DNA of 64,000 bases from Bradyrhizobium sp. 200. GTDB taxonomy: Bacteria > Pseudomonadota > Alphaproteobacteria > Rhizobiales > Xanthobacteraceae. The notes beneath the pieces are model-generated. The model worked only from the letters and a program-made list of their open reading frames with translations, made no database searches and had not been told where the DNA came from. Below, piece after piece: positions 1-64,000 of this stretch. Position 1 is the first letter of the stretch; each line of letters starts with the position of its first letter. A program made the translations under genes and the position numbers. Where the stretch lies: the NCBI RefSeq assembly GCF_023100945.1, contig NZ_CP064689.1:9344001-9408000 (forward strand), written 5' to 3'.

Positions 1-216
1 ACCCAGGTGTTCGACGTGCTCGACGCCGCCCTGCAGAAGGGGCCATGGATTCTCGGCGAGAATTTTTCGGCCGCCGACATCACGGTCGGGACCGGGCTGC
101 ACTTTGCGGTGCGGATGTTCAAGATGGTGCCGCCACGGCCGTCGTTCGAGGCCTATATCGACCGCTGCACAGCGCGCCCGGCGTTCCAGCGCGCAGAGAA
201 GATTGCGGACAGGTGA
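1..216 (+). CDS. Glutathione S-transferase family protein, C-terminal fragment
   Basis: The frame is open from the first base of the window and ends at a TGA at 214-216, so only about the last 71 residues are present. The segment FSAADITVG carries the S-x-x-D helix-capping box typical of the all-alpha C-terminal domain of glutathione S-transferases, followed by helices ending in a basic tail. The N-terminal thioredoxin-fold domain that binds glutathione lies outside the window, so the class and substrate cannot be given. The gene is convergent with fabI, and a long inverted repeat lies between the two. Confidence 0.72.
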   Translation, partial: TQVFDVLDAALQKGPWILGENFSAADITVGTGLHFAVRMFKMVPPRPSFEAYIDRCTARPAFQRAEKIADR

Positions 217-221
217 ATAAC

Positions 222-306
222 GTAGCCCGGATGTAGCGAAGCGCAATCCGGGGGAGTTGCACCGCTTAGAGATATCTCGGATTGCGCTTCGCTACATCCG
301 GGCTAC
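222..306. repeat. Perfect 29-bp inverted repeat between convergent genes
   Basis: Arms at 222-250 and 278-306 are perfectly complementary and begin GTAGCCCGGATG. They enclose a 27-nt loop. The same family, with a slightly different arm sequence, recurs at 5971-6057. Both copies sit between convergent genes, so they may act as bidirectional terminators, although neither has a T-tract. Interspersed palindromes of this kind are common in Bradyrhizobium genomes (general knowledge). Confidence 0.85.
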
Positions 307-312
307 CAAATC

Positions 313-1113
313 CTACTCGCCCTTCAATTCTTCCGGCCGCGGCATCGAGATCACGTTGTAGCCGGAATCGACGTAGTGAATTTCGCCGGTGACGCCGCCG
401 GACAGATCGGACAGGAGATAGAGCGCGGAGCCGCCGAGTTCTTCCAGCGTCACGCCGCGGCCGAGCGGCGAGTGTTTCTGCTGAAAGGCAAACATCGCGC
501 GCGCGTCGCCGATACCCGAACCCGCCAATGTGCGGACCGGCCCGGCCGAAATCGAATTGATGCGGATCTTGCGCGGGCCGAAATCGGACGCGAGATAGCG
601 CACGGAGGCTTCAAGCGCCGCCTTGGCCACGCCCATGACATTGTAATTCGGCATCACGCGCATCGATCCGCCGAAGGTCAGCGTGATCATGGCGCCGCCG
701 GTCTCCGGCATCAGATCGGCTGCGCGCTTGGCAAGCTCGGTGAACGAGAAGCAGGAGATCAGCATGGTGCGCGAGAAATTCTCGCGCGTGGTATCGGCGT
801 AGCGTCCCTTCAGCTCGTTCTTGTCCGAGAACGCGATCGCGTGGACAAGAAAATCGAGATGGCCCCATTTGGCCTTCAGCGCCGCGAATACCGAATCGAC
901 GCTGGCAATATCCTCCACGTCGCAAGACAATACGGTGTCGACGCCGAGCGATTGCGCCAGCGGCTTGACGCGTTTGCCGAGCGCGTCGCCCTGATAGGTG
1001 AAGGCGAGTTCGGCGCCTTGCGCATGGAGTGTTTTGGCAATGCCCCAGGCGATCGAATGATCATTGGCGACGCCCATGATCAGCCCGCGCTTGCCTTTCA
1101 TCAGGTCCTGCAT
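313..1113 (-). CDS. fabI: Enoyl-[acyl-carrier-protein] reductase (NADH) FabI
   Basis: This 266-residue short-chain dehydrogenase carries out the last reduction of each fatty-acid elongation cycle, converting trans-2-enoyl-ACP to acyl-ACP with NAD(P)H in the cytoplasm. The N-terminal Rossmann segment reads LIMGVANDHSIAWGIA, the FabI form of the nucleotide-binding loop. The catalytic Tyr-x6-Lys pair is Y157 and K164 in the segment NYNVMGVAK. Length matches the family (about 260). It is downstream of fabA and fabB on the same strand, the usual alphaproteobacterial order, but a palindromic repeat fills the 171-bp gap after fabB, so cotranscription is not certain. Confidence 0.96.
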   Translation of the reverse strand: MQDLMKGKRGLIMGVANDHSIAWGIAKTLHAQGAELAFTYQGDALGKRVKPLAQSLGVDTVLSCDVEDIASVDSVFAALKAKWGHLDFLVHAIAFSDKNELKGRYADTTRENFSRTMLISCFSFTELAKRAADLMPETGGAMITLTFGGSMRVMPNYNVMGVAKAALEASVRYLASDFGPRKIRINSISAGPVRTLAGSGIGDARAMFAFQQKHSPLGRGVTLEELGGSALYLLSDLSGGVTGEIHYVDSGYNVISMPRPEELKGE

Positions 1114-1140
1114 TGTGTGCTCGCTCCCACCGTTCCCGAC

Positions 1141-1276
1141 GTCATCACCCGCGAAGACGGGTGATCCAGTATTCCAGAGGCATTAATAATTGAATCGAGA
1201 AGCCGCGGCGTACTGGATGCCCCGCCGGAGCCTGTCATCGGGCTCGCCGAAGGCGAGACCCGGTGGCGGGGCATGA
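1141..1276. repeat. Mosaic palindromic repeat between fabI and fabB
   Basis: The element begins GTCATCACCCGCG and ends GGGGCATGAC, so its outer ends are complementary. Inside are further complementary pieces, including ATCCAGTA near 1164 and TACTGGAT at 1211-1218, and a CACCCGCGAAGACGGGTG palindrome. It fills the spacer within the fab gene series and may alter fabI expression relative to fabB. It resembles the intergenic mosaic elements abundant in Bradyrhizobium; that assignment is from general knowledge. Confidence 0.7.
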
Positions 1277-1284
1277 CGAGTACA

Positions 1285-2508
1285 TCACGCATCCAGCCGC
1301 TTGAACACCAGCGTAGCGTTGGTGCCGCCGAAGCCGAAGGAATTCGACAGCACGGTGCCGAGCTTGGCGTTGTCGATCCGCTTGCGCACGATCGGCATGT
1401 CGGCGAAGACCGGATCGAGCTCGGTGATGTGAGCGCTCTCGCAGACGAAGCCGTTGTTCATCATCAGCAGCGAATAGATCGCCTCCTGCACGCCGGTGGC
1501 GCCGAGCGAGTGCCCGGTCAGCGCCTTGGTCGCCGAGATCGGCGGGCACTTGTCGCCGGTGCCGAACACCTTTCGGATCGCCTCGATCTCCGGCGGATCG
1601 CCGGCGGGCGTAGAGGTCGCATGCGGGTTGATGTAGTCGATCGGCGTCTTCACGGTTTCCAGCGCCATGCGCATGCAGCGCTCGGCGCCTTCGCCCGACG
1701 GCGCGACCATGTCATAGCCATCCGATGTCGCGCCATAGCCGACCACTTCGGCGTAGATGCGCGCGCCGCGCGCCTTGGCGTGTTCGAGTTCTTCCAGCAC
1801 CACCACGCCGGCGCCGCCGGCGATGACGAAGCCGTCGCGGCTGATATCGTAGGGGCGCGACGCGGTGGCCGGCGTATCGTTGTATTTCGAGGACATCGCG
1901 CCCATGGCGTCGAACAGCACCGAGAGCGACCAGTCAAGCTCCTCGCAGCCGCCGGCGAAGATCACGTCCTGCTTGCCGATCTGGATCGTCTCGTAGGCAT
2001 TGCCGATGCAATGGTTCGAGGTCGCGCAGGCCGACGAGATCGAATAGTTGACGCCCTTGATCTTGAACCAGGTCGCGAGCGTAGCCGATGCCGTCGACGA
2101 CATCGCCTTCGGCACCGCGAACGGTCCGACCCGCTTGGGTCCCTTGCTCCTCGTGATGTCGGCCGCTTCCACGATGGTGCGCGCGGACGGCCCGCCGGAG
2201 CCCATGATGATGCCGGTGCGGACGTCGGACACTTCCTCGGGTGTCAGCCCGGAATCCTGGATCGCCTGCTCCATGGCGATATGATTCCACGCCGCACCCT
2301 CACCGAGGAAGCGCATCGCGCGCCGGTCGATGACGTCGGCCGGATTGAGCGTCGGCGCGCCCTGCACCTGCGAGCGAAAGCCCATCTCGGCGTATTTTTC
2401 CGCGCGCTTGATTCCGGATTTCGCGTCGTGAAGGCTCGCAAGCACTTCCTGGGTGTTATTTCCGATGGACGAGACAATGCCCATCCCCGTGATGACAACC
2501 CGCTTCAT
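1285..2508 (-). CDS. fabB: Beta-ketoacyl-ACP synthase I FabB
   Basis: This 407-residue thiolase-fold condensing enzyme extends acyl-ACP with malonyl-ACP and, in the FabA/FabB route, commits the chain made by FabA to unsaturated fatty acids. The Cys-His-His triad is visible: C161 in [13 protein letters not shown]296 in [11 protein letters not shown] and H333 in TGHSLGATG. The start ATGAAACGGGTTGTC gives the usual [11 protein letters not shown]-terminus. The gene follows fabA by 60 bp on the minus strand and probably shares its transcript. The FabB assignment rather than FabF rests on this linkage and on length and motif spacing. Confidence 0.95.
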
Positions 2509-2568
2509 GATCGCCTCGCCCTGCCGTTTCCGTTCGTCCGTGAAGAATTCGTTGCGTGATCGCGCCGC

Positions 2569-3090
2569 TCAGGCGGGCTCAGTGCCCTGCTTGAACAGCC
2601 CGACCTTCAGATCCTTGGCGCGATAGATAATCTCGCCATCCATGGAAAGCCAGCCGTCGGCAACGCCAAGCACCAGCTTTGAACGCATCACGCGTTTCAT
2701 GTCGATGTTGTACACAACCTTGCGGACGTGCGGCAGCACCTGGCCGGAGAACTTGAGTTCGCCGAGCCCCAGCGCCCGGCCACGCCCCTCGCCGCCGATC
2801 CAGCCGAGATAGAAACCGACCATCTGCCACATCGCGTCCAGGCCGAGACAACCCGGCATGACCGGATCGTTCTTGAAATGGCAGCCGAAGAACCACAGGT
2901 CCGGCTTCACATCGAGTTCGGCCCGGATCAGGCCCTTGCCGAACTCGCCGCCTTTTTCGGCAATGTCGGTAATGCGGTCGAACATCAGCATCGGCGGCAA
3001 CGGCAGTTGCGCATTGCCGGGGCCGAACATCTCGCCGCGACCGCAGGCCAGCAAATCCTCGTATTCGTAACCGCTGCGCCGTTCCAGCAT
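2569..3090 (-). CDS. fabA: 3-hydroxydecanoyl-ACP dehydratase/isomerase FabA
   Basis: This 173-residue hot-dog-fold enzyme dehydrates 3-hydroxydecanoyl-ACP and isomerises trans-2- to cis-3-decenoyl-ACP, the branch point of anaerobic unsaturated fatty-acid synthesis. The catalytic residues fall at the same numbers as in E. coli: H71 ([14 protein letters not shown]) and D85 (CLGLDAMWQ). The gene heads the fabA-fabB pair and is divergent from irr, with 332 bp between the two start codons that must hold both promoters. Confidence 0.97.
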
Positions 3091-3353
3091 GGTATCCAGC
3101 CTCTCTTGAGATGTCCCGATAGAGCGCTTTTTGAGCGAACCGGACCCGTTTCCCTACGGGAGAACACTTGTTTCCCCGCAAATTGGCGCTACTTGGGGTG
3201 CTATCGGCATTAGCCTCTGCCGAAATCGCATATGTGGTCCGCGCGCTCTGTAACATAGGCATTAGGGCCCGGCAAAGCACCGGAACGGGCTAAAACGCCG
3301 CGTCTAGACGCTGGTTCCTTCTTAACCTTGGGCGGGTTCTAGTTGCGAAAAAC

Positions 3354-3381
3354 TTGCATCTACCTGATTTCCTTTTATATT
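3354..3381 (+). promoter_or_regulatory. Candidate sigma-70-type promoter of irr
   Basis: TTGCAT at 3354-3359 and TATATT at 3376-3381 are separated by 16 bp, a good match to a housekeeping promoter. Both boxes lie inside the longest open frame of irr, which supports a translation start further downstream. No transcription start has been mapped; this is inferred from sequence. Confidence 0.6.
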
Positions 3382-3400
3382 GGGCAAGATTATTGCCCAA
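3380..3400. promoter_or_regulatory. Palindromic operator candidate upstream of irr
   Basis: TTGGGCAA-GATTA-TTGCCCAA is a perfect 8-bp inverted repeat with a 5-bp centre. It begins inside the -10 box and would cover the start of transcription. It lies 22 bp before the proposed irr start. A Fur-family dimer would fit a site of this size, but it does not match a known Irr box letter for letter, so the binding protein is unknown. Confidence 0.55.
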
Positions 3401-3422
3401 GTTAGCGCGCGTGGTACCCGAA

Positions 3423-3920
3423 GTGGACATTAACGACCAAGCCTCGAACCCGAACGACGACGGTATCGATCCGGCCGCCCGGGCCGCCGGACATCAGCCG
3501 GCGTTGACCGGTTGTCCCTGGCACGACGTCAACGAAATGCTGCAGGCCGCCGGTCTTAGGCCGACACGCCAGCGCATGGCGCTGGGCTGGCTGCTGTTCG
3601 GCAAGGGCGCGCGCCATCTGACCGCGGAAATGCTCTACGAGGAAGCCACGCTGGCCAAGGTCCCGGTGTCGCTGGCGACTGTCTACAACACGCTCAATCA
3701 GCTCACCGATGCTGGCCTCTTACGCCAGGTCTCGGTCGACGGCACCAAGACGTATTTCGATACCAACGTCACCGCACACCACCACTTCTATCTCGAGAAC
3801 AACCACGAGCTGGTCGACATTCCCGATCCGCATCTGGTGCTGTCAAAGATGCCTGACGTGCCGGAAGGCTACGAAATCGCGCGCGTCGACATGGTCGTGC
3901 GGCTGCGCAAGAAGCGCTGA
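3423..3920 (+). CDS. irr: Irr, heme-responsive Fur-family iron regulator
   Basis: Irr is the global iron-response repressor/activator of rhizobia; heme binding triggers its turnover when iron is sufficient. The GTG start at 3423 gives 165 residues, close to the 163 of the B. japonicum protein. The heme-regulatory motif GCPWHD is present with its Cys at residue 31. It is followed by the Fur winged helix (LRPTRQRMALGWLLF and VPVSLATVYNTLNQL). The triple-His heme site appears in TAHHHFYLENNHEL, and the protein ends VVRLRKKR. A frame open to a TTG at 3354 would add 23 residues, but it overlaps a promoter and a palindrome. A GTG at 3411 is also possible. Confidence 0.93.
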   Translation: MDINDQASNPNDDGIDPAARAAGHQPALTGCPWHDVNEMLQAAGLRPTRQRMALGWLLFGKGARHLTAEMLYEEATLAKVPVSLATVYNTLNQLTDAGLLRQVSVDGTKTYFDTNVTAHHHFYLENNHELVDIPDPHLVLSKMPDVPEGYEIARVDMVVRLRKKR

Positions 3921-3937
3921 CGCGCCTCTCTCCACGC

Positions 3938-4067
3938 GTCGTCCCCGCGAACGCGGGGACCCATAACCACAGAAGCTTGTTGCTTGAAGAAGGCGCCTAA
4001 CGCCTGCGCCTCACGGATAGACCGCGGCGTATGGGTCCCGGCTCGCGCTTCGCTTGGCCGGGACGAC
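3938..4067. repeat. Intergenic inverted repeat after irr
   Basis: The ends GTCGTCCC (3938 onward) and GGGACGAC (to 4067) are complementary. Just inside them are the hairpin CCCCGCGAACGCGGGG near 3943-3958 and a matching GGGTCCCGG region. It lies between convergent irr and the SH3-domain gene and probably ends both transcripts or is a mobile palindromic element. No open frame is seen in it. Confidence 0.68.
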
Positions 4068-4075
4068 CAAAAACC

Positions 4076-4606
4076 TCACTCCACCTTCTCATCAGCGTAG
4101 ACGCCCCACAGGCGCTGCTGCTCGATCCAGCCGTCAAAGCCGTTGCCGATCACGCGGCACCAGCCATTGGCGCATTTCTTGACCTGGGCGACGACGCCAA
4201 CCTGCAGGCGGGCCGCAACCGCGCTGGTCGGATCCGGACGATCATAGAGCGACGCGAGCTCGTCCTTGCTCTTCATGGTGACGACCGCAGTGCGGCGGCC
4301 GGACAGCAGCGAGTGATAGACCCAGCCCTCGGAGCCTTCGGAATCGCGCACGCGGCGCCAGTTCTCGAACTCGGCGGTGATTTCGACCGGCAGGCCCGAA
4401 CGGGTATAGACCCAGGCGACATCATTATCCTTGGTCGGACCGGCCCGGACATTCACATGGTCTGATTTGAGGCTGACATATCGCGGCACCGGCAGACCGC
4501 TCGTGGTGATGGCCGAATCCTTGGCCGAAAACCCTGTGCTGACCGATGCCACAAGCCAGCACCCCGCCAGCACTGCCACCGAACAGAAACGCCCCAACAC
4601 CATCAA
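4076..4606 (-). CDS. Exported SH3-like domain protein
   Basis: This is a 176-residue protein with an N-terminal hydrophobic signal segment (about residues 4-27, VLGRFCSVAVLAGCWLVASV). Two bacterial SH3-like modules follow. The first begins DHVNVRAGPTKDNDVAWVY and ends with SEGWVYHSLLSG. The second, around residues 115-170, ends GFDGWIEQQRLWGVY. Such domains usually bind cell-wall peptides in the periplasm, and the role here is inferred. It is divergent from the 2-hydroxyacid dehydrogenase gene, and no catalytic domain is attached. Confidence 0.85.
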   Translation of the reverse strand: MMVLGRFCSVAVLAGCWLVASVSTGFSAKDSAITTSGLPVPRYVSLKSDHVNVRAGPTKDNDVAWVYTRSGLPVEITAEFENWRRVRDSEGSEGWVYHSLLSGRRTAVVTMKSKDELASLYDRPDPTSAVAARLQVGVVAQVKKCANGWCRVIGNGFDGWIEQQRLWGVYADEKVE

Positions 4607-4949
4607 CCCGTCTCCTGCCGAGCTACCCGCAACTCGAATTCTTCGAGTTGAAGCCGCCCACTAACGCCCGAAAAACCCCAACCCCTGTGCCCCGCTTTGG
4701 CCGCCCCCGGCTTGCGAACATCCGAGGGGTTCTTGTCTTGGCCCGGCCTTCTGATAGAGAGGACGGAACGCCAAGAACCAGAACGCCCGGATTTTCTGCC
4801 GAAAATCCAAGGCTAGTATTGGGGAACCCAAGGGACTTAACCTGAGGCAACAGCCGGATACCGGGACCGCGTGGCCATCGCAGTGTCGAACAACCGGGTT
4901 AATGAGGTCTGAACGGCGCGCTTTTCGCCGTCCCTCATGAGAGCAGAGC
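4607..4949. other. 343-bp divergent intergenic region with nested inverted repeats
   Basis: No convincing gene is seen. The region holds a perfect 8-bp inverted repeat GGTTCTTG (4728-4735) / CAAGAACC (4772-4779). A tight hairpin follows, GGATTTTC-TGCC-GAAAATCC at 4789-4808. A further hairpin (4902-4938) is listed separately. Promoters for both flanking genes must lie here, but no clear -35/-10 pair stands out. Confidence 0.55.
4902..4938 (+). promoter_or_regulatory. Stem-loop abutting the ribosome-binding site of the hydroxyacid dehydrogenase gene
   Basis: An outer stem ATGAGG (4902-4907)/CCTCAT (4933-4938) and an inner stem ACGGCG (4913-4918)/CGCCGT (4926-4931) form one hairpin with a small internal loop. 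The purine stretch GAGAG (4939-4943), the likely Shine-Dalgarno sequence, starts at the next base and lies 6 nt before the ATG at 4950. Such placement suggests control of translation. It could also be a chance hairpin. Confidence 0.45.
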
Positions 4950-5951
4950 ATGTCGGTCAAGAAAAAACCTCTCGTCGTCGTCACCCGCAAGCTGCCGGAC
5001 TCGATCGAGACCCGGATGCGCGAGCTGTTCGACGCGAGGTTGAACCTCGACGATACGCCGATGACGCCGGAACAGATCGCGGACGCGGTCCGCACCGCCG
5101 ACGTGCTGGTGCCGACCGTCACCGACATGATCAGCGAAGAGATGCTCAAGGATCCCGACTGCAAGCTGCGCATGATCGCCAATTTCGGCAACGGCGTCGA
5201 CAATATCGACGTCACGGCGGCGCATGCGCGCGGCATCACGGTGACCAACACGCCGAAAGTGCTGACCGAAGACACCGCCGACATGACCATGGCGCTGATT
5301 CTTGCGGTGCCGCGGCGGCTGATCGAGGGCGCATCGATCCTCACCGAGGGCAAGAGCTGGCCGGGCTGGTCGCCGACCTGGATGGTCGGCCATCGCATCG
5401 GCGGCAAGCGCCTCGGCATCATCGGCATGGGCCGCATCGGCCAGGCCGTAGCCCGCCGGGCGCGCGCCTTCGGCCTGCAGATCCACTATCACAACCGCCG
5501 TCCCGTGGCGCCGAAGATTGCCGAGGAACTCGGCGCGACCTATTGGGAAAGCCTCGACCAGATGCTGGCGCGGATGGACATCATCTCGGTGAACTGTCCG
5601 CATACGCCGGCGACCTATCATTTGCTGTCGGCGCGTCGGCTGAAGCTGATCCGAAAGGACGCCTATATCGTCAACACCGCACGCGGCGGGGTGATCGACG
5701 AGGACATGCTGGTCAAGCTGCTCGAAGCCGGCGATATCGGCGGCGCCGCCCTGGACGTCTACGAGCACGAGCCCGCCGTCAATCCGAAGCTGGTTCGGCT
5801 CGCCAAGGCCGGCAAGGTGGCGCTGCTGCCGCATATGGGTTCGGCGACGATCGAGGGCCGCGTCGAGATGGGTGAGAAGGTGATCATCAACATCCGAACC
5901 TTCCTCGACAACCACAAGCCGCCAGACCGCGTACTGCCCAGCATGCTGTGA
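4950..5951 (+). CDS. D-isomer-specific 2-hydroxyacid dehydrogenase (glyoxylate reductase type)
   Basis: This 333-residue NAD(P)H-dependent enzyme of the D-2-hydroxyacid dehydrogenase family most likely reduces glyoxylate or hydroxypyruvate, or does the reverse. The N-terminal catalytic half contains the substrate loop NFGNGVDNID. The Rossmann half has GMGRIGQAVARR (about 159-170). The catalytic triad is R245 (NTARGGVID), E274 (YEHEP) and H295 (LLPHMGSAT). The protein lacks the C-terminal ACT/regulatory domains of SerA, so it is not the biosynthetic phosphoglycerate dehydrogenase. The exact substrate cannot be told from sequence. The gene is monocistronic and ends just before a palindromic repeat. 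Confidence 0.9.
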   Translation: MSVKKKPLVVVTRKLPDSIETRMRELFDARLNLDDTPMTPEQIADAVRTADVLVPTVTDMISEEMLKDPDCKLRMIANFGNGVDNIDVTAAHARGITVTNTPKVLTEDTADMTMALILAVPRRLIEGASILTEGKSWPGWSPTWMVGHRIGGKRLGIIGMGRIGQAVARRARAFGLQIHYHNRRPVAPKIAEELGATYWESLDQMLARMDIISVNCPHTPATYHLLSARRLKLIRKDAYIVNTARGGVIDEDMLVKLLEAGDIGGAALDVYEHEPAVNPKLVRLAKAGKVALLPHMGSATIEGRVEMGEKVIINIRTFLDNHKPPDRVLPSML

Positions 5952-5970
5952 GATTTATCTCCGAACACAC

Positions 5971-6057
5971 GTAGCCCGGATGGAGCGCAGCGCAATCCGG
6001 GATGACTTTTCCGCAGATAGGGCGGCCCCGGATTGCGCTGCGCTTCATCCGGGCTAC
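5971..6057. repeat. 31-bp inverted repeat, second copy of the GTAGCCCGGATG family
   Basis: Arms at 5971-6001 and 6027-6057 are complementary except at one position. The family resemblance to 222-306 is clear in the GTAGCCCGGATG...GCGCAATCCGG arm. As with the first copy, it separates convergent genes (dehydrogenase and LysR), which fits a transcription-terminating role. Confidence 0.85.
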
Positions 6058-6061
6058 GGCA

Positions 6062-6976
6062 TCATTTATTCTTCCGCCGCTCCCGTTTCCGCCATTCCGC
6101 GACGAACGCCACGAACGCGGCGAGCGCCGGCGGCGGTTGGCGGCGGCTTGGATAATACAGAAACGGTCCCGGGAATGGCGGACACCAGTCGTCGAGCACG
6201 CTGACCAGCGCACCCGACTTGATGCCGTAGCGAACATAACCCTCAAACGTCAGCCAGAAGCCGATGCCGTCATGCACGGCGCGTAGCGCCAGGCCGAGAT
6301 AGGTCGCGATCAATTTCGGCGGCGGCGAAACTTTTACGACGCGGCCCGCTTTCTCGAATTCCCAGTCCAGCATTGCGCCGCTGCCGAAGCGGGTGCGGAT
6401 GCAGGAATGGTCCAGCAGGTCCTTCGGATGTTTCGGCGTCCCATGCTGCGCGACATATTCGCGCGAGGCCGCCACCGCGTAGCGCTGCGGCGCCCCGAGC
6501 GAGACCGCGATCATGTCCCGCGCCAGATGCTCGCCGTAGCGGACGCCGGCGTCAAAGCCTTCGGCCACGATATCGATGAACGAACTGTCGCCGACGATCT
6601 CCAGATCGATCTTGGGATGCGCTGCAAGAAACGGCGCGACCATCGGCGCCAGCACCAGATCGATCGCCGGCGGTGGTGCATTGATGCGCAGGCGCCCCGA
6701 TGGCACCGCCCGCAGGCCACGCACCTGATCCAGCGCCGCGCCGACATCCGATATCGCCGGGCCAACACGAGCCAGCAACAGCTCGCCGGCTTCAGTGAGG
6801 GCTACGCTGCGCGTAGTGCGGTTCATCAGGCGGACGCCGAGCCGCTCCTCCATGTCGCGCAGCCGCTGGCTGAGGCTCGAGACGGAGACGCCCTGCTCCA
6901 CCGCGGCGCGGCGGAAATTCCGGGTGCGCGCCACGGCAACGAAAGCATCGAGGTCGCGGAGGTCGAAATCCTTCAT
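6062..6976 (-). CDS. LysR-family transcriptional regulator
   Basis: This 304-residue protein has the N-terminal winged helix-turn-helix of LysR regulators (DLDAFVAVARTRNFRRAAVE, residues 8-27, then VSSLSQRLRDMEERLGVRLM and TRSVALTEAGE). A linker helix and a periplasmic-binding-like effector domain follow from about residue 90. It is divergent from an aldo/keto reductase gene across 118 bp and most likely controls that gene, as is usual for divergent LysR pairs. The inducer is unknown. Confidence 0.92.
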   Translation of the reverse strand: MKDFDLRDLDAFVAVARTRNFRRAAVEQGVSVSSLSQRLRDMEERLGVRLMNRTTRSVALTEAGELLLARVGPAISDVGAALDQVRGLRAVPSGRLRINAPPPAIDLVLAPMVAPFLAAHPKIDLEIVGDSSFIDIVAEGFDAGVRYGEHLARDMIAVSLGAPQRYAVAASREYVAQHGTPKHPKDLLDHSCIRTRFGSGAMLDWEFEKAGRVVKVSPPPKLIATYLGLALRAVHDGIGFWLTFEGYVRYGIKSGALVSVLDDWCPPFPGPFLYYPSRRQPPPALAAFVAFVAEWRKRERRKNK

Positions 6977-6995
6977 TGTTCGATATACTGAACAA
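6976..6995. promoter_or_regulatory. Dyad site at the LysR gene start
   Basis: TTGTTC-GATATACT-GAACAA is a perfect 6-bp dyad with an 8-bp centre (TTC-N8-GAA), close to the T-N11-A layout of LysR boxes. It begins at the first base of the lysR start codon. It is therefore well placed for autorepression and for activation of the divergent aldo/keto reductase gene. The inference is from placement and symmetry only. Confidence 0.45.
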
Positions 6996-7094
6996 GCTAT
7001 TTATGATTGTCCAGCTTATCACCTCAGCCGGGAGGGTTCATATCAGCCTCGTCATCACGGCGCGTAACGCCCACCGATTTCGAGGAGAACAATC

Positions 7095-8090
7095 ATGGAA
7101 AACCGCAAACTCGGCTCAACCGGCCCAATCGTCTCCACCATCGGCCTCGGCTGCATGGGCATGTCGGATTTCTACGGCCCGGCTGACCGCAGCGAGAGCA
7201 TCGCCACCATCCACGCCGCGCTCGATGCAGGCATCACCCTGCTCGACACCGGCGATTTCTACGGCATGGGCCACAATGAGATGCTGATCCGCGAAGCGCT
7301 CTCGGGGCGCAATCGCGATAATCTGCAGATCAGCGTCAAGTTCGGCGGCCTGCGCGATCCCGCAATGGGCTTCATCGGCATCGACTGCCGCCCCGCCGCG
7401 GTGAAGAATTTTCTCGCCTACTCGCTGCAACGGCTCGGCGTCGAGACCATCGACATCTATCGTCCCGCGCGGCTCGACCCGTCGGTGCCGATCGAGGAAA
7501 CGGTCGGCGCCATCGCCGACATGGTGAAGGCCGGATACGTCAAGCACATCGGACTGTCGGAAGTCGGCTCGGACACCATTCGCCGGGCGCACCGTGTGCA
7601 CCCGATCATCGATCTGCAGATCGAGTATTCGCTGATCGCGCGCGGGATCGAGAACGGCATTTTGAACACCTGCCGCGAGCTCGGCATCGGCATCACCGCC
7701 TATGGCGTGCTGTCGCGCGGCCTGATCAGCGGGCATTGGTCGAAGGACCGCTCAGCGGCGCGGGATTTCCGCCTCGTGAGCCCGCGCTTCCAGGGCAGCA
7801 ACCTCGACGCAAATCTGGCCCTGGTCGAATCCTTGCGCGCCATCGCCGGTGAAATCGGTGCAACGCCGGCACAGGTCGCGATCGCCTGGGTCGCCGCGCA
7901 GGGCAGCGACATCGTACCGCTGGTCGGGGCGCGGCGACGCGATCGGCTGGCGGAGGCGCTCGGCGCACTCGCCGTCAAATTGACGCCGGCGCATCTGGCA
8001 GCGCTTGCCAAGGCATTTCCGCCGGACGCCGCCGCCGGCACGCGCTACGCCGCCGAGCAGATGGCGCATCTCGACAGCGAGAAGCGGTGA
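7095..8090 (+). CDS. Aldo/keto reductase family protein
   Basis: This 331-residue (beta/alpha)8 NADPH-dependent oxidoreductase homologue has a GAGGAG ribosome-binding site 8 nt before the ATG. Three of the four catalytic residues are in place: D51 and Y56 in [14 protein letters not shown] and K82 in ISVKFGG. The usual active-site His (motif Y-x-H-R-x-D-P) is absent: the segment is IYRPARLDP, with Ala at 125. The C-terminal cofactor-binding segment [17 protein letters not shown] is intact. The gene probably belongs to the regulon of the adjacent LysR regulator. Substrate unknown; activity may be altered by the missing His. Confidence 0.88.
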
Positions 8091-8099
8091 GCGCGAATA

Positions 8100-8903
8100 C
8101 TACGCCGCGTAGCCGCTCAAATCAGTGACCGTGGGCGAATCGCCGTTGAGCGGGTTGGCCGGGTCGCGCGCGTAGCGCAGGGTTTCAAACCGCATGGCGC
8201 GCGCGTCCACCATCACCAGCCGTCCGACCAGGCTCTCGCCGAAGCCGACGATTTCGCGGATCGCCTCCAGCGCCATCATCGAGCCCAGCATGCCCGCCAG
8301 CGCGCCCATGACGCCGGCTTCGGCGCAGGCCGGCACGGTGCCGGGCGGCGGCGGTTCGGGAAACAGGCAGCGATAGGTCGGATTGAACTCGCCCTGCTCG
8401 TTGCGCTCATGGGCGCGGATCGTGGTCAGCGATCCGTCGAACATCCCCAGCGCCGCCGTGATCAGCGGCTTTCCGGCAAAGAAGCAGGCATCGGAAACCA
8501 GATAGCGGGTTTCGAAATTATCGGAGCCGTCGAGCACGAGATCGTAGCCGCCGATCAGTGACATCACATTCTTTGCATTGAGACGCACCGCATGCGCCTC
8601 GAAGTGAACATGGGGATTGAGCGCGTGAATCACTTCGGCGGCGCTGTCGACCTTGCGCCGTCCGATATCCGGCGTGGTGTGGATGATCTGCCGCTGCAGG
8701 TTGGACAGCGAGACGATGTCGTCATCGACCGCGCCGAGCGTACCGATGCCGGCGGCGGCCAGATACATCAGGACCGGCGCGCCGAGCCCGCCGGCGCCGA
8801 TCACCAGCACCGACGCCTCCTTGAGCGCGGTCTGCCCCGGCCCGCCGACTTCGCGCAGCACGATATGGCGGGCGTAGCGTTCGAGTTCGTCGGCCGTCAG
8901 CAT
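8100..8903 (-). CDS. moeB: MoeB/ThiF-family adenylyltransferase (E1-like)
   Basis: This 267-residue enzyme should adenylate the C-terminal Gly-Gly of a ubiquitin-like sulfur carrier (MoaD in molybdopterin synthesis or ThiS in thiamine synthesis). Visible motifs are the ATP loop GAGGLG (36-41), the R71-Q72 pair in LSNLQRQIIH, the segment DGSDNFETR (125-133) and the candidate transfer cysteine C193 in PACAEAGVMG. The structural zinc site of E. coli MoeB is not preserved: the first Cys-x2-Cys is reduced to T176-Y-R-C179, and the C-terminal pair is missing. No mo or thi gene is adjacent, so the partner is open. It is convergent with the aldo/keto reductase gene, 9 bp apart. Confidence 0.87.
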   Translation of the reverse strand: MLTADELERYARHIVLREVGGPGQTALKEASVLVIGAGGLGAPVLMYLAAAGIGTLGAVDDDIVSLSNLQRQIIHTTPDIGRRKVDSAAEVIHALNPHVHFEAHAVRLNAKNVMSLIGGYDLVLDGSDNFETRYLVSDACFFAGKPLITAALGMFDGSLTTIRAHERNEQGEFNPTYRCLFPEPPPPGTVPACAEAGVMGALAGMLGSMMALEAIREIVGFGESLVGRLVMVDARAMRFETLRYARDPANPLNGDSPTVTDLSGYAA

Positions 8904-8995
8904 GGTTCCGTCAAATCCTCTATCGCATTGATCAGCCCTGAACCGGGGCGCGGTTGTTGCCGACTAAGCAGATGTGCTTAATTGGCGGGACGTCA

Positions 8996-10414
8996 ATGAC
9001 GCGCTCCCCTATTCCCCTCCGGCATTCTCCTGGATTTGTCATGAGATCGGTGCTTTCGGCAACATTGATGATCGCGGCCTTAGGTTTTGCGGCCTCGCGG
9101 GCCCAGGCGCAGATGACGCCGCCATCCACGGCAGGAACCAAGGCGAAACCGGTGACGACGCTGCCGATCCGTCCCGCGCTGCAGAAGCCGGAGGACACGG
9201 CCAAGGCATTGGGGCAGGCCGAGCGGCTGGCGCTGCAGTCGGACCTTGCCTGGGTCGGGCAATATAACGGCGCCATCACGGGCGACGTCAGCGAGCGCAT
9301 GGTCACTGCCATCAAGGAATTCCAGAAATCCCGCGGCGGCAAACAGACCGGCGTGCTCAATCCGCAGGAGCGCGGCATCCTGGCCGACACCGCCAGGCGA
9401 AAGCAGGAGAGCGTCGGCTGGAAGATCCAGACCGATCCCGGCACCGGCGTGCGGCTGGGTATCCCCACCAAACTGGTGCCACAGCAGGCCAGCGACGCCA
9501 ACGGCACCAAATGGACCTCGCCTACCGGCACGATCCAGATTCAACTGGCGCGGCGCAAGGAAGCCGGTCCCGTCACGGCAAAGCTCGCCGAGCGCGAGAA
9601 GAAGGAGCCGGGGCGCAGCATCGACTACACTGTGGTCAAGCCGGACTTTTTTGTGCTGTCCGGCCTGCAGGGCCTGAAGAAATTCTATATGCGCGGCACG
9701 TTCAAGGGCGACGAAGTCCGCATCCTCACCATCCTCTACGATCAGGCGACCGAGAATACGGTTGAGCCGGTCGTGATCGCGATGTCGAGCGCGTTCAATG
9801 CGTTTCCTGCGCCTGCGCAAATGGCTGGGCCGCCCCCGCGCAAGACCGTGGAATACGGTACCGGTGTCATCGTCGGCGACGACGGCGCGATCATCGCCGA
9901 CCGCCAGATCACCGACGGCTGCCTTACGGTCGCGATCGCAGGGTTTGGCAATGCCGATCGCGTCGCCGAGGACAAGGAGCACGACCTCGCGCTGCTGCGC
10001 ATCTATGGCGCGCGCGGGCTGAAAGCGCTCGATCTCGCTCAAGCCGCCACCAAGACGGCGCTCGACCTCACCGGCATTGCGGATCCGCAGAACCAGGGCG
10101 GAGCTGCAGCCGTGAGCACCATCAAGGCGTCGGTGACCCAGGTCGGCGGCTCCCGCGATGTCGTGCTGTCGCCTGCCCCGGCGCTCGGTTTCTCCGGCGC
10201 CGCTGCGCTCGACGGCGACGGCAAGTTCGCCGGCATCGCGCTGCTGAAGCCGGTTCAATTGGCCGGACCCACCGATGGCGTGCCCGCGGCGCAGGCTGTG
10301 CTGGCGACGGCCGACACCGTGCGCGATTTCCTCAAGGCCAATGGCGTCAACGCATCAGGCGAATCGTCGGACGCCAAGGCGTCCGTGGTCCGCGTGATCT
10401 GCGTGCGGAAGTAG
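8996..10414 (+). CDS. Exported peptidoglycan-binding, trypsin-fold (probably inactive) protein
   Basis: This protein of about 472 residues has a signal peptide ending near ASRAQA. A peptidoglycan-binding-type repeat follows (AERLALQSDLAWVGQYNG... VTAIKEFQKS). The C-terminal third is trypsin-like, beginning GTGVIVGDDGAIIADRQITDG. The Asp region (EHDLALLRI) and a GFSGA sequence at the Ser site are present. The catalytic His is replaced by Gln (codon 9905-9907). It probably binds rather than cuts. The start is uncertain: ATG 8996 gives an extended signal peptide, ATG 9041 a standard one, and the frame is open to 8954. Confidence 0.8.
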   Translation: MTRSPIPLRHSPGFVMRSVLSATLMIAALGFAASRAQAQMTPPSTAGTKAKPVTTLPIRPALQKPEDTAKALGQAERLALQSDLAWVGQYNGAITGDVSERMVTAIKEFQKSRGGKQTGVLNPQERGILADTARRKQESVGWKIQTDPGTGVRLGIPTKLVPQQASDANGTKWTSPTGTIQIQLARRKEAGPVTAKLAEREKKEPGRSIDYTVVKPDFFVLSGLQGLKKFYMRGTFKGDEVRILTILYDQATENTVEPVVIAMSSAFNAFPAPAQMAGPPPRKTVEYGTGVIVGDDGAIIADRQITDGCLTVAIAGFGNADRVAEDKEHDLALLRIYGARGLKALDLAQAATKTALDLTGIADPQNQGGAAAVSTIKASVTQVGGSRDVVLSPAPALGFSGAAALDGDGKFAGIALLKPVQLAGPTDGVPAAQAVLATADTVRDFLKANGVNASGESSDAKASVVRVICVRK

Positions 10415-10443
10415 CTCCCCCCGCGAGCGGGCGAGGAAGAAAA

Positions 10444-12123
10444 TCAACTCGGTGTGAACCTGACGCCGGCGCGAGCCAAGCCGCCGGCGATCCCGATCGG
10501 CGTGCCGTCCGCGCGCCAGCAGGCCGCGCCCGACATTCGGCCATCGTCGTGAAACTCGATCGCGTTCATACCGCCCGCGACGGTCGGCATCACCTGCACC
10601 TTGTGTCCCATCGAGGTCAGCTTTGCTCGAATACTTTCCGGCACCGCCAATTCGACTTCGAGCGCGTTGCCCTCGGTCCACACCCGCGGCGCTTCGACCG
10701 CCTCCTGCAGGCTCATGCCGTGGTCGACCAGGTTGATCAACGCCTGCATCGCACTCGGGAAGATCCGTTTTCCCCCGGGCAGGCCGAGCGCGTAGACGAG
10801 CCTGCCGTCGCGCAGCGCCATGACAGGTGACATCGAGGTGGTGACGCGCTTGCCCGGCGCCAGCGACAGCGCATGGCCGGGACGGGGATCGTAGAGGTTC
10901 ATGTAATTGTTCGGGATGGTGCCGAGGCCGGGAATCAGAATTTTTGCGCCGAACAGATTGTTGATGGTCTGCGTGGTTGCGACCACGTTGCCGAACGCAT
11001 CCGCCGCCGTCATGTGGGTGGTGTGTGCGCTTTCGAGCTGCGCCACGCCGGCTGCCCAGCTTTGCGCACGGTCTGGATCGATCGCGCGGCGGCGTTCGCC
11101 GGCATAGGCCTTCGAGGTCAGGCGCTCGACCGGCACGTTGATGAAGTCGGGATCGCCGCTGGCGGCGGCGCGGTCGGCGAAGGCGATCTTGAGCACTTCC
11201 GCTAGATAATGGATCGTGGCGGCGGAGCCGAAACCGAGCTTGGCGATATCGTAGCCCTCGAGGATGTTGAGCATTTGCGCGATGTGCACGCCGGAGGCCG
11301 CGGGCGGCGGCGGCCCCAGAATTTGCCAGCCGCGATAATCGGCGCGGATCGGCTGGCGCTCGACGGTCTTGTAGGTCGTCAGATCCTCGCGGGCGATGAA
11401 GCCGCCGTTCTTCTTCATGTAATCGACGAGAATGTCGCCGAGCGGGCCGTGATACAGCGCCGCCTCGCCGTGCTGCGCGATATAGGTCAGCGTCTCCGCA
11501 TATTCCGACTGCACCACGCGCTCGCCGGTTTTCAGCGGCGTGCCGCTCGGCAGATAGATCGCCGAGATCGGCTTGTCCTTCAGCATCTCCCGGGCGCTGT
11601 CGGAAATGCATTCATGAAGATACGGCGTCGCCGCATAGCCGCGCGAGGCATATTTGATCGCGGGCTGCATGACGTCGGCAAGGCTCATGGTGCCGAACTT
11701 GCGCAGCGTCTCGCACCAGGCTTTCAGCGAGCCCGGCACCGCCACCGCTTTCGGCCCGTTCAGGTTCTCGTCGCCTGTTGTATCGAACACGTCATGCGCC
11801 GAGCCGGGTTTCGATGTGTAGGTATCGGGCCTGACCGCCAGCGGCACGGTGCTTTGTCCGTCGACGAAGCGATGGCTGCCGTCGGCCAGCCGGATATGGG
11901 CCATGCCGCCGCCGATGATGCCGACCATCATCGGTTCGACCACCGTCAGCGCAAACAGGGTCGCAATCGCCGCATCGATGGCATTGCCGCCGGCCGCCAG
12001 CATTTCCGCGCCCGCGCTCGATGCCAGCGGATGATTGCTGACCACCATGCCGCGGCTCCCGGTCGCCGGCTGCTTCTGGCATTGAAAACCGGTGGCTGCG
12101 CGGTCCCGCCAATGACCCGTCAT
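10444..12123 (-). CDS. ggt: Gamma-glutamyltransferase-family Ntn hydrolase
   Basis: This 559-residue homologue of gamma-glutamyltranspeptidase would be a self-cleaving Ntn hydrolase. The nucleophile Thr is at T368 in AHTTHMTAAD, where processing would give large and small subunits. There is no signal peptide, unlike secreted GGT. Residues that hold the gamma-glutamyl group in E. coli GGT differ. The R114 motif DGRE reads DGQS (Q90), the D433 position in NNQMD is N409 (NNYMN), and the SSMSP motif is TSMSP. The substrate may therefore not be glutathione; acylase-like relatives exist in this superfamily. GGAAAG precedes the ATG. Confidence 0.85.
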   Translation of the reverse strand: MTGHWRDRAATGFQCQKQPATGSRGMVVSNHPLASSAGAEMLAAGGNAIDAAIATLFALTVVEPMMVGIIGGGMAHIRLADGSHRFVDGQSTVPLAVRPDTYTSKPGSAHDVFDTTGDENLNGPKAVAVPGSLKAWCETLRKFGTMSLADVMQPAIKYASRGYAATPYLHECISDSAREMLKDKPISAIYLPSGTPLKTGERVVQSEYAETLTYIAQHGEAALYHGPLGDILVDYMKKNGGFIAREDLTTYKTVERQPIRADYRGWQILGPPPPAASGVHIAQMLNILEGYDIAKLGFGSAATIHYLAEVLKIAFADRAAASGDPDFINVPVERLTSKAYAGERRRAIDPDRAQSWAAGVAQLESAHTTHMTAADAFGNVVATTQTINNLFGAKILIPGLGTIPNNYMNLYDPRPGHALSLAPGKRVTTSMSPVMALRDGRLVYALGLPGGKRIFPSAMQALINLVDHGMSLQEAVEAPRVWTEGNALEVELAVPESIRAKLTSMGHKVQVMPTVAGGMNAIEFHDDGRMSGAACWRADGTPIGIAGGLARAGVRFTPS

Positions 12124-12372
12124 GCTGCTTTCCGCTTCTTACTGTCGTTTTCAGGCATCAGCCAATGAGATTCGAGCATGGCCGTGTTCGCCCGGGATAG
12201 CCAGAATTCCACATTCCTGCATCATTGCAAGGTGACTGATTCGGACATCCGCGATCTCTCCTTTGGATCGGGCTGGGTACGTCTGGGCGAGCTGCGGCTC
12301 GCCGCCGCAGAATGCGGGCTTTCTTGTAAGGCGTATCCCAAAGACCGCTGAAAGCCATCCAAAGGACGTGAA

Positions 12373-13143
12373 ATGCAGACGATCGTATTGGCCACCCAGA
12401 AGGGCGGCTCGGGAAAAAGCACGCTTGCCATCGGCCTTGCACTTGCCGCCATCCGGGCCGGACATAATGTCCGGCTGATCGAGACGGACCCCCAGGGCAC
12501 CGTTTCGAACTGGAAGCGCCGCCGTCCCTATGCCGCGCCGATCATCGAGCCGATCTACGCCGCCCGGGAGCTCGAACAGCGCCTGCAATCGCTCGCGCAT
12601 GACGGCGTTACGGTGACGATCGTGGATACCGCCGGCGGCGAAAGCGCCGCGACCAATTCGGCCATTCGCTATTCCGACCTCTGCCTGATTCCGACGCGAC
12701 CGAGCATCGCCGACATCGAGGCGACCGCCGCGACGCTCCGTGTCATCAGGGCCTGGCACAAGCCGTTCGCCTCCGTCCTGAACCAGACCCCGATCCGGGC
12801 CGCGACACGCCTCGCCGGTGCGGAAAATGCGCTGAGCAACGAGGCCGCGCTCGACATCGCCGATATCGTTGCCAGACCCCTTGTCACGATGCGCAACGAT
12901 CACCAGGACGCGCTGAGCGCCGGCCTCGCCGTCTGCGAACATGCGCCGGGCGGCAAGTCCGCGGAGGAAGTGCACGCCCTCTGGCAGTGGATCGAATCGC
13001 GGCTGGGCAATGCAGTTGCGGCTACTGGAGAACCGATCATCGAGGAGTTCGTGGAAATACCCGCAATTATTCCTAAATGGGCTGCGCTCCCGTCTTTCGA
13101 CACCGACAGCGCACTCTTCCTGAGAACCCCGGCTCGCGTCTGA
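12373..13143 (+). CDS. ParA/MinD-family ATPase, solitary
   Basis: This 256-residue P-loop ATPase has the deviant Walker A motif QKGGSGKST (residues 9-17), the A' segment LIETDPQGTVSNW and Walker B TIVDTAGGES. Such proteins position DNA or protein cargo, forming ATP-dependent dimers on the nucleoid. No parB, centromere-like repeat or chromosome-partition gene is beside it, so it is not the chromosomal parA; the cargo is unknown. A C-terminal tail of about 35 residues rich in acidic and hydrophobic positions follows the core. AAAGGA lies 7 nt before the ATG. The preceding 249 bp contain no gene that I can support. Confidence 0.85.
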   Translation: MQTIVLATQKGGSGKSTLAIGLALAAIRAGHNVRLIETDPQGTVSNWKRRRPYAAPIIEPIYAARELEQRLQSLAHDGVTVTIVDTAGGESAATNSAIRYSDLCLIPTRPSIADIEATAATLRVIRAWHKPFASVLNQTPIRAATRLAGAENALSNEAALDIADIVARPLVTMRNDHQDALSAGLAVCEHAPGGKSAEEVHALWQWIESRLGNAVAATGEPIIEEFVEIPAIIPKWAALPSFDTDSALFLRTPARV

Positions 13144-13160
13144 TACCACGCTTCGCGCAA

Positions 13161-13229
13161 CGTCGTTTGCGAGGAGCGATGCGACGAGGCAATCCAGACC
13201 GCCAGCCCCGGCTGGATTGCCTCGCTTCG
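13161..13229. repeat. Palindromic repeat between convergent parA-like and GNAT genes
   Basis: The core arms GAGGCAATCCAG (13186-13197) and CTGGATTGCCTC (13212-13223) are perfectly complementary, with weaker pairing outside them (GCGAGGAGCGATGCGAC). A second copy of this GCGAGGAGC family lies at 14741-14822. The repeat touches the stop codon of the GNAT gene and may end both transcripts. Confidence 0.75.
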
Positions 13230-13796
13230 CTATGGACGTCGGCGCAGCCAGTTTTCCCGCGTCACGCGCCATTTTTCCGCAAGCGTCTGGCCACTGTGAT
13301 GGGCAAGCTCGATGTAGCCGACAAGTTCGGCGCCGGTCTTTTGCTTGACCCGGCGTGACGCCACGTTGGTCGCCGCATTGCAGGCGTAGAAGCTCTCGAT
13401 CCCGAGCGTGCGGAAGACGAAATCGTTCACCGCCGAGACGGCTTCGCTCATCAGGCCCTGATTCCAATAGCATTCCGCGAGCCAGAAGCCCCGATTGCCC
13501 TTCGCATCGTCCGACCGCGGGCGAAAGCGAATATTCCCGATCGCCTCGCCGTCACCGCCGCGCAGCACCAGCATCCAATTATAGATCTCTTCTCCCGCGG
13601 CGACCTTCTCCAACTCCCTCGTGATGAAAGTCTCCGCGCCGTCCTCCGGATATGGCCAGGGGATAACCGATGCGAGATGCTGGATGATGTTCCAGTTGTT
13701 GAAATGGCGCTGGATCGCCGGCGCATCGGACAGCGCGAGCGGCCGCAAGATCAATCGCGCGGTTTGGAGCGTGGGCGTAATGGTTATTTCTGACAT
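13230..13796 (-). CDS. GNAT acetyltransferase (RimJ/RimL type)
   Basis: This protein of 188 residues runs from the ATG at 13796, whose first 13 bases overlap the end of mutM, suggesting translational coupling. The GNAT fold is seen in TARLILRPL near the N-terminus, the strand IGNIRFRPR, the segment [18 protein letters not shown] that precedes the acetyl-CoA loop, and [21 protein letters not shown] near the end. The family acetylates ribosomal-protein N-termini or small molecules; the substrate here is unknown. A longer frame, to 13871, lies entirely within mutM and is not favoured. Confidence 0.85.
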
Positions 13797-14665
13797 TTCG
13801 GGCACCAGAAAGTCGAACGGCCGTTTTGAACGAAGCGCCGCACGACACCGCCACAGCCCTTGGTCTGGCACTTCTCGCCCTCGCGATCATATACCCCGAA
13901 TGAGTGCTGGAAATAGCCAAGTTCGCCCGAGGTCAGGCGATGGTCGTTGATCGAGGAGCCGCCGGCCTTGATCGCCTGATTCAGCACCGAATGAATCGCG
14001 TTCACCAGCCGCCCGGCGTGATCGGTCGGATCGCCTTTTTTTGTCGAAAGCGTCGCGGCCAATCGGCGCGGCGACAGATGCGACCGGTACAGCGCCTCGC
14101 AGACATAGATATTGCCGAGCCCCGCGACGACGCGCTGGTCGAGCAGCGCAGCCTTCAGGCTGGTCTTCTTGTTGAAACACGAACGCGCCAGCATTGCAGC
14201 GTCGAATTCATTGCCGAGCGGCTCCGGTCCGAGGCCTTTCAACAGCGGCTCATCCTCCAGCGCGTTTCGGGCGATGATCTTCATGTAGCCGAAGCGGCGC
14301 GGGTCATTGAACACGACGGCAGCCCCCGATGACATATGAAACACCACGTGATCGTGCGTGCGGTCCTCGCTGCGCGGATGGTGGAATTGGCCCGGCGTGG
14401 TGTCGCCATTGCCCTCCAGTACCCGGAACGAGCCGGACATGCCCAGATGCATCAGCAGCACATCGCCGGAGCCAAGATCCGCCATCAGATATTTGGCGCG
14501 GCGGCCGAGACCGGTCACGGTCTGGCCCTCCAGCCTCGCGGTAAAGTCTTTTTGAAAGGGAAACCGCAAATCCTTGCGCCGGGCTTCCGCTTTGAGGATT
14601 TTCGACCCTTCCATGGCGGGCTGCAGGCCGCGGCGGACGGTCTCAACTTCAGGCAATTCAGGCAT
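13784..14665 (-). CDS. mutM: Formamidopyrimidine-DNA glycosylase MutM (Fpg)
   Basis: This bifunctional glycosylase/AP lyase removes 8-oxoguanine and formamidopyrimidines in base excision repair. The ATG at 14665 gives [10 protein letters not shown], placing the catalytic Pro2 (Schiff base) and Glu3 at the required N-terminus; the frame open to 14818 cannot be right for this reason. The protein has 293 residues. The C-terminal zinc finger is complete, with cysteines in CQTKGCGG and WCPKCQK. The stop overlaps the downstream GNAT start. The gene is divergent from ubiE across 178 bp that contain a repeat. Confidence 0.97.
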
Positions 14666-14740
14666 GCAGGCATTCACCTTATGGAGGTGACGTGATAGCG
14701 CCATTGCGGCCGGCGCGCTATGGTTGGCCGGACACTCCTC

Positions 14741-14822
14741 GTCATTGCGAGGAGCAAAGCGACGAAGCAATCCAGCTATCCCCGCGTGGAGAGGTGGATT
14801 GCTTCGCTTCGCTCGCAATGAC
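14741..14822. repeat. Palindromic repeat between divergent mutM and ubiE
   Basis: The ends GTCATTGCGAGGAGC (14741 onward) and GCTCGCAATGAC (to 14822) are complementary. GAAGCAATCCA and TGGATTGCTTC form the inner stem. This is the same family as 13161-13229. Its right end lies 22 bp before the ubiE start codon, so it is likely to be in the ubiE leader. Confidence 0.82.
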
Positions 14823-14843
14823 AGGAAAAAGCAGGGCCGAAGG

Positions 14844-15605
14844 ATGAGCCAGCCGGATCAAACCACCCATTTTGGCTTCAGGGACGTGCCCCTGGGGGAC
14901 AAGCAGACGCTGGTGAACGACGTATTTCACAGTGTGGCCTCCCGCTACGACCTGATGAACGATCTGATGTCGGCGGGCCTGCACCGGGCCTGGAAGGACA
15001 TCATGATCAATGCGCTGAACCCGCCGAAGGGTGACGCGCCGTTTGCACTGCTCGACGTCGCCGGCGGCACCGGCGATATCGCCTTCCGCGCGGCCGGGAC
15101 GGCAGGCGCTGGCTTTCACGCAACTGTGTGCGACATCAACTCCGACATGCTCGAGGTCGGCCGCACCCGCGCTTTGGCGCGGCATCTCGACCACCAGGTT
15201 TCCTTTGTTGAGGGCAATGCCGAGGCGCTGGCGTTTGGCGATCGCAGCTTCGATGCCTACACCATCGCGTTCGGCATCCGCAACGTGCCGCGGATCGACG
15301 CTGCGCTCCGCGAAGCCTATCGCGTACTGCGGCCCGGCAGCAGATTTTTGTGCCTGGAATTCTCCACCGTCGACGTCCCCGGGCTCGACCGGCTTTACGA
15401 CTTCTTTTCGTTCAACGTCATCCCGCCGCTCGGCCGTGCCGTGACGGGCGATGCCGAGTCCTATCAGTACCTCGTCGAATCGATCCGGAAATTCCCCCGG
15501 CCCAACGCATTTGCCGAGATGATCCGCGACGCCGGATTTGCGCGGGTGAAGTGGGAAAGTCTCTCCGGCGGCATCGTGGCGTTGCATTCGGGCTGGCGTT
15601 TGTGA
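14844..15605 (+). CDS. ubiE: UbiE methyltransferase (ubiquinone/menaquinone)
   Basis: This 253-residue class I SAM methyltransferase performs the C-methylation of 2-polyprenyl-6-methoxy-1,4-benzoquinol in ubiquinone synthesis. Family marks are [20 protein letters not shown] near residue 30 and the SAM loop [23 protein letters not shown] and [14 protein letters not shown] follow. The ATG at 14844 gives the usual N-terminus; the frame extends to 14724 through the repeat and is not favoured there. The stop codon overlaps the ubiB start (GTGA), so the two are translationally coupled. Confidence 0.96.
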
Positions 15606-17176
15606 TTTCTGCGGCGACCCACATCGCGCGGCTGGTCCGCGCCGCTTACGTGTTCGCGCGCGAGGGCGTGTTCGGCGTTGTCGATCCAAGCCTGGTGCCG
15701 CCGCCTGGACAACTCGCGCTGCGTCTGGCACGGCTGATCGAACGCCCCGGCGCCAAATCCGGTCCGCGGCTGTCGCGCGCGCTGACGCGGCTCGGCCCCG
15801 CCTACCTCAAGCTCGGCCAGTTTCTGGCGACCCGGCCCGACGTGGTCGGAGTCGCGATGGCGCGCGATCTGGAAGCCCTGCAGGACCGGTTGCCGCCGTT
15901 TTCGCAAGCCGAAGCCGAGGCCGTAATCGCAGCGTCGCTGGAACGCCCTCTGGCTAAAGCGTTTGTCAGCCTCGGCCCGGCGGTCGCCGCCGCCTCGATT
16001 GCCCAGGTGCATCGCGGCGAGGTGGAGCACGACGGCGTACGCAAATCGGTCGCGGTGAAAGTGCTCCGGCCCAATGTCGCATCGCGCTTTCGACGCGATC
16101 TCTCCGACTTCTTCTTCGTCGCGCACAACGCCGAGGCGCATTCGGCCGAAGCGCGGCGGCTGCGGCTGATCGAGGTCATCAATACGATGTCGCGCTCGGT
16201 CGCGATGGAGATGGACCTGCGGCTCGAAGCGGCGGCGCTGTCGGAGATGGCGGAGAACACAAGCGACGACCCGGATTTCCGCGTGCCGACCGTCGACTGG
16301 GACCGCACCACCCACAACGTGTTGACGATGGAGTGGATCGACGGCATCGCGCTGAACGACCACGCGCGCCTCGAGCAATCGCATGTCGACCTGCCCGATC
16401 TCGGCCGCAAGGTGATCCAGAGCTTTCTGCGCCACGCGCTGCGCGACGGCTTCTTCCATGCCGACATGCATCCCGGCAATCTGTTTCTCGACGAGGCCGG
16501 CCGGCTGGTAGCGGTCGATTTCGGCATCATGGGCCGGCTCGGCCTGAAGGAACGGCGCTTCCTTGCGGAGATTCTGCTGGGCTTCATCACGCGCGACTAC
16601 CGCCGCGTCGCCGAGGTGCATTTCGAGGCCGGCTACGTGCCGGGCCATCACTCGGTCGAGAATTTCGCGCAAGCCATCCGCGCCATCGGCGAACCGATCC
16701 ATAATCGCACCGCCGAAGAAATCTCGATGGCCAAGCTCTTGACCCTGCTGCTCGAGGTCACCGGACTGTTCGACATGCAGACCCGGCCCGAGTTGATCTT
16801 GCTGCAGAAAACCATGGTGGTGGTCGAAGGGGTCGCGCGCGGTTTCGATCCGAAGCTGGATATCTGGAAGGTCGCCGATCCCGTGGTGCGCGAATGGATC
16901 GAGCGCAATCTCGGCCCGCTCGGGCGAATTCAGGGCGCGATGACCGGCGCGGGCGAACTCGGCCGCGTGGCGGCGAGCTTGCCTGCGATCGCCTCGCGGG
17001 CGGTTGCCGTGCTCGAGAACATGGAGAAGATGACCCGGGAAGGCCTGACGCTGTCGCCGGAGTCGATTGCCGCCTTGGGCCGCGCTGAAGGCCGCAAGAG
17101 CCGCTGGCGGACGGTGGCGCTCTGGGTCATCGCGGCGACCTTCATCGGGATTCTGGTCGCCATCCGCCAGTTGTGA
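15602..17176 (+). CDS. ubiB: UbiB atypical kinase/ATPase of ubiquinone synthesis
   Basis: This 524-residue ABC1/ADCK protein-kinase-like ATPase assists ubiquinone synthesis at the membrane. The GTG start at 15602 overlaps the ubiE stop and gives normal family length; the longer frame from 15350 runs inside ubiE. Diagnostic motifs are the KxGQ helix ([14 protein letters not shown]), the Ala-rich loop [11 protein letters not shown] that replaces the kinase glycine loop, [11 protein letters not shown] and [12 protein letters not shown] hydrophobic segment at the end (about residues 500-520, [17 protein letters not shown]) anchors it. It is followed within 4 bp by the coaBC operator region. Confidence 0.95.
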
Positions 17177-17206
17177 TTGCAATGCTATCACAATGTGATA
17201 GCATTG
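17177..17206 (+). promoter_or_regulatory. Perfect 12-bp palindrome with FitA-like half-sites over a possible coaBC promoter
   Basis: Arms CAATGCTATCAC (17180-17191) and GTGATAGCATTG (17195-17206) are perfectly complementary around AAT. They contain TGCTATCA and TGATAGCA, half-sites I recall from the Neisseria FitAB operator, spaced 5 bp here and about 12 bp there. A -35-like TTGCAA (17177-17182) and a -10-like TAGCAT (17199-17204), 16 bp apart, fall in the same stretch, so a bound protein would block transcription. The coaBC start codon is 26 bp downstream. Confidence 0.72.
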
Positions 17207-17232
17207 ATTTCATAGCTTGCTGGAGACCTCCC

Positions 17233-18657
17233 ATGGCCAGCCTGACCATCCGAAAACTCGACGAAACCGTCAAAGCCTATCTGCGCCTCCGGTCGGCCGG
17301 GAACGGCCGCTCCGTCGAAGAGGAAGTCCGGGTCATTCTCGGCGAACTGATTCAGGGGCGCCCCGAGCCGGCTGGCGCAACCGCCTCCTCCGCCGACGCT
17401 CCAGCGCAGGCCACGCGGCCCGTCAGCCTCTCCGGCGAACGGAATGTCACCCTGATCATCGGCGGCGGCATCGCCGCCTACAAGGCGCTGGATCTGATCC
17501 GGCGGCTGAAGGAGCGGCACGTCAACGTCCGCTGCGTGCTGACCAAGGCCGCGCAGCAATTCGTCACGCCGCTTTCCGCCAGCGCGTTGTCGCATGAGCG
17601 CGTCTATACGGACCTGTTCGACGCCGAGAGCGAATTCGACGCCGGTCACATCCGGCTCGCGCGCGAGTGCGATCTGATCGTGGTGGCGCCGGCAACCGCC
17701 GACCTGATGGCGAAGATGGCGCAGGGCCATGCCGACGATCTCGCCAGCGCGGTCCTGCTGGCGGCCAACCGCCCGATCCTGCTGGCGCCGGCGATGAACC
17801 CGTTGATGTGGAACAACGCCGCCACCCGCCGCAACGTGCTGCAGCTTCGGCGCGACGGCATCCGCATGATAGGCCCCAACGCCGGCGAAATGGCTGAGTC
17901 CAATGAGGCCGGCGTCGGGCGGATGTCGGAGGCGGTCGAAATCGCGGCCGCTGCTGTCGACATCCTGCGTCCGCCGCGACCGCGCCCGCTCGCAGGCAAG
18001 CGCGTGCTGATCACGGCGGGGCCGACGCATGAGGCGATCGACCCCGTGCGCTATATCGCCAACCGCTCCTCCGGCAAGCAGGGGTTTGCGATCGCCGCCG
18101 CAGCACAGGCTGCGGGCGCCGACGTCACGCTGGTTTCCGGCCCGGTCGAGTTGCGCGATCCCGCGGGCGTCACGGTGATCCGGGTGGAGTCGGCGCGCGA
18201 CATGCTGCACCGGGTGGAGGCCGCCCTGCCGGCCGATATCGCGATCTTCGCCGCCGCCGTTGCCGACTGGCGCGTCGCCAATGAGGGCGAGCAGAAACTG
18301 AAAAAGACTCCTGCCGGCATGCCGCCGCTGCAACTGGTGGAAAACCGCGACATTCTCGCGACGATCTCGAAACTGAAAGACAAGCGCCCGCCGCTGGTGA
18401 TCGGCTTCGCCGCCGAGACCGAGCATCTGATCGACAACGCCAAGGCCAAGATCGCGCGCAAGGGCTGCGACTGGATCGTCGCCAACGACGTTTCGCCCGC
18501 AACCGGCGTGATGGGCGGCGACCGCAACACCGTTCACCTGTTGACGCGCGATGGCGCCAACGAGATCAAGGTTGATTCCTGGCCGGTAATGACCAAGGAA
18601 CAGGTCGCGGCCGAACTGGTGGCGAAGATTGCGAAAACCGTGGAGAACGATGCGTGA
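17233..18657 (+). CDS. coaBC: CoaBC with an N-terminal FitA-like ribbon-helix-helix domain
   Basis: This 474-residue bifunctional enzyme makes phosphopantothenoylcysteine and decarboxylates it to 4'-phosphopantetheine, two steps of CoA synthesis. Residues 1-40 ([14 protein letters not shown]... [15 protein letters not shown]) match the FitA/Arc ribbon-helix-helix fold. A linker runs to about residue 69. The flavin decarboxylase follows ([28 protein letters not shown]), then the synthetase ([25 protein letters not shown] is its conserved core). The E. coli Cys158 flap is replaced ([11 protein letters not shown]). GGAG lies at 17222-17225, 7 nt before the ATG. An upstream GTG at 17173 is disfavoured because it overlaps the palindrome. 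The stop overlaps the dut start by 4 bp. Confidence 0.93.
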
Positions 18658-19112
18658 GCGCGACAGTGAAGGTCGACATCTGCCAATTGCCGCACGGCGA
18701 AGGTCTCGCGCTGCCGGCCTATCAGAGCGCGGACGCCGCCGGGCTCGACCTGCTCGCGGCAGTGCCGGCGGACACGCCCTTGATCCTGCCGCCGGGCAAA
18801 TACGCGATGGTGCCGACCGCGCTCACGATCGCGCTGCCTTCAGGATATGAGGCGCAGGTACGGCCGCGTTCCGGGCTTGCCGCCAAGCACGGCGTTACCG
18901 TGCTGAACTCGCCCGGCACCGTGGATGCGGATTACCGCGGCGAGATCAACGTGCTCCTGATCAACCATGGCGATACGCCATTCCCGATCCGGCGGGGCGA
19001 GCGCATCGCGCAGATGGTGATCGCACCGATCGTGCAGGCCGAACTGGTTCCTGTGGCTTCGCTTACGGCAACCGAGCGCGGTAGCGGCGGCTTTGGATCG
19101 ACTGGGCGCTGA
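18654..19112 (+). CDS. dut: Deoxyuridine 5'-triphosphate nucleotidohydrolase (dUTPase)
   Basis: This 152-residue trimeric dUTPase hydrolyses dUTP to dUMP and pyrophosphate, keeping uracil out of DNA and feeding thymidylate synthesis. All five family motifs can be followed: [31 protein letters not shown] (with the catalytic Asp), [13 protein letters not shown] and the C-terminal lid [11 protein letters not shown]. The GTG start overlaps the coaBC stop (GTGA), so it is probably the last gene of the ubiE-ubiB-coaBC-dut series or of a coaBC-dut unit driven from the palindromic promoter. Confidence 0.97.
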
Positions 19113-19248
19113 ATCGTTTCAAATTTGAGCGGTTCGACCCATCCTTCCGCCGCTTTTTTCACAGCCAATTTAGCGTTCACGGTCTGGACTCTTACCGGCC
19201 GACTCCCGAAGGGGATACTCTCGACCCGATTCGTGCCGAGCGCGACCA

Positions 19249-19277
19249 GCAAAAGTGGGGTCCGGTTTTGCGTCCGG
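19249..19277. repeat. Short interspersed repeat upstream of divL
   Basis: This 29-bp sequence begins GCAAAAGTGGGG and contains CCGGTTTTGCGTCCGG. It matches 25 of 29 positions with 62149-62177 upstream of rpoN. Each copy has GCAAAA...TTTTG ends able to pair. It sits in the 280-bp gap between dut and divL, where I see no gene. Confidence 0.6.
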
Positions 19278-19392
19278 GCGCGCTCATTCCTATTTGCTGG
19301 CGCATAATCTCAACGCCAAACCGCTTACACTTTGGCGGATCATGCGCTGGGGGTAGCGCCGGGACTGAAGTCGTGCGTTTTTGGGGCAAATA

Positions 19393-21912
19393 ATGTCGGG
19401 CGTAGTCGCGGCGATGCGTCGAACCCTGCTGTCGTGCACCTCACTGGCGCGCCACGGCGCGATCGCGCTCGTCATCGCCCTTCCCGCATCGCTGGAACCC
19501 GCTTTGGCCGCTGATTTGACTATCACGCAGACGATTTCCGCTCTATTCGACCTCAACCATCAAGAATTCGCGGCGCTGACGACGGCGCTATCGCTGCTCG
19601 GCTTTACCGTGGTCGCTGCGATCCTGCTGATGCGCACACGCATTCGGGCCACCCGAATGGAACTCGGCCTGCGCTCCGACATTGCCGACCTGCAGGTGCA
19701 GGCCGACCGGCTGCGCGCGCTCCTGTTCGCCGAACCTCAGATCCTGATCGCCTGGGCTGCGGGCGACAACCGGCCCCAGATCAGCGGCGACATCTCGCTT
19801 CTGATCTCGCAAGACGCGATGTCGAATTCACCGCAACGCATCCTCGCCTTTGGAACCTGGCTGCCGCCCGAACCGGCGCTGCAGATGGACCATGCTGTCG
19901 ACGCGCTGCGCGAGGCCGGCGAAGGTTTCCTGCTCAATCTCTCCACCACGAACGGCCGCGCCATCGAAGCGATGGGCCGCGCCATCGGCGGGCAAGCCAT
20001 TGTGCGGATTCGCGAACTCGGCGGGCTTCGCCGTGAACTCGCCGAATCCAATCTCCGCTACAGGACGCTGCTGGAGGAGACCGAGCTGTTGCGCGATTTC
20101 GCCGCCGCAGCGCCCTGGCCGATCTGGGCCAAGAGCGCCGAGGGCAATCTGCGTTACGCCAATGCGGCCTATGTGCGGGCCACCGAAGGCGCAAGCGTCG
20201 CGGATACGATTCGCCGCAACCTCGAACTCTTGGAGAACGACCAGCGCGCCGAGATGGGCCGGGTGCTGATTGACAATTCTACCTTCAGCGCGCGGCTGCC
20301 GATCGTGGTCGGCGGCGAACGGCGCATCTACGATGTTCAGACGCTCAGGCTCGGCGGCGGCAGTGCCGGCATTGCCATCGACGCCAGCGAGGCGACCGCG
20401 CTGCGCGACGCCATGGAGCGGATGACGGAAGCCCATCGCCGCACCCTCGACCAATTGTCATCAGGGGTTGCCGTGTTCGACGGCCAGCGGCGGCTTGCCT
20501 TCTATAATGAATCCTACCGGCGGCTGTGGGGCCTCGATCAGGCCTTCCTCGATTCCAATCCCGACGATTCAAGCGTGCTCGACCGCTTGCGCGCAGCGCG
20601 CAAATTGCCCGAACAGCCCGACTTCCGGGCCTGGAAAGCCAAGCTGCACAATGCCTACCGCGCCGTCGAGCCGGAGAACTACACTTGGTTCCTCCCCGAC
20701 GGCCGCGCGGTCAGCGTCGTCACGACGCCGAACCTTGAAGGCGGCGTCACCTATCTGTTCGACAATGTCACCGAGAGTCTCGATCTCGCGCGCCGCTACG
20801 ACCGGCTGACCCGGGTCCAGCACGAGACGCTCGACAATCTGGCCGAAGCGGTCGCGGTGTTCGGCAGCAATGGCCGCGTGGAACTGTTCAATCCCGCTTT
20901 CGCGAAAATGTGGAAGCTGTCGGCCGAACCGCTCAAGGAGCAGCCCCACATCGAGACCGTGGAAGCCTGGTGCAAGCCGCTGTTCGACGATGCGCTGACC
21001 TGGCGCGCGCTGCGCGAAGCGATCACCGCGATCGAGAACCGGGCGCAGGTGGCGCTGAAGCTCGAGCGCAAGGACGGCAGCGTGCTCGACTGCATGACCA
21101 TGCCGCTGCCCGACGGCGCGACGCTGCTGACCTTCCAGGACATCACCGACACCGAAAATGTCGAGCGCGCGCTGCGCGAACGCAACGAGGCGCTCGAAGC
21201 CGCCGACCAGATGAAGGTGGATTTCGTCCACCACGTGTCCTACGAGCTGCGCGCTCCCCTCACCACCATCATCGGCTTTGCGCATTTCCTCAGCGATCCC
21301 TCGACCGGCCCGCTGACGGCAAAGCAGGCCGAGTATCTCGACTACGTCACCAAATCGACCAACGCGCTGCTCGCGCTCACCAACAACATCCTCGATCTCG
21401 CCACCATCGATGCCGGCGCCATGAAGCTCGAGCTCGGCCCGGTCAATATCGAAAAAGCCATCCAGGCCGCTGCCGAAGGCATCCAGGACCGGCTGGCGAC
21501 CGACCGCATCGAACTCAAGGTCGACATCGATCCCAATATCGGCAACTTCACCGGCGATGAGCGGCGCGTGGTGCAGGTGCTCTATAACCTGCTCGCCAAC
21601 GCCGTCGGATTCTCGCCGCACGATGCCGCGGTCACGATCAGCGCCCAGCGCACCGAGCATCGCGTGATCTTCACCGTCAGCGATTCCGGCCCCGGCATTC
21701 CGGCTGAGGTGAAGGACAAGGTGTTCGACTGGTTCGAGAGCCACTCCCACGGTTCGCGTCACCGCGGCGCGGGCCTCGGCCTGTCGCTGGTGCGCTCCTT
21801 TGTCGAGCTGCATGGCGGCAAGGTGCGCGTCGATTCGGTGGTCGGCAAGGGCACGACGGTCACCTGCGACTTTCCGATCGACCAGAACGCGCACCGCAAC
21901 GCCGCCGAATGA
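19393..21912 (+). CDS. divL: DivL-like sensor pseudo-histidine kinase
   Basis: This 839-residue membrane-anchored protein has an N-terminal signal or membrane segment and a second hydrophobic helix (about residues 60-80, LSLLGFTVVAAILLM). Several PAS-like modules follow (AAPWPIWAKSAEGNLRYANAAY, GVAVFDGQRRLAFYNESY and AVAVFGSNGRVELFNPAF). The dimerisation domain has Tyr in place of the phospho-accepting His: HVSYELRAPLTTI, Y617. The ATPase domain keeps NLLANAVGFS, DSGPGIP and GAGLGLSL. In Caulobacter, DivL with this Tyr substitution controls the CckA-ChpT-CtrA cell-cycle pathway. The ATG at 19393 follows GGGG; a TTG at 19381 is also open. The stop overlaps tsaE (ATGA). Confidence 0.9.
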   Translation: MSGVVAAMRRTLLSCTSLARHGAIALVIALPASLEPALAADLTITQTISALFDLNHQEFAALTTALSLLGFTVVAAILLMRTRIRATRMELGLRSDIADLQVQADRLRALLFAEPQILIAWAAGDNRPQISGDISLLISQDAMSNSPQRILAFGTWLPPEPALQMDHAVDALREAGEGFLLNLSTTNGRAIEAMGRAIGGQAIVRIRELGGLRRELAESNLRYRTLLEETELLRDFAAAAPWPIWAKSAEGNLRYANAAYVRATEGASVADTIRRNLELLENDQRAEMGRVLIDNSTFSARLPIVVGGERRIYDVQTLRLGGGSAGIAIDASEATALRDAMERMTEAHRRTLDQLSSGVAVFDGQRRLAFYNESYRRLWGLDQAFLDSNPDDSSVLDRLRAARKLPEQPDFRAWKAKLHNAYRAVEPENYTWFLPDGRAVSVVTTPNLEGGVTYLFDNVTESLDLARRYDRLTRVQHETLDNLAEAVAVFGSNGRVELFNPAFAKMWKLSAEPLKEQPHIETVEAWCKPLFDDALTWRALREAITAIENRAQVALKLERKDGSVLDCMTMPLPDGATLLTFQDITDTENVERALRERNEALEAADQMKVDFVHHVSYELRAPLTTIIGFAHFLSDPSTGPLTAKQAEYLDYVTKSTNALLALTNNILDLATIDAGAMKLELGPVNIEKAIQAAAEGIQDRLATDRIELKVDIDPNIGNFTGDERRVVQVLYNLLANAVGFSPHDAAVTISAQRTEHRVIFTVSDSGPGIPAEVKDKVFDWFESHSHGSRHRGAGLGLSLVRSFVELHGGKVRVDSVVGKGTTVTCDFPIDQNAHRNAAE

Positions 21913-23429
21913 CCGCGCCCGCGACATTTACGGTAGCGCTGGCGAACGAGACGGCGACGGCGCATCTGATGGCAGACCTCGCGCTGCTGGTCGGTCCGGG
22001 CGACGTCATCACGCTCTCGGGCGATCTCGGCGCGGGCAAGACCGCGGCGGCGCGCGCCATGATCCGCTATCTCGCCAACGATCCCGTGCTGGAAGTGCCA
22101 AGCCCGACCTTCACGCTGGCGCAGAGCTACGATTTGCCGTTTCCGCTTCTCCATGCCGATCTCTATCGGATCAACGATTCGAGCGAGCTGGAGGAAATCG
22201 GATTGTCGCCGCTGCCGGATGGCACGCTGGCGCTGATCGAATGGCCGGAGCGCGCCCCCGATGCGCTGCCTGGAGATCGCATCGACATCGCTTTCAGCCA
22301 TCGCCCGGCGCTCGGGTCCACCGCGCGCGCGGCCGAAATCACCGGCCATGGCAAGGCGGCGGCGCAGGTGACGCGATTGAGCGGCTTGCGAAAGTTTCTC
22401 AGCGATGCCGGCTTCCTGGATGCGGCGCGCGAGCGCATGCCCGGCGACGCCTCGACGCGCTCCTATGCGCGGCTGGTCCGCGACGACGGCACGTCGATCC
22501 TGATGAATTCGCCGCGCCGTCCGGATGGACCGGCGATCTACAACGGAATGTCCTACAGTGCGGCGGTTCATCTCGCCGAGGACGTCAAGCCTTTCGTCGC
22601 CATCGACAATGGCCTGCGCGCGCACGGCTTCTCGGCGCCCGCCATTCGCCACGCCGATCTGGATTCCGGTTTCCTGATCACCGAGGATTTCGGCAGCGCG
22701 AGCATCGTCGAAGGCGACCCGCCGCAGCCGATCGCCGAGCGCTATGAGGCGGCGACCGACATGCTGGCGGAGCTGCATCGCAAGCCCCTGCCCGAAACGG
22801 CGCCGCTGGAGCCGCAGCGCTCATACCAAATTCCGGTCTATGAAATCGATGCATGGCTGGTCGAGGTCGGCCTGATGCTCGAATGGTATCTGCCGGACCG
22901 CGGCGCCGACGTCAGCCAGCAACGGCGCGACGAGTTCGTCGCGATGTGGCGAACGCTGCTGGAAAAGCCGGCGGCTGCGCCGCGAACCTGGGTGATGCGG
23001 GATTTTCATTCGCCCAACATCATCTGGCTCGGCGACCGCACGGGGATCTTGCGCGTCGGGATCATCGACTTCCAGGATGCCGGGCTTGGCCCCGCCGCCT
23101 ACGATCTGGTGTCGCTGCTGCAGGACGCGCGGATCGACGTTCCCGAACAGCTCGAATTGACGCTTCTGACTCGCTACATCAAGGCGCGCCGCGCGGCGGA
23201 TGGTCAGTTCGATCCGGCCGGCTTCGCCGAGCTTTACGCCATCATGTCGGCGCAGCGGAATACCCGACTGCTCGGCACCTTCGCCCGGCTCAACCGGCGC
23301 GACGGCAAGCCGCAATATCTGCGCCACCAGCCCCGGATCTGGACCTACCTGAACCGTTCGCTGGCGCATCCGGCGCTCTCGGCATTTCGCGATTGGTATG
23401 CCGCCAACGTGCCGCCGCCGGGCGCCTGA
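21909..23429 (+). CDS. tsaE: TsaE-AmgK fusion: tRNA t6A ATPase plus sugar kinase
   Basis: This is a 506-residue two-domain protein. Residues 1 to about 150 are TsaE, the ATPase of the complex that makes N6-threonylcarbamoyladenosine at tRNA position 37; its P-loop is GDLGAGKT (38-45), with PSPTFTLAQSY and HADLYRI further on. From about residue 165 the protein is an aminoglycoside-phosphotransferase-like kinase of the AmgK type, with catalytic D365 (MRDFHSPNIIW) and metal-binding D387 (IIDFQDAGLGPAAYDL). AmgK phosphorylates N-acetylmuramate in cell-wall recycling, and its partner MurU is encoded just downstream. The ATG overlaps the divL stop by 4 bp. The fusion is known in Rhizobiales. Confidence 0.93.
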   Translation: MTAPATFTVALANETATAHLMADLALLVGPGDVITLSGDLGAGKTAAARAMIRYLANDPVLEVPSPTFTLAQSYDLPFPLLHADLYRINDSSELEEIGLSPLPDGTLALIEWPERAPDALPGDRIDIAFSHRPALGSTARAAEITGHGKAAAQVTRLSGLRKFLSDAGFLDAARERMPGDASTRSYARLVRDDGTSILMNSPRRPDGPAIYNGMSYSAAVHLAEDVKPFVAIDNGLRAHGFSAPAIRHADLDSGFLITEDFGSASIVEGDPPQPIAERYEAATDMLAELHRKPLPETAPLEPQRSYQIPVYEIDAWLVEVGLMLEWYLPDRGADVSQQRRDEFVAMWRTLLEKPAAAPRTWVMRDFHSPNIIWLGDRTGILRVGIIDFQDAGLGPAAYDLVSLLQDARIDVPEQLELTLLTRYIKARRAADGQFDPAGFAELYAIMSAQRNTRLLGTFARLNRRDGKPQYLRHQPRIWTYLNRSLAHPALSAFRDWYAANVPPPGA

Positions 23430-23519
23430 TTTACCTCCTGTTAGCCAACCCGCATTTAATCTCGAACCGGCCATGCCGCGGAGGCATGGCGCAGTCAGTT
23501 TTGACACGGGAAGACGGCC

Positions 23520-23843
23520 ATGGCGGGGGCGGAACGGCGCAAGGGAGATCGAGTCGTATTCGAGCGCGGCTTTGCGGCGCACATGATGGGAATCGACGGC
23601 ACCTGGCGGCGCGACTGCGTGATGGAAGACGTTTCCGAGACCGGCGCCAAGCTGACGGTCGAAGGTTCGGTCGAGGGCCTGCACTTGAAGGAATTCTTCC
23701 TGCTGCTGTCGTCCACCGGGCTGGCCTATCGGCGCTGCGAGCTGGCCTGGGTCAATGGCGATCAGATCGGCGTCAACTTCCTGAAGCAGGGCGACAAGAA
23801 GAAGAAGGCGGCCAAGCGCGGGGCCGAGGACGCCGAAGTCTGA
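23520..23843 (+). CDS. Single-domain PilZ protein
   Basis: This 107-residue protein is essentially one PilZ domain. The two c-di-GMP-contacting motifs are present: R-x3-R at R7-R11 (RRKGDR) and D-x-S-x2-G at 37-42 (DVSETG). The Lys-rich tail KQGDKKKKAAKRG has no recognised function. It would bind cyclic di-GMP and pass the signal to a partner protein. It lies between the tsaE-amgK and murU genes on the same strand, 90 bp after the former, and could be cotranscribed. There is no enzyme for c-di-GMP in the window. Confidence 0.87.
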   Translation: MAGAERRKGDRVVFERGFAAHMMGIDGTWRRDCVMEDVSETGAKLTVEGSVEGLHLKEFFLLLSSTGLAYRRCELAWVNGDQIGVNFLKQGDKKKKAAKRGAEDAEV

Positions 23844-23971
23844 GGTTTTGCGGCGTCGGCTGCCGTCGTACGGCCGTCATCTGCGGCCACTAAGGCCTCA
23901 TCGTTGCTGGTTCATGCGAATCGCCGTGGTATGGTCCGCGGCGCGATTTGATGGTTCGAGAAATTCCACAG

Positions 23972-24694
23972 ATGTCCGTTACGCCCACCAAAGCCATGGT
24001 CCTTGCCGCCGGTCTCGGTTTGCGCATGCGCCCGTTGACCGACCATACGCCGAAGCCGCTGGTGCGCGTGGCCGGCCAGCCATTGCTCGATCACGTGCTG
24101 GACAAGCTCGCCGGTGCCGGCGTCAGCGAGGCCGTAGTCAACGTGCATTATCTGCCCGACCAGATCATCCAGCACACCGCGAGCCGTGCCCGGCCCCGCA
24201 TCATCATTTCCGACGAACGCGACGAGGTACTTGGCACCGGCGGCGCTGTCGTGAAGGCGTTGCCATTGCTCGACAAGGAGCCGTTCTTCCACGTCAATGC
24301 CGACACGATGTGGATCGACGGCGTACGGCCCAATCTGGATCGGCTGGCCGAAACCTTCGATCCTGACCGGATGGACATTCTGCTCCTGATGGCGCCGACT
24401 ACGAGCAGCATCGGCTATGCAGGCCGCGGCGACTACGCGATGCTGCCGGACGGCGCGTTGCGCAAGCGGAAAGAGCATCAGGTGGTGCCGTTCGTCTATG
24501 CGGGAGCCGCAATCATGTCGCCCTCGCTGTTTGCCGATGCGCCCGCCGGCGAGTTTTCGCTGACCAAGATGTTCGACCGCGCCAACGAGCAGGAACGGCT
24601 GTTTGGCCTGCGGCTCGACGGCGTCTGGATGCACGTCGGAACCCCTGACGCGGTGCAAGCCGCCGAAGAGGCGTTTCTGGAAAGCGTGGCCTGA
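23972..24694 (+). CDS. murU: MurU-like sugar-1-phosphate nucleotidyltransferase
   Basis: This 240-residue nucleotidyltransferase has the signature VLAAGLGLRMRPLTDHTPKP near residue 10, the segment LGTGGAVVKAL, the metal site VNADTMW and a C-terminal VWMHVGTPDAV. With the AmgK domain encoded upstream it fits the AmgK-MurU route, in which N-acetylmuramate is phosphorylated and then joined to UMP to give UDP-MurNAc. Specificity is inferred from this linkage; other sugar-1-phosphates are possible. The ATG at 23972 is preferred over ATG 23951 and TTG 23948 because the conserved fold begins right after it. Confidence 0.85.
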   Translation: MSVTPTKAMVLAAGLGLRMRPLTDHTPKPLVRVAGQPLLDHVLDKLAGAGVSEAVVNVHYLPDQIIQHTASRARPRIIISDERDEVLGTGGAVVKALPLLDKEPFFHVNADTMWIDGVRPNLDRLAETFDPDRMDILLLMAPTTSSIGYAGRGDYAMLPDGALRKRKEHQVVPFVYAGAAIMSPSLFADAPAGEFSLTKMFDRANEQERLFGLRLDGVWMHVGTPDAVQAAEEAFLESVA

Positions 24695-24955
24695 TCCACG
24701 CTGGACCGGGTCGAACCGATCCGCCGTCAGCGCAAGACAAAAAATCTCGAAAACAACCCCATGCAAAGTAGAATGGGCACCTGCTGCTAGCGGGCAGCAT
24801 CAGCCAAATTGAACGGGGCGAGGCTTGCTCGATGTCCGCCATGCCCCGATAGCAACCGAGTTTTGCATGACGGAAAATTTCGCGATGTGCCAAACAATGG
24901 AAGTGCGCTTGTTCAATCATCTCGTCCCAACGGGCGAGCATCTGGCAGCGCGTGG
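24695..24955. other. Gap between murU and the cyclase gene, no gene seen
   Basis: This 261-bp stretch is visibly richer in A and T than its flanks. It contains ATCTCGAAAACAACCCCATG near 24748, which I recall as a recurring non-coding sequence in Bradyrhizobium. It also holds ATGTCCGCCATGCCCCGA at 24832-24849, similar to ATGTCCGGCTATGCCCAAGG at 26799-26818 on the far side of the cyclase gene. No supported open frame is present. Confidence 0.45.
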
Positions 24956-26743
24956 TCATTCGGGCAGTCCGGCTTGCCGCAATCCCTCTTCGTATCGCGA
25001 GAGGTCTTCGGCACGCCGATAAGGGGGCAGCACGTCCTTGAGAGTGGAAACACGTAGCACGGGATTGAGTTGCCGCAGCCGAGCCATTGCCTTATGTGCT
25101 TGCTCCGGTCGTCCGGCCATTGCATTGCTTGCGGCGGCCTGGCGTAATGCAGGCTGGTAGTCCGGATTGTGCTGCAATGCCATTGCCGCCCAGGATGCCG
25201 CTTCGTCATAGTGGCCCAAGAGGAAATGTGCAAACGCGGTCCCGCTTCGCATTCCTGTCACAAACGGATCAAGTGGGCTCAGGCGCATGGCACGCGCGAA
25301 GCGCTCGATCGCCGTTTCCGGCTCGCCTAGAAAGTTTTTTGCCCAGCCGCCGAAATTCCATGCCTGGGCCAAATTGGAATTGAGCACAAGCGCGCGATCG
25401 ATTAAGGCGGCGCCTACCTCGAGATCGCGAACAACATACACTAACGCATACCCGCCGGCGGCGAGCGCGATCGGGTCATCCTTGCCCAACTCAACCGCTC
25501 GTTGGGCGAGCCTCTTTACTTCGGCAATCTCGTTCGCTGTGTCTGAAAACCAGCCACTGTTCTTGGCAATGACGTAGCACAAGGCGGCACGACCGTAGGC
25601 GGCCGCAAAATCCGGGTCGAGCTCGATCGCGCTGTTGAACAGGTGCAATGCCTCCTCGTTCGCTTGCCGGTTGCCAAACTGATAGAGAGCGGCCAAGCCG
25701 CGTAAATAGAGGGCATAGGCGTCGAGACTCTCGGTCGGTTTGCGCTTGGCACGCTCGATCTCGGCTTTTTCCACCGCTGGCGCGATCGCCCCGACGACGC
25801 TCTCGGTCACCTGGTCCTGCAGATCGAAGACGTCGCCGAGCCCACCATCAAACCGTTCCGCCCAAAGATGTACCCCAGTGGCGGTATCGACGAGCTGCCC
25901 CGTGATGCGCACCCGGTTTGCCGCTTTGCGAACGCTGCCTTCCAGCACATAGCGCACCCCAAGCTCGCGCCCGATCTGCTTCACGTCGACGGCGCGCCCC
26001 TTGTATGTGAAGCTGGAGTTTCGGGCGATGACGAACAGCGCCTTGAAATGAGACAGCGCCGTGATGGTGTCATCGACCATTCCGTCCGCGAAATATTCCT
26101 GCTCCGGATCGGAGCTCAGGTTGGTGAATGGCAGAACAGCGATGGAGGGTTTCTCGGGGAGCGTAAGGGCGGCGGTATCAACACGCAGGCGGGTCGGCAC
26201 GGCTGGCACGGCGCGGCTGTTTGGAACGCGCCAGACCCGCATCGGTTCGGCGATATTCTTCAAAGACTGCGAGCCCAAATCCTCAAACGTTATATCTACC
26301 TTGCCACGAATTTGCCGACGCGCGTCGTCTGAGATGCTGATACCGCCCGGCTCTGCGATCCCTTCGAGACGCACTGCAATATTGACCCCATCACCAAAGA
26401 TATCGTTCCCTTCGATAATAATATCACCGACGTGAATGCCGATGCGGAGTTCGATCCGCTTGTCCTGCGGCACGTCGATATTTTGTTCGGCCATGCCGCG
26501 TTGAATTTCGGCGGCACATCGCACGGCGTCGACCACGCTGGCGAACTCAGCAATAGCGCCGTCCCCGGTATTCTTGACGACGCGTCCGTGATGCTCACCG
26601 ATTTTGGGATCAAAAAGAGTTCTTCTAAGCGCCTTCAGTCGCGCCAGCGTGCCTTCTTCGTCTATCCCTATCAGGCGGCAAGAGCCCGCGACATCCGCCG
26701 CCAGAATTGCTGCCAGTCGTCGCTCTACGTGCTCGCTGCTCAA
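24956..26743 (-). CDS. Class III adenylate cyclase with TolB-like and TPR domains
   Basis: This is a 595-residue protein. Residues 1 to about 170 form a class III nucleotide cyclase domain with metal-binding D17 (ILAADVAG) and D61 (KNTGDGAIAEF), and IGIHVGDIIIEGNDIFGDGV. Residues about 190-320 resemble the TolB-like N-terminal module that follows such cyclases (IAVLPFTNLSSDPEQEYFAD). From about 340 to the end are tetratricopeptide-like repeats. It would make cAMP, or bind ATP, in response to protein contacts; no membrane segment is seen. The gene stands alone on the opposite strand and separates murU from addB, and its base use looks less GC-rich, pointing to insertion. Confidence 0.88.
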   Translation of the reverse strand: MSSEHVERRLAAILAADVAGSCRLIGIDEEGTLARLKALRRTLFDPKIGEHHGRVVKNTGDGAIAEFASVVDAVRCAAEIQRGMAEQNIDVPQDKRIELRIGIHVGDIIIEGNDIFGDGVNIAVRLEGIAEPGGISISDDARRQIRGKVDITFEDLGSQSLKNIAEPMRVWRVPNSRAVPAVPTRLRVDTAALTLPEKPSIAVLPFTNLSSDPEQEYFADGMVDDTITALSHFKALFVIARNSSFTYKGRAVDVKQIGRELGVRYVLEGSVRKAANRVRITGQLVDTATGVHLWAERFDGGLGDVFDLQDQVTESVVGAIAPAVEKAEIERAKRKPTESLDAYALYLRGLAALYQFGNRQANEEALHLFNSAIELDPDFAAAYGRAALCYVIAKNSGWFSDTANEIAEVKRLAQRAVELGKDDPIALAAGGYALVYVVRDLEVGAALIDRALVLNSNLAQAWNFGGWAKNFLGEPETAIERFARAMRLSPLDPFVTGMRSGTAFAHFLLGHYDEAASWAAMALQHNPDYQPALRQAAASNAMAGRPEQAHKAMARLRQLNPVLRVSTLKDVLPPYRRAEDLSRYEEGLRQAGLPE

Positions 26744-27113
26744 GATGGCCCCCGTACTCGGGGAAATCGAAGGGTTCTATAGCACGATTGTGGGTCGATG
26801 TCCGGCTATGCCCAAGGTCCGAAATGGGTAAATCGCGACCGGGTCGATCCGACAGCAGCTCAAGCCATGTGTGCGGTGCCCCGAAAGCGGAAGTTTCCAG
26901 AGCACTACGGCTCCTCGAAGCCCCAGACGCCCAACAGAAATTCGAACCCTTCAGGTTAGCTGAAGCTTACGACTAGCGCCCACGCTGGCCCATCTGTTGC
27001 GGCCCAACGTGATCTCCTGCTTTGGCAGTGAGTAGCGGGGACGCCGCCCTCACCCGCATGACCTCTCCCTCATCCCTCCCTATATTGGCGACTGACCTCG
27101 AATCAGGAAGCCC
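26744..27113. other. 370-bp gap before addB
   Basis: No supported gene. The left part (to about 26980) has the same AT-richer look as the cyclase gene and carries ATGTCCGGCTATGCCC, similar to a sequence on the other side of that gene. The right part (26990-27113) returns to the GC-rich style and should hold the addB promoter; AATCAGGAAGCCC just before the addB ATG contains the ribosome-binding site. Confidence 0.4.
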
Positions 27114-30100
27114 ATGCGCGTTTTCAGCGTTCCCGTATCCGTGCCGTTCCTGCGCACCGTTATCGCGGCGCTGGTCGATGGCCGGCTGGTCGAGGGATTC
27201 GGGGCACGCAGGGATCCGCTCAATCTCGCCCGCGCCACGCTCTATTTGCCGACCCGGCGCGCCGGGCGGCTGGCGCGGGAGATCTTTCTCGACGAGTTGA
27301 AGACGGACGCGGCGATCCTGCCGCGCATCGTGGCGCTTGGCGACATCGACGAGGACGAGCTGGCGTTTTCGGCAAGCTCCGAGCAATTCAGCGGCGTGGC
27401 GCCGCTCGACATTCCGCCAAGGCTCGGCGAACTGGAGCGCCGTCTGACGCTGGCGCATCTGGTTGCGGCATGGGCGAAGAGCCCGGTGTCGGCGCCGCTC
27501 GTGGTGGGTGGCCCGGCCTCGACGTTGGCGCTGGCCGGCGATCTGGCACGGCTGATGGACGACATGGTGACGCGCGGTGTCGCCTGGGAGACACTCGACA
27601 AACTGGTGCCCGACCAGTTCGACAAATACTGGCAGCACTCGCTGGAATTCCTGCGCATCGCACGCAAGGTCTGGCCGGAGCATCTGAAGGAAATCGGCCG
27701 GATCGAACCCGCCGAACGGCGCGACCGCCTGATCGAGGCGGAAGCCGCGCGCCTGACCGCGCATCATGAGGGACCGGTAATCGCAGCAGGTTCGACCGGT
27801 TCGATGCCGGCGACCGCGAAATTCCTCAGCGTTGTGGCCGGCCTGAAACAGGGCGCGGTGGTGCTGCCCGGGCTCGACACCGATCTCGACGAGGAAGCCT
27901 GGCAGACGATCGGCGGCGTCAGGGATACGCAGGGCAAATTCACCACGCAGCCCTCCTCGAACCATCCGCAATTTGCCATGCACGCCTTGCTGGATCGCTT
28001 CGGCATCAAGCGAAACGACGTCGAAATTCTGGGCATGCCAAGTCTGCAGGGACGCGAGGTGCTGGTGTCCGAGACGATGCGGCCATCAAGCGCGACCGAA
28101 CAATGGCACGATCGTCTGGCCCAGCCGGATGTCTCGCGAAGGATCGCAGGCGGCATGGCGAAGCTCGCCGTCGTCGAGGCGCCCAATTCGGAAATGGAGG
28201 CGCTGGCGATCGCGGTGGCGATGCGCGAGGCGCGGCATCTGGGCAGATCGGCAGCGCTCGTGACGCCGGACCGCGCGCTGGCGCGGCGCGTGATGGCGGC
28301 GCTGACCCGCTGGAATCTCGAATTCGACGATTCCGGCGGCGACGCGCTGATGGATACGCCAAGCGGCATTTTCGCCCGCCTCGCCGCGGAAGCCGCCAGC
28401 AAGGGGCTGGAGCCGCCGACCTTGCTCGCGCTCTTGAAACATCCGCTGTTTCGGCTCGGCCGCGCATCCGGCGCGTTCAGGCACGCCATCGAGATCCTCG
28501 AACTGGCGCTGCTGCGCGGCACCCGGCCGCAAGCAGGAACAGCCGGATTGGCGCGTGACTTCGATCGCTTCCGCGCCGAGCTCAGGAAGCTCGGGAGCGA
28601 CGAGACTTCCTCGCTGCACGCCTCCGAGCCGCGCGCTAAATTGAAGGACGACCAGCTCGACCAGGCACAGGCACTGATCGCCGGGTTACAGAAGGCGCTG
28701 GCGCCGCTGGAGATCATGGGCTCGTCGAAGCCGTTCGATTTCGCCGAACTGGCGCATCGCCATCGCGAAGTGCTGATCGCGCTATCCTCGGATCAGGACG
28801 GCATTGCCGTCGCCTTCGAGGAAGCTCAGGGCTCGGCATTATCAGCGGCGTTCGACGACCTGCTTGCCGAGCAAAAGCCGAGCGGCCTGATGGTCCAGCT
28901 CGGCGACTACCCCGATGTGTTCCAGACCGCCTACGCCGATCGCATGGTGCGGCGGGCTGAATCGGCGAGCGCACAACTGCACATCTACGGCCAGCTCGAA
29001 GCGCGGCTGACCGAATCGGACCGCGTCATCCTCGGCGGGCTGGTCGAAGGCGTATGGCCGCCGGCGCCGCGGGTCGATCCCTGGCTGAGCCGGCCGATGC
29101 GCCACGAACTCGGCCTCGATCTGCCGGAGCGGCGCATCGGCCTCTCCGCGCATGACTTCGCGCAATTATTGGGAACGGACGATGTGATCCTGACCCATTC
29201 GGCGAAGGTCGGCGGCGCGCCGGCGGTCGCTTCGCGCTTTCTGCATCGGTTGGAAGCCGTCGCCGGCGAAGCGCGTTGGGACGAGGCCAAGAGTGCCGGA
29301 GAAAATTACGTCCGCTTCGCGGCCGAACTGGACCAGCCCGATGAGGTCGTGCCGATCGAGCAGCCCGCGCCGAAGCCGCCTGTTGCGACGCGGCCGCTGA
29401 AAATGTCGGTCACCGCGATCGAGGACTGGCTGCGCGATCCCTATACGATCTACGCGAAACATATTTTGCGGCTCGATCCGCTTGACCCCGTCGACATGCC
29501 GCTGTCGGCGGCCGACCGCGGCTCGGCGATCCATGGCGCACTCGGCGAATTCACGCAAAAGTTCGCCGATGGCCTTCCCCCGCAGCCCGCGCTGGTGCTG
29601 CGCGCTATCGGTGAAAAATATTTCGCGCCGCTGATGGAGCGTCCCGAGGCGCGGGCGCTGTGGTGGCCGCGGTTTCAGCGCATCGCCGCATGGTTTGCCG
29701 ACTGGGAGCTGGCGCGGCGCGACAGCATTGAAAAGATTGCCGCCGAGATCAAAGGCGAGATCAAGATTCCGCTCGGCAACGAGCGCATCTTCACGCTGTC
29801 GGCGCGCGCCGACCGGATCGAGCAGCGCGGTGACGGCAGCTTTGCGATCCTCGATTACAAGACCGGCCAGCCGCCGACGGGAAAACAGGTGCGAATGGGC
29901 CTGTCGCCGCAATTGACGCTGGAGGCCGCGATCCTGCGCGAGGGCGGCTTTGAGAACATCCATGCCGGCTCATCCGTCGGCGAACTCGTCTATGTCAGGC
30001 TCAGCGGCAACAACCCGCCCGGCGAGCAGCGGTCGCTGGAGCTGAAAATCAGGAACAACGATACGCCGCAGCCGCCCGATGAGGCGGCCGACTACGCCCG

Positions 30101-30260
30101 CGAGCAGCTCGAAGCGCTGATCCGCAAATTCGAAAACGAAGAGACGGCCTACACGTCGTTGAACCTGTCGATGTGGTCGAACCGCTACGGCGCCTATGAC
30201 GATCTCGCCCGCATCAAGGAATGGTCGGCGGCCGGCGGACTGGGGATCGAGGAATGGTGA
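27114..30260 (+). CDS. addB: AddB, helicase-nuclease subunit for double-strand break repair
   Basis: This is a 1048-residue alphaproteobacterial-type AddB. With AddA it forms the RecBCD-like complex that unwinds and resects broken DNA ends in a Chi-regulated way. The N-terminal two-thirds are the inactivated superfamily 1 helicase fold (LYLPTRRAGRLAREIFL, GLVEGVWPPAPRVDPWLSR). The C-terminal RecB-type nuclease has H in SAIHGALGEF and the D914-Y-K916 motif in FAILDYKTGQ. AGGA lies upstream of the ATG. The stop codon overlaps the addA start region (ATG at 30254 before TGA at 30258), so the subunits are probably made in equal amounts. Confidence 0.95.
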   Translation: MRVFSVPVSVPFLRTVIAALVDGRLVEGFGARRDPLNLARATLYLPTRRAGRLAREIFLDELKTDAAILPRIVALGDIDEDELAFSASSEQFSGVAPLDIPPRLGELERRLTLAHLVAAWAKSPVSAPLVVGGPASTLALAGDLARLMDDMVTRGVAWETLDKLVPDQFDKYWQHSLEFLRIARKVWPEHLKEIGRIEPAERRDRLIEAEAARLTAHHEGPVIAAGSTGSMPATAKFLSVVAGLKQGAVVLPGLDTDLDEEAWQTIGGVRDTQGKFTTQPSSNHPQFAMHALLDRFGIKRNDVEILGMPSLQGREVLVSETMRPSSATEQWHDRLAQPDVSRRIAGGMAKLAVVEAPNSEMEALAIAVAMREARHLGRSAALVTPDRALARRVMAALTRWNLEFDDSGGDALMDTPSGIFARLAAEAASKGLEPPTLLALLKHPLFRLGRASGAFRHAIEILELALLRGTRPQAGTAGLARDFDRFRAELRKLGSDETSSLHASEPRAKLKDDQLDQAQALIAGLQKALAPLEIMGSSKPFDFAELAHRHREVLIALSSDQDGIAVAFEEAQGSALSAAFDDLLAEQKPSGLMVQLGDYPDVFQTAYADRMVRRAESASAQLHIYGQLEARLTESDRVILGGLVEGVWPPAPRVDPWLSRPMRHELGLDLPERRIGLSAHDFAQLLGTDDVILTHSAKVGGAPAVASRFLHRLEAVAGEARWDEAKSAGENYVRFAAELDQPDEVVPIEQPAPKPPVATRPLKMSVTAIEDWLRDPYTIYAKHILRLDPLDPVDMPLSAADRGSAIHGALGEFTQKFADGLPPQPALVLRAIGEKYFAPLMERPEARALWWPRFQRIAAWFADWELARRDSIEKIAAEIKGEIKIPLGNERIFTLSARADRIEQRGDGSFAILDYKTGQPPTGKQVRMGLSPQLTLEAAILREGGFENIHAGSSVGELVYVRLSGNNPPGEQRSLELKIRNNDTPQPPDEAADYAREQLEALIRKFENEETAYTSLNLSMWSNRYGAYDDLARIKEWSAAGGLGIEEW

Positions 30261-33200
30261 AGGCTGCCCGCACCATTCCCGATGCCGTTCGCGCGACGCA
30301 GGCGCGCGCCTCCGACCCGGCCGCTTCCGCCTTCGTCTCGGCGAATGCAGGATCGGGCAAGACGCATGTGCTGGTGCAGCGGGTGATCCGGCTGCTGCTC
30401 GACGGCGTGGCGCCGGAAAAGATCCTCTGCATCACCTTCACCAAAGCAGCCGCCGCCAACATGGCGGAACGGGTGTTCACCACGCTTGGCCATTGGGTGA
30501 CGCTCGACGACGATGCGCTGGACGGGGCGATCCGCGACGCCGGCATTCCGCATCCGAGCGCACGCTTGCGCAAATCGGCTCGCAAGCTGTTCGCCTGCGC
30601 ATTGGAAACGCCGGGTGGGCTGAAGGTGCAGACGATTCACGCGCTGTGCACGCGGCTGCTGCAGCAATTCCCGTTCGAGGCCAATGTGCCGGCGCGGTTT
30701 GCCGTGCTCGACGACCGCGACCAGAACGAGATGATGGAGCGCGCCAACCTCGGCGTTTTCCTCGAAGCCTCGCGCAATCCCGACAGCGCAACAGGACGTG
30801 CGCTGATGACGGCGATGGCGAACGCCGCCGACGTCACCTTCAAGGACGTGGTGCGCGAGGCCTGCCTCAGCCGCGATCATTTCATGGCGTGGACGGATGC
30901 GGCCGGCAGCGCGCAGGCCGCTGCCGTACAGATTTCGGCTGCACTCGGCGTCGAGCCTGATGATCGCATCGAGGATGTCGAGCGCGAGATATTGGATGGA
31001 CCGAATCTGCCGCGCTCGCGATGGCAGGAAATCGCGCTGGCTCTGGAAACCGGCAGCAAGACCGATCAGGACCAGGCGGCACGGCTGCGCGGTGCACTGG
31101 TGTTCACGGGCGCTGCGCAGGTCGACGAATATCTCGGCGTCTTCCTCACAGAAGCAGATCGCACCCCGCGGAAATCGGTGGCGACGAAGAAGTTTTGCGA
31201 CAACAATCCGGCCATTGGCCGGCTGATTGAATCGGAAGCCCGTCGAATTCTTCCCCTGATCGAAAAGCGCCGCGCGGTAACCGCCCGCGACCGCACCGAG
31301 GCGCTGCTCCATATCGCGACCGCAGCCGCTGCCAATTACCGCCGCGAGAAGCAGGAACGCGGCCTGCTCGACTATGACGATCTGATCGACAAGACGCTGG
31401 AAATGCTCGACCGCGTCTCCTCGGGCTGGGTGCATTACAAGCTCGACCGCGGTGTCGACCATGTGCTGATCGACGAGGCGCAGGATACGAGCCCCCGGCA
31501 ATGGGACATCGTCGCGCACATCATCTCCGAATTCACCTCGGGCGCGGGCGCGCGCGACGGCGTGGTGCGAACGGTGTTCGCGGTCGGCGACGAGAAGCAG
31601 TCGATCTTTTCGTTTCAGGGCGCGGCCCCGCGCGAATTCGACCTGCGCCGCCGCGCATTGCAGCGGAAGTTCGAGGGCGCCGGCCTGAAGTTCGATCCGG
31701 TGTCGTTTACCTATTCGTTCCGCTCGGGACCGGCCATCCTGCACGCGGTCGACCAGGTGTTTCGCGAGCAGGACATCTTTCGCAGCATTCATGCGATCGA
31801 TATCGGAAATCCGATCCATCACGCGCTGGCCGACGCCGGCCCGGGCCAGATCGATCTCTGGGAGCTTGCGGAAGCCGACGACCGGCAGGACATCGAGGGC
31901 TGGCGGGCACCGTTCGACGGCGTCTCCGCGACCAGCCCCGAGGTGAAGCTTGCCCGGCGCATTCAGGCCGAGATCAAGACGCTGGTCGGCAGCGGAGTGA
32001 TGACCGGCAGCAAGAATGACCGCCGGCCGCTGCGCTATGGCGACATGCTGGTGCTGGTGCGGCGGCGCGGCAACGCGTTCGATGCCGTGATCCAGGCGCT
32101 GAAACACGCCGGCATCCCGGTCGCCGGCGCCGACCGCCTCAAGCTGACCGAGCACATCGCGATCATCGACCTGATGAACCTCGCCGACGCGCTGCTGTTG
32201 CCGCAGGACGATCTGGCGCTGGCGGTGGCGCTGAAGAGCCCGCTGTTCGGGCTCGGCGATGACGACCTGTTCAAGATCGCCTGGCAGCGCAAGGGATCGT
32301 TGCGCGCGACGCTGGCGGAGCGCGCCGCGGCCAATGGCCGGTTGCGGGATGCGTTGTGGCGGCTCGAACAATGCGAACGCCGCTTTGCCAGCGAGACGCC
32401 GTTTGCGTTCTATGCCTGGCTGCTCGGCGGCGACGGCGGCCGCGCGCGAATCCTGCGGCGGCTTGGGCACGAGGCGAACGATGCGCTGGACGAATTTCTG
32501 GAGCTGGCGCTGAACTACGAACGCAAGGCGCCGGCCTCGTTGCAGGGCTTCATGGCGTGGCTGCGCACAGCCGATCTCGAAGTGAAGCGCGACATGGAAA
32601 TTTCGCGCGACGAGGTCCGCGTCATGACGGTGCATGGCGCCAAGGGCCTTGAGTCTTCCGTCGTGTTCCTGGTTGATACCACGACCTCGCCCTCGGATAC
32701 GCAGCGGCTGAAACTCATCCACCTGCCGCAGGGCAATGCCGATCCGCATGCGCCCGGTGTCGTGGTCTGGGCCGGTCGCAAGGCCGAAGATCCGCCGGCC
32801 GTCGCCGCGGCCCGCGCGGCGATGATCGGCGATACCGAGGACGAATACCGCCGCCTGCTCTATGTCGCGATGACGCGCGCCGCGGACCGCCTGATCGTCG
32901 GCGGCTGCCTGCCCGGCAACATGAGGAGTGTCCGGCCGCTGTCCTGGTACGATCTGATCACCAAGGGGCTTGCCGGTTCTACCCTGCAGCTTCAGGAGAT
33001 CGAGACCGCCGCAGGCCGGGTGAAGCGCTATACGCGCCCCGAGGAGGCCACGCCGTCGGCCGCCCCGGTTGCTGCGCTGCCCCCGCCGGCGCCTATGGTG
33101 CTGCCCAACTGGCTGCTGACCCCGGCACAGCCGGAGATTTCCCCGGAAAGCCTGTTGCGGCCCTCGGACCCGGCAGACAGCGAGCGTCACCCGGTGCGGA

Positions 33201-33751
33201 CGACCGAATCGCTCGCGCAGCGCGCCCGCGCCCTGCAGCGCGGCACGCTGGCGCACCGGCTGCTGCAATCGCTGCCCGATATCGCCGCGGAGCGCCGCCG
33301 CGAGGCCGCGCTGGCCTACCTGGCGCGCAACGCCGATGGCTGGACCGAGGAAGAACGCCAGGCGCTGGCCGAAAGCACGCTGGCCTTGATCGCGGATGGG
33401 CGTTTCGCGCCGGTGTTCGCCCCCGGCAGCCGCGCCGAGGTCTCAATCGTCGGGCGGCTGGAGCAACCGGGCGGACGGACGGCGCTGGTGTCCGGGCAGA
33501 TCGACCGGCTCGTGGTCACGGACAATGAGGTTCTGATCGTCGATTTCAAGACCAACCATGCCCCGCCGAGCCGGCCTGACGAGGCGCCGAGGGGCTATGT
33601 TCGCCAGCTCGCGCTGTACCGGGCGGTGCTGGGCAAGCTTTATCCCCAGCGGGTCGTTCGCACCGCGCTGCTTTGGACTGAAACCGCTGAATTAATGGAG
33701 ATTTCAGCCCCCGCGCTGGAGGCCGAGCTGGCATCCATCATCTCGGCGTGA
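30254..33751 (+). CDS. addA: AddA, UvrD-like helicase and nuclease subunit
   Basis: This is the 1165-residue motor subunit of the AddAB recombination complex. Helicase motifs are in order: Walker A ANAGSGKT with K36, motif II LIDEAQDTSPRQW, motif III VGDEKQSIFSFQGA, motif V MTVHGAKGLESSVVF and motif VI LLYVAMTRAADRL. The C-terminal RecB-type nuclease carries D1097-F-K1099 in IVDFKTNHAPP with GQIDRLV before it. The ATG at 30254 lies 7 bp upstream of the end of addB. An in-frame codon at 30221 would put 11 more residues inside addB and is less likely. Confidence 0.96.
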   Translation: MVKAARTIPDAVRATQARASDPAASAFVSANAGSGKTHVLVQRVIRLLLDGVAPEKILCITFTKAAAANMAERVFTTLGHWVTLDDDALDGAIRDAGIPHPSARLRKSARKLFACALETPGGLKVQTIHALCTRLLQQFPFEANVPARFAVLDDRDQNEMMERANLGVFLEASRNPDSATGRALMTAMANAADVTFKDVVREACLSRDHFMAWTDAAGSAQAAAVQISAALGVEPDDRIEDVEREILDGPNLPRSRWQEIALALETGSKTDQDQAARLRGALVFTGAAQVDEYLGVFLTEADRTPRKSVATKKFCDNNPAIGRLIESEARRILPLIEKRRAVTARDRTEALLHIATAAAANYRREKQERGLLDYDDLIDKTLEMLDRVSSGWVHYKLDRGVDHVLIDEAQDTSPRQWDIVAHIISEFTSGAGARDGVVRTVFAVGDEKQSIFSFQGAAPREFDLRRRALQRKFEGAGLKFDPVSFTYSFRSGPAILHAVDQVFREQDIFRSIHAIDIGNPIHHALADAGPGQIDLWELAEADDRQDIEGWRAPFDGVSATSPEVKLARRIQAEIKTLVGSGVMTGSKNDRRPLRYGDMLVLVRRRGNAFDAVIQALKHAGIPVAGADRLKLTEHIAIIDLMNLADALLLPQDDLALAVALKSPLFGLGDDDLFKIAWQRKGSLRATLAERAAANGRLRDALWRLEQCERRFASETPFAFYAWLLGGDGGRARILRRLGHEANDALDEFLELALNYERKAPASLQGFMAWLRTADLEVKRDMEISRDEVRVMTVHGAKGLESSVVFLVDTTTSPSDTQRLKLIHLPQGNADPHAPGVVVWAGRKAEDPPAVAAARAAMIGDTEDEYRRLLYVAMTRAADRLIVGGCLPGNMRSVRPLSWYDLITKGLAGSTLQLQEIETAAGRVKRYTRPEEATPSAAPVAALPPPAPMVLPNWLLTPAQPEISPESLLRPSDPADSERHPVRTTESLAQRARALQRGTLAHRLLQSLPDIAAERRREAALAYLARNADGWTEEERQALAESTLALIADGRFAPVFAPGSRAEVSIVGRLEQPGGRTALVSGQIDRLVVTDNEVLIVDFKTNHAPPSRPDEAPRGYVRQLALYRAVLGKLYPQRVVRTALLWTETAELMEISAPALEAELASIISA

Positions 33752-33851
33752 CCGCGCTTGACCCGGGAAGATCGCGTTCATAGGTTTGCCACATCATCCT
33801 TGGACGCGATTCTCATCCGCGCCCCTTAATTCCTAACGAACGAGGTATTCC

Positions 33852-34172
33852 ATGGCCGTTGGCAAGGTTTCTGACGCCGATTTCGAAGCCGAAGTGCTCA
33901 AGGCGACCGGGCCTGTGGTCGTCGATTTCTGGGCCGAATGGTGCGGCCCGTGCCGCATGATCGCGCCTGCGCTCGACGAGATTTCCGGCGCCATGGGCGA
34001 CAAGGTCAAGATCGTGAAGCTGAACGTCGACGAGAGCCCGAAGACGGCCTCGAAATACGGCGTGATGTCGATCCCGACCCTGATGATCTTCAAGGGCGGC
34101 GAGATGGCCTCCCGCCAGGTCGGCGCCGCGCCGAAGGCGAAGCTGCAGCAGTGGATCACCGCTGCGGTCTGA
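33852..34172 (+). CDS. trxA: Thioredoxin
   Basis: This 106-residue protein is a canonical thioredoxin: the redox site is WCGPC with C31 and C34, D25 is buried behind it, and the cis-proline loop is MSIPTLMIF. It reduces protein disulfides in the cytoplasm using electrons from thioredoxin reductase. GAGG lies 8 nt before the ATG. It follows addA by 100 bp, a linkage common in Rhizobiales, and ends at a strong intrinsic terminator. Confidence 0.97.
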   Translation: MAVGKVSDADFEAEVLKATGPVVVDFWAEWCGPCRMIAPALDEISGAMGDKVKIVKLNVDESPKTASKYGVMSIPTLMIFKGGEMASRQVGAAPKAKLQQWITAAV

Positions 34173-34197
34173 TCGGTTTTCAGTTTGCTGATTGTGA

Positions 34198-34229
34198 AAC
34201 GGCCGGCGAATAGCCGGCCGTTTTGTTTT
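34198..34229 (+). terminator. Intrinsic terminator after trxA
   Basis: Stem AACGGCCGGC (34198-34207) pairs with GCCGGCCGTT (34213-34222) around a GAATA loop, and TTTTGTTTT follows. The 10-bp GC-rich stem with a T-tract starts 26 bp after the trxA stop. It is the clearest rho-independent terminator on the plus strand in this window. Confidence 0.9.
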
Positions 34230-34269
34230 GTGGCGGATGATCTCGTAGATCCTATGGGCTACGAATTCT

Positions 34270-35010
34270 TCAGCCTATCCACCCCGTCGCCAGCGCGTGC
34301 GCCAGTTCGGCCTGCCCGTTCTGCCGTGCGAGCGCAGCCATCGCCTCGTGATCATAAGGCACATGCCGGAACGTGACGCGCCAGGCGCCATCGGCGAGTT
34401 CAAGGATGGCGTAGCGCGCGTCGGGCGTGCCGGCTTCGATGACATGCGGATAAGGATGGACGTCGCGATAGCCGGGCGAGCCGACGCTGCCGGGATTGAC
34501 GATCAATCGGCCGTCGCGAAGCCGCACCGCGCGGGCGAGATGGGTGTGGGCGCAGAGGATCAAGCGTTGCGCGATGCCCTGTGCGTGCTGCTCGATCGCA
34601 TCCAGTGACGACGTCCGCACCGTGCCGTCGGGCAAGACCGTTTCCAGCCAGTAGGCCTCGTCATGCTCAGGCGTGGCGTGACAGAGAAACACCTGATCGC
34701 GAAATACGACTGTCTTTGGCGCCGCGCGCAGCCAATCGAGATGATGTTCGTCGAGTTGCGCGTGGGCCGGCCGGTCCCATGATCCCATCTTCTCGGGCGG
34801 CCGATCGATCAGATAGCGATCATGGTTGCCGAGGACGTGAACCGCATCGAGCGCCATCAGCGCGTCCATGGTTCGCCGCGCGTCGAGCGGGCCGCTCGCC
34901 ATGTCGCCGAGATTGACGATCTCGCCAATGCCCTGCGCGCGAATGTCGGCCAGCACGGCTTCCAGCGCGAGATAGTTTCCGTGCACATCGGCAATCGCAG
35001 CAAAGCGCAT
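34270..35010 (-). CDS. Metallophosphoesterase (YfcE-like)
   Basis: This 246-residue calcineurin-like phosphoesterase has two-metal-site motifs: ADVHGN (7-12), NLGDMASGP, LGNHDRY, LCHATPEHDE, CAHTHLA and NPGSVGSPG. The ATG at 35010 puts the first metal ligands at the N-terminus as is normal; the frame runs on to 35070 without family similarity. It probably cleaves a phosphodiester or phosphomonoester; the substrate is unknown. It is convergent with trxA across the terminator. The 288 bp upstream contain no gene that I can see. Confidence 0.9.
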   Translation of the reverse strand: MRFAAIADVHGNYLALEAVLADIRAQGIGEIVNLGDMASGPLDARRTMDALMALDAVHVLGNHDRYLIDRPPEKMGSWDRPAHAQLDEHHLDWLRAAPKTVVFRDQVFLCHATPEHDEAYWLETVLPDGTVRTSSLDAIEQHAQGIAQRLILCAHTHLARAVRLRDGRLIVNPGSVGSPGYRDVHPYPHVIEAGTPDARYAILELADGAWRVTFRHVPYDHEAMAALARQNGQAELAHALATGWIG

Positions 35011-35298
35011 GTTGATTCTCAATTCCAGCTTTCGACAGGTGACGTCATACAACCTGCAAGAACCCTGCAAGAACGATGCTATCGCGATCTACCTCATTTG
35101 GGTGAAACCGGCCTGCAACATCCTCCTTTGGTTTTAAGATGGAACCCGGGTTCCGACTCGCACTGTGGCGGCATCTTGGCTAATCTTTGTAAAGACCGGG
35201 GCTGGCTAGTTCATAAACAATCGATATTTCTTCCCGGGCGGCCGCTGGAAGCAATTTCAGCGGCCATTTAATTTTCATCGGACTATTTTTCTTCGGCG

Positions 35299-36639
35299 CT
35301 ATCCCGGCGGCGTGCCGTTGATATCAAGCACATGACCGGCGAGATAGAGCGAGCCGGTGATCAGGATGCGCGGAGGCACTTCGTAAGCCAGCCGCGACAG
35401 CGCATGTAGCGCGGCTTCGACACTTGCAGCATTTTCCACGCGCATGCCGAGCGTGCGCGCCGCATCGGCCAGCCGGTCCGGCGGCATCGCATTGTCGCGG
35501 CCGGGGATCGGCACCGTCACGATGTGGCGCGTCAGTCCGGCGAAATTGGCGAGGAACGCGCCCGCATCCTTGTTCGCCATCATGCCCGCGATCACCACCA
35601 GCGGGCGCGACACCCGCTCTTCGAGATCGCCGAGCGCCGCCGCAGCGACGCGGCCGCCTTCCGCATTGTGCGCGCCATCGAGCCAGATCTCGCAACCCTT
35701 CGGCCCCTGATCGACCAGCGCGCCGGAAACCAGCCGCTGCATCCGCGCCGGCCATTCGGCGCCAACGATGCCGGCCTCGAATGCCGGCATTCCGATCCCC
35801 AACGTCTCGATCGCGCGCAACGTTGCGATGGCAAGACCGGCATTGTCGAATTGATGCCGCCCGAACAATTTTGGCGCCGCGAGATCCATCAGACCGCGCT
35901 CGTCCTGATAGACCAGCCGTCCGCGCTCGACGCCGACATGCCATTGCTGTCCCGCCGCATGCATCGGCACGCGCATGCGCTTTCCCTGCGCCTCGATGAC
36001 AGACATTGCTTCCGGCGCCTGCTCGGCACAAATCACCGGCGCGCCGGGCTTGATGATGGCGGCCTTCTCGCCGGCAATCGCGGTCAGCGAATTGCCGAGA
36101 AACTCGGTGTGGTCCATGCTGACCGGCGTGATGACGGTTGCAACCGGCCGGTCGACGACATTGGTGGCGTCGAGTCGCCCGCCGAGACCGGTTTCCAGCA
36201 GCACGACATCGGCCTCATGCTCTGCGAACAGGCAAAACGCCGCCGCAGTCTCCATCTCGAAAATCGTGATCGGCTCGCCCGCATTGATGTGTTCGCATTG
36301 CTCCAGCACCCGGCGCAACTCGGCATCGCTTGCCAGCCGGCCGCCGCCCTTCTCGCCGATGCGGAAGCATTCATTGATCCTTACCAGGTAAGGCGAGGTG
36401 TAGACGTGCACGCGCAGGCCTGCGGCCTCGAGGATCGCGCGCAGATAGGCGATGGTCGAACCCTTGCCGTTGGTGCCGGCGACATGGATCACCGGCGGCA
36501 GCACGGCTTCCGGATGATCGAGCCGCGCCAGCAGGCGGTGCATGCGATCGAGGCTGAGATCGATGCGCTTCGGATGCAAGGCAGACAGCCGCGCGATCAG
36601 TTCACCGAGCGGCTGCGGTTTGGCGGCAGGCAGGCTCAC
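35299..36639 (-). CDS. folC: Dihydrofolate/folylpolyglutamate synthase FolC
   Basis: This 446-residue Mur-ligase-fold enzyme adds glutamate to dihydropteroate and to folates. The P-loop is [11 protein letters not shown] (52-62), followed by [34 protein letters not shown] and [11 protein letters not shown]. The GTG at 36639 overlaps the accD stop (GTGA on the minus strand); the frame continues upstream into accD but has no family similarity there. The accD-folC coupling is widespread in bacteria. It is the last gene of the trpFBA-accD-folC series. Confidence 0.94.
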
Positions 36640-37580
36640 GCGTGCGGCGCAGCCGGCACGGCTTCCGGCGCCGCCGAGACGATCTGGGTCGGGTCCGTAA
36701 CCTGCGGCGAAGGCTTCGAGGCGGCTTCGAGCGCCGGCGATTTGGTCAAGATGCGGCACAGCCGCGCCAGCGTCGGACGCATCTCGTGGCGATGCACGAC
36801 CATGTCGACCATGCCGTGGTCGAGCAGATATTCGGCGCGCTGGAATCCTTCCGGCAGTTTCTCACGGATGGTCTGCTCGATCACCCGCGCGCCGGCGAAG
36901 CCGATCAGCGCGCCGGGCTCGGCGATCTGCACGTCGCCCAGCATGGCGTAGGACGCGGTGACGCCGCCGGTGGTCGGATTGGTCAGCACCACGATATAAG
37001 GCAGCTTGGCTTCGCGCAGCATCTGCACCCCGACGGTGGTGCGCGGCATCTGCATCAGCGACAGAATGCCTTCCTGCATCCGCGCGCCGCCCGAGGCCGC
37101 GAACATGATGAACGGCGACTTCTTCTCCACCGCAAGCTCGAGCCCGCGAACGATCGCCTCGCCCGCGGCCATACCGAGCGAACCGCCCATGAAATCGAAA
37201 TCCTGCACGGCGACGACGACACCGGCGCCTTCGAGCTTGCCGTAACCGACCTTGATGGCATCGTTCAGCCCGGTCTTGGCGCGGGCGTCCTTGATGCGGT
37301 CGACATATTTGCGCTCGTCGCGAAACTTGAGCGGATCGGCCGTCACTTCCGGCAGCGCGACGTCGAACCAGGTCTCGTTGTCGAAGATCGACTTCAGCCG
37401 CGCCGCCGCGCCCATGCGCATGTGGTAGTTCGAGCCGGGAATGACGAACTGGTTGGCCTCGACATCCTTGTAGAACACGAGCTGCCCGGAATCCGGGCAC
37501 TTGATCCACAAATTCTCCGGCGTCTCACGGCGCAGGATGTTGCGGATTTTTGGCCGGACGACATTGGTGAGCCAATTCAT
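36636..37580 (-). CDS. accD: Acetyl-CoA carboxylase carboxyltransferase subunit beta
   Basis: This is the 314-residue beta subunit of the carboxyltransferase that makes malonyl-CoA. The crotonase-like core is intact ([62 protein letters not shown]). The N-terminal zinc ribbon of E. coli AccD is not: only C28 remains of the four cysteines ([13 protein letters not shown], then VIPGSNYH where CPKC would be). The tail is Ala/Pro-rich. It lies 104 bp after trpA and overlaps folC by 4 bp. Confidence 0.96.
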
Positions 37581-37684
37581 GGTTCGCTCCGAAATGCGGT
37601 TAAACGCACTGACTGGAATATATGGCGGCTCGAATCACTCCGGGCAAGCCGCCCCTTTCAGTCCAGTTGGCAAGCAATTGTGGC

Positions 37685-38521
37685 TTATTCAGCCGCCTGC
37701 TTGGCGCCCCGGACCCCCTGTGCCAGGGAGGCCACAAGATCGGCCACCGCCGCGACCGTCTTGGTGGTCGCCTGCCCCTTCGTGTCCAGGCTGTCGCGCA
37801 ACGCGTCGACCAGCGCGGTGCCGACCACGGCGCCGTTGGCCGTCTCGGCAATCGCCCGCGCCGCCTGTGGGGTACGGATGCCGAAGCCGACACATACTGG
37901 CAGCTTGGTGTGGCGCTTGATCCGCGCCACGGCGTCCCCGACGACCTTCGAATCGGCCGCGGCTGCGCCGGTGATACCGGTGATCGAGACGTAGTAGACA
38001 AAGCCGGAAGTGTTTGCGAGCACGGCCGGCAGGCGCTTGTCATCGGTGGTCGGCGTCGCCAGTCGGATGAAGTTGAGCCCGGCCTTCAGCGCGGGAATGC
38101 ACAGCTCCTCGTCTTCCTCCGGCGGCAGGTCGACGAGAATCAGGCCATCGACGCCGGCCGTCTTGGCGTCCGCGAGGAACTTGTCGACGCCATAGATGTA
38201 GATCGGATTGTAGTAACCCATCAGCACCAGCGGCGTGGTGTTATCGTCCTTGCGGAAGCCGCGCACCATCTCCAGCGTCTTCTTCAGCGTCATCCCGCCC
38301 TTGAGCGCGCGCAGGCCCGCCGCCTGGATCGACGGACCGTCCGCCATAGGATCGGTGAAGGGCATGCCGATCTCGATGATGTCGGCGCCCGCCTTCGGCA
38401 GCGCCTTGATGATGTTGAGCGAGGTCAAGGGATCGGGATCGCCGGCCATCAGGAAGGTGACCAGCGCCGAGCGGCCCTCTTTCTTGAGTTCGGCAAAGCG
38501 TGCGTCGATGCGGGTGGTCAC
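37685..38521 (-). CDS. trpA: Tryptophan synthase alpha subunit
   Basis: This 278-residue TIM barrel splits indole-3-glycerol phosphate into indole and glyceraldehyde 3-phosphate. Catalytic E50 and D61 lie in [14 protein letters not shown], matching E. coli Glu49 and Asp60. LMGYYNPIY and the phosphate-binding [11 protein letters not shown] are also present. It overlaps the end of trpB by 4 bp (38518-38521), so the two subunits of the channelling complex are translationally coupled. Confidence 0.98.
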
Positions 38522-39735
38522 TGCTTCTTGCCTTTCAAAATCTCCGTGATCTGCGGAATGTCCTTGTCGCCGCGGCCGGACAGATTGACCACCATCAGAT
38601 GATCTTTCGGCCGCTTGGGCGCGAGCTCCGTGACCTTGGCAATCGCATGCGCGGATTCCAGCGCCGGCGGGATGCCCTCCAGCCGCGACAGCAGCATGAA
38701 GGCGGCGAGCGCTTCGTCGTCGGTCGCCGACAGATAGGTGACGCGGCCGGTCTCGTGCAGCCAGGAATGCTCCGGCCCGATGCCGGGGTAGTCGAGCCCC
38801 GCCGAGATCGAGTGCGCGTCCTGGATCTGGCCGTCGTCGTCCATCAAGAGATAGGTGCGGTTGCCGTGCAACACGCCCGGCCGTCCGCCGGCAATCGACG
38901 CCGCATGCAACTGCGTCAGACCATGACCGGCGGCTTCGACGCCAAAAATTTCGACGGAAGGATCATCGAGGAACGGATGGAACAAGCCCATCGCATTGGA
39001 GCCGCCGCCGATGCAGGCGACCAGCGAATTCGGAAGACGGCCTTCGGCCTCCTGCATCTGCTTGCGGGTTTCGTCGCCAATGACCGATTGGAAGTCGCGC
39101 ACCATCATCGGATAGGGGTGCGGGCCCGCCACCGTGCCGATGCAATAGAACGTGTTGTGCACATTGGTGACCCAGTCGCGCAGCGCCTCGTTCATCGCGT
39201 CCTTTAGCGTGCGGGTGCCCGACTGCACCGGAACGACCTTGGCGCCCAGCATCTCCATGCGGAACACGTTCGGCGCCTGACGGGCGACGTCGACTGCGCC
39301 CATATAGACCACGCATTCCAGCCCAAAGCGCGCGCACAGCGTCGCGGTGGCGACGCCATGCTGGCCAGCGCCGGTCTCGGCAATGATGCGCTTCTTGCCC
39401 ATGCGCCGCGCGACCATGATCTGGCCAAGCACGTTGTTCACCTTGTGCGAGCCGGTGTGGTTGAGCTCCTCGCGCTTCAGATAAATCTTGGCGCCGCCGA
39501 GATGCTCGGTCAGGCGTTCGGCAAAATAGAGCGGCGACGGCCGGCCGACATAATCCTTGAGATAGCCGTTCATCTCGGCCTGGAACGCCGGATCGGCCTT
39601 GGCGTCGGCATAGGCCTTTTCCAGATCGAGGATCAGCGGCATCAGCGTTTCCGCGACAAAGCGGCCGCCGAAATTGCCAAAATGCCCGCGCTCATCGGGA
39701 CCGGTGCGGAAGGAATTGGGCAGGTTTGGATTCAT
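38518..39735 (-). CDS. trpB: Tryptophan synthase beta subunit
   Basis: This 405-residue PLP enzyme joins indole and serine. The PLP lysine is K98 in [21 protein letters not shown] holds the catalytic Glu (E120), and the phosphate loop [10 protein letters not shown] is present. It overlaps trpF at its start and trpA at its end, 4 bp each, giving a tightly coupled trpF-trpB-trpA block. The other trp genes are not in the window. Confidence 0.98.
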
Positions 39736-40391
39736 CGGACCATCAATTCTTCGGTGGCGCGCGCGGCGCGAATGAAATGGCGGATCATCTCGGGATCCTT
39801 GACCCCGGGCGCGCTTTCCACGCCGGAGGACACATCGACGCCGCCGGCGCGGGTGACGCGGACCGCCTCCGCGACATTGCCGCCGCTCAGCCCACCGGAG
39901 ACCATGAACGGCAGCATGAGATCGAGGTTTTCCAGAAGATGCCAGTCGAACACGGCCCCTAACCCGCCGGGGCGGGTGGCGTCCTTCGGCGCGCGGGCGT
40001 CGAACAGGATGCGGTCGGCCACGCTCGCATAGCCCGGCAGCGCGGCAAGATCGGCCGGGGTTTCGACGGCGATTACCTTCATGACCGGAAGCGCGAACTT
40101 CGCCTTGATGTCGCGCACACGCGCGGTGGTCTCCTTGCCGTGCAATTGCAGCAGGTCCGGCCGCAGCGTCTCGACGATGTTTTCGAGCGTCGCGTCGTCA
40201 GCGTCGACGGTCAGCGCCACCTTGGCGGCGCGGCCCTTGGCCTGCCGGCCGAGCTCGCGCGCGGTATCGAGGCTGAGATGGCGTGGCGACGGCGGAAAAA
40301 ACACGAAGCCCACCATGTCGGCACCGGCCTCAAGCGCGGTGTCGAGCGTCTCGCGCGTGGACAGGCCACAAATTTTGACGAGAAGGGACAT
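39732..40391 (-). CDS. trpF: Phosphoribosylanthranilate isomerase
   Basis: This 219-residue TIM barrel performs the Amadori rearrangement of phosphoribosylanthranilate in tryptophan synthesis. The general base C8 is in VKICGLS, the general acid Asp is in ILFDARAPK, and the phosphate site is [11 protein letters not shown] with GVDVSSGVE. It heads the trpFBA-accD-folC gene series; the lapA-like gene is 63 bp upstream on the same strand. Confidence 0.97.
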
Positions 40392-40454
40392 GGTCTCTCA
40401 AGGGGCGGATCCAGCGCCGCCGCGGCAAATTGGAACAAGCTGACGGGGCGGGTT

Positions 40455-40847
40455 CTACAACGTCGCGCCCTGCTTGTCTCGCCCTGCGGCCCCATAGAAC
40501 CCGTACTGGGAGGGCGCCGGAAGCCGCTGCTGATCGACCCGGGAAACCGCCGCTGCAGCCCGCAAATCGGCCGCCTCCGCCCTTGCCCGGCGGGCATCCG
40601 CCTCATGCTGGCGCGCCGCGCGGCGCCAGTGGCGCTGGCGGAACCAGGTCGCCATGCCGCCCGCCGCCACCCCCAGAATGGCCACCGCAATGATCACCGC
40701 AAACAGCGGCATCGACACCGCGATCGCCGGATCGGCCGAATTGAAGGGATCGAACGACACCGTCACGAAATGGCGGTTGGCGACCGCGAAGACGACAAAG
40801 ATCAGGCCTAAGGGAATGACGACCAGCGCCGTGAAGAACTTTCGCAT
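40455..40847 (-). CDS. LapA/DUF1049 domain membrane protein
   Basis: This 130-residue protein has two transmembrane segments (about residues 5-23, ALVVIPLGLIFVVFAVAN, and 46-67, FAVIIAVAILGVAAGG). The segment between them (RHFVTVSFDPFN) is typical of LapA domains, and a charged, likely coiled, C-terminal tail is rich in Ala and Arg. In E. coli, LapA assists control of lipopolysaccharide synthesis with LapB; no lapB is seen here. ATG 40847 is preferred over ATG 40853 because GAGAG then stands 6 nt upstream. It lies between ihfB and trpF, as in many rhizobia. Confidence 0.82.
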   Translation of the reverse strand: MRKFFTALVVIPLGLIFVVFAVANRHFVTVSFDPFNSADPAIAVSMPLFAVIIAVAILGVAAGGMATWFRQRHWRRAARQHEADARRARAEAADLRAAAAVSRVDQQRLPAPSQYGFYGAAGRDKQGATL

Positions 40848-40981
40848 GACCATCTCTCGTAATGATGGAGAACGGCGGGCGGAGCCCGCAACGCGGCTAC
40901 TGATCGTCGAAACCCGTGGAGTCCATTATTTGACGCGTTTTCTTCACGCGAACCGGGCCCACTTCGCTTGAAACGCTATGG

Positions 40982-41287
40982 TTATGCGCCGGCCTCGGGC
41001 GAGCCGTTGTCGCGGTTCAGCCGCTCGCGCATTTCCTTGCCCGTCTTGAAGAACGGGACGCTCTTCTGGTCGACCGGCACATGCGCGCCGGTGCGCGGAT
41101 TGCGCCCCGCGCGCGCCGGGCGATGCTTGACCGAGAAAGCGCCGAAGCCGCGCAGTTCGACACGGTCGCCGCGCGCCAAGGCTGCCACGATCTCGTCGAG
41201 GATCGCGTTCACAATGTTCTCCACATCCCGCTGATAGAGGTGCGGGTTGTGCTCGGCGATGCGCTGAACAAGTTCGGATTTGATCAT
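40982..41287 (-). CDS. ihfB: Integration host factor beta subunit
   Basis: This 101-residue HU/IHF-family protein is the beta partner of the DNA-bending IHF heterodimer. The N-terminal [17 protein letters not shown], the core [15 protein letters not shown] and the minor-groove-inserting arm ending GRNPRTG are all present. IHF often works with RpoN-dependent promoters, and rpoN is encoded in this window as well. The next upstream gene is sppA, 171 bp away. Confidence 0.96.
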
Positions 41288-41458
41288 CGAAGTTGGGATC
41301 CGGGATCGTGCGGATATCCATTTCCGTGAAAATACCTTGAACTGTCAAGACGCTAAATCACTTTTGGGCAACGCGAAATGCCGCGACAGGCGGCCCAAAG
41401 GGGGTTTGTGACGACACCCGCAGTGCGGGAGAATGTGACGAAGAGCAGCCAGCGCGGC

Positions 41459-42439
41459 TCAGTTGGGGGCTGCGGGGCGCCACAACGCCAGCATGCCGTC
41501 AAGCGAGAGCTGATCGACCGCCTGGGCGACGCCCCCCTGCTCGATCTGACGCGCGATGGAACTCAGGCCGAGCGCATCGAAGGTGATCGAAGCCGCCGTT
41601 CGCAGAAACGTCAGGTCGCCGAACCGCGGAGTGAGCTTGTAATCGCGCACCGGCAGGTCGCTTTTGATCTTCTTCTCGGAAACCAGCCATGCGACGGCTG
41701 CCTTTTCGTCGCCGAGCTGATCGATCAGCTTCAGTTCGACCGCCTGACGGCCGGTGAAGACCCGTCCGTCCGCGACCTTTTCCAGCAGCGCTTCATCCAT
41801 GCCGCGCCGCTCCTTCACCAGGCCGCGGAACCAGGCATAGGAATCCTTCACCAGCGCGTCGAGAGCGGCGCGCGCCTCGGGACTGGTCGGCTCGTAACCG
41901 TTGGGCGCAGCCTTCAACGGGGAGGATTTCACCTCCTCGACCTTGACGCCCACGGTCTTCAACAGCTCGGTGAAATTCGGAAACTGAAACAGCACGCCGA
42001 TCGATCCGACCAGCGAACTCTGGCGGGCGACGATCTGATCGGCGGCGAGGGCCGCGATGTAGCCGCCCGAGGCGGCGAGCCCCTCGACCACCACGACAAC
42101 CGGTTTCTTGGCCTTCAGCCGCACCAGGGAGTCGTAAAGCTGCTCGGACCCGGCCGTAGTGCCGCCCGGCGAGTTGATGTGGACGATGACGGCGGCGTGG
42201 CTCGATTTCTCCAGCCGCTCCAGCGCCTCGACCCGTTGCTGGTCGCTGCGAATCAGCCCTTCGATATTGACGCGCGCGATCGATCCCGATGCCGTCAGCG
42301 CAGCCGGCCCGCTCTTTGTCGCGATCGCGCCGACGGTGACGATCGCCGCGATCGCAACCAGGCCGGCCACGACGCGCCAGAAGGTCAGCTTGCGGCGGAT
42401 CCTGCGGCGATCGACGATCACGTCCGAATCGAGCGACAT
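41459..42439 (-). CDS. sppA: Signal peptide peptidase SppA (36K type)
   Basis: This 326-residue single-domain SppA has an N-terminal membrane anchor (about residues 20-40, FWRVVAGLVAIAAIVTVGAIA) and a crotonase-like serine protease domain. The Ser/Lys dyad is S124 in LAASGGYIAA and K176 in SSPLKAAPNG. HINSPGGT is the oxyanion segment. It degrades leftover signal peptides in the membrane. It lies between rpsA and ihfB, but a terminator and a large inverted repeat precede it, so it probably has its own promoter. Confidence 0.95.
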   Translation of the reverse strand: MSLDSDVIVDRRRIRRKLTFWRVVAGLVAIAAIVTVGAIATKSGPAALTASGSIARVNIEGLIRSDQQRVEALERLEKSSHAAVIVHINSPGGTTAGSEQLYDSLVRLKAKKPVVVVVEGLAASGGYIAALAADQIVARQSSLVGSIGVLFQFPNFTELLKTVGVKVEEVKSSPLKAAPNGYEPTSPEARAALDALVKDSYAWFRGLVKERRGMDEALLEKVADGRVFTGRQAVELKLIDQLGDEKAAVAWLVSEKKIKSDLPVRDYKLTPRFGDLTFLRTAASITFDALGLSSIARQIEQGGVAQAVDQLSLDGMLALWRPAAPN

Positions 42440-42547
42440 CGAATTTCTCCTGAAATAATCAGCGCGTTTTGCACCCGCAGCGCTAGCGAAGCGTTAGCTG
42501 ATTACATCAATTGCGAGGCAATTTGAAGAAAACAAGGCTCCCTGTCT

Positions 42548-42675
42548 CCTTCTCCCCTTGTGGGAGAAGGTGGCGCGGACGAAGTCCGCGACGGATGAGG
42601 GGTTTGTTTCCGCGGATAGAGACCCCTCATCCGCCTTGCCTTCGGCAAGGCACCTTCTCCCACAAGGGGAGAAGG
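42548..42675. repeat. Inverted repeat with perfect 25-bp arms
   Basis: Arms 42548-42572 and 42651-42675 are perfectly complementary, and each is itself nearly palindromic (CCTTCTCCCCTTGTGGGAG). Between them GGATGAGGGGT near 42593 and ACCCCTCATCC near 42622 pair again, and CCTTGCCTTCGGCAAGG forms a further hairpin. The element would fold into one long cruciform. Elements with this CTTCTCCC core recur in many Bradyrhizobium genomes (general knowledge). Confidence 0.85.
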
Positions 42676-42694
42676 AAGATATCGCTCCCCGAAC

Positions 42695-42722
42695 AAAAAG
42701 GCCCCGGTCGAAACCGGGGCCT
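42695..42722 (-). terminator. Intrinsic terminator of rpsA
   Basis: On the minus strand, AGGCCCCGGT-TTCG-ACCGGGGCCT is followed by TTTTGTT: a perfect 10-bp stem, a stable TTCG tetraloop and a T-tract. It starts 27 bp beyond the rpsA stop and should end the rpsA transcript. Confidence 0.92.
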
Positions 42723-42749
42723 GATGTCGCACGCAAATAAGCGATGCGC

Positions 42750-44450
42750 TTACTTGTCGCGGTTCTTGAGCGCGGTGCCGAGAATGTCGCCAAGCGTCGC
42801 TCCCGAATCGGAGGAGCCGTACTGTGCGATGGCTTCCTTCTCTTCGGCGACTTCCAGCGCCTTGATCGAGACCTGCACCTTGCGGGCCTTCTTGTCGAAC
42901 TGGATCACGCGCGCATCGACCTTCTCGCCGACGGCAAACCGTTCGGCGCGCTGGTCGTTGCGATCACGGGCGAGTTCGGAGCGCTTGATGAAGGTGGTGA
43001 AGTCGGTGCCCGAGATCTTCACCTCGATGCCGGCTTCCTTCACTTCGAGCACTTCGCAGGTCACGACCGCGCCCTTCTTGACGTCGCCAGGTTCTGCGAA
43101 GGGGTCGCCTTCGAGCTGCTTGACGCCGAGCGAGATGCGCTCCTTTTCGACATCGACGTCGAGCACCACGGCCTTGACCATGTCGCCCTTCTTGAAGTTG
43201 TCGATGACCTGCTCGCCCGGAAGCTTCCAGTCGAGGTCGGACAGATGGACCATGCCGTCGACATCGCCGTCGAGACCGAGGAACAGACCGAACTCGGTCT
43301 TGTTCTTGACTTCGCCTTCGACGGTCGAGCCGACCGGGAACTTCTCGACGAAGACTTCCCAGGGGTTGCGCATGGTCTGCTTGAGGCCGAGCGAGATGCG
43401 GCGCTTGACCGAATCGACTTCGAGAACCTGCACTTCGACTTCCTGCGAGGTCGAAACGATCTTGCCGGGATGCATGTTCTTCTTGGTCCACGACATTTCC
43501 GAGACGTGGATCAGGCCTTCGATGCCCGGCTCCAGTTCTACGAACGCGCCGTAGTCGGTGATGTTGGTGACGCGGCCGGTGAAGCGCGCGTTCAGCGGGT
43601 ACTTGGCCTCGATGCCCTGCCACGGATCGTCCAGCAACTGCTTCATGCCGAGCGAAATGCGGTGGGTCTCGTGGTTGATCTTGATGATCTTGACCTTGAC
43701 GGTCTGACCGATAGTGAGCACCTCGGTCGGGTGATTGACCCGGCGCCAGGCGATATCGGTGACGTGGAGCAGGCCGTCGATGCCGCCGAGATCAACGAAC
43801 GCACCGTAATCGGTGATGTTCTTGACCACGCCGTCGATCACCTGACCTTCTTCGAGGTTCTGCACCAGTTCCTGGCGCTGCTCGGCGCGGGTCTCTTCCA
43901 GAACCGTGCGGCGCGACACCACGATGTTGCCGCGGCGGCGATCCATCTTGAGGATCTGGAACGGCTGCGAGTTGTTCATCAGCGGCGCAACGTCGCGGAT
44001 CGGACGGATGTCGACCTGCGAGCGCGGCAGGAAGGCAACAGCGCCATCGAGATCGACCGTGAAGCCGCCCTTGACCTGGTTGAAGATGACGCCGTGGACC
44101 TTCTCGTTGTTGTTGAAGGCCTTCTCGAGCTTGCCCCAGCTTTCCTCGCGGCGCGCCTTGTCGCGCGACAGCACGGCTTCGCCGAGCGCATTTTCGATCC
44201 TGTCGAGGAACACCTCGACTTCGTCGCCAACTTTGAGATCGCTTTCGCGGCCGGGGCCGGCGAATTCGCGCAGCGCCACGCGGCCTTCGGTCTTCAGGCC
44301 GACGTCAATGACGGCCATGTCCTTTTCAATTGCAACCACCTTGCCCTTGATGACGGAGCTTTCCTGCAGATTGCCGCCGGCGAAGGACTCGTCCAGCATT
44401 GCAGCGAAATCGTCGCGGGTAGGATTATAAGAAGCAGCAGTCGAAGCCAT
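42750..44450 (-). CDS. rpsA: 30S ribosomal protein S1
   Basis: This 566-residue protein has six S1/OB-fold repeats, spaced by about 86 residues from residue 35 onward. The central repeats carry the usual ITDYGAFVDLGGIDGLLHV and ITDYGAFVELEPGIEGLIHV signatures. S1 delivers mRNA to the ribosome and helps unfold structured leaders. GGAG precedes the ATG on the minus strand (TGGAGAACAA). cmk is the next gene upstream, as in many alphaproteobacteria, but here a structured 492-bp gap and a small plus-strand gene intervene. S1 commonly represses its own mRNA, so the leader structure may matter. Confidence 0.98.
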   Translation of the reverse strand: MASTAASYNPTRDDFAAMLDESFAGGNLQESSVIKGKVVAIEKDMAVIDVGLKTEGRVALREFAGPGRESDLKVGDEVEVFLDRIENALGEAVLSRDKARREESWGKLEKAFNNNEKVHGVIFNQVKGGFTVDLDGAVAFLPRSQVDIRPIRDVAPLMNNSQPFQILKMDRRRGNIVVSRRTVLEETRAEQRQELVQNLEEGQVIDGVVKNITDYGAFVDLGGIDGLLHVTDIAWRRVNHPTEVLTIGQTVKVKIIKINHETHRISLGMKQLLDDPWQGIEAKYPLNARFTGRVTNITDYGAFVELEPGIEGLIHVSEMSWTKKNMHPGKIVSTSQEVEVQVLEVDSVKRRISLGLKQTMRNPWEVFVEKFPVGSTVEGEVKNKTEFGLFLGLDGDVDGMVHLSDLDWKLPGEQVIDNFKKGDMVKAVVLDVDVEKERISLGVKQLEGDPFAEPGDVKKGAVVTCEVLEVKEAGIEVKISGTDFTTFIKRSELARDRNDQRAERFAVGEKVDARVIQFDKKARKVQVSIKALEVAEEKEAIAQYGSSDSGATLGDILGTALKNRDK

Positions 44451-44942
44451 TTGTTCTCCAATGCGGGATATTGCCGGCCATTCGGGTTAAAGGGCGCATC
44501 GCGCGTGAAGTGTCAGGGGTCCGCAAATCCTAACGACCGCTGTTTGCGGGAGGCGCAACAGCGGGCCGGCAGCATGCCTGCACGTTCGATACGTATGATT
44601 TTATCCGGAGCCTGAAACGAGCGTATCGACTTCAAGAACCTGGAGCGGGCTTTCCTCCAATGACGGCGGGGGTTCAAACCTCCCAGCCGGCCCGCTCGGA
44701 CAGCCCTGATCTCATCGATGGCGGCCCGGATGGGCGTGGATATAGCCCCAAGGGCCATTTTCGGCAAGCCGGAAATGGGCCGATTTACGGGCCCTTAAGG
44801 CTGACGGACGCTAACCAAGGGCCCGCGCTTTCAACGTCCTGTTGACCGCATGACGCGAAAGGTCCGCAGTCCCCGGCGAGATGGAACCCGGCCTTAAGCC
44901 CCGCTCCACACGATGGCGCCGCTCAAAAACAGGGGTGCCACC
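44451..44942. other. 492-bp structured gap upstream of rpsA
   Basis: No protein gene is supported. Next to rpsA is a hairpin CCGCAAA (44521-44527)/TTTGCGG (44543-44549). Beyond it lies the four-helix region at 44560-44696, listed separately. The right part (44700-44942) must hold the promoter of the small plus-strand gene and perhaps the rpsA promoter. No sure -35/-10 pair was found. Confidence 0.5.
44560..44696. other. Possible structured RNA element, four nested helices
   Basis: An outer 11-bp helix, AGCGGGCCGGC (44560-44570)/GCCGGCCCGCT (44686-44696), encloses three hairpins. They are TCGATACG/CGTATCGA (44586-44593/44622-44629), TGGAG/CTCCA (44641-44645/44655-44659) and GGGGG-TTCAAAC-CTCCC (44668-44684, one G-T pair). 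An alternative 8-bp pairing, GAGCGGGC (44643-44650)/GCCCGCTC (44690-44697), competes for the outer 3' strand, which is typical of switching leaders. On the minus strand it would be in or near the rpsA leader; on the plus strand it would be a free RNA. No known family was recognised. Confidence 0.45.
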
Positions 44943-45113
44943 ATGAAGAGCCTGATCGCTCCGACCGCCATCGCCGTCTTTACCGTCGCCACGGCCGTTG
45001 CCGGCAAGCCCGCCGCTTTTGCGACCGACAAGGCGATTGCCGCCGCCAAATCGAAGCCCGTCATGATGGCCGAACAGCAATTGCCGTTCGACCGCGCGCG
45101 CTCGAAGAACTGA
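44943..45113 (+). CDS. Small exported protein of unknown function
   Basis: This protein of 56 residues has an N-terminal Lys followed by a hydrophobic stretch (MKSLIAPTAIAVFTVATAVA), likely a signal peptide cut near KPAAFA. The charged remainder ends EQQLPFDRARSKN. AGGGGTG lies 5 nt before the ATG. Nothing in it was recognised. It is convergent with cmk, with one base between the stop codons, and lies opposite the strand of rpsA and cmk. The good ribosome-binding site and signal-like start support it, but its size leaves doubt. Confidence 0.55.
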   Translation: MKSLIAPTAIAVFTVATAVAGKPAAFATDKAIAAAKSKPVMMAEQQLPFDRARSKN

Positions 45114-45114
45114 T

Positions 45115-45744
45115 TTACCGCCTGGCGCGGACCGCCTCGACGATCGCTATGGCGGCGCGAACGCCGGCCTCGATATCGAGATTGGAATTGTCGAGGATAT
45201 GCGCGTCCGCCGCGGCCTTCAGGGGCGCCGCGGCGCGGTTCTTGTCCCGTTCGTCGCGCTTGAGGATGTCGGCCAGCACCAGCGCCTCATCGGCCTCTTC
45301 GCCCCGCGCGCGGGCTTCCAGCGTCCGCCGGTGGGCACGCACCTGCGGGTCGGCGACGACGAAAATCTTCACATCGGCGTTCGGGCAGATCACGGTGCCG
45401 ATATCCCGCCCATCGAGCACCGCGCCCGGCGGATCGGCCGCGAACTGGCGTTGAAAATTGACCAGCGCCTCGCGCACGCTGGGAATCGCCGACACGACAG
45501 AGGCGGCATCGCCGATGCGCTGCGTCTTCAGCTCGGGGTGCCCAAACTTTTCGGGATCGAGCTCCATCGCCACCGCCACCGCCCGGGCCTCGTCTGTGAG
45601 GTCAAACCCTTCGTCCAGCAGCGCTTTCGCCACGGCGCGATAGATCACGCCGGTGTCGAGATGGCGGTAGCCGTAATGGTGGGCGAGGCGCTTGCCGAGC
45701 GTGCCCTTGCCGGATGCAGCCGGTCCGTCGATGGCGATGATCAT
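45115..45744 (-). CDS. cmk: Cytidylate kinase
   Basis: This 209-residue (d)CMP kinase transfers phosphate from ATP to CMP or dCMP. The P-loop is GPAASGKGT (7-15), followed by [16 protein letters not shown] and the NMP-binding [19 protein letters not shown]. The ATG at 45744 gives [14 protein letters not shown]; an in-frame extension to 45834 is not conserved. It lies between aroA and rpsA on the same strand, but plus-strand genes interrupt both junctions. Confidence 0.96.
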
Positions 45745-45994
45745 GGGAGCCATGTGCGACAGAGCGGCCACGGCGGTCAAGGGCAAGGCCTGTTGACGAG
45801 AGCATGGAGGCGCCGCCTCCCGGAATGGTAGCATTTCCCGCCCGGGCCCCCGCGAATTTGCCTGCAGGAGCGGCGGATGCGTCCAAATGTTCCTCGCCCG
45901 GGCCGTTGACCGCCTCTATTCTGATGCCCGCGTTGGGAATTCCATCTGTTGATCTGCGGAACGCCGGTTCGATTGCACCGGCCGGAGGGACACG

Positions 45995-46984
45995 ATGAGC
46001 GCCATCTCACGACGTCGTTTTATCGGCAGCGCAGCGGCCGTCTCGGCGATCCCGCTGATCGGATCCTCGGCCCATGCGCAGACCGACTGGCCAGCCAAGC
46101 CAATCAAGATCATCGCCGGCTATCCGGCGGGCGGCCAGACTGATTTGTTTGCCCGCACCTACGGCGAATATATCCGCGCCCAGACGGGCCAGAACGTGAC
46201 GGTGGAAAACAAGGCCGGCGCCTCGGGATCGGTCGCAGCCGCCGAAGCCAAGCGGGCCGCACCCGACGGCTACACGCTGATGTTCACCATCTCGACGACC
46301 ATGATCATGAACCGCGTTCTGATCAAGGACATCCCTTACGACGCCGACAAGGATTTCACCCTCGTCTCGATCATGCCGGCGGGCAGCCTGCCGTTCGTGG
46401 CCAGTGAGAAGACAGGCGCGAAAACGCTCGCTGAGTTTGTCGCCTATGCGAAGAAGGCCGAGAAGGTCAACATCGGCACCTATGGCGCAGGCTCATACGC
46501 GCACATGGCGGTCGCTGAAATGAACAAGCAGTACGGTCTCAAGATGGAAGCGGTCCACTATCGCGGCGAAGCACCGATGTGGACCGATCTTGCCGGCGGA
46601 TTCATCGACGCCGCCCACGGCAGCTACTCCGCGGCATTGTCCGTCCTGCAGAGCGGCCGCGGCCATGCGGTCGCCGTCTCGCGCAAGCGCATGTCGACAT
46701 TGCCGGATGTCCCCTCTTTCACAGAGCAGGGCGCAACATCGCGCATCTTCCAGTTGACCGGCTTCCAGTGCTGCGCCGTGCCCATGGGCACGCCGGCGGC
46801 CATCATTGAGAAACTGTCAAAACTCCTCGTCGATGGCGGCAAGACCGAGAGGGTGCGGCAGCTCATGAAATCGTTCGGCGTCGACGATACCGCGATGACG
46901 TTCGAGGAGACGCAGAAACTGTACAAGGATGAAGCGCCCGTCTGGCTCGAGGCGGTGACGAGCCTGGGGCTTGCGCCGTCCTGA
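45995..46984 (+). CDS. Tripartite tricarboxylate transporter (Bug-family) solute-binding protein
   Basis: This 329-residue periplasmic protein starts with a twin-arginine-type signal (ISRRRFIGSAAAVSAIPL, cut near SSAHA). The Bug/TctC fold is evident in WPAKPIKIIAGYPAGGQTD, VENKAGASGSVAA and TYGAGSYAHMAVAEM. Such proteins bind carboxylates for TctAB-type transporters or for sensing. No tctA or tctB is nearby, so it is an orphan binding protein with unknown ligand. GGAGGG stands 7 nt before the ATG. It is inserted on the opposite strand between aroA and cmk. Confidence 0.9.
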   Translation: MSAISRRRFIGSAAAVSAIPLIGSSAHAQTDWPAKPIKIIAGYPAGGQTDLFARTYGEYIRAQTGQNVTVENKAGASGSVAAAEAKRAAPDGYTLMFTISTTMIMNRVLIKDIPYDADKDFTLVSIMPAGSLPFVASEKTGAKTLAEFVAYAKKAEKVNIGTYGAGSYAHMAVAEMNKQYGLKMEAVHYRGEAPMWTDLAGGFIDAAHGSYSAALSVLQSGRGHAVAVSRKRMSTLPDVPSFTEQGATSRIFQLTGFQCCAVPMGTPAAIIEKLSKLLVDGGKTERVRQLMKSFGVDDTAMTFEETQKLYKDEAPVWLEAVTSLGLAPS

Positions 46985-47002
46985 ACTGCGCGAGCGCGCA
47001 CT

Positions 47003-48340
47003 TTACGAAAACTCAGCCCCCAGCGAACGCATCATCGGAATGAAATCCGGGAAGCTGGTGGCGATGAAAGCCGTGTCGTCCACCTTGACCGGCTTGTCAG
47101 CGGCGAGCCCCATCACCAGCGCGGACATCGCGATGCGGTGATCCATGTGGGTGGCGACGAGGCCGCCGCCAGGCACATGGCCGCGGCCTTCGACGATCAG
47201 ATCATCGCCTGCGATCTCGACCTTGACGCCGTTGACGCGCAGCATGGCGGCGGTCGCCTCCAGCCGGTCGGATTCCTTGACGCGCAGTTCCTGCAGGCCG
47301 CGCATGATGGTGGTGCCTTCGGCAAACGACGCTGCGACCGCAAGAACCAGATATTCGTCGATCATCGAGGGCGCGCGCTCCGGCGGCACCTCGACGCCGC
47401 GCATTTTGGAGGCGCGCACGCGCAAGCGGGCCATCGGCTCGCCGGCGTCGCCGCGGACTTCGCTTTCCTCGATGGAGGCGCCCATCTCGCGCAGTGTCGT
47501 GAACAGGCCGGTGCGCAGCGGATTGGTCATGACGTCGGAGAAGGTCACGTCGGAACCCTCGACGACCAGCGCCGCCACGATCGGGAATGCCGCCGACGAT
47601 GGATCGGCCGGCACCACGACCTCGGCGCCGTGCAGTTCGGGCTCGCCCGTCAGCGCGATCCTGCGGCCGTGGTTGCCCTCCCTGGTCGAGACGATGTCAG
47701 CGCCAAAATGCTTCAGCATCAGTTCGGTGTGGTCGCGGCTGGCTTCCTGCTCGATGACGGTGGTGACGCCGGGCGCGGCAAGTCCTGCCAGCAGCACCGC
47801 CGACTTGATCTGGGCCGAGGCCACCGGGGTCCGGTAGAGGATCGGCACGGGATCGCGGGCGCCGTGCAGCGTCAGCGGCAAACGGCCGCCTTCCTTGGTC
47901 TCGCCGACCTTGGCGCCCATCAATTCGAGAGGATCGAGAATCCGGCGCATCGGGCGGGAGCGCAGCGAGGCGTCGCCATCGAACACCGCGGTGATCGGGC
48001 ATCCGGCGACCGCCCCCATCACCAGCCGGCACCCGGTGCCGGAATTGCCGAAATCGAGCGGGGCGGAGGGTTGGGCGAAGCCCGCCACGCCCACGCCGGC
48101 GACTTTCCAGGCGAATGGCCCTGTCCGCTCGACGCTCGCGCCCAGCGCCTGCATCGATTTGGCGGTATTGAGGACGTCTTCGCCCTCAAGCAGGCCCGAA
48201 ATTCGGGTTTCGCCTACCGAAAGCGCCCCCAGAATGAGGGCGCGGTGCGAAATCGACTTGTCGCCGGGAACGCGGACTTTGCCGCCCAGGGGCCCGCTCG
48301 AGCGGGATTCCAGCGGGGTTTGGGTGGTTGAGTGGGTCAA
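47003..48340 (-). CDS. aroA: 3-phosphoshikimate 1-carboxyvinyltransferase (EPSP synthase)
   Basis: This 445-residue enzyme of the shikimate pathway transfers enolpyruvyl from PEP to shikimate 3-phosphate. It resembles the class II (CP4-like) form: [67 protein letters not shown] and [17 protein letters not shown] segments. The residue matching CP4 Ala100 is Gly101 ([10 protein letters not shown]). The TTG at 48340 is preferred because AGAGGATC stands just upstream and the product then starts MTHST; an ATG at 48382 is open but lacks a ribosome-binding site. Confidence 0.94.
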
Positions 48341-48483
48341 GATTGGGATCCTCTGCGGGGGCGGCAGTACCACATGGGCCACACCGCGTCACGCGGCCCT
48401 CAAATGCCCCAAAGTGCTATTGACACCAGCCTCTCAACTAGCCAAGTGAAGCACCGTTTTTCAGAATTTCCCAGGATCCACAC

Positions 48484-48909
48484 GTGGCCAAATCCGATCT
48501 CGGAACCAAGCGCATTTGCCCGACGACGGGTAAGAAATTCTACGATCTGAACAAGAACCCGGTGATTTCGCCCTACACCGGCGAGGTCGTGCCGATTGCG
48601 CCGATCGCGCCGCCGCGGGCCGCCCGTGGCGATGCCGCACGCGCCGCAGCCGCCGCTTCGGCCACCGCCGCTGCCGATTTGCCGGAAGCCGCCGAGGCCG
48701 AAGAATTGGTCTCGCTCGAGGAGGCCGACGCCGAGGAGAACACCGGCAAGGTCAAGGCCGTGGTTCCCGAATCGGAGGACGACATCGAGATCGACGAGAC
48801 CATCGAGGACGATGACGACGACGATTCCACCTTCATTCCCGACGAGGAAGAAGGCGATGAGGACGTCACCGACATCATCGGTGATGTCGGAGGCGACGAA
48901 GAGACTTGA
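48484..48909 (+). CDS. FYDLN-motif acidic protein (TIGR02300 family)
   Basis: This 141-residue protein has an N-terminal conserved module LGTKRICPTTGKKFYDLNKN with the FYDLN signature, then VISPYTGEVVP. An Ala-rich linker and a very acidic C-terminus follow (about residues 95-141, with runs of Asp and Glu). The family is limited mainly to alphaproteobacteria, and no function is known to me. The start is GTG at 48484 after AGGAT. It is divergent from aroA and lies 63 bp before tRNA-Ala. Confidence 0.88.
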   Translation: MAKSDLGTKRICPTTGKKFYDLNKNPVISPYTGEVVPIAPIAPPRAARGDAARAAAAASATAAADLPEAAEAEELVSLEEADAEENTGKVKAVVPESEDDIEIDETIEDDDDDDSTFIPDEEEGDEDVTDIIGDVGGDEET

Positions 48910-48972
48910 GATCGGCCCAGAACTGTGGTTCAGGGTCATGCCCGCACGCCGATTGAGGCGTTGCGATTCTAC

Positions 48973-49047
<75 letters not shown>

Positions 49048-49048
<1 letters not shown>

Positions 49049-49068
49049 GCCTTCGCGTAGCGAAGGCT
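49048..49068 (+). terminator. Hairpin at the 3' end of tRNA-Ala
   Basis: AGCCTTCGC-GTA-GCGAAGGCT is a perfect 9-bp stem that begins at the last A of the tRNA CCA. It has no T-tract and is followed by GC-rich repeat-like sequence (GCGTAGCCCG at 49075). It could end transcription or guide 3' processing, or it could be part of a palindromic repeat. Confidence 0.5.
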
Positions 49069-49135
49069 GCCGCGGCGTAGCCCGTTAGGGCGAAGCCGGG
49101 CTCATCCGCTACGGCTAGGCAATCCTTTTCTAGCC

Positions 49136-49594
49136 CTACTCCCCCAACACCGCATTCAACCGATCGCGCAACGCCACGATCTCGTTCTTCATCGCCACGA
49201 GTTCGCCGATCGAGCAGGCTGACGCCGCGAGGATCGATTGCGGCACCGCCCGCGCTTTCTCCCGCAGCGCCTCGCCCTTGGCCGTCAGCGCGATCAGCAC
49301 CTGCCGCTCGTCCTCGATGCTGCGGGTCCGCTTGATGAGTTCGGCGGCCTCCAGCCGCTTGAGCAGCGGCGTCAGCGTGCCGGAATCCAGGAACAGCCGC
49401 TCGCCGATGTCTTTCACCGGCACGCCGTCGCGCTCCCACAGCACCAGCATGACGAGATATTGCGGGTAGGTCAGACCGAGCTTGTCGAGCAGCGGCTTGT
49501 AGACGCGGTTGAAGGCGTGCGCGGTGGAATACACCGCGAAGCAAATTTGATTGTCGAGCCGGAGCGGAAAGTCCGCTGAAGATTTCCTGGCCAT
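49136..49594 (-). CDS. ohrR: OhrR, MarR-family organic-peroxide sensor
   Basis: This 152-residue MarR-type dimeric repressor loses DNA binding when its N-terminal cysteine is oxidised by organic peroxides. The reactive C18 is in LDNQICFAVYSTAHAFNRVY, the OhrR hallmark. The winged helix follows (DIGERLFLDSGTLTPLLKRLE, then DERQVLIALTAKG). The ATG at 49594 has GAGGA 5 nt upstream; a GTG at 49597 is less likely. It is divergent from ohr, and two dyad sites lie in the gap. Confidence 0.95.
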   Translation of the reverse strand: MARKSSADFPLRLDNQICFAVYSTAHAFNRVYKPLLDKLGLTYPQYLVMLVLWERDGVPVKDIGERLFLDSGTLTPLLKRLEAAELIKRTRSIEDERQVLIALTAKGEALREKARAVPQSILAASACSIGELVAMKNEIVALRDRLNAVLGE

Positions 49595-49653
49595 CACGTC
49601 CTCGTCAACAAGCAGCGCCCAGACACTGATATGGTGGCTAAGCGCTTGATTTC

Positions 49654-49667
49654 AATTGCATACAATT
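49654..49667. promoter_or_regulatory. Second OhrR-type site, ohrR-proximal
   Basis: AATTG-CATA-CAATT is a small dyad with the same CAATT/AATTG ends as the main site 24 bp to the right. It is closer to ohrR and may mediate autorepression. Shorter and weaker than the main site. Confidence 0.5.
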
Positions 49668-49691
49668 AAATCGCGCAGCCTGCAATAATTT

Positions 49692-49722
49692 ACATTGCGC
49701 ACAATCTAATTGTGTGCAATGT
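49692..49722. promoter_or_regulatory. OhrR operator candidate, ohr-proximal
   Basis: Arms of 14 bp, ACATTGCGCACAAT (49692-49705) and ATTGTGTGCAATGT (49709-49722), match at 13 positions around CTA. The AT-rich core with CAATnnnATTG symmetry is as expected for OhrR operators. It lies 38 bp before the ohr start codon. Confidence 0.75.
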
Positions 49723-49760
49723 ATCGTTCATCGAAACGGCAAACCCAAGGGAGACCCGAC

Positions 49761-50186
49761 ATGTCCGTGAACGTGCTCTACAAGACCAGCGCCAAGGCAA
49801 CCGGCGGCCGCGATGGCACCGCCGCAACCCTCGACGGCGCGCTCGACGTCAAGCTCGCCACCCCGAAGGAACTCGGCGGCGGCGGTGGCGCCGGCAACAA
49901 TCCCGAGCAATTGTTTGCGGCCGGCTATGCCGCCTGCTTCATCGGCGCGATGAAATTCGTCGCTTCGCAGGGCGGCCCGAAGGTGCCCGCGGACGCCACC
50001 GTGACCTCCACCGTCGGCATCGGCCCGCGCTCGGAGGGCGGCTTTGGCCTCGATATCGACCTCGCCGTCTCGCTGCCCGGTGTTGCCAAGGCGGAGGCGG
50101 AAGCCCTGGTCGCGAAAGCCCATCAGGTGTGCCCGTATTCCAACGCCACGCGCGGCAATGTGGATGTGCGCCTGACGGTCGTCTGA
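49761..50186 (+). CDS. ohr: Organic hydroperoxide resistance protein Ohr
   Basis: This 141-residue OsmC/Ohr-fold peroxidase reduces organic hydroperoxides using lipoyl thiols. The redox cysteines are C59 ([11 protein letters not shown]) and C124 ([13 protein letters not shown]), in the standard contexts. The ATG at 49761 follows GGGAG; the frame extends to 49710 through the promoter region and is not favoured. Induction by OhrR release is expected. Confidence 0.97.
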
Positions 50187-50195
50187 CGATCTCTC

Positions 50196-50230
50196 CGAAC
50201 GGCCCGCCGCTGGTATCGGCGGGCCGTTCG
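50196..50230 (+). terminator. Stem-loop after ohr
   Basis: A perfect 14-bp stem, CGAACGGCCCGCCG (50196-50209) with CGGCGGGCCGTTCG (50217-50230), encloses CTGGTAT. The tail is weak (CCTCCCGGAATTTTC). It begins 9 bp after the ohr stop and very likely ends or protects the transcript. Confidence 0.72.
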
Positions 50231-50360
50231 CCTCCCGGAATTTTCTACGCCCGCGCTACGGCGGCCGCGTCATGCGCCTGTGCGCGAGACGCCATTGCCG
50301 CCGCGCCCGAAGACCGCTAGCTCAGGATTTCCATTCCCATCCTGAGCGAAGGTTGTTTCC

Positions 50361-51557
50361 ATGAGTTCTCCCGGCGCAATGACAGGCCTGCGCGTGATTG
50401 ATCTGACGCGCGTGCTCGGCGGCCCCTATTGCACGCAAATCCTGGCCGACCACGGCGCCGACGTCATCAAGGTCGAACCGCCGGCCGGCGACGAGGTGCG
50501 CGACTGGGGCCCTCCGTTCCACGAGGAAGACGCGGCCTATTTCGTTGGCATCAACCGCAACAAGCGCTCGATCGGGCTCGACCTCGCCTCCGAGGGCGGC
50601 CGCGCCGTGCTGATGAAGATGCTGGAGACCGCCGACGTCCTGATCGAGAATTTCAAGCCGGGCACGCTCGACAAATGGGGCATCGGCAACGAAGTGCTGC
50701 GCGCGAAATTTCCAAAACTTGTCCATTGCCGGATTTCCGGCTTTGGCGCCGACGGCCCGCGCGGCGGCAATCCCGGCTATGACGCGATCATCCAGGCCAT
50801 GACCGGCATGATCGCGGCGACCGGCTCACCGGAGAGCGGTCCGATGCGGATCGGCGTTCCCCTGGTCGACATCACCACCGGGCTTTATGCGGCAATCGGC
50901 ATCCTGATGGCGCTGTCGGAGCGGCAACGCTCGGGCCTCGGCCAGTTTCTCGAAACCACGCTGTACGAGACTGGTCTGGCGATCATGCATCCGCACACCG
51001 CGAATTATTTCATGCATGGCAAGCCGCCGGGTCTCACCGGCAACGAGCATCCCAACCTCGTGCCGTACGCGATCTTTCCGACCAAGACCGACAACATCTT
51101 CATCGGCGTCGGTAATGACGGCACCTTCCGCAAGCTCGCCAAGGAGATCGGCAAGCCCGAGCTCGGCACCGATCCGCGCTTTGCCCGCAACAAGGACCGA
51201 ATCACCAACCGCGACGCGCTGCGCGCCGAGCTCGCCGCTGTCTTCAGCCAGCACGAGGCCGAGCCGCTCTGCAATCGCCTGCTGGCGGCAGGCCTGCCGG
51301 CGGGTCCCGTGCAGAAGATCGACCAGGCGCTGACCAATCCGCATACGCTGCATCGCGGCGATATCCTTGAGAAGGACTGGTACAAGGGCGTCGCCTCCCC
51401 GATCCGGCTGGAGCGGACCAAACCGAGCCTGCGGCGGACGCCGCCGAAATTCAGCCAGCACACATCAGAGGTGCTGGGCGAGTTCGGCTATTCCAAAGAC
51501 GATATCGACGCGCTGGTCGCCAAGGGCGCGGTCTGCGGGTCCGAGCGCAAGCGCTGA
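50361..51557 (+). CDS. Class III (CaiB/BaiF) CoA-transferase
   Basis: This is a 398-residue member of the formyl-CoA transferase/L-carnitine CoA-transferase family, which form interlocked dimers and move CoA between carboxylates. The family start GLRVIDLTRVLGGPYCTQIL, the segment NRNKRSIGLDL and the catalytic Asp (D141 in NPGYDAIIQAMTG) are visible. Substrates cannot be told from sequence. It stands between ohr and the ugp genes with no obvious partner (no racemase or acyl-CoA dehydrogenase nearby). Confidence 0.9.
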   Translation: MSSPGAMTGLRVIDLTRVLGGPYCTQILADHGADVIKVEPPAGDEVRDWGPPFHEEDAAYFVGINRNKRSIGLDLASEGGRAVLMKMLETADVLIENFKPGTLDKWGIGNEVLRAKFPKLVHCRISGFGADGPRGGNPGYDAIIQAMTGMIAATGSPESGPMRIGVPLVDITTGLYAAIGILMALSERQRSGLGQFLETTLYETGLAIMHPHTANYFMHGKPPGLTGNEHPNLVPYAIFPTKTDNIFIGVGNDGTFRKLAKEIGKPELGTDPRFARNKDRITNRDALRAELAAVFSQHEAEPLCNRLLAAGLPAGPVQKIDQALTNPHTLHRGDILEKDWYKGVASPIRLERTKPSLRRTPPKFSQHTSEVLGEFGYSKDDIDALVAKGAVCGSERKR

Positions 51558-51675
51558 CAATGTTGCGCATTGCCGTCCCGGTGGACGCCGGGACGGCCGA
51601 TCGTGTCCATCGGTCTTCGCCTATTTGACGGCTTCCCTCCACGCCCGCTTCCCCAATACCATCCTTTCGCTTATA

Positions 51676-51693
51676 CGGTCATTTGCACGTCAT
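51676..51693 (+). promoter_or_regulatory. Candidate Pho box upstream of ugpB
   Basis: CGGTCAT (51676-51682) and ACGTCAT (51687-51693) are direct repeats 11 bp apart, with 6/7 and 5/7 matches to the CTGTCAT unit of PhoB boxes. CTGTTAT follows at 51700. It lies about 55 bp before the ugpB start. In rhizobia, ugp genes are known to belong to the phosphate-starvation regulon, which makes the site plausible. Confidence 0.45.
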
Positions 51694-51747
51694 CCGGCGC
51701 TGTTATCGCGCGAAACGAAGGTGACGACCCCAACCCCGGAGGATTCC

Positions 51748-53061
51748 ATGGCACTACGACAATTCGGCGCAGCAGCGGCAGTAACTGTTGCGCTGGCGCT
51801 CGCAACGCCTGCCCACGCTGCGACCGAGATCCAATGGTGGCACGCCATGACCGGCGGCAACAACGACATCGTCAACAAGCTCGCCGAGGAATTCAACGCC
51901 AGCCAGTCCGATTACAAGGTCGTCCCGACCTTCAAGGGCAGCTATCCCGACACCATGAATGCCGGCATCGCCGCCTTCCGCGCCGGCACCGCGCCGCACA
52001 TCATTCAGGTGTTCGAGGTCGGCACCGCCACGATGATGAGCGCCACCGGCGCCATCAAGCCGGTCTACCAGCTCATGAAAGATGCCGGCGAGCCGTTCGA
52101 TCCCAAGGCCTATCTGCCGGCGATCACCGGTTACTACTCGACCTCGAAGGGCGACATGCTGTCGTTCCCCTTCAATTCCTCGTCGACGGTGATGTGGATC
52201 AATAAGGACGAATTGAAGAAGGCCGGCATCGCCGAGATTCCGAAAACCTGGCCGGAAGTGTTCGACGCCGCCAAGAAGCTGAAAGCGGCCGGGCACGCGA
52301 CCTGCGGGTTCTCCAATGCCTGGGCGAGCTGGGTGCATATCGAGCAGTTTTCCGCCTGGCATAACGTGCCGATCGGCACCAAGGCCAACGGCCTCGATGG
52401 CTTCGACACAGTGCTCGAGTTCAACTCGCCGCTGCTTGTGAAGCACCTGCAGAACCTGATCGACCTGCAGAAGGACAAGACTTACGACTATGCCGGCCGG
52501 GCCAATGCCAGCGAAAACCGCTTTGCCTCGGGCGAATGCGCGATCTTCCTGACCTCGTCGGGCTATTACGCGACTGCCAAGAGCACCGCCAAGTTCGACT
52601 TCACCTCGGCGCCGATGCCCTATTATCCCGACGTCAAGGGCGCGCCGCAGAACTCGATCATCGGCGGCGCTTCGCTGTGGGTGATGGGCGGCAAGAAGCC
52701 CGAGGAATACAAGGGCGTCGCCAAGTTCTTCACCTTCCTGTCGGACACGAACCGTCAGGCCAAGCTGCACCAGGAGTCCGGCTACCTGCCGATCACCAAG
52801 GCGGCGTATGAGAAGACCGTCAAGGACGGCTTCTACGAGAAGAACCCGACGCTGCAGACGCCGCTGAAGGAACTGACCAACAAGGAGCCGACCGAAAATT
52901 CCCGCGGCCTGCGCTTCGGCAACATGGTGCAGATGCGCGACCTCTGGGCCGAGGAGCTGGAAGCCGCCCTTGCCGGCAAGAAGACCGCCAAGGAAGCGCT
53001 GGATGCCGCGGTCGCGCGCGGCAATGCGATGTTGCGGACGTTCGAAAAGACGGCAAAATAA
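51748..53061 (+). CDS. ugpB: sn-glycerol-3-phosphate ABC transporter, binding protein
   Basis: This 437-residue periplasmic solute-binding protein has a signal peptide (FGAAAAVTVALALATPAHA). The mature N-terminus is ATEIQWWHAMTGGNND, which matches UgpB, and FNSSSTVMWINKDE and IIGGASLWVMGGKKPEEY follow. It captures glycerol 3-phosphate or glycerophosphodiesters for the UgpAEC channel. GGAGG precedes the ATG at 51748. The frame is open far upstream (to 51367) but overlaps the CoA-transferase gene there and has no signal peptide. Confidence 0.93.
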   Translation: MALRQFGAAAAVTVALALATPAHAATEIQWWHAMTGGNNDIVNKLAEEFNASQSDYKVVPTFKGSYPDTMNAGIAAFRAGTAPHIIQVFEVGTATMMSATGAIKPVYQLMKDAGEPFDPKAYLPAITGYYSTSKGDMLSFPFNSSSTVMWINKDELKKAGIAEIPKTWPEVFDAAKKLKAAGHATCGFSNAWASWVHIEQFSAWHNVPIGTKANGLDGFDTVLEFNSPLLVKHLQNLIDLQKDKTYDYAGRANASENRFASGECAIFLTSSGYYATAKSTAKFDFTSAPMPYYPDVKGAPQNSIIGGASLWVMGGKKPEEYKGVAKFFTFLSDTNRQAKLHQESGYLPITKAAYEKTVKDGFYEKNPTLQTPLKELTNKEPTENSRGLRFGNMVQMRDLWAEELEAALAGKKTAKEALDAAVARGNAMLRTFEKTAK

Positions 53062-53071
53062 CGCCAGTCAG

Positions 53072-53097
53072 GCTCCCTCTCCGCCCGGAGAGGGAGC
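53072..53097 (+). promoter_or_regulatory. Intercistronic hairpin between ugpB and ugpA
   Basis: A perfect 12-bp stem, GCTCCCTCTCCG (53072-53083)/CGGAGAGGGAGC (53086-53097), has only CC between the arms. It lies 10 bp after the ugpB stop. Hairpins here commonly protect the binding-protein mRNA or reduce read-through, so that binding protein exceeds permease. Confidence 0.65.
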
Positions 53098-53124
53098 ATC
53101 TCTCGCATCACGCAAGCGGCTTGA

Positions 53125-54006
53125 ATGGAAAAGTCTGTCGTCTTCAACAACAAGCTGCTGCCATATCTGCTGCTGATTCCGCAGCTCATCATCACATTCA
53201 TATTCTTCTACTGGCCGGCCAGCCAGGCGGTCTGGCAATCCTTTTTGCGCGAGGACGCGTTCGGGCTGAACTCTGAATTCGTCGGGCTGGAAAATTATCA
53301 GTCGCTGTTCGCCCAGCCCGAATACTACGCGTCGATGCTGACGACGGTGATATTCTCCTCGCTGGTCGCAGCCTTGTCGCTCTCCATTGCGTTGTTGTTT
53401 GCCACGCAAGCCGACAAGAACCTGAAAGCCGCCGGCGCCTACAAGACCCTGATGATCTGGCCCTATGCGGTGGCGCCCGCAGTCGCCGGTGTACTCTGGA
53501 TCTTCATGTTTCATCCTTCGCTCGGCACGCTGGCGCGGCCGCTGCGCTTTATGAACTTCGACTGGAACCCGCTGCTGAACGGCAACCACGCCATGACCCT
53601 GGTGGTGATGGCCGCGGTGTGGAAGCAGATCTCGTATAACTTCCTGTTCTTTCTCGCCGGGCTGCAATCGATCCCCAAGAGCGTGCTGGAGGCCGGCGCG
53701 ATCGACGGCGCGGGCCCGATGCGGCGGTTCTGGACCATCACCTTCCCGCTGCTGTCGCCGACGACGTTCTTCCTGCTGGTCGTCAACGTCGTCTACGTCT
53801 TCTTCGACACGTTCGGCATCATCGACGCGGTCACCGGCGGTGGCCCGGCCGGCGCCACCACCACCATGGTCTACAAGGTGTTTGCCGACGGACGGCTTGG
53901 CGGCGACCTCGGCGGCTCGGCCGCACAGTCGGTGATCCTGATGGTCATCGTGATCGCGCTGACTGCGATCCAGTTCCGTTACGTCGAACGCAAGGTGCAG
54001 TACTGA
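53125..54006 (+). CDS. ugpA: Glycerol-3-phosphate ABC transporter permease UgpA
   Basis: This 293-residue inner-membrane permease has six predicted membrane helices, the first near residues 10-31 ([20 protein letters not shown]). The cytoplasmic EAA loop reads [20 protein letters not shown], which contacts the ATPase UgpC. It shares one base of stop/start (TGATG) with ugpE. It forms the channel with UgpE. Confidence 0.94.
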
Positions 54007-54854
54007 TGGTCGAGCACCGCCCGCTGAGCGACATCATTGCCTATGCGATCCTGACGCTCGGCGTCTTCATCGTCGCCTTTCCGGTCTATCTGGCGCTGAT
54101 CGCATCCACCCACGACGCCGCCACCGTGGTCGGCGGCCGAATGCCGCTGTCGCCCGGCGATCAAATGCTGGACAATTACTACCGCGCGGTATTCGTCGGC
54201 GGCGCCCGCACCAGCCGCGAGCCGGTCGCTCAGATGCTGATCAACTCGTTCATTTCCGCGTTCGGCATTGCACTCGGCAAAATCTTCATTTCGATGCTAT
54301 CAGCCTATGCGGTGGTGTATTTCCGCTTCCCGTTCCGCAAGACCGCGTTCTGGATCATCTTCGTCACGCTGATGCTCCCCGTAGAGGTCCGCATCTATCC
54401 AACCTACAAGGTGGTGGCCGACCTCAAGATGCTCGACACCTATGCCGGGCTGATCCTGCCGCTGATTGCGTCAGCCACGGGAACGCTGCTGTTCCGCCAA
54501 TTCTTCATGACCATCCCTGAAGAATTGCTGGAGGCGTCGCGGATCGATGGCGCAGGCCCCTTCCGTTTCTTCTGGGATACGCTTCTGCCGCTCTCGGTGA
54601 CGACGATCGCCGCGCTGTTCGTGATCCAGTTCATCTATGGCTGGAATCAATATTTGTGGCCGCTGCTCATCACCACGCAGGATTCGATGCAGACCATCGT
54701 CATCGGCATCAAGAAGATGCTCTATACGACCGACGAACTCGCCGAATGGCAGCTTGCGATGGCGACCGCCATTCTCGCGATGCTGCCGCCGGTCGCGGTC
54801 GTCGTATTCATGCAGCGCCTGTTCGTGCGCGGACTGGTCGAGACGGAAAAGTGA
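54006..54854 (+). CDS. ugpE: Glycerol-3-phosphate ABC transporter permease UgpE
   Basis: This 282-residue partner permease of UgpA also has six hydrophobic helices. Its EAA loop is LLEASRIDGAGPFRFFWDTL. The LPVEVRIYPTYKVVADLKML segment is typical of UgpE/MalG-type subunits. It is translationally coupled to ugpA. A palindromic repeat follows, separating it from ugpC. Confidence 0.94.
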   Translation: MVEHRPLSDIIAYAILTLGVFIVAFPVYLALIASTHDAATVVGGRMPLSPGDQMLDNYYRAVFVGGARTSREPVAQMLINSFISAFGIALGKIFISMLSAYAVVYFRFPFRKTAFWIIFVTLMLPVEVRIYPTYKVVADLKMLDTYAGLILPLIASATGTLLFRQFFMTIPEELLEASRIDGAGPFRFFWDTLLPLSVTTIAALFVIQFIYGWNQYLWPLLITTQDSMQTIVIGIKKMLYTTDELAEWQLAMATAILAMLPPVAVVVFMQRLFVRGLVETEK

Positions 54855-54857
54855 AGG

Positions 54858-54952
54858 GGCGAATAGTGAGTAGCGAATGGCGATTGGCGAATAGTGCGCC
54901 CCCCCTCGCGCGCGGCGCTTCCCTATTCGCTACTCGCCATTCGCTATTCGCC
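54858..54952. repeat. Palindromic repeat inside the ugp operon
   Basis: GGCGAATAG at 54858-54866 and CTATTCGCC at 54944-54952 are complementary, and repeated units such as TAGCGAATGGCGA and TCGCTACTCGCCATTCGC lie between. The element fills most of the 117-bp gap between ugpE and ugpC and could reduce ugpC expression or introduce a processing site. Confidence 0.78.
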
Positions 54953-54971
54953 TTATTCGCCGGTGCAACCC

Positions 54972-56063
<1,092 letters not shown>

Positions 56064-56067
56064 CCCT

Positions 56068-56184
56068 GTCATTCCGGGGCGATGCGAAGCATCGAACTAT
56101 GGTGCGCAATTGCGCACCTGAGAATATCGAGATTCCCCGATGCGCAATTGCGCATCTGAGGTTCGCTTCGCGCCCCGGAATGAC
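56068..56184. repeat. Mosaic repeat with two 18-bp palindromes
   Basis: The outer ends GTCATTCCGGGGCG (56068-56081) and CGCCCCGGAATGAC (56171-56184) are perfectly complementary. Inside are two perfect 18-bp palindromes with the core TGCGCAATTGCGCA, at 56101-56118 and 56139-56156, 38 bp apart. It separates ugpC from the heat-shock genes and may end the ugp transcript. Confidence 0.82.
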
Positions 56185-56229
56185 GGTTAGAGACCTCGCC
56201 GCGGCCGATTTACGCAGCTTTCAGAGGTG

Positions 56230-56258
56230 CTTGAACCCTCCCCAAATCACCCCCATAT
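56230..56258 (+). promoter_or_regulatory. RpoH (sigma-32) promoter of hsp20
   Basis: CTTGAA (56230-56235) and CCCCATAT (56251-56258) are separated by 15 bp and match the heat-shock promoter consensus of alphaproteobacteria (CTTG / CCCCATnT). It predicts a transcript starting near 56266 with a leader of about 79 nt, the right length for a ROSE element. Confidence 0.85.
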
Positions 56259-56265
56259 TCCCTCG

Positions 56266-56344
56266 TGACCGGACGGCAAGTCGGCCGGCCGGTTGAATGG
56301 GGCGCCGCAAGGGCCCCTCAAAGTCGCTTCGAGAGGACTTTGTA
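56266..56344 (+). promoter_or_regulatory. ROSE-type RNA thermometer in the hsp20 leader
   Basis: The last hairpin has the ROSE signature. TCGCT (56324-56328) pairs with the Shine-Dalgarno AGGA (56334-56337), leaving one bulged G (56326). CAAAG (56319-56323)/CTTTG (56338-56342) extend the stem, and TCGAG forms the loop. Upstream, TTGA..GGGGC-G-CC-GCAA-GG-GCCCC-TCAA forms a second hairpin (56293-56321 region). Heat would melt the first and expose the ribosome-binding site 7 nt before the ATG. ROSE elements are known from Bradyrhizobium small heat-shock genes. Confidence 0.85.
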
Positions 56345-56770
56345 ATGTCTCGTGTTCCTTCGTTATCCAGTCCGTTCCTGCTTGGGTTCGACGAAATCGA
56401 GCGTGCGCTCGATCGCGTCGTCAAAGGCGCCGACGGTTATCCTCCCTACAATATCGAGCGGTGCGACCGTGCCAACGGCCAGCCCGAACGCTTGCGCATC
56501 ACGCTGGCGGTGGCGGGTTTTACCCGCGACCAACTCGATGTGACCACTGAGGAAAACCAGCTCGTGATCCGGGGCCGCCAGCAGGACGACAAGGCCCGGC
56601 AATACATCCATCGCGGCATCGCCGCGCGCCACTTCCAGCGCACCTTTGTGCTGGCGGAGGGGATGCTGGTGCTGGGCGCGGATCTGAAAAACGGGCTGTT
56701 GTCGATCGATCTTGCCAGGCCGGAGCCTGAAAGGGTCGTTAAGACAATAGCTATCAATGAGCACGAATAA
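56345..56770 (+). CDS. Small heat-shock protein, Hsp20/alpha-crystallin family
   Basis: This 141-residue chaperone has an N-terminal arm (LSSPFLLGFDEIERALDRV), then the alpha-crystallin domain with YPPYNIER, LRITLAVAGFTRDQLDVTTE and GIAARHFQRTFVLAEGM, and a short C-terminal extension. It holds unfolding proteins in an ATP-independent way. The ATG at 56345 follows the ROSE-sequestered AGGA; the frame upstream to 56297 lies inside the thermometer and is not translated in this model. DUF1150 follows 49 bp later. Confidence 0.95.
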   Translation: MSRVPSLSSPFLLGFDEIERALDRVVKGADGYPPYNIERCDRANGQPERLRITLAVAGFTRDQLDVTTEENQLVIRGRQQDDKARQYIHRGIAARHFQRTFVLAEGMLVLGADLKNGLLSIDLARPEPERVVKTIAINEHE

Positions 56771-56819
56771 TGGAACAAGTAGCGGACTCGACCGCTTAGA
56801 CCCAGAAGGAGTCGAGACC

Positions 56820-57086
56820 ATGAGTGACGTGAGTGTTACCTTCGAAGCCGAAAAGGTTTCCGTTGAGGCGCTGGCCCATCTTGGTGAAGGCCACATTGCC
56901 TACGTGAAACAAGTCCGTTCCGAGGACGTGCCAGGACTGTTTCCGCAGGCACCGAAGATCGCGCCGGGACTGAAACTGTTCGCGCTGCATGCCGCCGACG
57001 GCACCCCGATCATGCTGACCGACAGCCGTGAAGCGGCGATCGCCAATGCATGGAGCAATGAGCTCCAGGCCGTCAGCGTGCATTAG
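56820..57086 (+). CDS. DUF1150 family protein
   Basis: This protein of 88 residues matches DUF1150 (LAHLGEGHIAYVKQVRSEDV... LFALHAADGTPIMLTDSREAA). Function unknown; the family is commonly found next to small heat-shock genes in rhizobia, so it may be heat-induced here by read-through. AAGGAG at 56806-56811 stands 8 nt before the ATG, better than the frame start at 56757, which overlaps hsp20. Confidence 0.85.
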   Translation: MSDVSVTFEAEKVSVEALAHLGEGHIAYVKQVRSEDVPGLFPQAPKIAPGLKLFALHAADGTPIMLTDSREAAIANAWSNELQAVSVH

Positions 57087-57193
57087 AGCAGGACTTGCCG
57101 CTGGCGTATTGCTCAGCGTGCCGAGAGAAGAGGATTTCAGATGCGCGGGCATAGCCCGCGTATCGTCCCTTCACAGCAAAGTTCGATTCGATC

Positions 57194-58882
57194 TCAGGCC
57201 GCGCGCACGGTCGAGAGGAATTTCTCCACCTCACCCTTGAGATGATTGCTCTGTCCCAGCAGGGACCGGGCCAGCCCGTGCACATGCGTCGATGCCGCGC
57301 CGGTATCGGTCGCCCCGCGGTTGACGTCGGTGATGCTGCCCGCGACCTGGGTGGCGCCCTGCGCCGCCTGCTGCACGTTGCGCGAGATTTCCTGCGTCGT
57401 GGCGCCCTGCTCTTCCACGGCTGCCGCGATCACCTGCGAGATTTCCGCGATGCGGCCGATGGTGCCGCCGATTTCCTGGATCGCCGACACCGACTGGTTG
57501 GTCGCCGACTGCATCTGGCCGATCTGCTCGCTGATTTCCTCGGTCGCTTTCGCTGTCTGCGCGGCAAGCGCCTTGACCTCGGATGCGACGACGGCAAACC
57601 CGCGTCCCGCCTCGCCGGCGCGCGCCGCTTCGATCGTGGCGTTCAGCGCCAGGAGATTGGTCTGCTCCGCGACTGCGCTGATCATCTTGACCACTTCACC
57701 GATCCGGCTGGCGGATTGGGCGAGATCGGCAATCCGTGCATTGGTCTGCTCGACCTGGCTGACCGCCTCGCGGGAAATCTTGTGCGAATCCTGCACCTGA
57801 CGGCTGATCTCCGACACCGATGAGGCCATCTCTTCCGCGGCCGCCGCGGCGGACTGCGCGTTGGCCGAGGATTGTTCCGATGCGGAGGCGACGGTTGCCG
57901 AAAGCACCTGGGTCACTTCGGCGGTCTTGGTCAGTTGTCCGGCCGATGATTCGAGTTCGGACGAGGCGGTCGATACGGTCTGGATGATTTTTCCGATCGC
58001 AGAATCGAAGCCGTCGGCCATCTGCTGCATCGCGGCCTTGCGGTCGCCATCCGCCTTCAGCTTCAGGCTGGCCTGCTCCTGTTCCATCGACTGGACGCGC
58101 TGCGCGTTGTCCTTGAAGACCTGGACCGCGCGCGCCATGGCGCCCACTTCATCGCCGCGGCTGAGCGCCGGAACCGAAACGTTGAGGTCGCCGCCCGCAA
58201 GCCCCTTCATCACGTCAGTCATTGCCGCGATGGGACGAATGACGCCGAATGCCACGCCAAAGATGCCTGCGCCGATGACGAGAAACACCGCGACCGAAAC
58301 GCCCCACAATACCCACGTGAAGGTGCTGACGCGTCCCGTCGCCGCGACTTCCGTGGCCGCGTTCTGATCGCTGGTCTGCTTGACGATGTCGTCGATGATG
58401 GCGCGGTGCGCGGCATAACGTGCGGCGATCTCCGCGTAGGATTTCGTGGCCGCGGCGCTGTCGCCCTTGGCGAGCGCGGGCAGCAGGCCGTCCTGGATCG
58501 CGGTCCAGAAGCGGCGCACCTCGCTATCGGATTTCTCCACCAGCTTGGTCTTGAGCGCCGGATCGAGATCGGATTTGACCCAGAAATCCCACCGCTCGTC
58601 ATATTCCTTCTTGAGCTGTGCAAGCCTGTCGCGATGCGCCGAAAGCTTCGCCGGATCGTGCAGCACGAGGGTCGCCTCGAGATAGGCCTCAATGACGTAT
58701 TCGGGCGGCGGCAGGATGTCGGCGATGAGGTCATTGCCGAGCTTGATCTGGTTGTAGAGCGGACCACCGACCTTGAGCTGTGACAGCCCGTAAACACTGG
58801 TGGCAATCACGGCCCCGAGGCCCAATGCAGTGACCAGTCCAAAAATCAATATTGCGCGCGAAATCGTCAGCCGCAGCGTCAT
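57194..58882 (-). CDS. Methyl-accepting chemotaxis protein
   Basis: This 562-residue transmembrane receptor has TM1 at about residues 9-32 ([19 protein letters not shown]), a helical periplasmic ligand domain to about 190 and TM2 at about 192-215 ([20 protein letters not shown]). A HAMP domain follows, then a long coiled-coil signalling domain. The CheA/CheW-contacting tip is [20 protein letters not shown]. The ligand is unknown; the periplasmic part resembles four-helix bundles rather than PAS/Cache. No C-terminal CheR-binding pentapeptide is seen (ends FLSTVRAA). GGAGAA lies 8 nt before the ATG. Confidence 0.95.
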
Positions 58883-59001
58883 GGCAATGTTCTCCGGGCC
58901 GAGGAAAAAATCTCAGCGAGCGAAATTGCCGCTATTTAGCTTAAAATTGCGTTTATCCGGCCCGCTATCGGCCGGAGAACCCGCCGTTCCCCCCTGGGGA
59001 A

Positions 59002-59463
59002 CTATGCCGCGCTTGCCGGCGGCAGCGCCAGCACGGAATAGATCGCCTGGGCATCGCGCGAGGCGCGCAGCTTCTTGGCGACGTCCTGGTCGCGCAGCAG
59101 CCGCGCGATTCGCGCCAGCGCCTTCAGATGGTCGGCACCCGCGCCTTCCGGCGCCAGCAGCAGGAAGATCAGGTCGACCGGCTGGCCGTCCATCGCCTCG
59201 AAATCGATCGGGCGCTCAAGCCGGGCGAACAGCCCGAACAGCTTTTCCAGTTTCGGCAGCTTGCCGTGCGGAATGGCGACCCCGTAGCCGACGGCGGTGG
59301 TGCCCAGCTTCTCCCGCTGCAACAGCACCTCGAACACCGAGCGCTCGTTCTGGCCGGTCAAGGCGGAGGCCTTGGCGGCCAGTTCCTGCAGCGCCTGTTT
59401 CTTGCTGATGACCTTCAAAGCGGGGAGAATCGCCTCGGGTGCGACCAGATCGGTAATCGTCAT
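59002..59463 (-). CDS. ptsN: PtsN, nitrogen-regulatory phosphotransfer protein EIIA-Ntr
   Basis: This 153-residue EIIA domain accepts phosphate from NPr on H66 (GVAIPHGKLP) and regulates potassium, nitrogen and carbon metabolism by protein contacts. The family segment ATEVLLQREKLGTTAVGYG-like VFEVLLQREKLGTTAVGYG precedes the His. It is the last gene in the conserved order lptB-rpoN-hpf-ptsN, with a 231-bp gap after hpf that I could not assign. Confidence 0.96.
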   Translation of the reverse strand: MTITDLVAPEAILPALKVISKKQALQELAAKASALTGQNERSVFEVLLQREKLGTTAVGYGVAIPHGKLPKLEKLFGLFARLERPIDFEAMDGQPVDLIFLLLAPEGAGADHLKALARIARLLRDQDVAKKLRASRDAQAIYSVLALPPASAA

Positions 59464-59694
59464 GGGGCGTTCCGAGGTGAATTTAACCGTCAGGTTGCGA
59501 GATAGGTTCTAGAACCGGGGCGTCAACGAGATGAGACAGGAGGCGGGCTTAGACCCGGGTCCCGATTTGGGGGCTTCTACTCCAACGCATGCGCGGTGCC
59601 AACTCCCGAAGGGCCAGTTTTCAGCGGCCCTATGCTTAAGGGCGCGGACCATAGGGAGGGTGGCTGGGGGCGTCAATGCCATCGGAGACATATC

Positions 59695-60297
59695 TCAGGG
59701 GGTAACCGAGGGGGGATCGACCCAGCCGACATTGCCGTCCGTCCGGCGGTAAATGATGTTCACCCGGCCGCTGGACCCGTGCTGGAAGACGATGCAGGCA
59801 GCCCCGGTCAGGTCGAGTTCCATGACCGCCTCGCTGACCGAAAGCCGCTTCAGCGACGTGGTCGCCTCGGCAATGATGACCGGGCTGTAGGAGGTAACTT
59901 CCTCGTCGCCTTCCGCCGGCGCCTCAATCACATAGCTCGGCGCATCGAGCGACGGCGCATCGATCTCCGCCAGCGCCGCGGAGGCCGCATAGGCCTTGCG
60001 GGCGGAACGGTCCTTGAGCCGGCTCTTGTAGCGGCGCAACCGCTTCTCGATCATCAGGAGCGCCTGGTCGGCGCTGGCATAGGCATCGGTGGCGTTGGAA
60101 TCGGCCTCCAGCGTAATCCCGGAATCCAGGTGCAGCGCGCAATCGGTGCGGAAGCCGAAGCCATCCTTGCTCAGCGTGATGTGGCCGGAATAATTGCCGT
60201 CGAAATATTTTCTCAAGACCTCATCGGTGCGCTCGCTGACGCGCGAACGAAGCGCCTCGCCGACGCTAATGCTCTTGCCGGAGATTCGAAGGGTCAT
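59695..60297 (-). CDS. hpf: Ribosome hibernation-promoting factor, long form
   Basis: This 200-residue protein has an N-terminal RaiA/YfiA domain (LRISGKSISVGEALRSRV... ALLMIEKRLRRYKSRLKD) that sits in the ribosomal decoding centre, a linker and a C-terminal dimerisation domain (KRLSVSEAVMELDLTGAACIVFQH). The long form joins two 70S ribosomes into 100S dimers in stationary phase. The ATG at 60297 has GAGG 6 nt upstream; a GTG at 60309 is less likely. Confidence 0.95.
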   Translation of the reverse strand: MTLRISGKSISVGEALRSRVSERTDEVLRKYFDGNYSGHITLSKDGFGFRTDCALHLDSGITLEADSNATDAYASADQALLMIEKRLRRYKSRLKDRSARKAYAASAALAEIDAPSLDAPSYVIEAPAEGDEEVTSYSPVIIAEATTSLKRLSVSEAVMELDLTGAACIVFQHGSSGRVNIIYRRTDGNVGWVDPPSVTP

Positions 60298-60390
60298 TTG
60301 ATGCCTCACTTGATGCCTCGACTACTCTGGTTTCTCCCGGATCGGCTCTGTGGGGGAACCTGAGACTATCGCGATTTGACGCGAACGCAA

Positions 60391-62040
60391 TCAGGCCGGA
60401 GCCGTATCGCGGGACCGGTCGGAGGAAGTGGCGGGAGCGGAAAGTGCGTTACCGAGCATACTCTGTTTATCGCGGCGGCGCTGGACCGAGGAAGGAATGC
60501 GCATCGCTTCGCGGTATTTCGCGACCGTGCGGCGGGCAATATCAATGCCTGATGCACGCAATCGTTCCACGATGGTGTCATCGGAGAGGATCGCGCTCGG
60601 GGCCTCCGCATCGATCAATTGCTTGATGTGGTGGCGGACCGCTTCCGCCGAATGCGCCTCGCCGCCGTCGGCCGACGCGATCGAGGCGGTAAAGAAATAT
60701 TTCAGCTCGAAGCTGCCGCGATTGGTCGCCATATATTTGTTGGCGGTCACGCGCGACACCGTCGATTCGTGCATCTGGATCGCATCCGCCACTGCCTTCA
60801 GATTCAGCGGCCTCAGATGCGCAACGCCATGCGTGAAGAAACCGTCCTGCTGGCGGACGATTTCGGTGGCGACCTTCAGGATGGTGCGGGCGCGCTGATC
60901 GAGCGCGCGGACCAGCCAGGTCGCGTTCTGCAGACAATCGCTGAAATAGGATTTGTCGCCGTCCTTGCGGATCGTCTTCGACAACTCCGTGTAATAGACC
61001 TGATTGACCAGCACGCGCGGCAAGGTGTCGCTGTTGAGCTCGACATGCCAGCCGCCATCCGGGCCCGGCCGCACATAGACGTCAGGCACCATGGTCTGCG
61101 TGCGCGCCGAGCCGAATTTGAGTCCGGGCTTCGGATCGAGCCGCCGGATCTCGCCGATCATGTCGGTGATGTCTTCGTCGTCGACGCCGCACAATTTGCG
61201 CAATGACGCAATGTCGCGCTTCGCGAGCAGATCGAGATTTTCCACCAGCGCCTGCATGGCGGGGTCGTAGCGGTTATGTTCGCGGAGCTGGATGGCGAGG
61301 CACTCGCTCAGGTTCCGCGCGCAGACGCCGGGCGGATCGAACTTCTGCAGCACGACGAGCACGGCATCGACGTCCGCTTGCGCAGCGCCGAGGCGCTCGG
61401 CGGCCTGTCCCAGATCCGGCGGCAGGTAGCCGGCATCGTCGACGAGATCGATCAGATACTGCCCGATCATGCGCTGCGCCGGCCCGCTGAATGCGACCGC
61501 AAGCTGTTCGGCGAGGTGGCTGCCAAGCGTCACCTCCGCGGCGACGAAGGCTTCCAGGTTGTAATCGTCGTCGTTGGAGGCGCCGCCGCCCCATTCGGTA
61601 TAGGCGGTGGGTGCAGCGTCCTGTGCAGCGCGCGCGGCAGCTTCGGAGGGTTCTTCGGAAAAGACGTTGTCGAGCGGGGTGTCGAGCGTCTGCTCGATTT
61701 CGGTACGGCTGCCGAGGTCGCGGTTCAGCCAGTCCTCCTGGCCGGGCTCGAAGGTCTCGCCGCCTGAGCCTGCGACCATATCGGAGGCATCGCTGCCGCC
61801 TTCCTCGCCATAACTGCCGGAATCGGGGAACTCGGCGCCCTCGGCAGCCGGCTCGCCCGCGACCGGGGGTTCGGGGCCGTCGCTGGCGCGTTCCAGCAGC
61901 GGATTGCGCTCCAGCTCCTCCTCTACGAAGGCCGACAGGTCGAGATTCGACAATTGCAGCAGCTTGATCGCCTGCATCAGTTGCGGCGTCATCACCAGCG
62001 ATTGCGATTGGCGGAACTCTAATCTTTGCGTCAGCGCCAT
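60391..62040 (-). CDS. rpoN: RNA polymerase sigma-54 factor RpoN
   Basis: This 549-residue factor recognises -24/-12 promoters and needs enhancer-binding ATPases. Region I is Gln/Leu-rich (LEFRQSQSLVMTPQLMQAIK). The acidic Region II is long, about residues 50-150. The core-binding domain and the C-terminal RpoN box ARRTVAKYREAM are intact. The tail beyond the box has about 30 residues rich in Ala, Ser and Asp. Bradyrhizobium japonicum has two rpoN genes; the hpf-ptsN linkage supports the chromosomal, general copy. It lies 93 bp upstream of hpf. Confidence 0.97.
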   Translation of the reverse strand: MALTQRLEFRQSQSLVMTPQLMQAIKLLQLSNLDLSAFVEEELERNPLLERASDGPEPPVAGEPAAEGAEFPDSGSYGEEGGSDASDMVAGSGGETFEPGQEDWLNRDLGSRTEIEQTLDTPLDNVFSEEPSEAAARAAQDAAPTAYTEWGGGASNDDDYNLEAFVAAEVTLGSHLAEQLAVAFSGPAQRMIGQYLIDLVDDAGYLPPDLGQAAERLGAAQADVDAVLVVLQKFDPPGVCARNLSECLAIQLREHNRYDPAMQALVENLDLLAKRDIASLRKLCGVDDEDITDMIGEIRRLDPKPGLKFGSARTQTMVPDVYVRPGPDGGWHVELNSDTLPRVLVNQVYYTELSKTIRKDGDKSYFSDCLQNATWLVRALDQRARTILKVATEIVRQQDGFFTHGVAHLRPLNLKAVADAIQMHESTVSRVTANKYMATNRGSFELKYFFTASIASADGGEAHSAEAVRHHIKQLIDAEAPSAILSDDTIVERLRASGIDIARRTVAKYREAMRIPSSVQRRRDKQSMLGNALSAPATSSDRSRDTAPA

Positions 62041-62148
62041 GAGGCCAAGAACCGATCCACTGAAAAGTTGGTCCGATTCTTGCTTATATTACTCCAAAGC
62101 CCTTGTACACGCCTTGACGGATGCAAAAATTGGGCTAAGGGGCGATCC

Positions 62149-62177
62149 GCAAAAGCGGGAGCCGGTTTTGTGTCCGG
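62149..62177. repeat. Short interspersed repeat upstream of rpoN
   Basis: GCAAAAGCGGGA...CCGGTTTTGTGTCCGG matches 25 of 29 positions with 19249-19277. It is in the 208-bp gap between lptB and rpoN, and sequence similarity appears to continue weakly to CGCCAAACCG. No gene is seen in this gap. Confidence 0.6.
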
Positions 62178-62248
62178 CGCGAGCCATGAATTCTTAAACC
62201 AGCGCAAGGCGTTATCGCCAAACCGCCCACGCGTTGACGCCTCGCACG

Positions 62249-63283
62249 CTAAAGTCGGAATTCCTCGCCAAGGTAAAGACGGCGTACATCGGGATCGTTG
62301 ACGATTTCTTCCGGACTGCCCTCGGTCAGAATCTGCCCGGCATAGACGATATAGGCGCGGTCGGTCAGGCCCAGCGTTTCGCGCACATTGTGGTCGGTGA
62401 TCAGGACCCCGATGCCGCGGTTGGTGAGGTGGCGGACCAGGTCCTGAATGTCGCCGACCGCGATCGGATCGATGCCGGCAAAGGGTTCGTCGAGCAGCAT
62501 GTAGTTCGGCCGCGTCGCCAGCGCGCGCGCGATTTCGACGCGGCGGCGCTCGCCGCCGGACAGCGCGATCGAGGGCGATTTGCGCAGGCGCGTGATGTTG
62601 AATTCGTCGAGCAGCGAGTTGAGTTCGGCCTCGCGCTTCTTCCTGCTGGGCTCGACGACCTCGAGCACGGCGCGAATATTTTGTTCCACGGTGAGGCCGC
62701 GGAAGATCGAGGCTTCCTGCGGCAAATAGCCGATGCCGAGCCGCGCGCGCTGATACATCGGCAGCCTGGTCACGTCGTGACCGTCGAGTTCGATGGCGCC
62801 GCGATCCGCCTTGATCAGTCCGGTGATCATGTAGAACACCGTGGTCTTGCCGGCGCCGTTCGGGCCGAGCAGGCCGACGGCCTCGCCGCGGCGGACATAG
62901 ATGCTGACGCCGCGCACCACCTGGCGGGTGCCGAAACTCTTTTCCACACTATGCACGGCGAGGAAGCCGGGCCGCTTGATCAGGCGCGGCGCTTCGCCGC
63001 CATTGGCCTTGGCATTGGACTTGGGACGCGGCGCCTGCGCACGGGGACGCGGTTCGCGCGGCGGCGCCACGTCGGGCTGCGGCTGCGGTAATTCCAGTCC
63101 TGGCAGTGCGGCGGATCCTGGCAGCGAGGCGGAGCGCGCCGTTGGCGGCGCATCGCGCACCGGGCTCGTCAGCATCTCGCCGAAGGAATCGCCGAGCGCG
63201 GTGATGTCGTCGCGCGAACGCGCGAACCCGGGGGCGCCGCGTTTCGCGGGGCGTCGACGGAACATGCCGAATAAATCCACCAT
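62249..63283 (-). CDS. lptB: LptB, ATPase of the lipopolysaccharide exporter, with N-terminal extension
   Basis: This is a 344-residue protein. Residues about 106-344 are a complete LptB ABC ATPase: Walker A GPNGAGKT (140-147), Q-loop [12 protein letters not shown], signature LSGGE (241-245), Walker [14 protein letters not shown] and H298. It drives LPS from the inner membrane through LptFGCA. Residues 1 to about 105 are an added, Pro/Arg/Ala-rich region of low complexity that is not part of the E. coli protein (241 residues). No better internal start with a ribosome-binding site was found. rpoN follows on the same strand. Confidence 0.94.
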
Positions 63284-63478
63284 CCCGCTTCGCTTACGCC
63301 TTTCACGGTGATTCCGCGACGCGTCCGCCGGCGAATCGCTTCGCTAGCGAACCATGAATGAGTGGATGTCCCCTGCCCGGCGAAACACCCCGCCGTGCGC
63401 CCTGCCCTGTAGATACAGGCTCGCGCCACCGGCTTCAACCACAGGGGCTCCAACTATTCTTTAAGCCACTGATCTATA

Positions 63479-64000
63479 TTATTTTTTACCGGGGATCAGC
63501 GACGGTATGGCTACCGGAGCCGGCTTCGACCCGCCCGATCCGGACCCGCAATCCTGTCCCTGGATGAACATGCCCTGGACCTTGCCGCTGTCGGATTCGA
63601 CCCGCGACACGCCGGTAGTCATGTCGACCTTGAGGCGGTCGCCGCGGAGCACGTTCTTGCACTGGGTGAGCACGACGCCACCGACCATGGTGATGAGGTT
63701 GGCCCGGGTGTCGAAGATCGCGGTCTCGCCGGTCACGACCTGGTCCTTCTGCGTCACCACGACGGAGCCCTTGGCTTCCAGCCGGCGGATCGACGAACTG
63801 CCGCCGGGTCCGGGGGTCGCGGACTGCATCGATCCGGATTTTGATCCCTTCGGCGCGGCGGGCGGCGGTGTGGCTTGATCCGAACCGGAATCGTAGAACA
63901 CCACCAGCGTTTTCGAGGTCATGGTGGTGTCGCCCTGCACGACTTTCACATTGCCGGCGAACGTCGCTTCCTTTTTCTTGTCGCGCATTTCGAGCGAGGC
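63479..64000 (-). CDS. lptA: LptA/OstA-like periplasmic LPS-bridge protein, C-terminal part
   Basis: The frame is open to the right edge, so only the last 173 residues are present. The repeated beta-strand pattern of the OstA/LptA jellyroll is seen in EATFAGNVKVVQGDTTMTSKT and in VVVTQKDQVVTGETAIFD and MVGGVVLTQCKNVLRGDRLKV. LptA forms the bridge that carries LPS across the periplasm. It precedes lptB by 195 bp, the usual order. A Gly/Ser-rich stretch near the C-terminus (CGSGSGGSKPAP) is unusual but not disabling. Confidence 0.88.
   Translation of the reverse strand, partial: ASLEMRDKKKEATFAGNVKVVQGDTTMTSKTLVVFYDSGSDQATPPPAAPKGSKSGSMQSATPGPGGSSSIRRLEAKGSVVVTQKDQVVTGETAIFDTRANLITMVGGVVLTQCKNVLRGDRLKVDMTTGVSRVESDSGKVQGMFIQGQDCGSGSGGSKPAPVAIPSLIPGKK

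Follow-up and report, generated by a model that had tools for sequence, protein, structure and literature searches.

A FitA-type ribbon-helix-helix domain fused to CoaBC in Bradyrhizobium and several other Rhizobiales, and its probable role in autogenous repression

The nearest working analogue of the protein described here is PutA, a metabolic flavoenzyme whose N-terminal ribbon-helix-helix (RHH) domain represses its own gene, as PMC5293562 describes. Our subject is the coaBC gene of Bradyrhizobium sp. 200, which lies in the 64,000-nucleotide stretch that we analysed and call the window (contig NZ_CP064689.1, positions 9,344,001 to 9,408,000, forward strand). The PutA DNA-binding domain is among the Foldseek matches of the RHH part of the CoaBC model; PutA is an unrelated enzyme of a catabolic pathway, whereas the CoaBC domain belongs to the FitA-antitoxin Pfam family PF22513. 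The toxin-antitoxin modules FitAB and VapBC share with the locus their RHH sequence family and type of half-site, and 17 related loci have an RHH + PIN gene pair upstream of coaBC. Unlike these modules, coaBC in the window has neither a toxin gene nor a toxin-binding tail, and its sites lie 9 bp apart, whereas at unlinked FitA-like loci the sites are 20 bp apart in 9/26 (counted from the site listing) and a 9-bp pair occurs in 7/26. Relative to canonical CoaBC (TIGR00521), the window protein has about 66 additional residues, which form the RHH domain and a linker. In mycobacteria, CoaBC forms a dodecamer around a CoaC core, and CoA and its thioesters inhibit the enzyme of M. tuberculosis (PMC7794376). 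Among open-licence papers, we found none that describes an RHH-CoaBC fusion or that mentions CoaBC together with ribbon-helix-helix; Pfam annotation of the proteins does show the fusion, which puts the architecture on record though no description was found.

We consider it probable (roughly 0.8) that CoaBC of Bradyrhizobium and of several other Rhizobiales is an autogenous repressor that acts through a captured FitAB/VapBC-type antitoxin head and operator. RHH dimers on the CoaBC oligomer would bind tandem 8-bp TGMNNKCA sites, predicted to overlie the coaBC-dut promoter at its -35/-10 region, and plentiful CoaBC would then keep RNA polymerase off. Such occlusion by its own product would amount to negative feedback on coaBC and, since the dut start overlaps the coaBC stop, on dut as well. 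Twelve RHH chains could pair into six DNA-binding dimers per CoaBC particle. The RHH domain and operator would derive from a FitAB/VapBC-type module that once lay between ubiB and coaBC, and loss of the toxin gene would have left the antitoxin DNA-binding head on the enzyme. DNA binding, repression, and the oligomer arrangement of RHH-CoaBC are inferred; the sequence itself offers an RHH domain and a metabolic enzyme on one chain, with a matching candidate operator at their own promoter. Self-repression by a recruited antitoxin domain had been proposed in an earlier note on this DNA, and it now has strong comparative support, because half-sites track the domain across genera and relatives carry a module at the same place. 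If true, RHH-CoaBC would be a second, independent RHH enzyme-repressor after PutA, this one in a biosynthetic pathway. It would trace a route from a toxin-antitoxin module to ordinary gene regulation, in which the module abuts or overlaps an enzyme gene, the toxin is lost, and head and operator are kept, and it would be a means of controlling coenzyme A synthesis in bacteria that count nitrogen-fixing symbionts among their members.

The ORF list of the window gives the gene row ubiE, ubiB, coaBC, and dut on the + strand, where ubiE and ubiB are named from translations read by eye and coaBC and dut from Pfam. The features of the coaBC-dut segment are as follows.

17222..17226, + strand: candidate ribosome-binding site GGAGA, 6 bp 5' of the ATG (by eye)
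17233..18657, + strand: coaBC, RHH-CoaC-CoaB, 474 aa, ATG start at 17233 (Pfam, TIGR00521)
17236..17346, + strand: FitA-type RHH domain, aa 2-38 (PF22513 profile, structure model)
17356..17430, + strand: Ala/Pro-rich linker, variable, aa 42-66, no recognisable toxin-binding tail
17443..17934, + strand: CoaC domain (phosphopantothenoylcysteine decarboxylase), aa 71-234 (Pfam, TIGR00521)
17989..18543, + strand: CoaB domain (phosphopantothenate-cysteine ligase), aa 253-437 (Pfam, TIGR00521)
18654..19112, + strand: dut (dUTPase), GTG start overlapping the coaBC stop (ORF list, Pfam)

In the ORF list, the coaBC frame is given from an earlier GTG. The whole protein scores 394.7 bits against the TIGR00521 equivalog (cut-off 219.7) with both enzyme domains present, and coaBC and dut are probably co-transcribed. 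Window translations reveal no PIN gene adjoining coaBC, as the earlier note had said; the neighbours are ubiB upstream and dut downstream. Elsewhere in the window, 21909-23429 is a 506-residue ORF that by eye resembles TsaE plus an aminoglycoside-phosphotransferase-type kinase.

Residues 2-38 of CoaBC match PF22513 (FitA-like_RHH) in Pfam with an E of 2.8e-14 and 53.2 bits against a cut-off of 27, and the closest solved sequences are the FitA chains of 2h1o and 2bsq (E about 0.01). The AlphaFold model of aa 1-66 contains helices at 11-24 and 28-42 with block means of 89-92 pLDDT; this monomer model does not show the RHH beta strand, a feature that arises on dimerisation. Its top Foldseek match in the PDB is 2bsq, FitAB on DNA (probability 1.00, rmsd 1.2, E 0.11), CopG and Arc come next, and the PutA DNA-binding domain ranks 13th; no PDB match reaches E <= 0.001 because the piece is short. 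Profile, two-helix model, and top Foldseek match thus agree with the assignment of the N-terminus as a FitA-type RHH, and structure prediction, named beforehand as a check on whether residues 1-40 would fail as an RHH, models the RHH helices with high confidence. T5, R7, L17, R18, S27, and E29 are invariant among 15/15 fused RHH domains, R7 presumably being the DNA-contacting arginine. The RHH codons are under purifying selection, with a dN/dS of 0.17 vs 0.14 for CoaC in 10 Bradyrhizobium-group sequences and of 0.15 in 18 other fusions.

The segment that joins this domain to the enzyme is far less constant: its length and letters vary between fusions, and aa 43-65 of the full-length model have very low confidence, as expected of a disordered linker. 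By inspection, the toxin-neutralising C-terminal tail was not found in the window or the other Bradyrhizobium-group fusions, where an Ala/Pro-rich linker replaces it. These properties bear on the possibility that CoaBC is a metabolite-gated trigger enzyme, with repression switched by CoA, acyl-CoA, CTP, 4'-phosphopantothenate, or flavin state through the CoaBC dodecamer. Such gating would suit the dodecamers of M. tuberculosis and M. smegmatis CoaBC (PMC7794376). Proline and flavin state also decide whether PutA sits on DNA as a repressor or on the membrane as an enzyme, yet its reduction by proline cuts DNA affinity 2-fold only (PMC5293562). A variable, predicted disordered linker argues against tight allosteric coupling, and we regard gating as conceivable and rather unlikely. 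The earlier note's suggestion that CoaBC senses its substrate, product, or assembly state finds no support here.

For CoaBC as a plain autogenous repressor, the predicted targets are four sites between the end of ubiB and the start of coaBC (no strand assigned).

17174..17181: predicted operator site 1, TGATTGCA, overlapping the ubiB stop codon, 9 bp from site 2
17183..17190: predicted operator site 2, TGCTATCA (TGMNNKCA scan)
17196..17203: predicted operator site 3, TGATAGCA (TGMNNKCA scan)
17205..17212: predicted operator site 4, TGATTTCA, 9 bp from site 3
17180..17206: perfect dyad of the earlier note, middle part of the four-site array (sequence)

The dyad, CAATGCTATCACA-A-TGTGATAGCATTG, has perfect 13-bp arms around one central base and ends 26 bp 5' of the ATG; its perfection and its distance to the start had been described correctly, and the arms are 13 bp long, not 12. 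It corresponds to the inner two sites and the stretch between them. As TGCTATCA-N5-TGATAGCA, it occurs once in the 64-kb window at <=3 mismatches (0.08 expected), and a scan of the 9.49-Mb genome for further copies, which the earlier note had proposed, returned the single place at coaBC at <=2 mismatches. The array itself starts at 17174, 17183, 17196, and 17205, giving two 9-bp pairs with 22 bp between pairs. The motif TGMNNKCA was derived by aligning the upstream regions of related loci side by side; in IUPAC letters it reads the same on both strands, as would suit a single RHH dimer, and just two 9-bp pairs of it exist across the 64-kb window, both at coaBC. The middle sites vary within the Bradyrhizobium group (TGATATCA/TGATATCA, TGCCAGCA/TGCTAGCA, TGCAATCA/TGATAGCA), which undoes the proposal that the palindrome is the operator unit; as a conserved operator, the exact palindrome was rejected, not being kept even within the genus. 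The aligned loci suggest instead that the recognised unit is the 8-bp TGMNNKCA, in tandem at 9 bp. The four-site form belongs to the Bradyrhizobium group, and most Mesorhizobium, Phyllobacterium, and Brucella-type fusions have one pair plus a site at the start codon.

A site falls within the last 10 bp before the ATG in 19/36 fused loci. In most fusions of Mesorhizobium, Phyllobacterium, Zhengella, and Brucella haematophila, TGCAATCA abuts the start codon, at the expected ribosome-binding site, and a site so placed could possibly control translation as well.

Two candidate promoter boxes in the window fall within the array, both from a relaxed, post hoc pattern and with the strict scan negative.

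17177..17182, + strand: candidate -35 box TTGCAA
17199..17204, + strand: candidate -10 box TAGCAT, spacer 16 bp

A strict sigma-70 scan of the window found no promoter. Of the relaxed patterns, both written post hoc with the sequences already seen, TTGCAn-N16/17-TA[GT]CA[AT] lies over the sites in 10/10 Bradyrhizobium-group loci (0/2000 shuffles) and TTGnnn-N17-TATCAT, at 16-18 bp spacing, in 14/14 Mesorhizobium type-A loci (5/2800 shuffles). Possible -35/-10 boxes, which the earlier note had seen in the same stretch as the dyad, are recovered with the relaxed post hoc pattern, in 10/10 loci, and not with the strict one. A first Mesorhizobium type-A pattern with other spacing had matched 0/14 loci.

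For the comparison across genomes, 114 coaBC loci (34 chosen from the order search and 80 named) were run against purpose-built profiles, and 112 were classified: coaBC is fused in 33, unfused and preceded by one or more RHH genes in 17, and without RHH in 62. Because loci were picked, not sampled evenly, these counts are no prevalences: the 34 order loci were hand-picked (15 fused, 7 module-bearing, and 12 with neither, these 12 from part of the listing), and the 80 named loci are the best 80 of 564 candidates from one query. The 62 include the same-record pairs L074/L123 and L077/L133, so that 60 are distinct, as well as an XRE fusion (L071) and a decayed module (L098). Counts over 36 fused loci add the window, L100, and L101 to the 33; earlier counts leave out L100 and L101. 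RHH candidates L044, L050-L054, and L056-L060 stand outside every coaBC count (the RHH gene L051 belongs to G034, which enters the counts as L063). The 26 unlinked RHH loci include L012 and L055, and L079 is in no class.

The half-site of the earlier note, the only test that used a prior motif, was found at >=7/8 letters within 130 bp in 33/33 fused, 16/17 separate-RHH, and 6/62 RHH-less loci, against 6-7% of mono-nucleotide shuffles. Comparing sites with domain across genomes, as that note had recommended, thus shows the half-site following the domain. For TGMNNKCA, which was built from the loci on which it is counted, at least two sites are present in 35/36 fused, 16/17 separate-RHH, and 2/62 RHH-less loci (dinucleotide shuffles 8%, 7%, and 1%, respectively, excluding L100 and L101). 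The 9-bp pair is present in 33/36, 14/17, and 0/62, the last figure still 0/62 when the region is widened to 400 bp; it is missing from L039, L049, and L104 among the fused loci and from L061, L063, and L147 among the module loci. The commonest site spacing is 9 bp, with 39 site pairs in 34 fused loci and 24 in the 17 separate-RHH loci. L039 (G164) is the fused locus with one site only, and the two RHH-less loci with at least two sites, L076 and L150, have no 9-bp pair. As a separate observation, G164 is a 1.5-Mb genome of family f24, so small a genome having retained RHH-CoaBC, with one TGCTATCA site before it.

Relatedness was taken into account with a tree of 77 rows, from which 36 RHH-less loci (L122-L146, L148-L158) were left out. 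Its strongly supported branches yield 4 independent RHH-differing pairs; an average of 2.8 are in agreement and none is opposed, so that p cannot fall below 0.25. With related loci and just 4 supported comparisons the association cannot reach significance, and its direction is favourable. The best tree requires 11 changes for the presence of RHH and likewise 11 for that of the sites. Sixteen of the 26 unlinked FitA-like antitoxin loci also have at least two sites, as in L013 with TGATAGCA at -57 and TGCTATCA at -37, an example of the 20-bp spacing; with the spacing counts given above, this makes the half-site common to ordinary FitA-type antitoxin genes, usually in a different geometry. According to the earlier note, the half-sites are those of the Neisseria FitAB operator, with a spacing there of about 12 vs 5 bp here; a search of open-licence papers for these operator letters in print found no relevant paper.

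Retention of the sites also weighs on whether the RHH domain mainly oligomerises or stabilises CoaBC, with the upstream sites a relic of a former toxin-antitoxin promoter, which we consider unlikely. Relic-like sites do exist: L076 has two sites without RHH, and they may be a relic because its tree sister L066 carries an RHH-PIN module. Against this stand the at least two sites kept in 35/36 fused loci and the invariance of T5 and R7. Mycobacterial CoaBC is not known to have an RHH domain. It is dodecameric (PMC7794376), which also speaks against an oligomerising role, while the RHH domain of PutA does mediate its dimerisation (PMC5293562). It is very improbable that a stand-alone FitA-like antitoxin is the true repressor and the CoaBC domain idle, since the one other PF22513 match of the genome (L003) is a divergent gene of 34.5 bits with no TGMNNKCA in the 130 bp before it.

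The fused form is found in 16/297 genomes of the order at 111-139 bits, the next match, at 64 bits, not covering the RHH part. The window's family supplies 10 of the 16, out of its 11 genomes, family f24 supplies 5, and f16 the remaining one; f24 is Rhizobiaceae-type, since two of its loci coincide exactly with named records, Rhizobium croatiense being one. No fusion was found outside the order, as the 2/385 class genomes that match are that of the window and another from the genus, at a cut-off of 1e-18 that could miss divergent fusions. A protein search with aa 1-66 gave 1702 matching proteins; among the matches listed, 120, all have PF22513 and a CoaC domain, and some short ones lack the CoaB domain.

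An RHH + PIN pair lies directly 5' of an unfused coaBC in 17/112 classified loci (L061-L067, L086, L088, L091, L095, L096, L106, L110, L121, L147, and L159), with two RHH genes in a row in L065, L086, L088, and L110 and one in the others. The ORF between RHH and coaBC has 133-149 residues in all 17; 8/17 match a purpose-built PIN profile, Pfam finds PIN in both ORFs scanned (L110 and L121, one per type), and the remainder are PIN by eye. The FitB-like type, likewise assigned by eye, overlaps the coaBC start with its stop by 4 nt (8/17 loci), and the VapC-like type lies 8-25 nt before coaBC (9/17 loci). This leaves little room for a separate coaBC promoter, so that in these species the module promoter presumably drives coaBC. 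Within the order sample, the modules came to light by hand comparison, as stand-alone RHH genes 0.5-0.8 kb before an unfused coaBC in at least 7 genomes.

Mesorhizobium has all states: fused, with module, and without. The module locus of Mesorhizobium sp. L2C084A000 (L091) and the fused locus of G209 (L037) align through the promoter, the sites, and the antitoxin to EILALGR, where L037 is 465 nt shorter, the PIN gene is missing, and the frame enters the codons immediately 5' of the coaBC start. Between the two loci the RHH domain is 90% identical, and L037 retains part of the antitoxin tail. From this alignment, the Mesorhizobium-type fusion in L037 looks like the product of toxin-gene loss from such an operon. 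It is hardly credible that the fused domain still serves as antitoxin or immunity protein against FitB/VapC-type toxins: its likely antitoxin origin and the tail part in L037 would fit, but the window and other Bradyrhizobium-group fusions have the Ala/Pro-rich linker in place of the tail, and no PIN gene adjoins coaBC in the window.

Decay of a module is seen in Pseudaminobacter arsenicus (L098), where at about 2350-2500 a broken RHH piece and then a PIN-frame tail precede coaBC. In an RHH tree, weak with its 39 residues, 31 fused rows cluster (SH-aLRT 81), G261 and G164 fall apart, and L037 groups with the L091 antitoxin; the L037 fusion looks independent in origin. On the CoaBC tree the fused label has to change 10 times, and starred branches force 4 or more of these changes. 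The widespread fused form (Bradyrhizobium, Mesorhizobium type A, Phyllobacterium, Brucella haematophila, and Zhengella) may go back to one old fusion, spread by descent or exchange, or to several, and the short RHH tree weakly favours a single cluster. In the window's own family, we saw no module before coaBC, and its sole unfused genome, G077, is without one, so the route is read by analogy: the Bradyrhizobium fusion would have arisen as that of L037 did.

CoaBC of G063 (family f16) carries a different N-terminal domain, HTH_3/XRE (26.3 bits, cut-off 23). Its XRE-CoaBC gene is at L071:1420-2847, preceded by two GGATATATCCA palindromes at 1385-1395 and 1404-1414, 19 bp apart, the last of which ends 5 bases before the ATG. 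Family f16 also has the RHH-fused G261 and the module-bearing G158. Among the 28 genomes of G063's family, none but G063 has XRE-CoaBC, and the HTH_3/XRE-CoaBC architecture is common to 11 protein clusters; its likeness to RHH-CoaBC is apparent convergence. Tentatively, and with less confidence than not, coaBC may be a recurrent site at which antitoxin-type regulators turn into parts of a self-repressing essential enzyme. FitA-type RHH would have been so used two times or more (in the widespread form and, separately, in the Mesorhizobium-type G209) and XRE once, each with its own operators, with toxin-antitoxin-coaBC operons as starting material and the dodecamer as a CoA-status-responsive transcription factor. 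Fusion at this locus can also extend to the operon partner: the 623-residue protein P0022 joins RHH, CoaC, CoaB, and dUTPase in a single chain.
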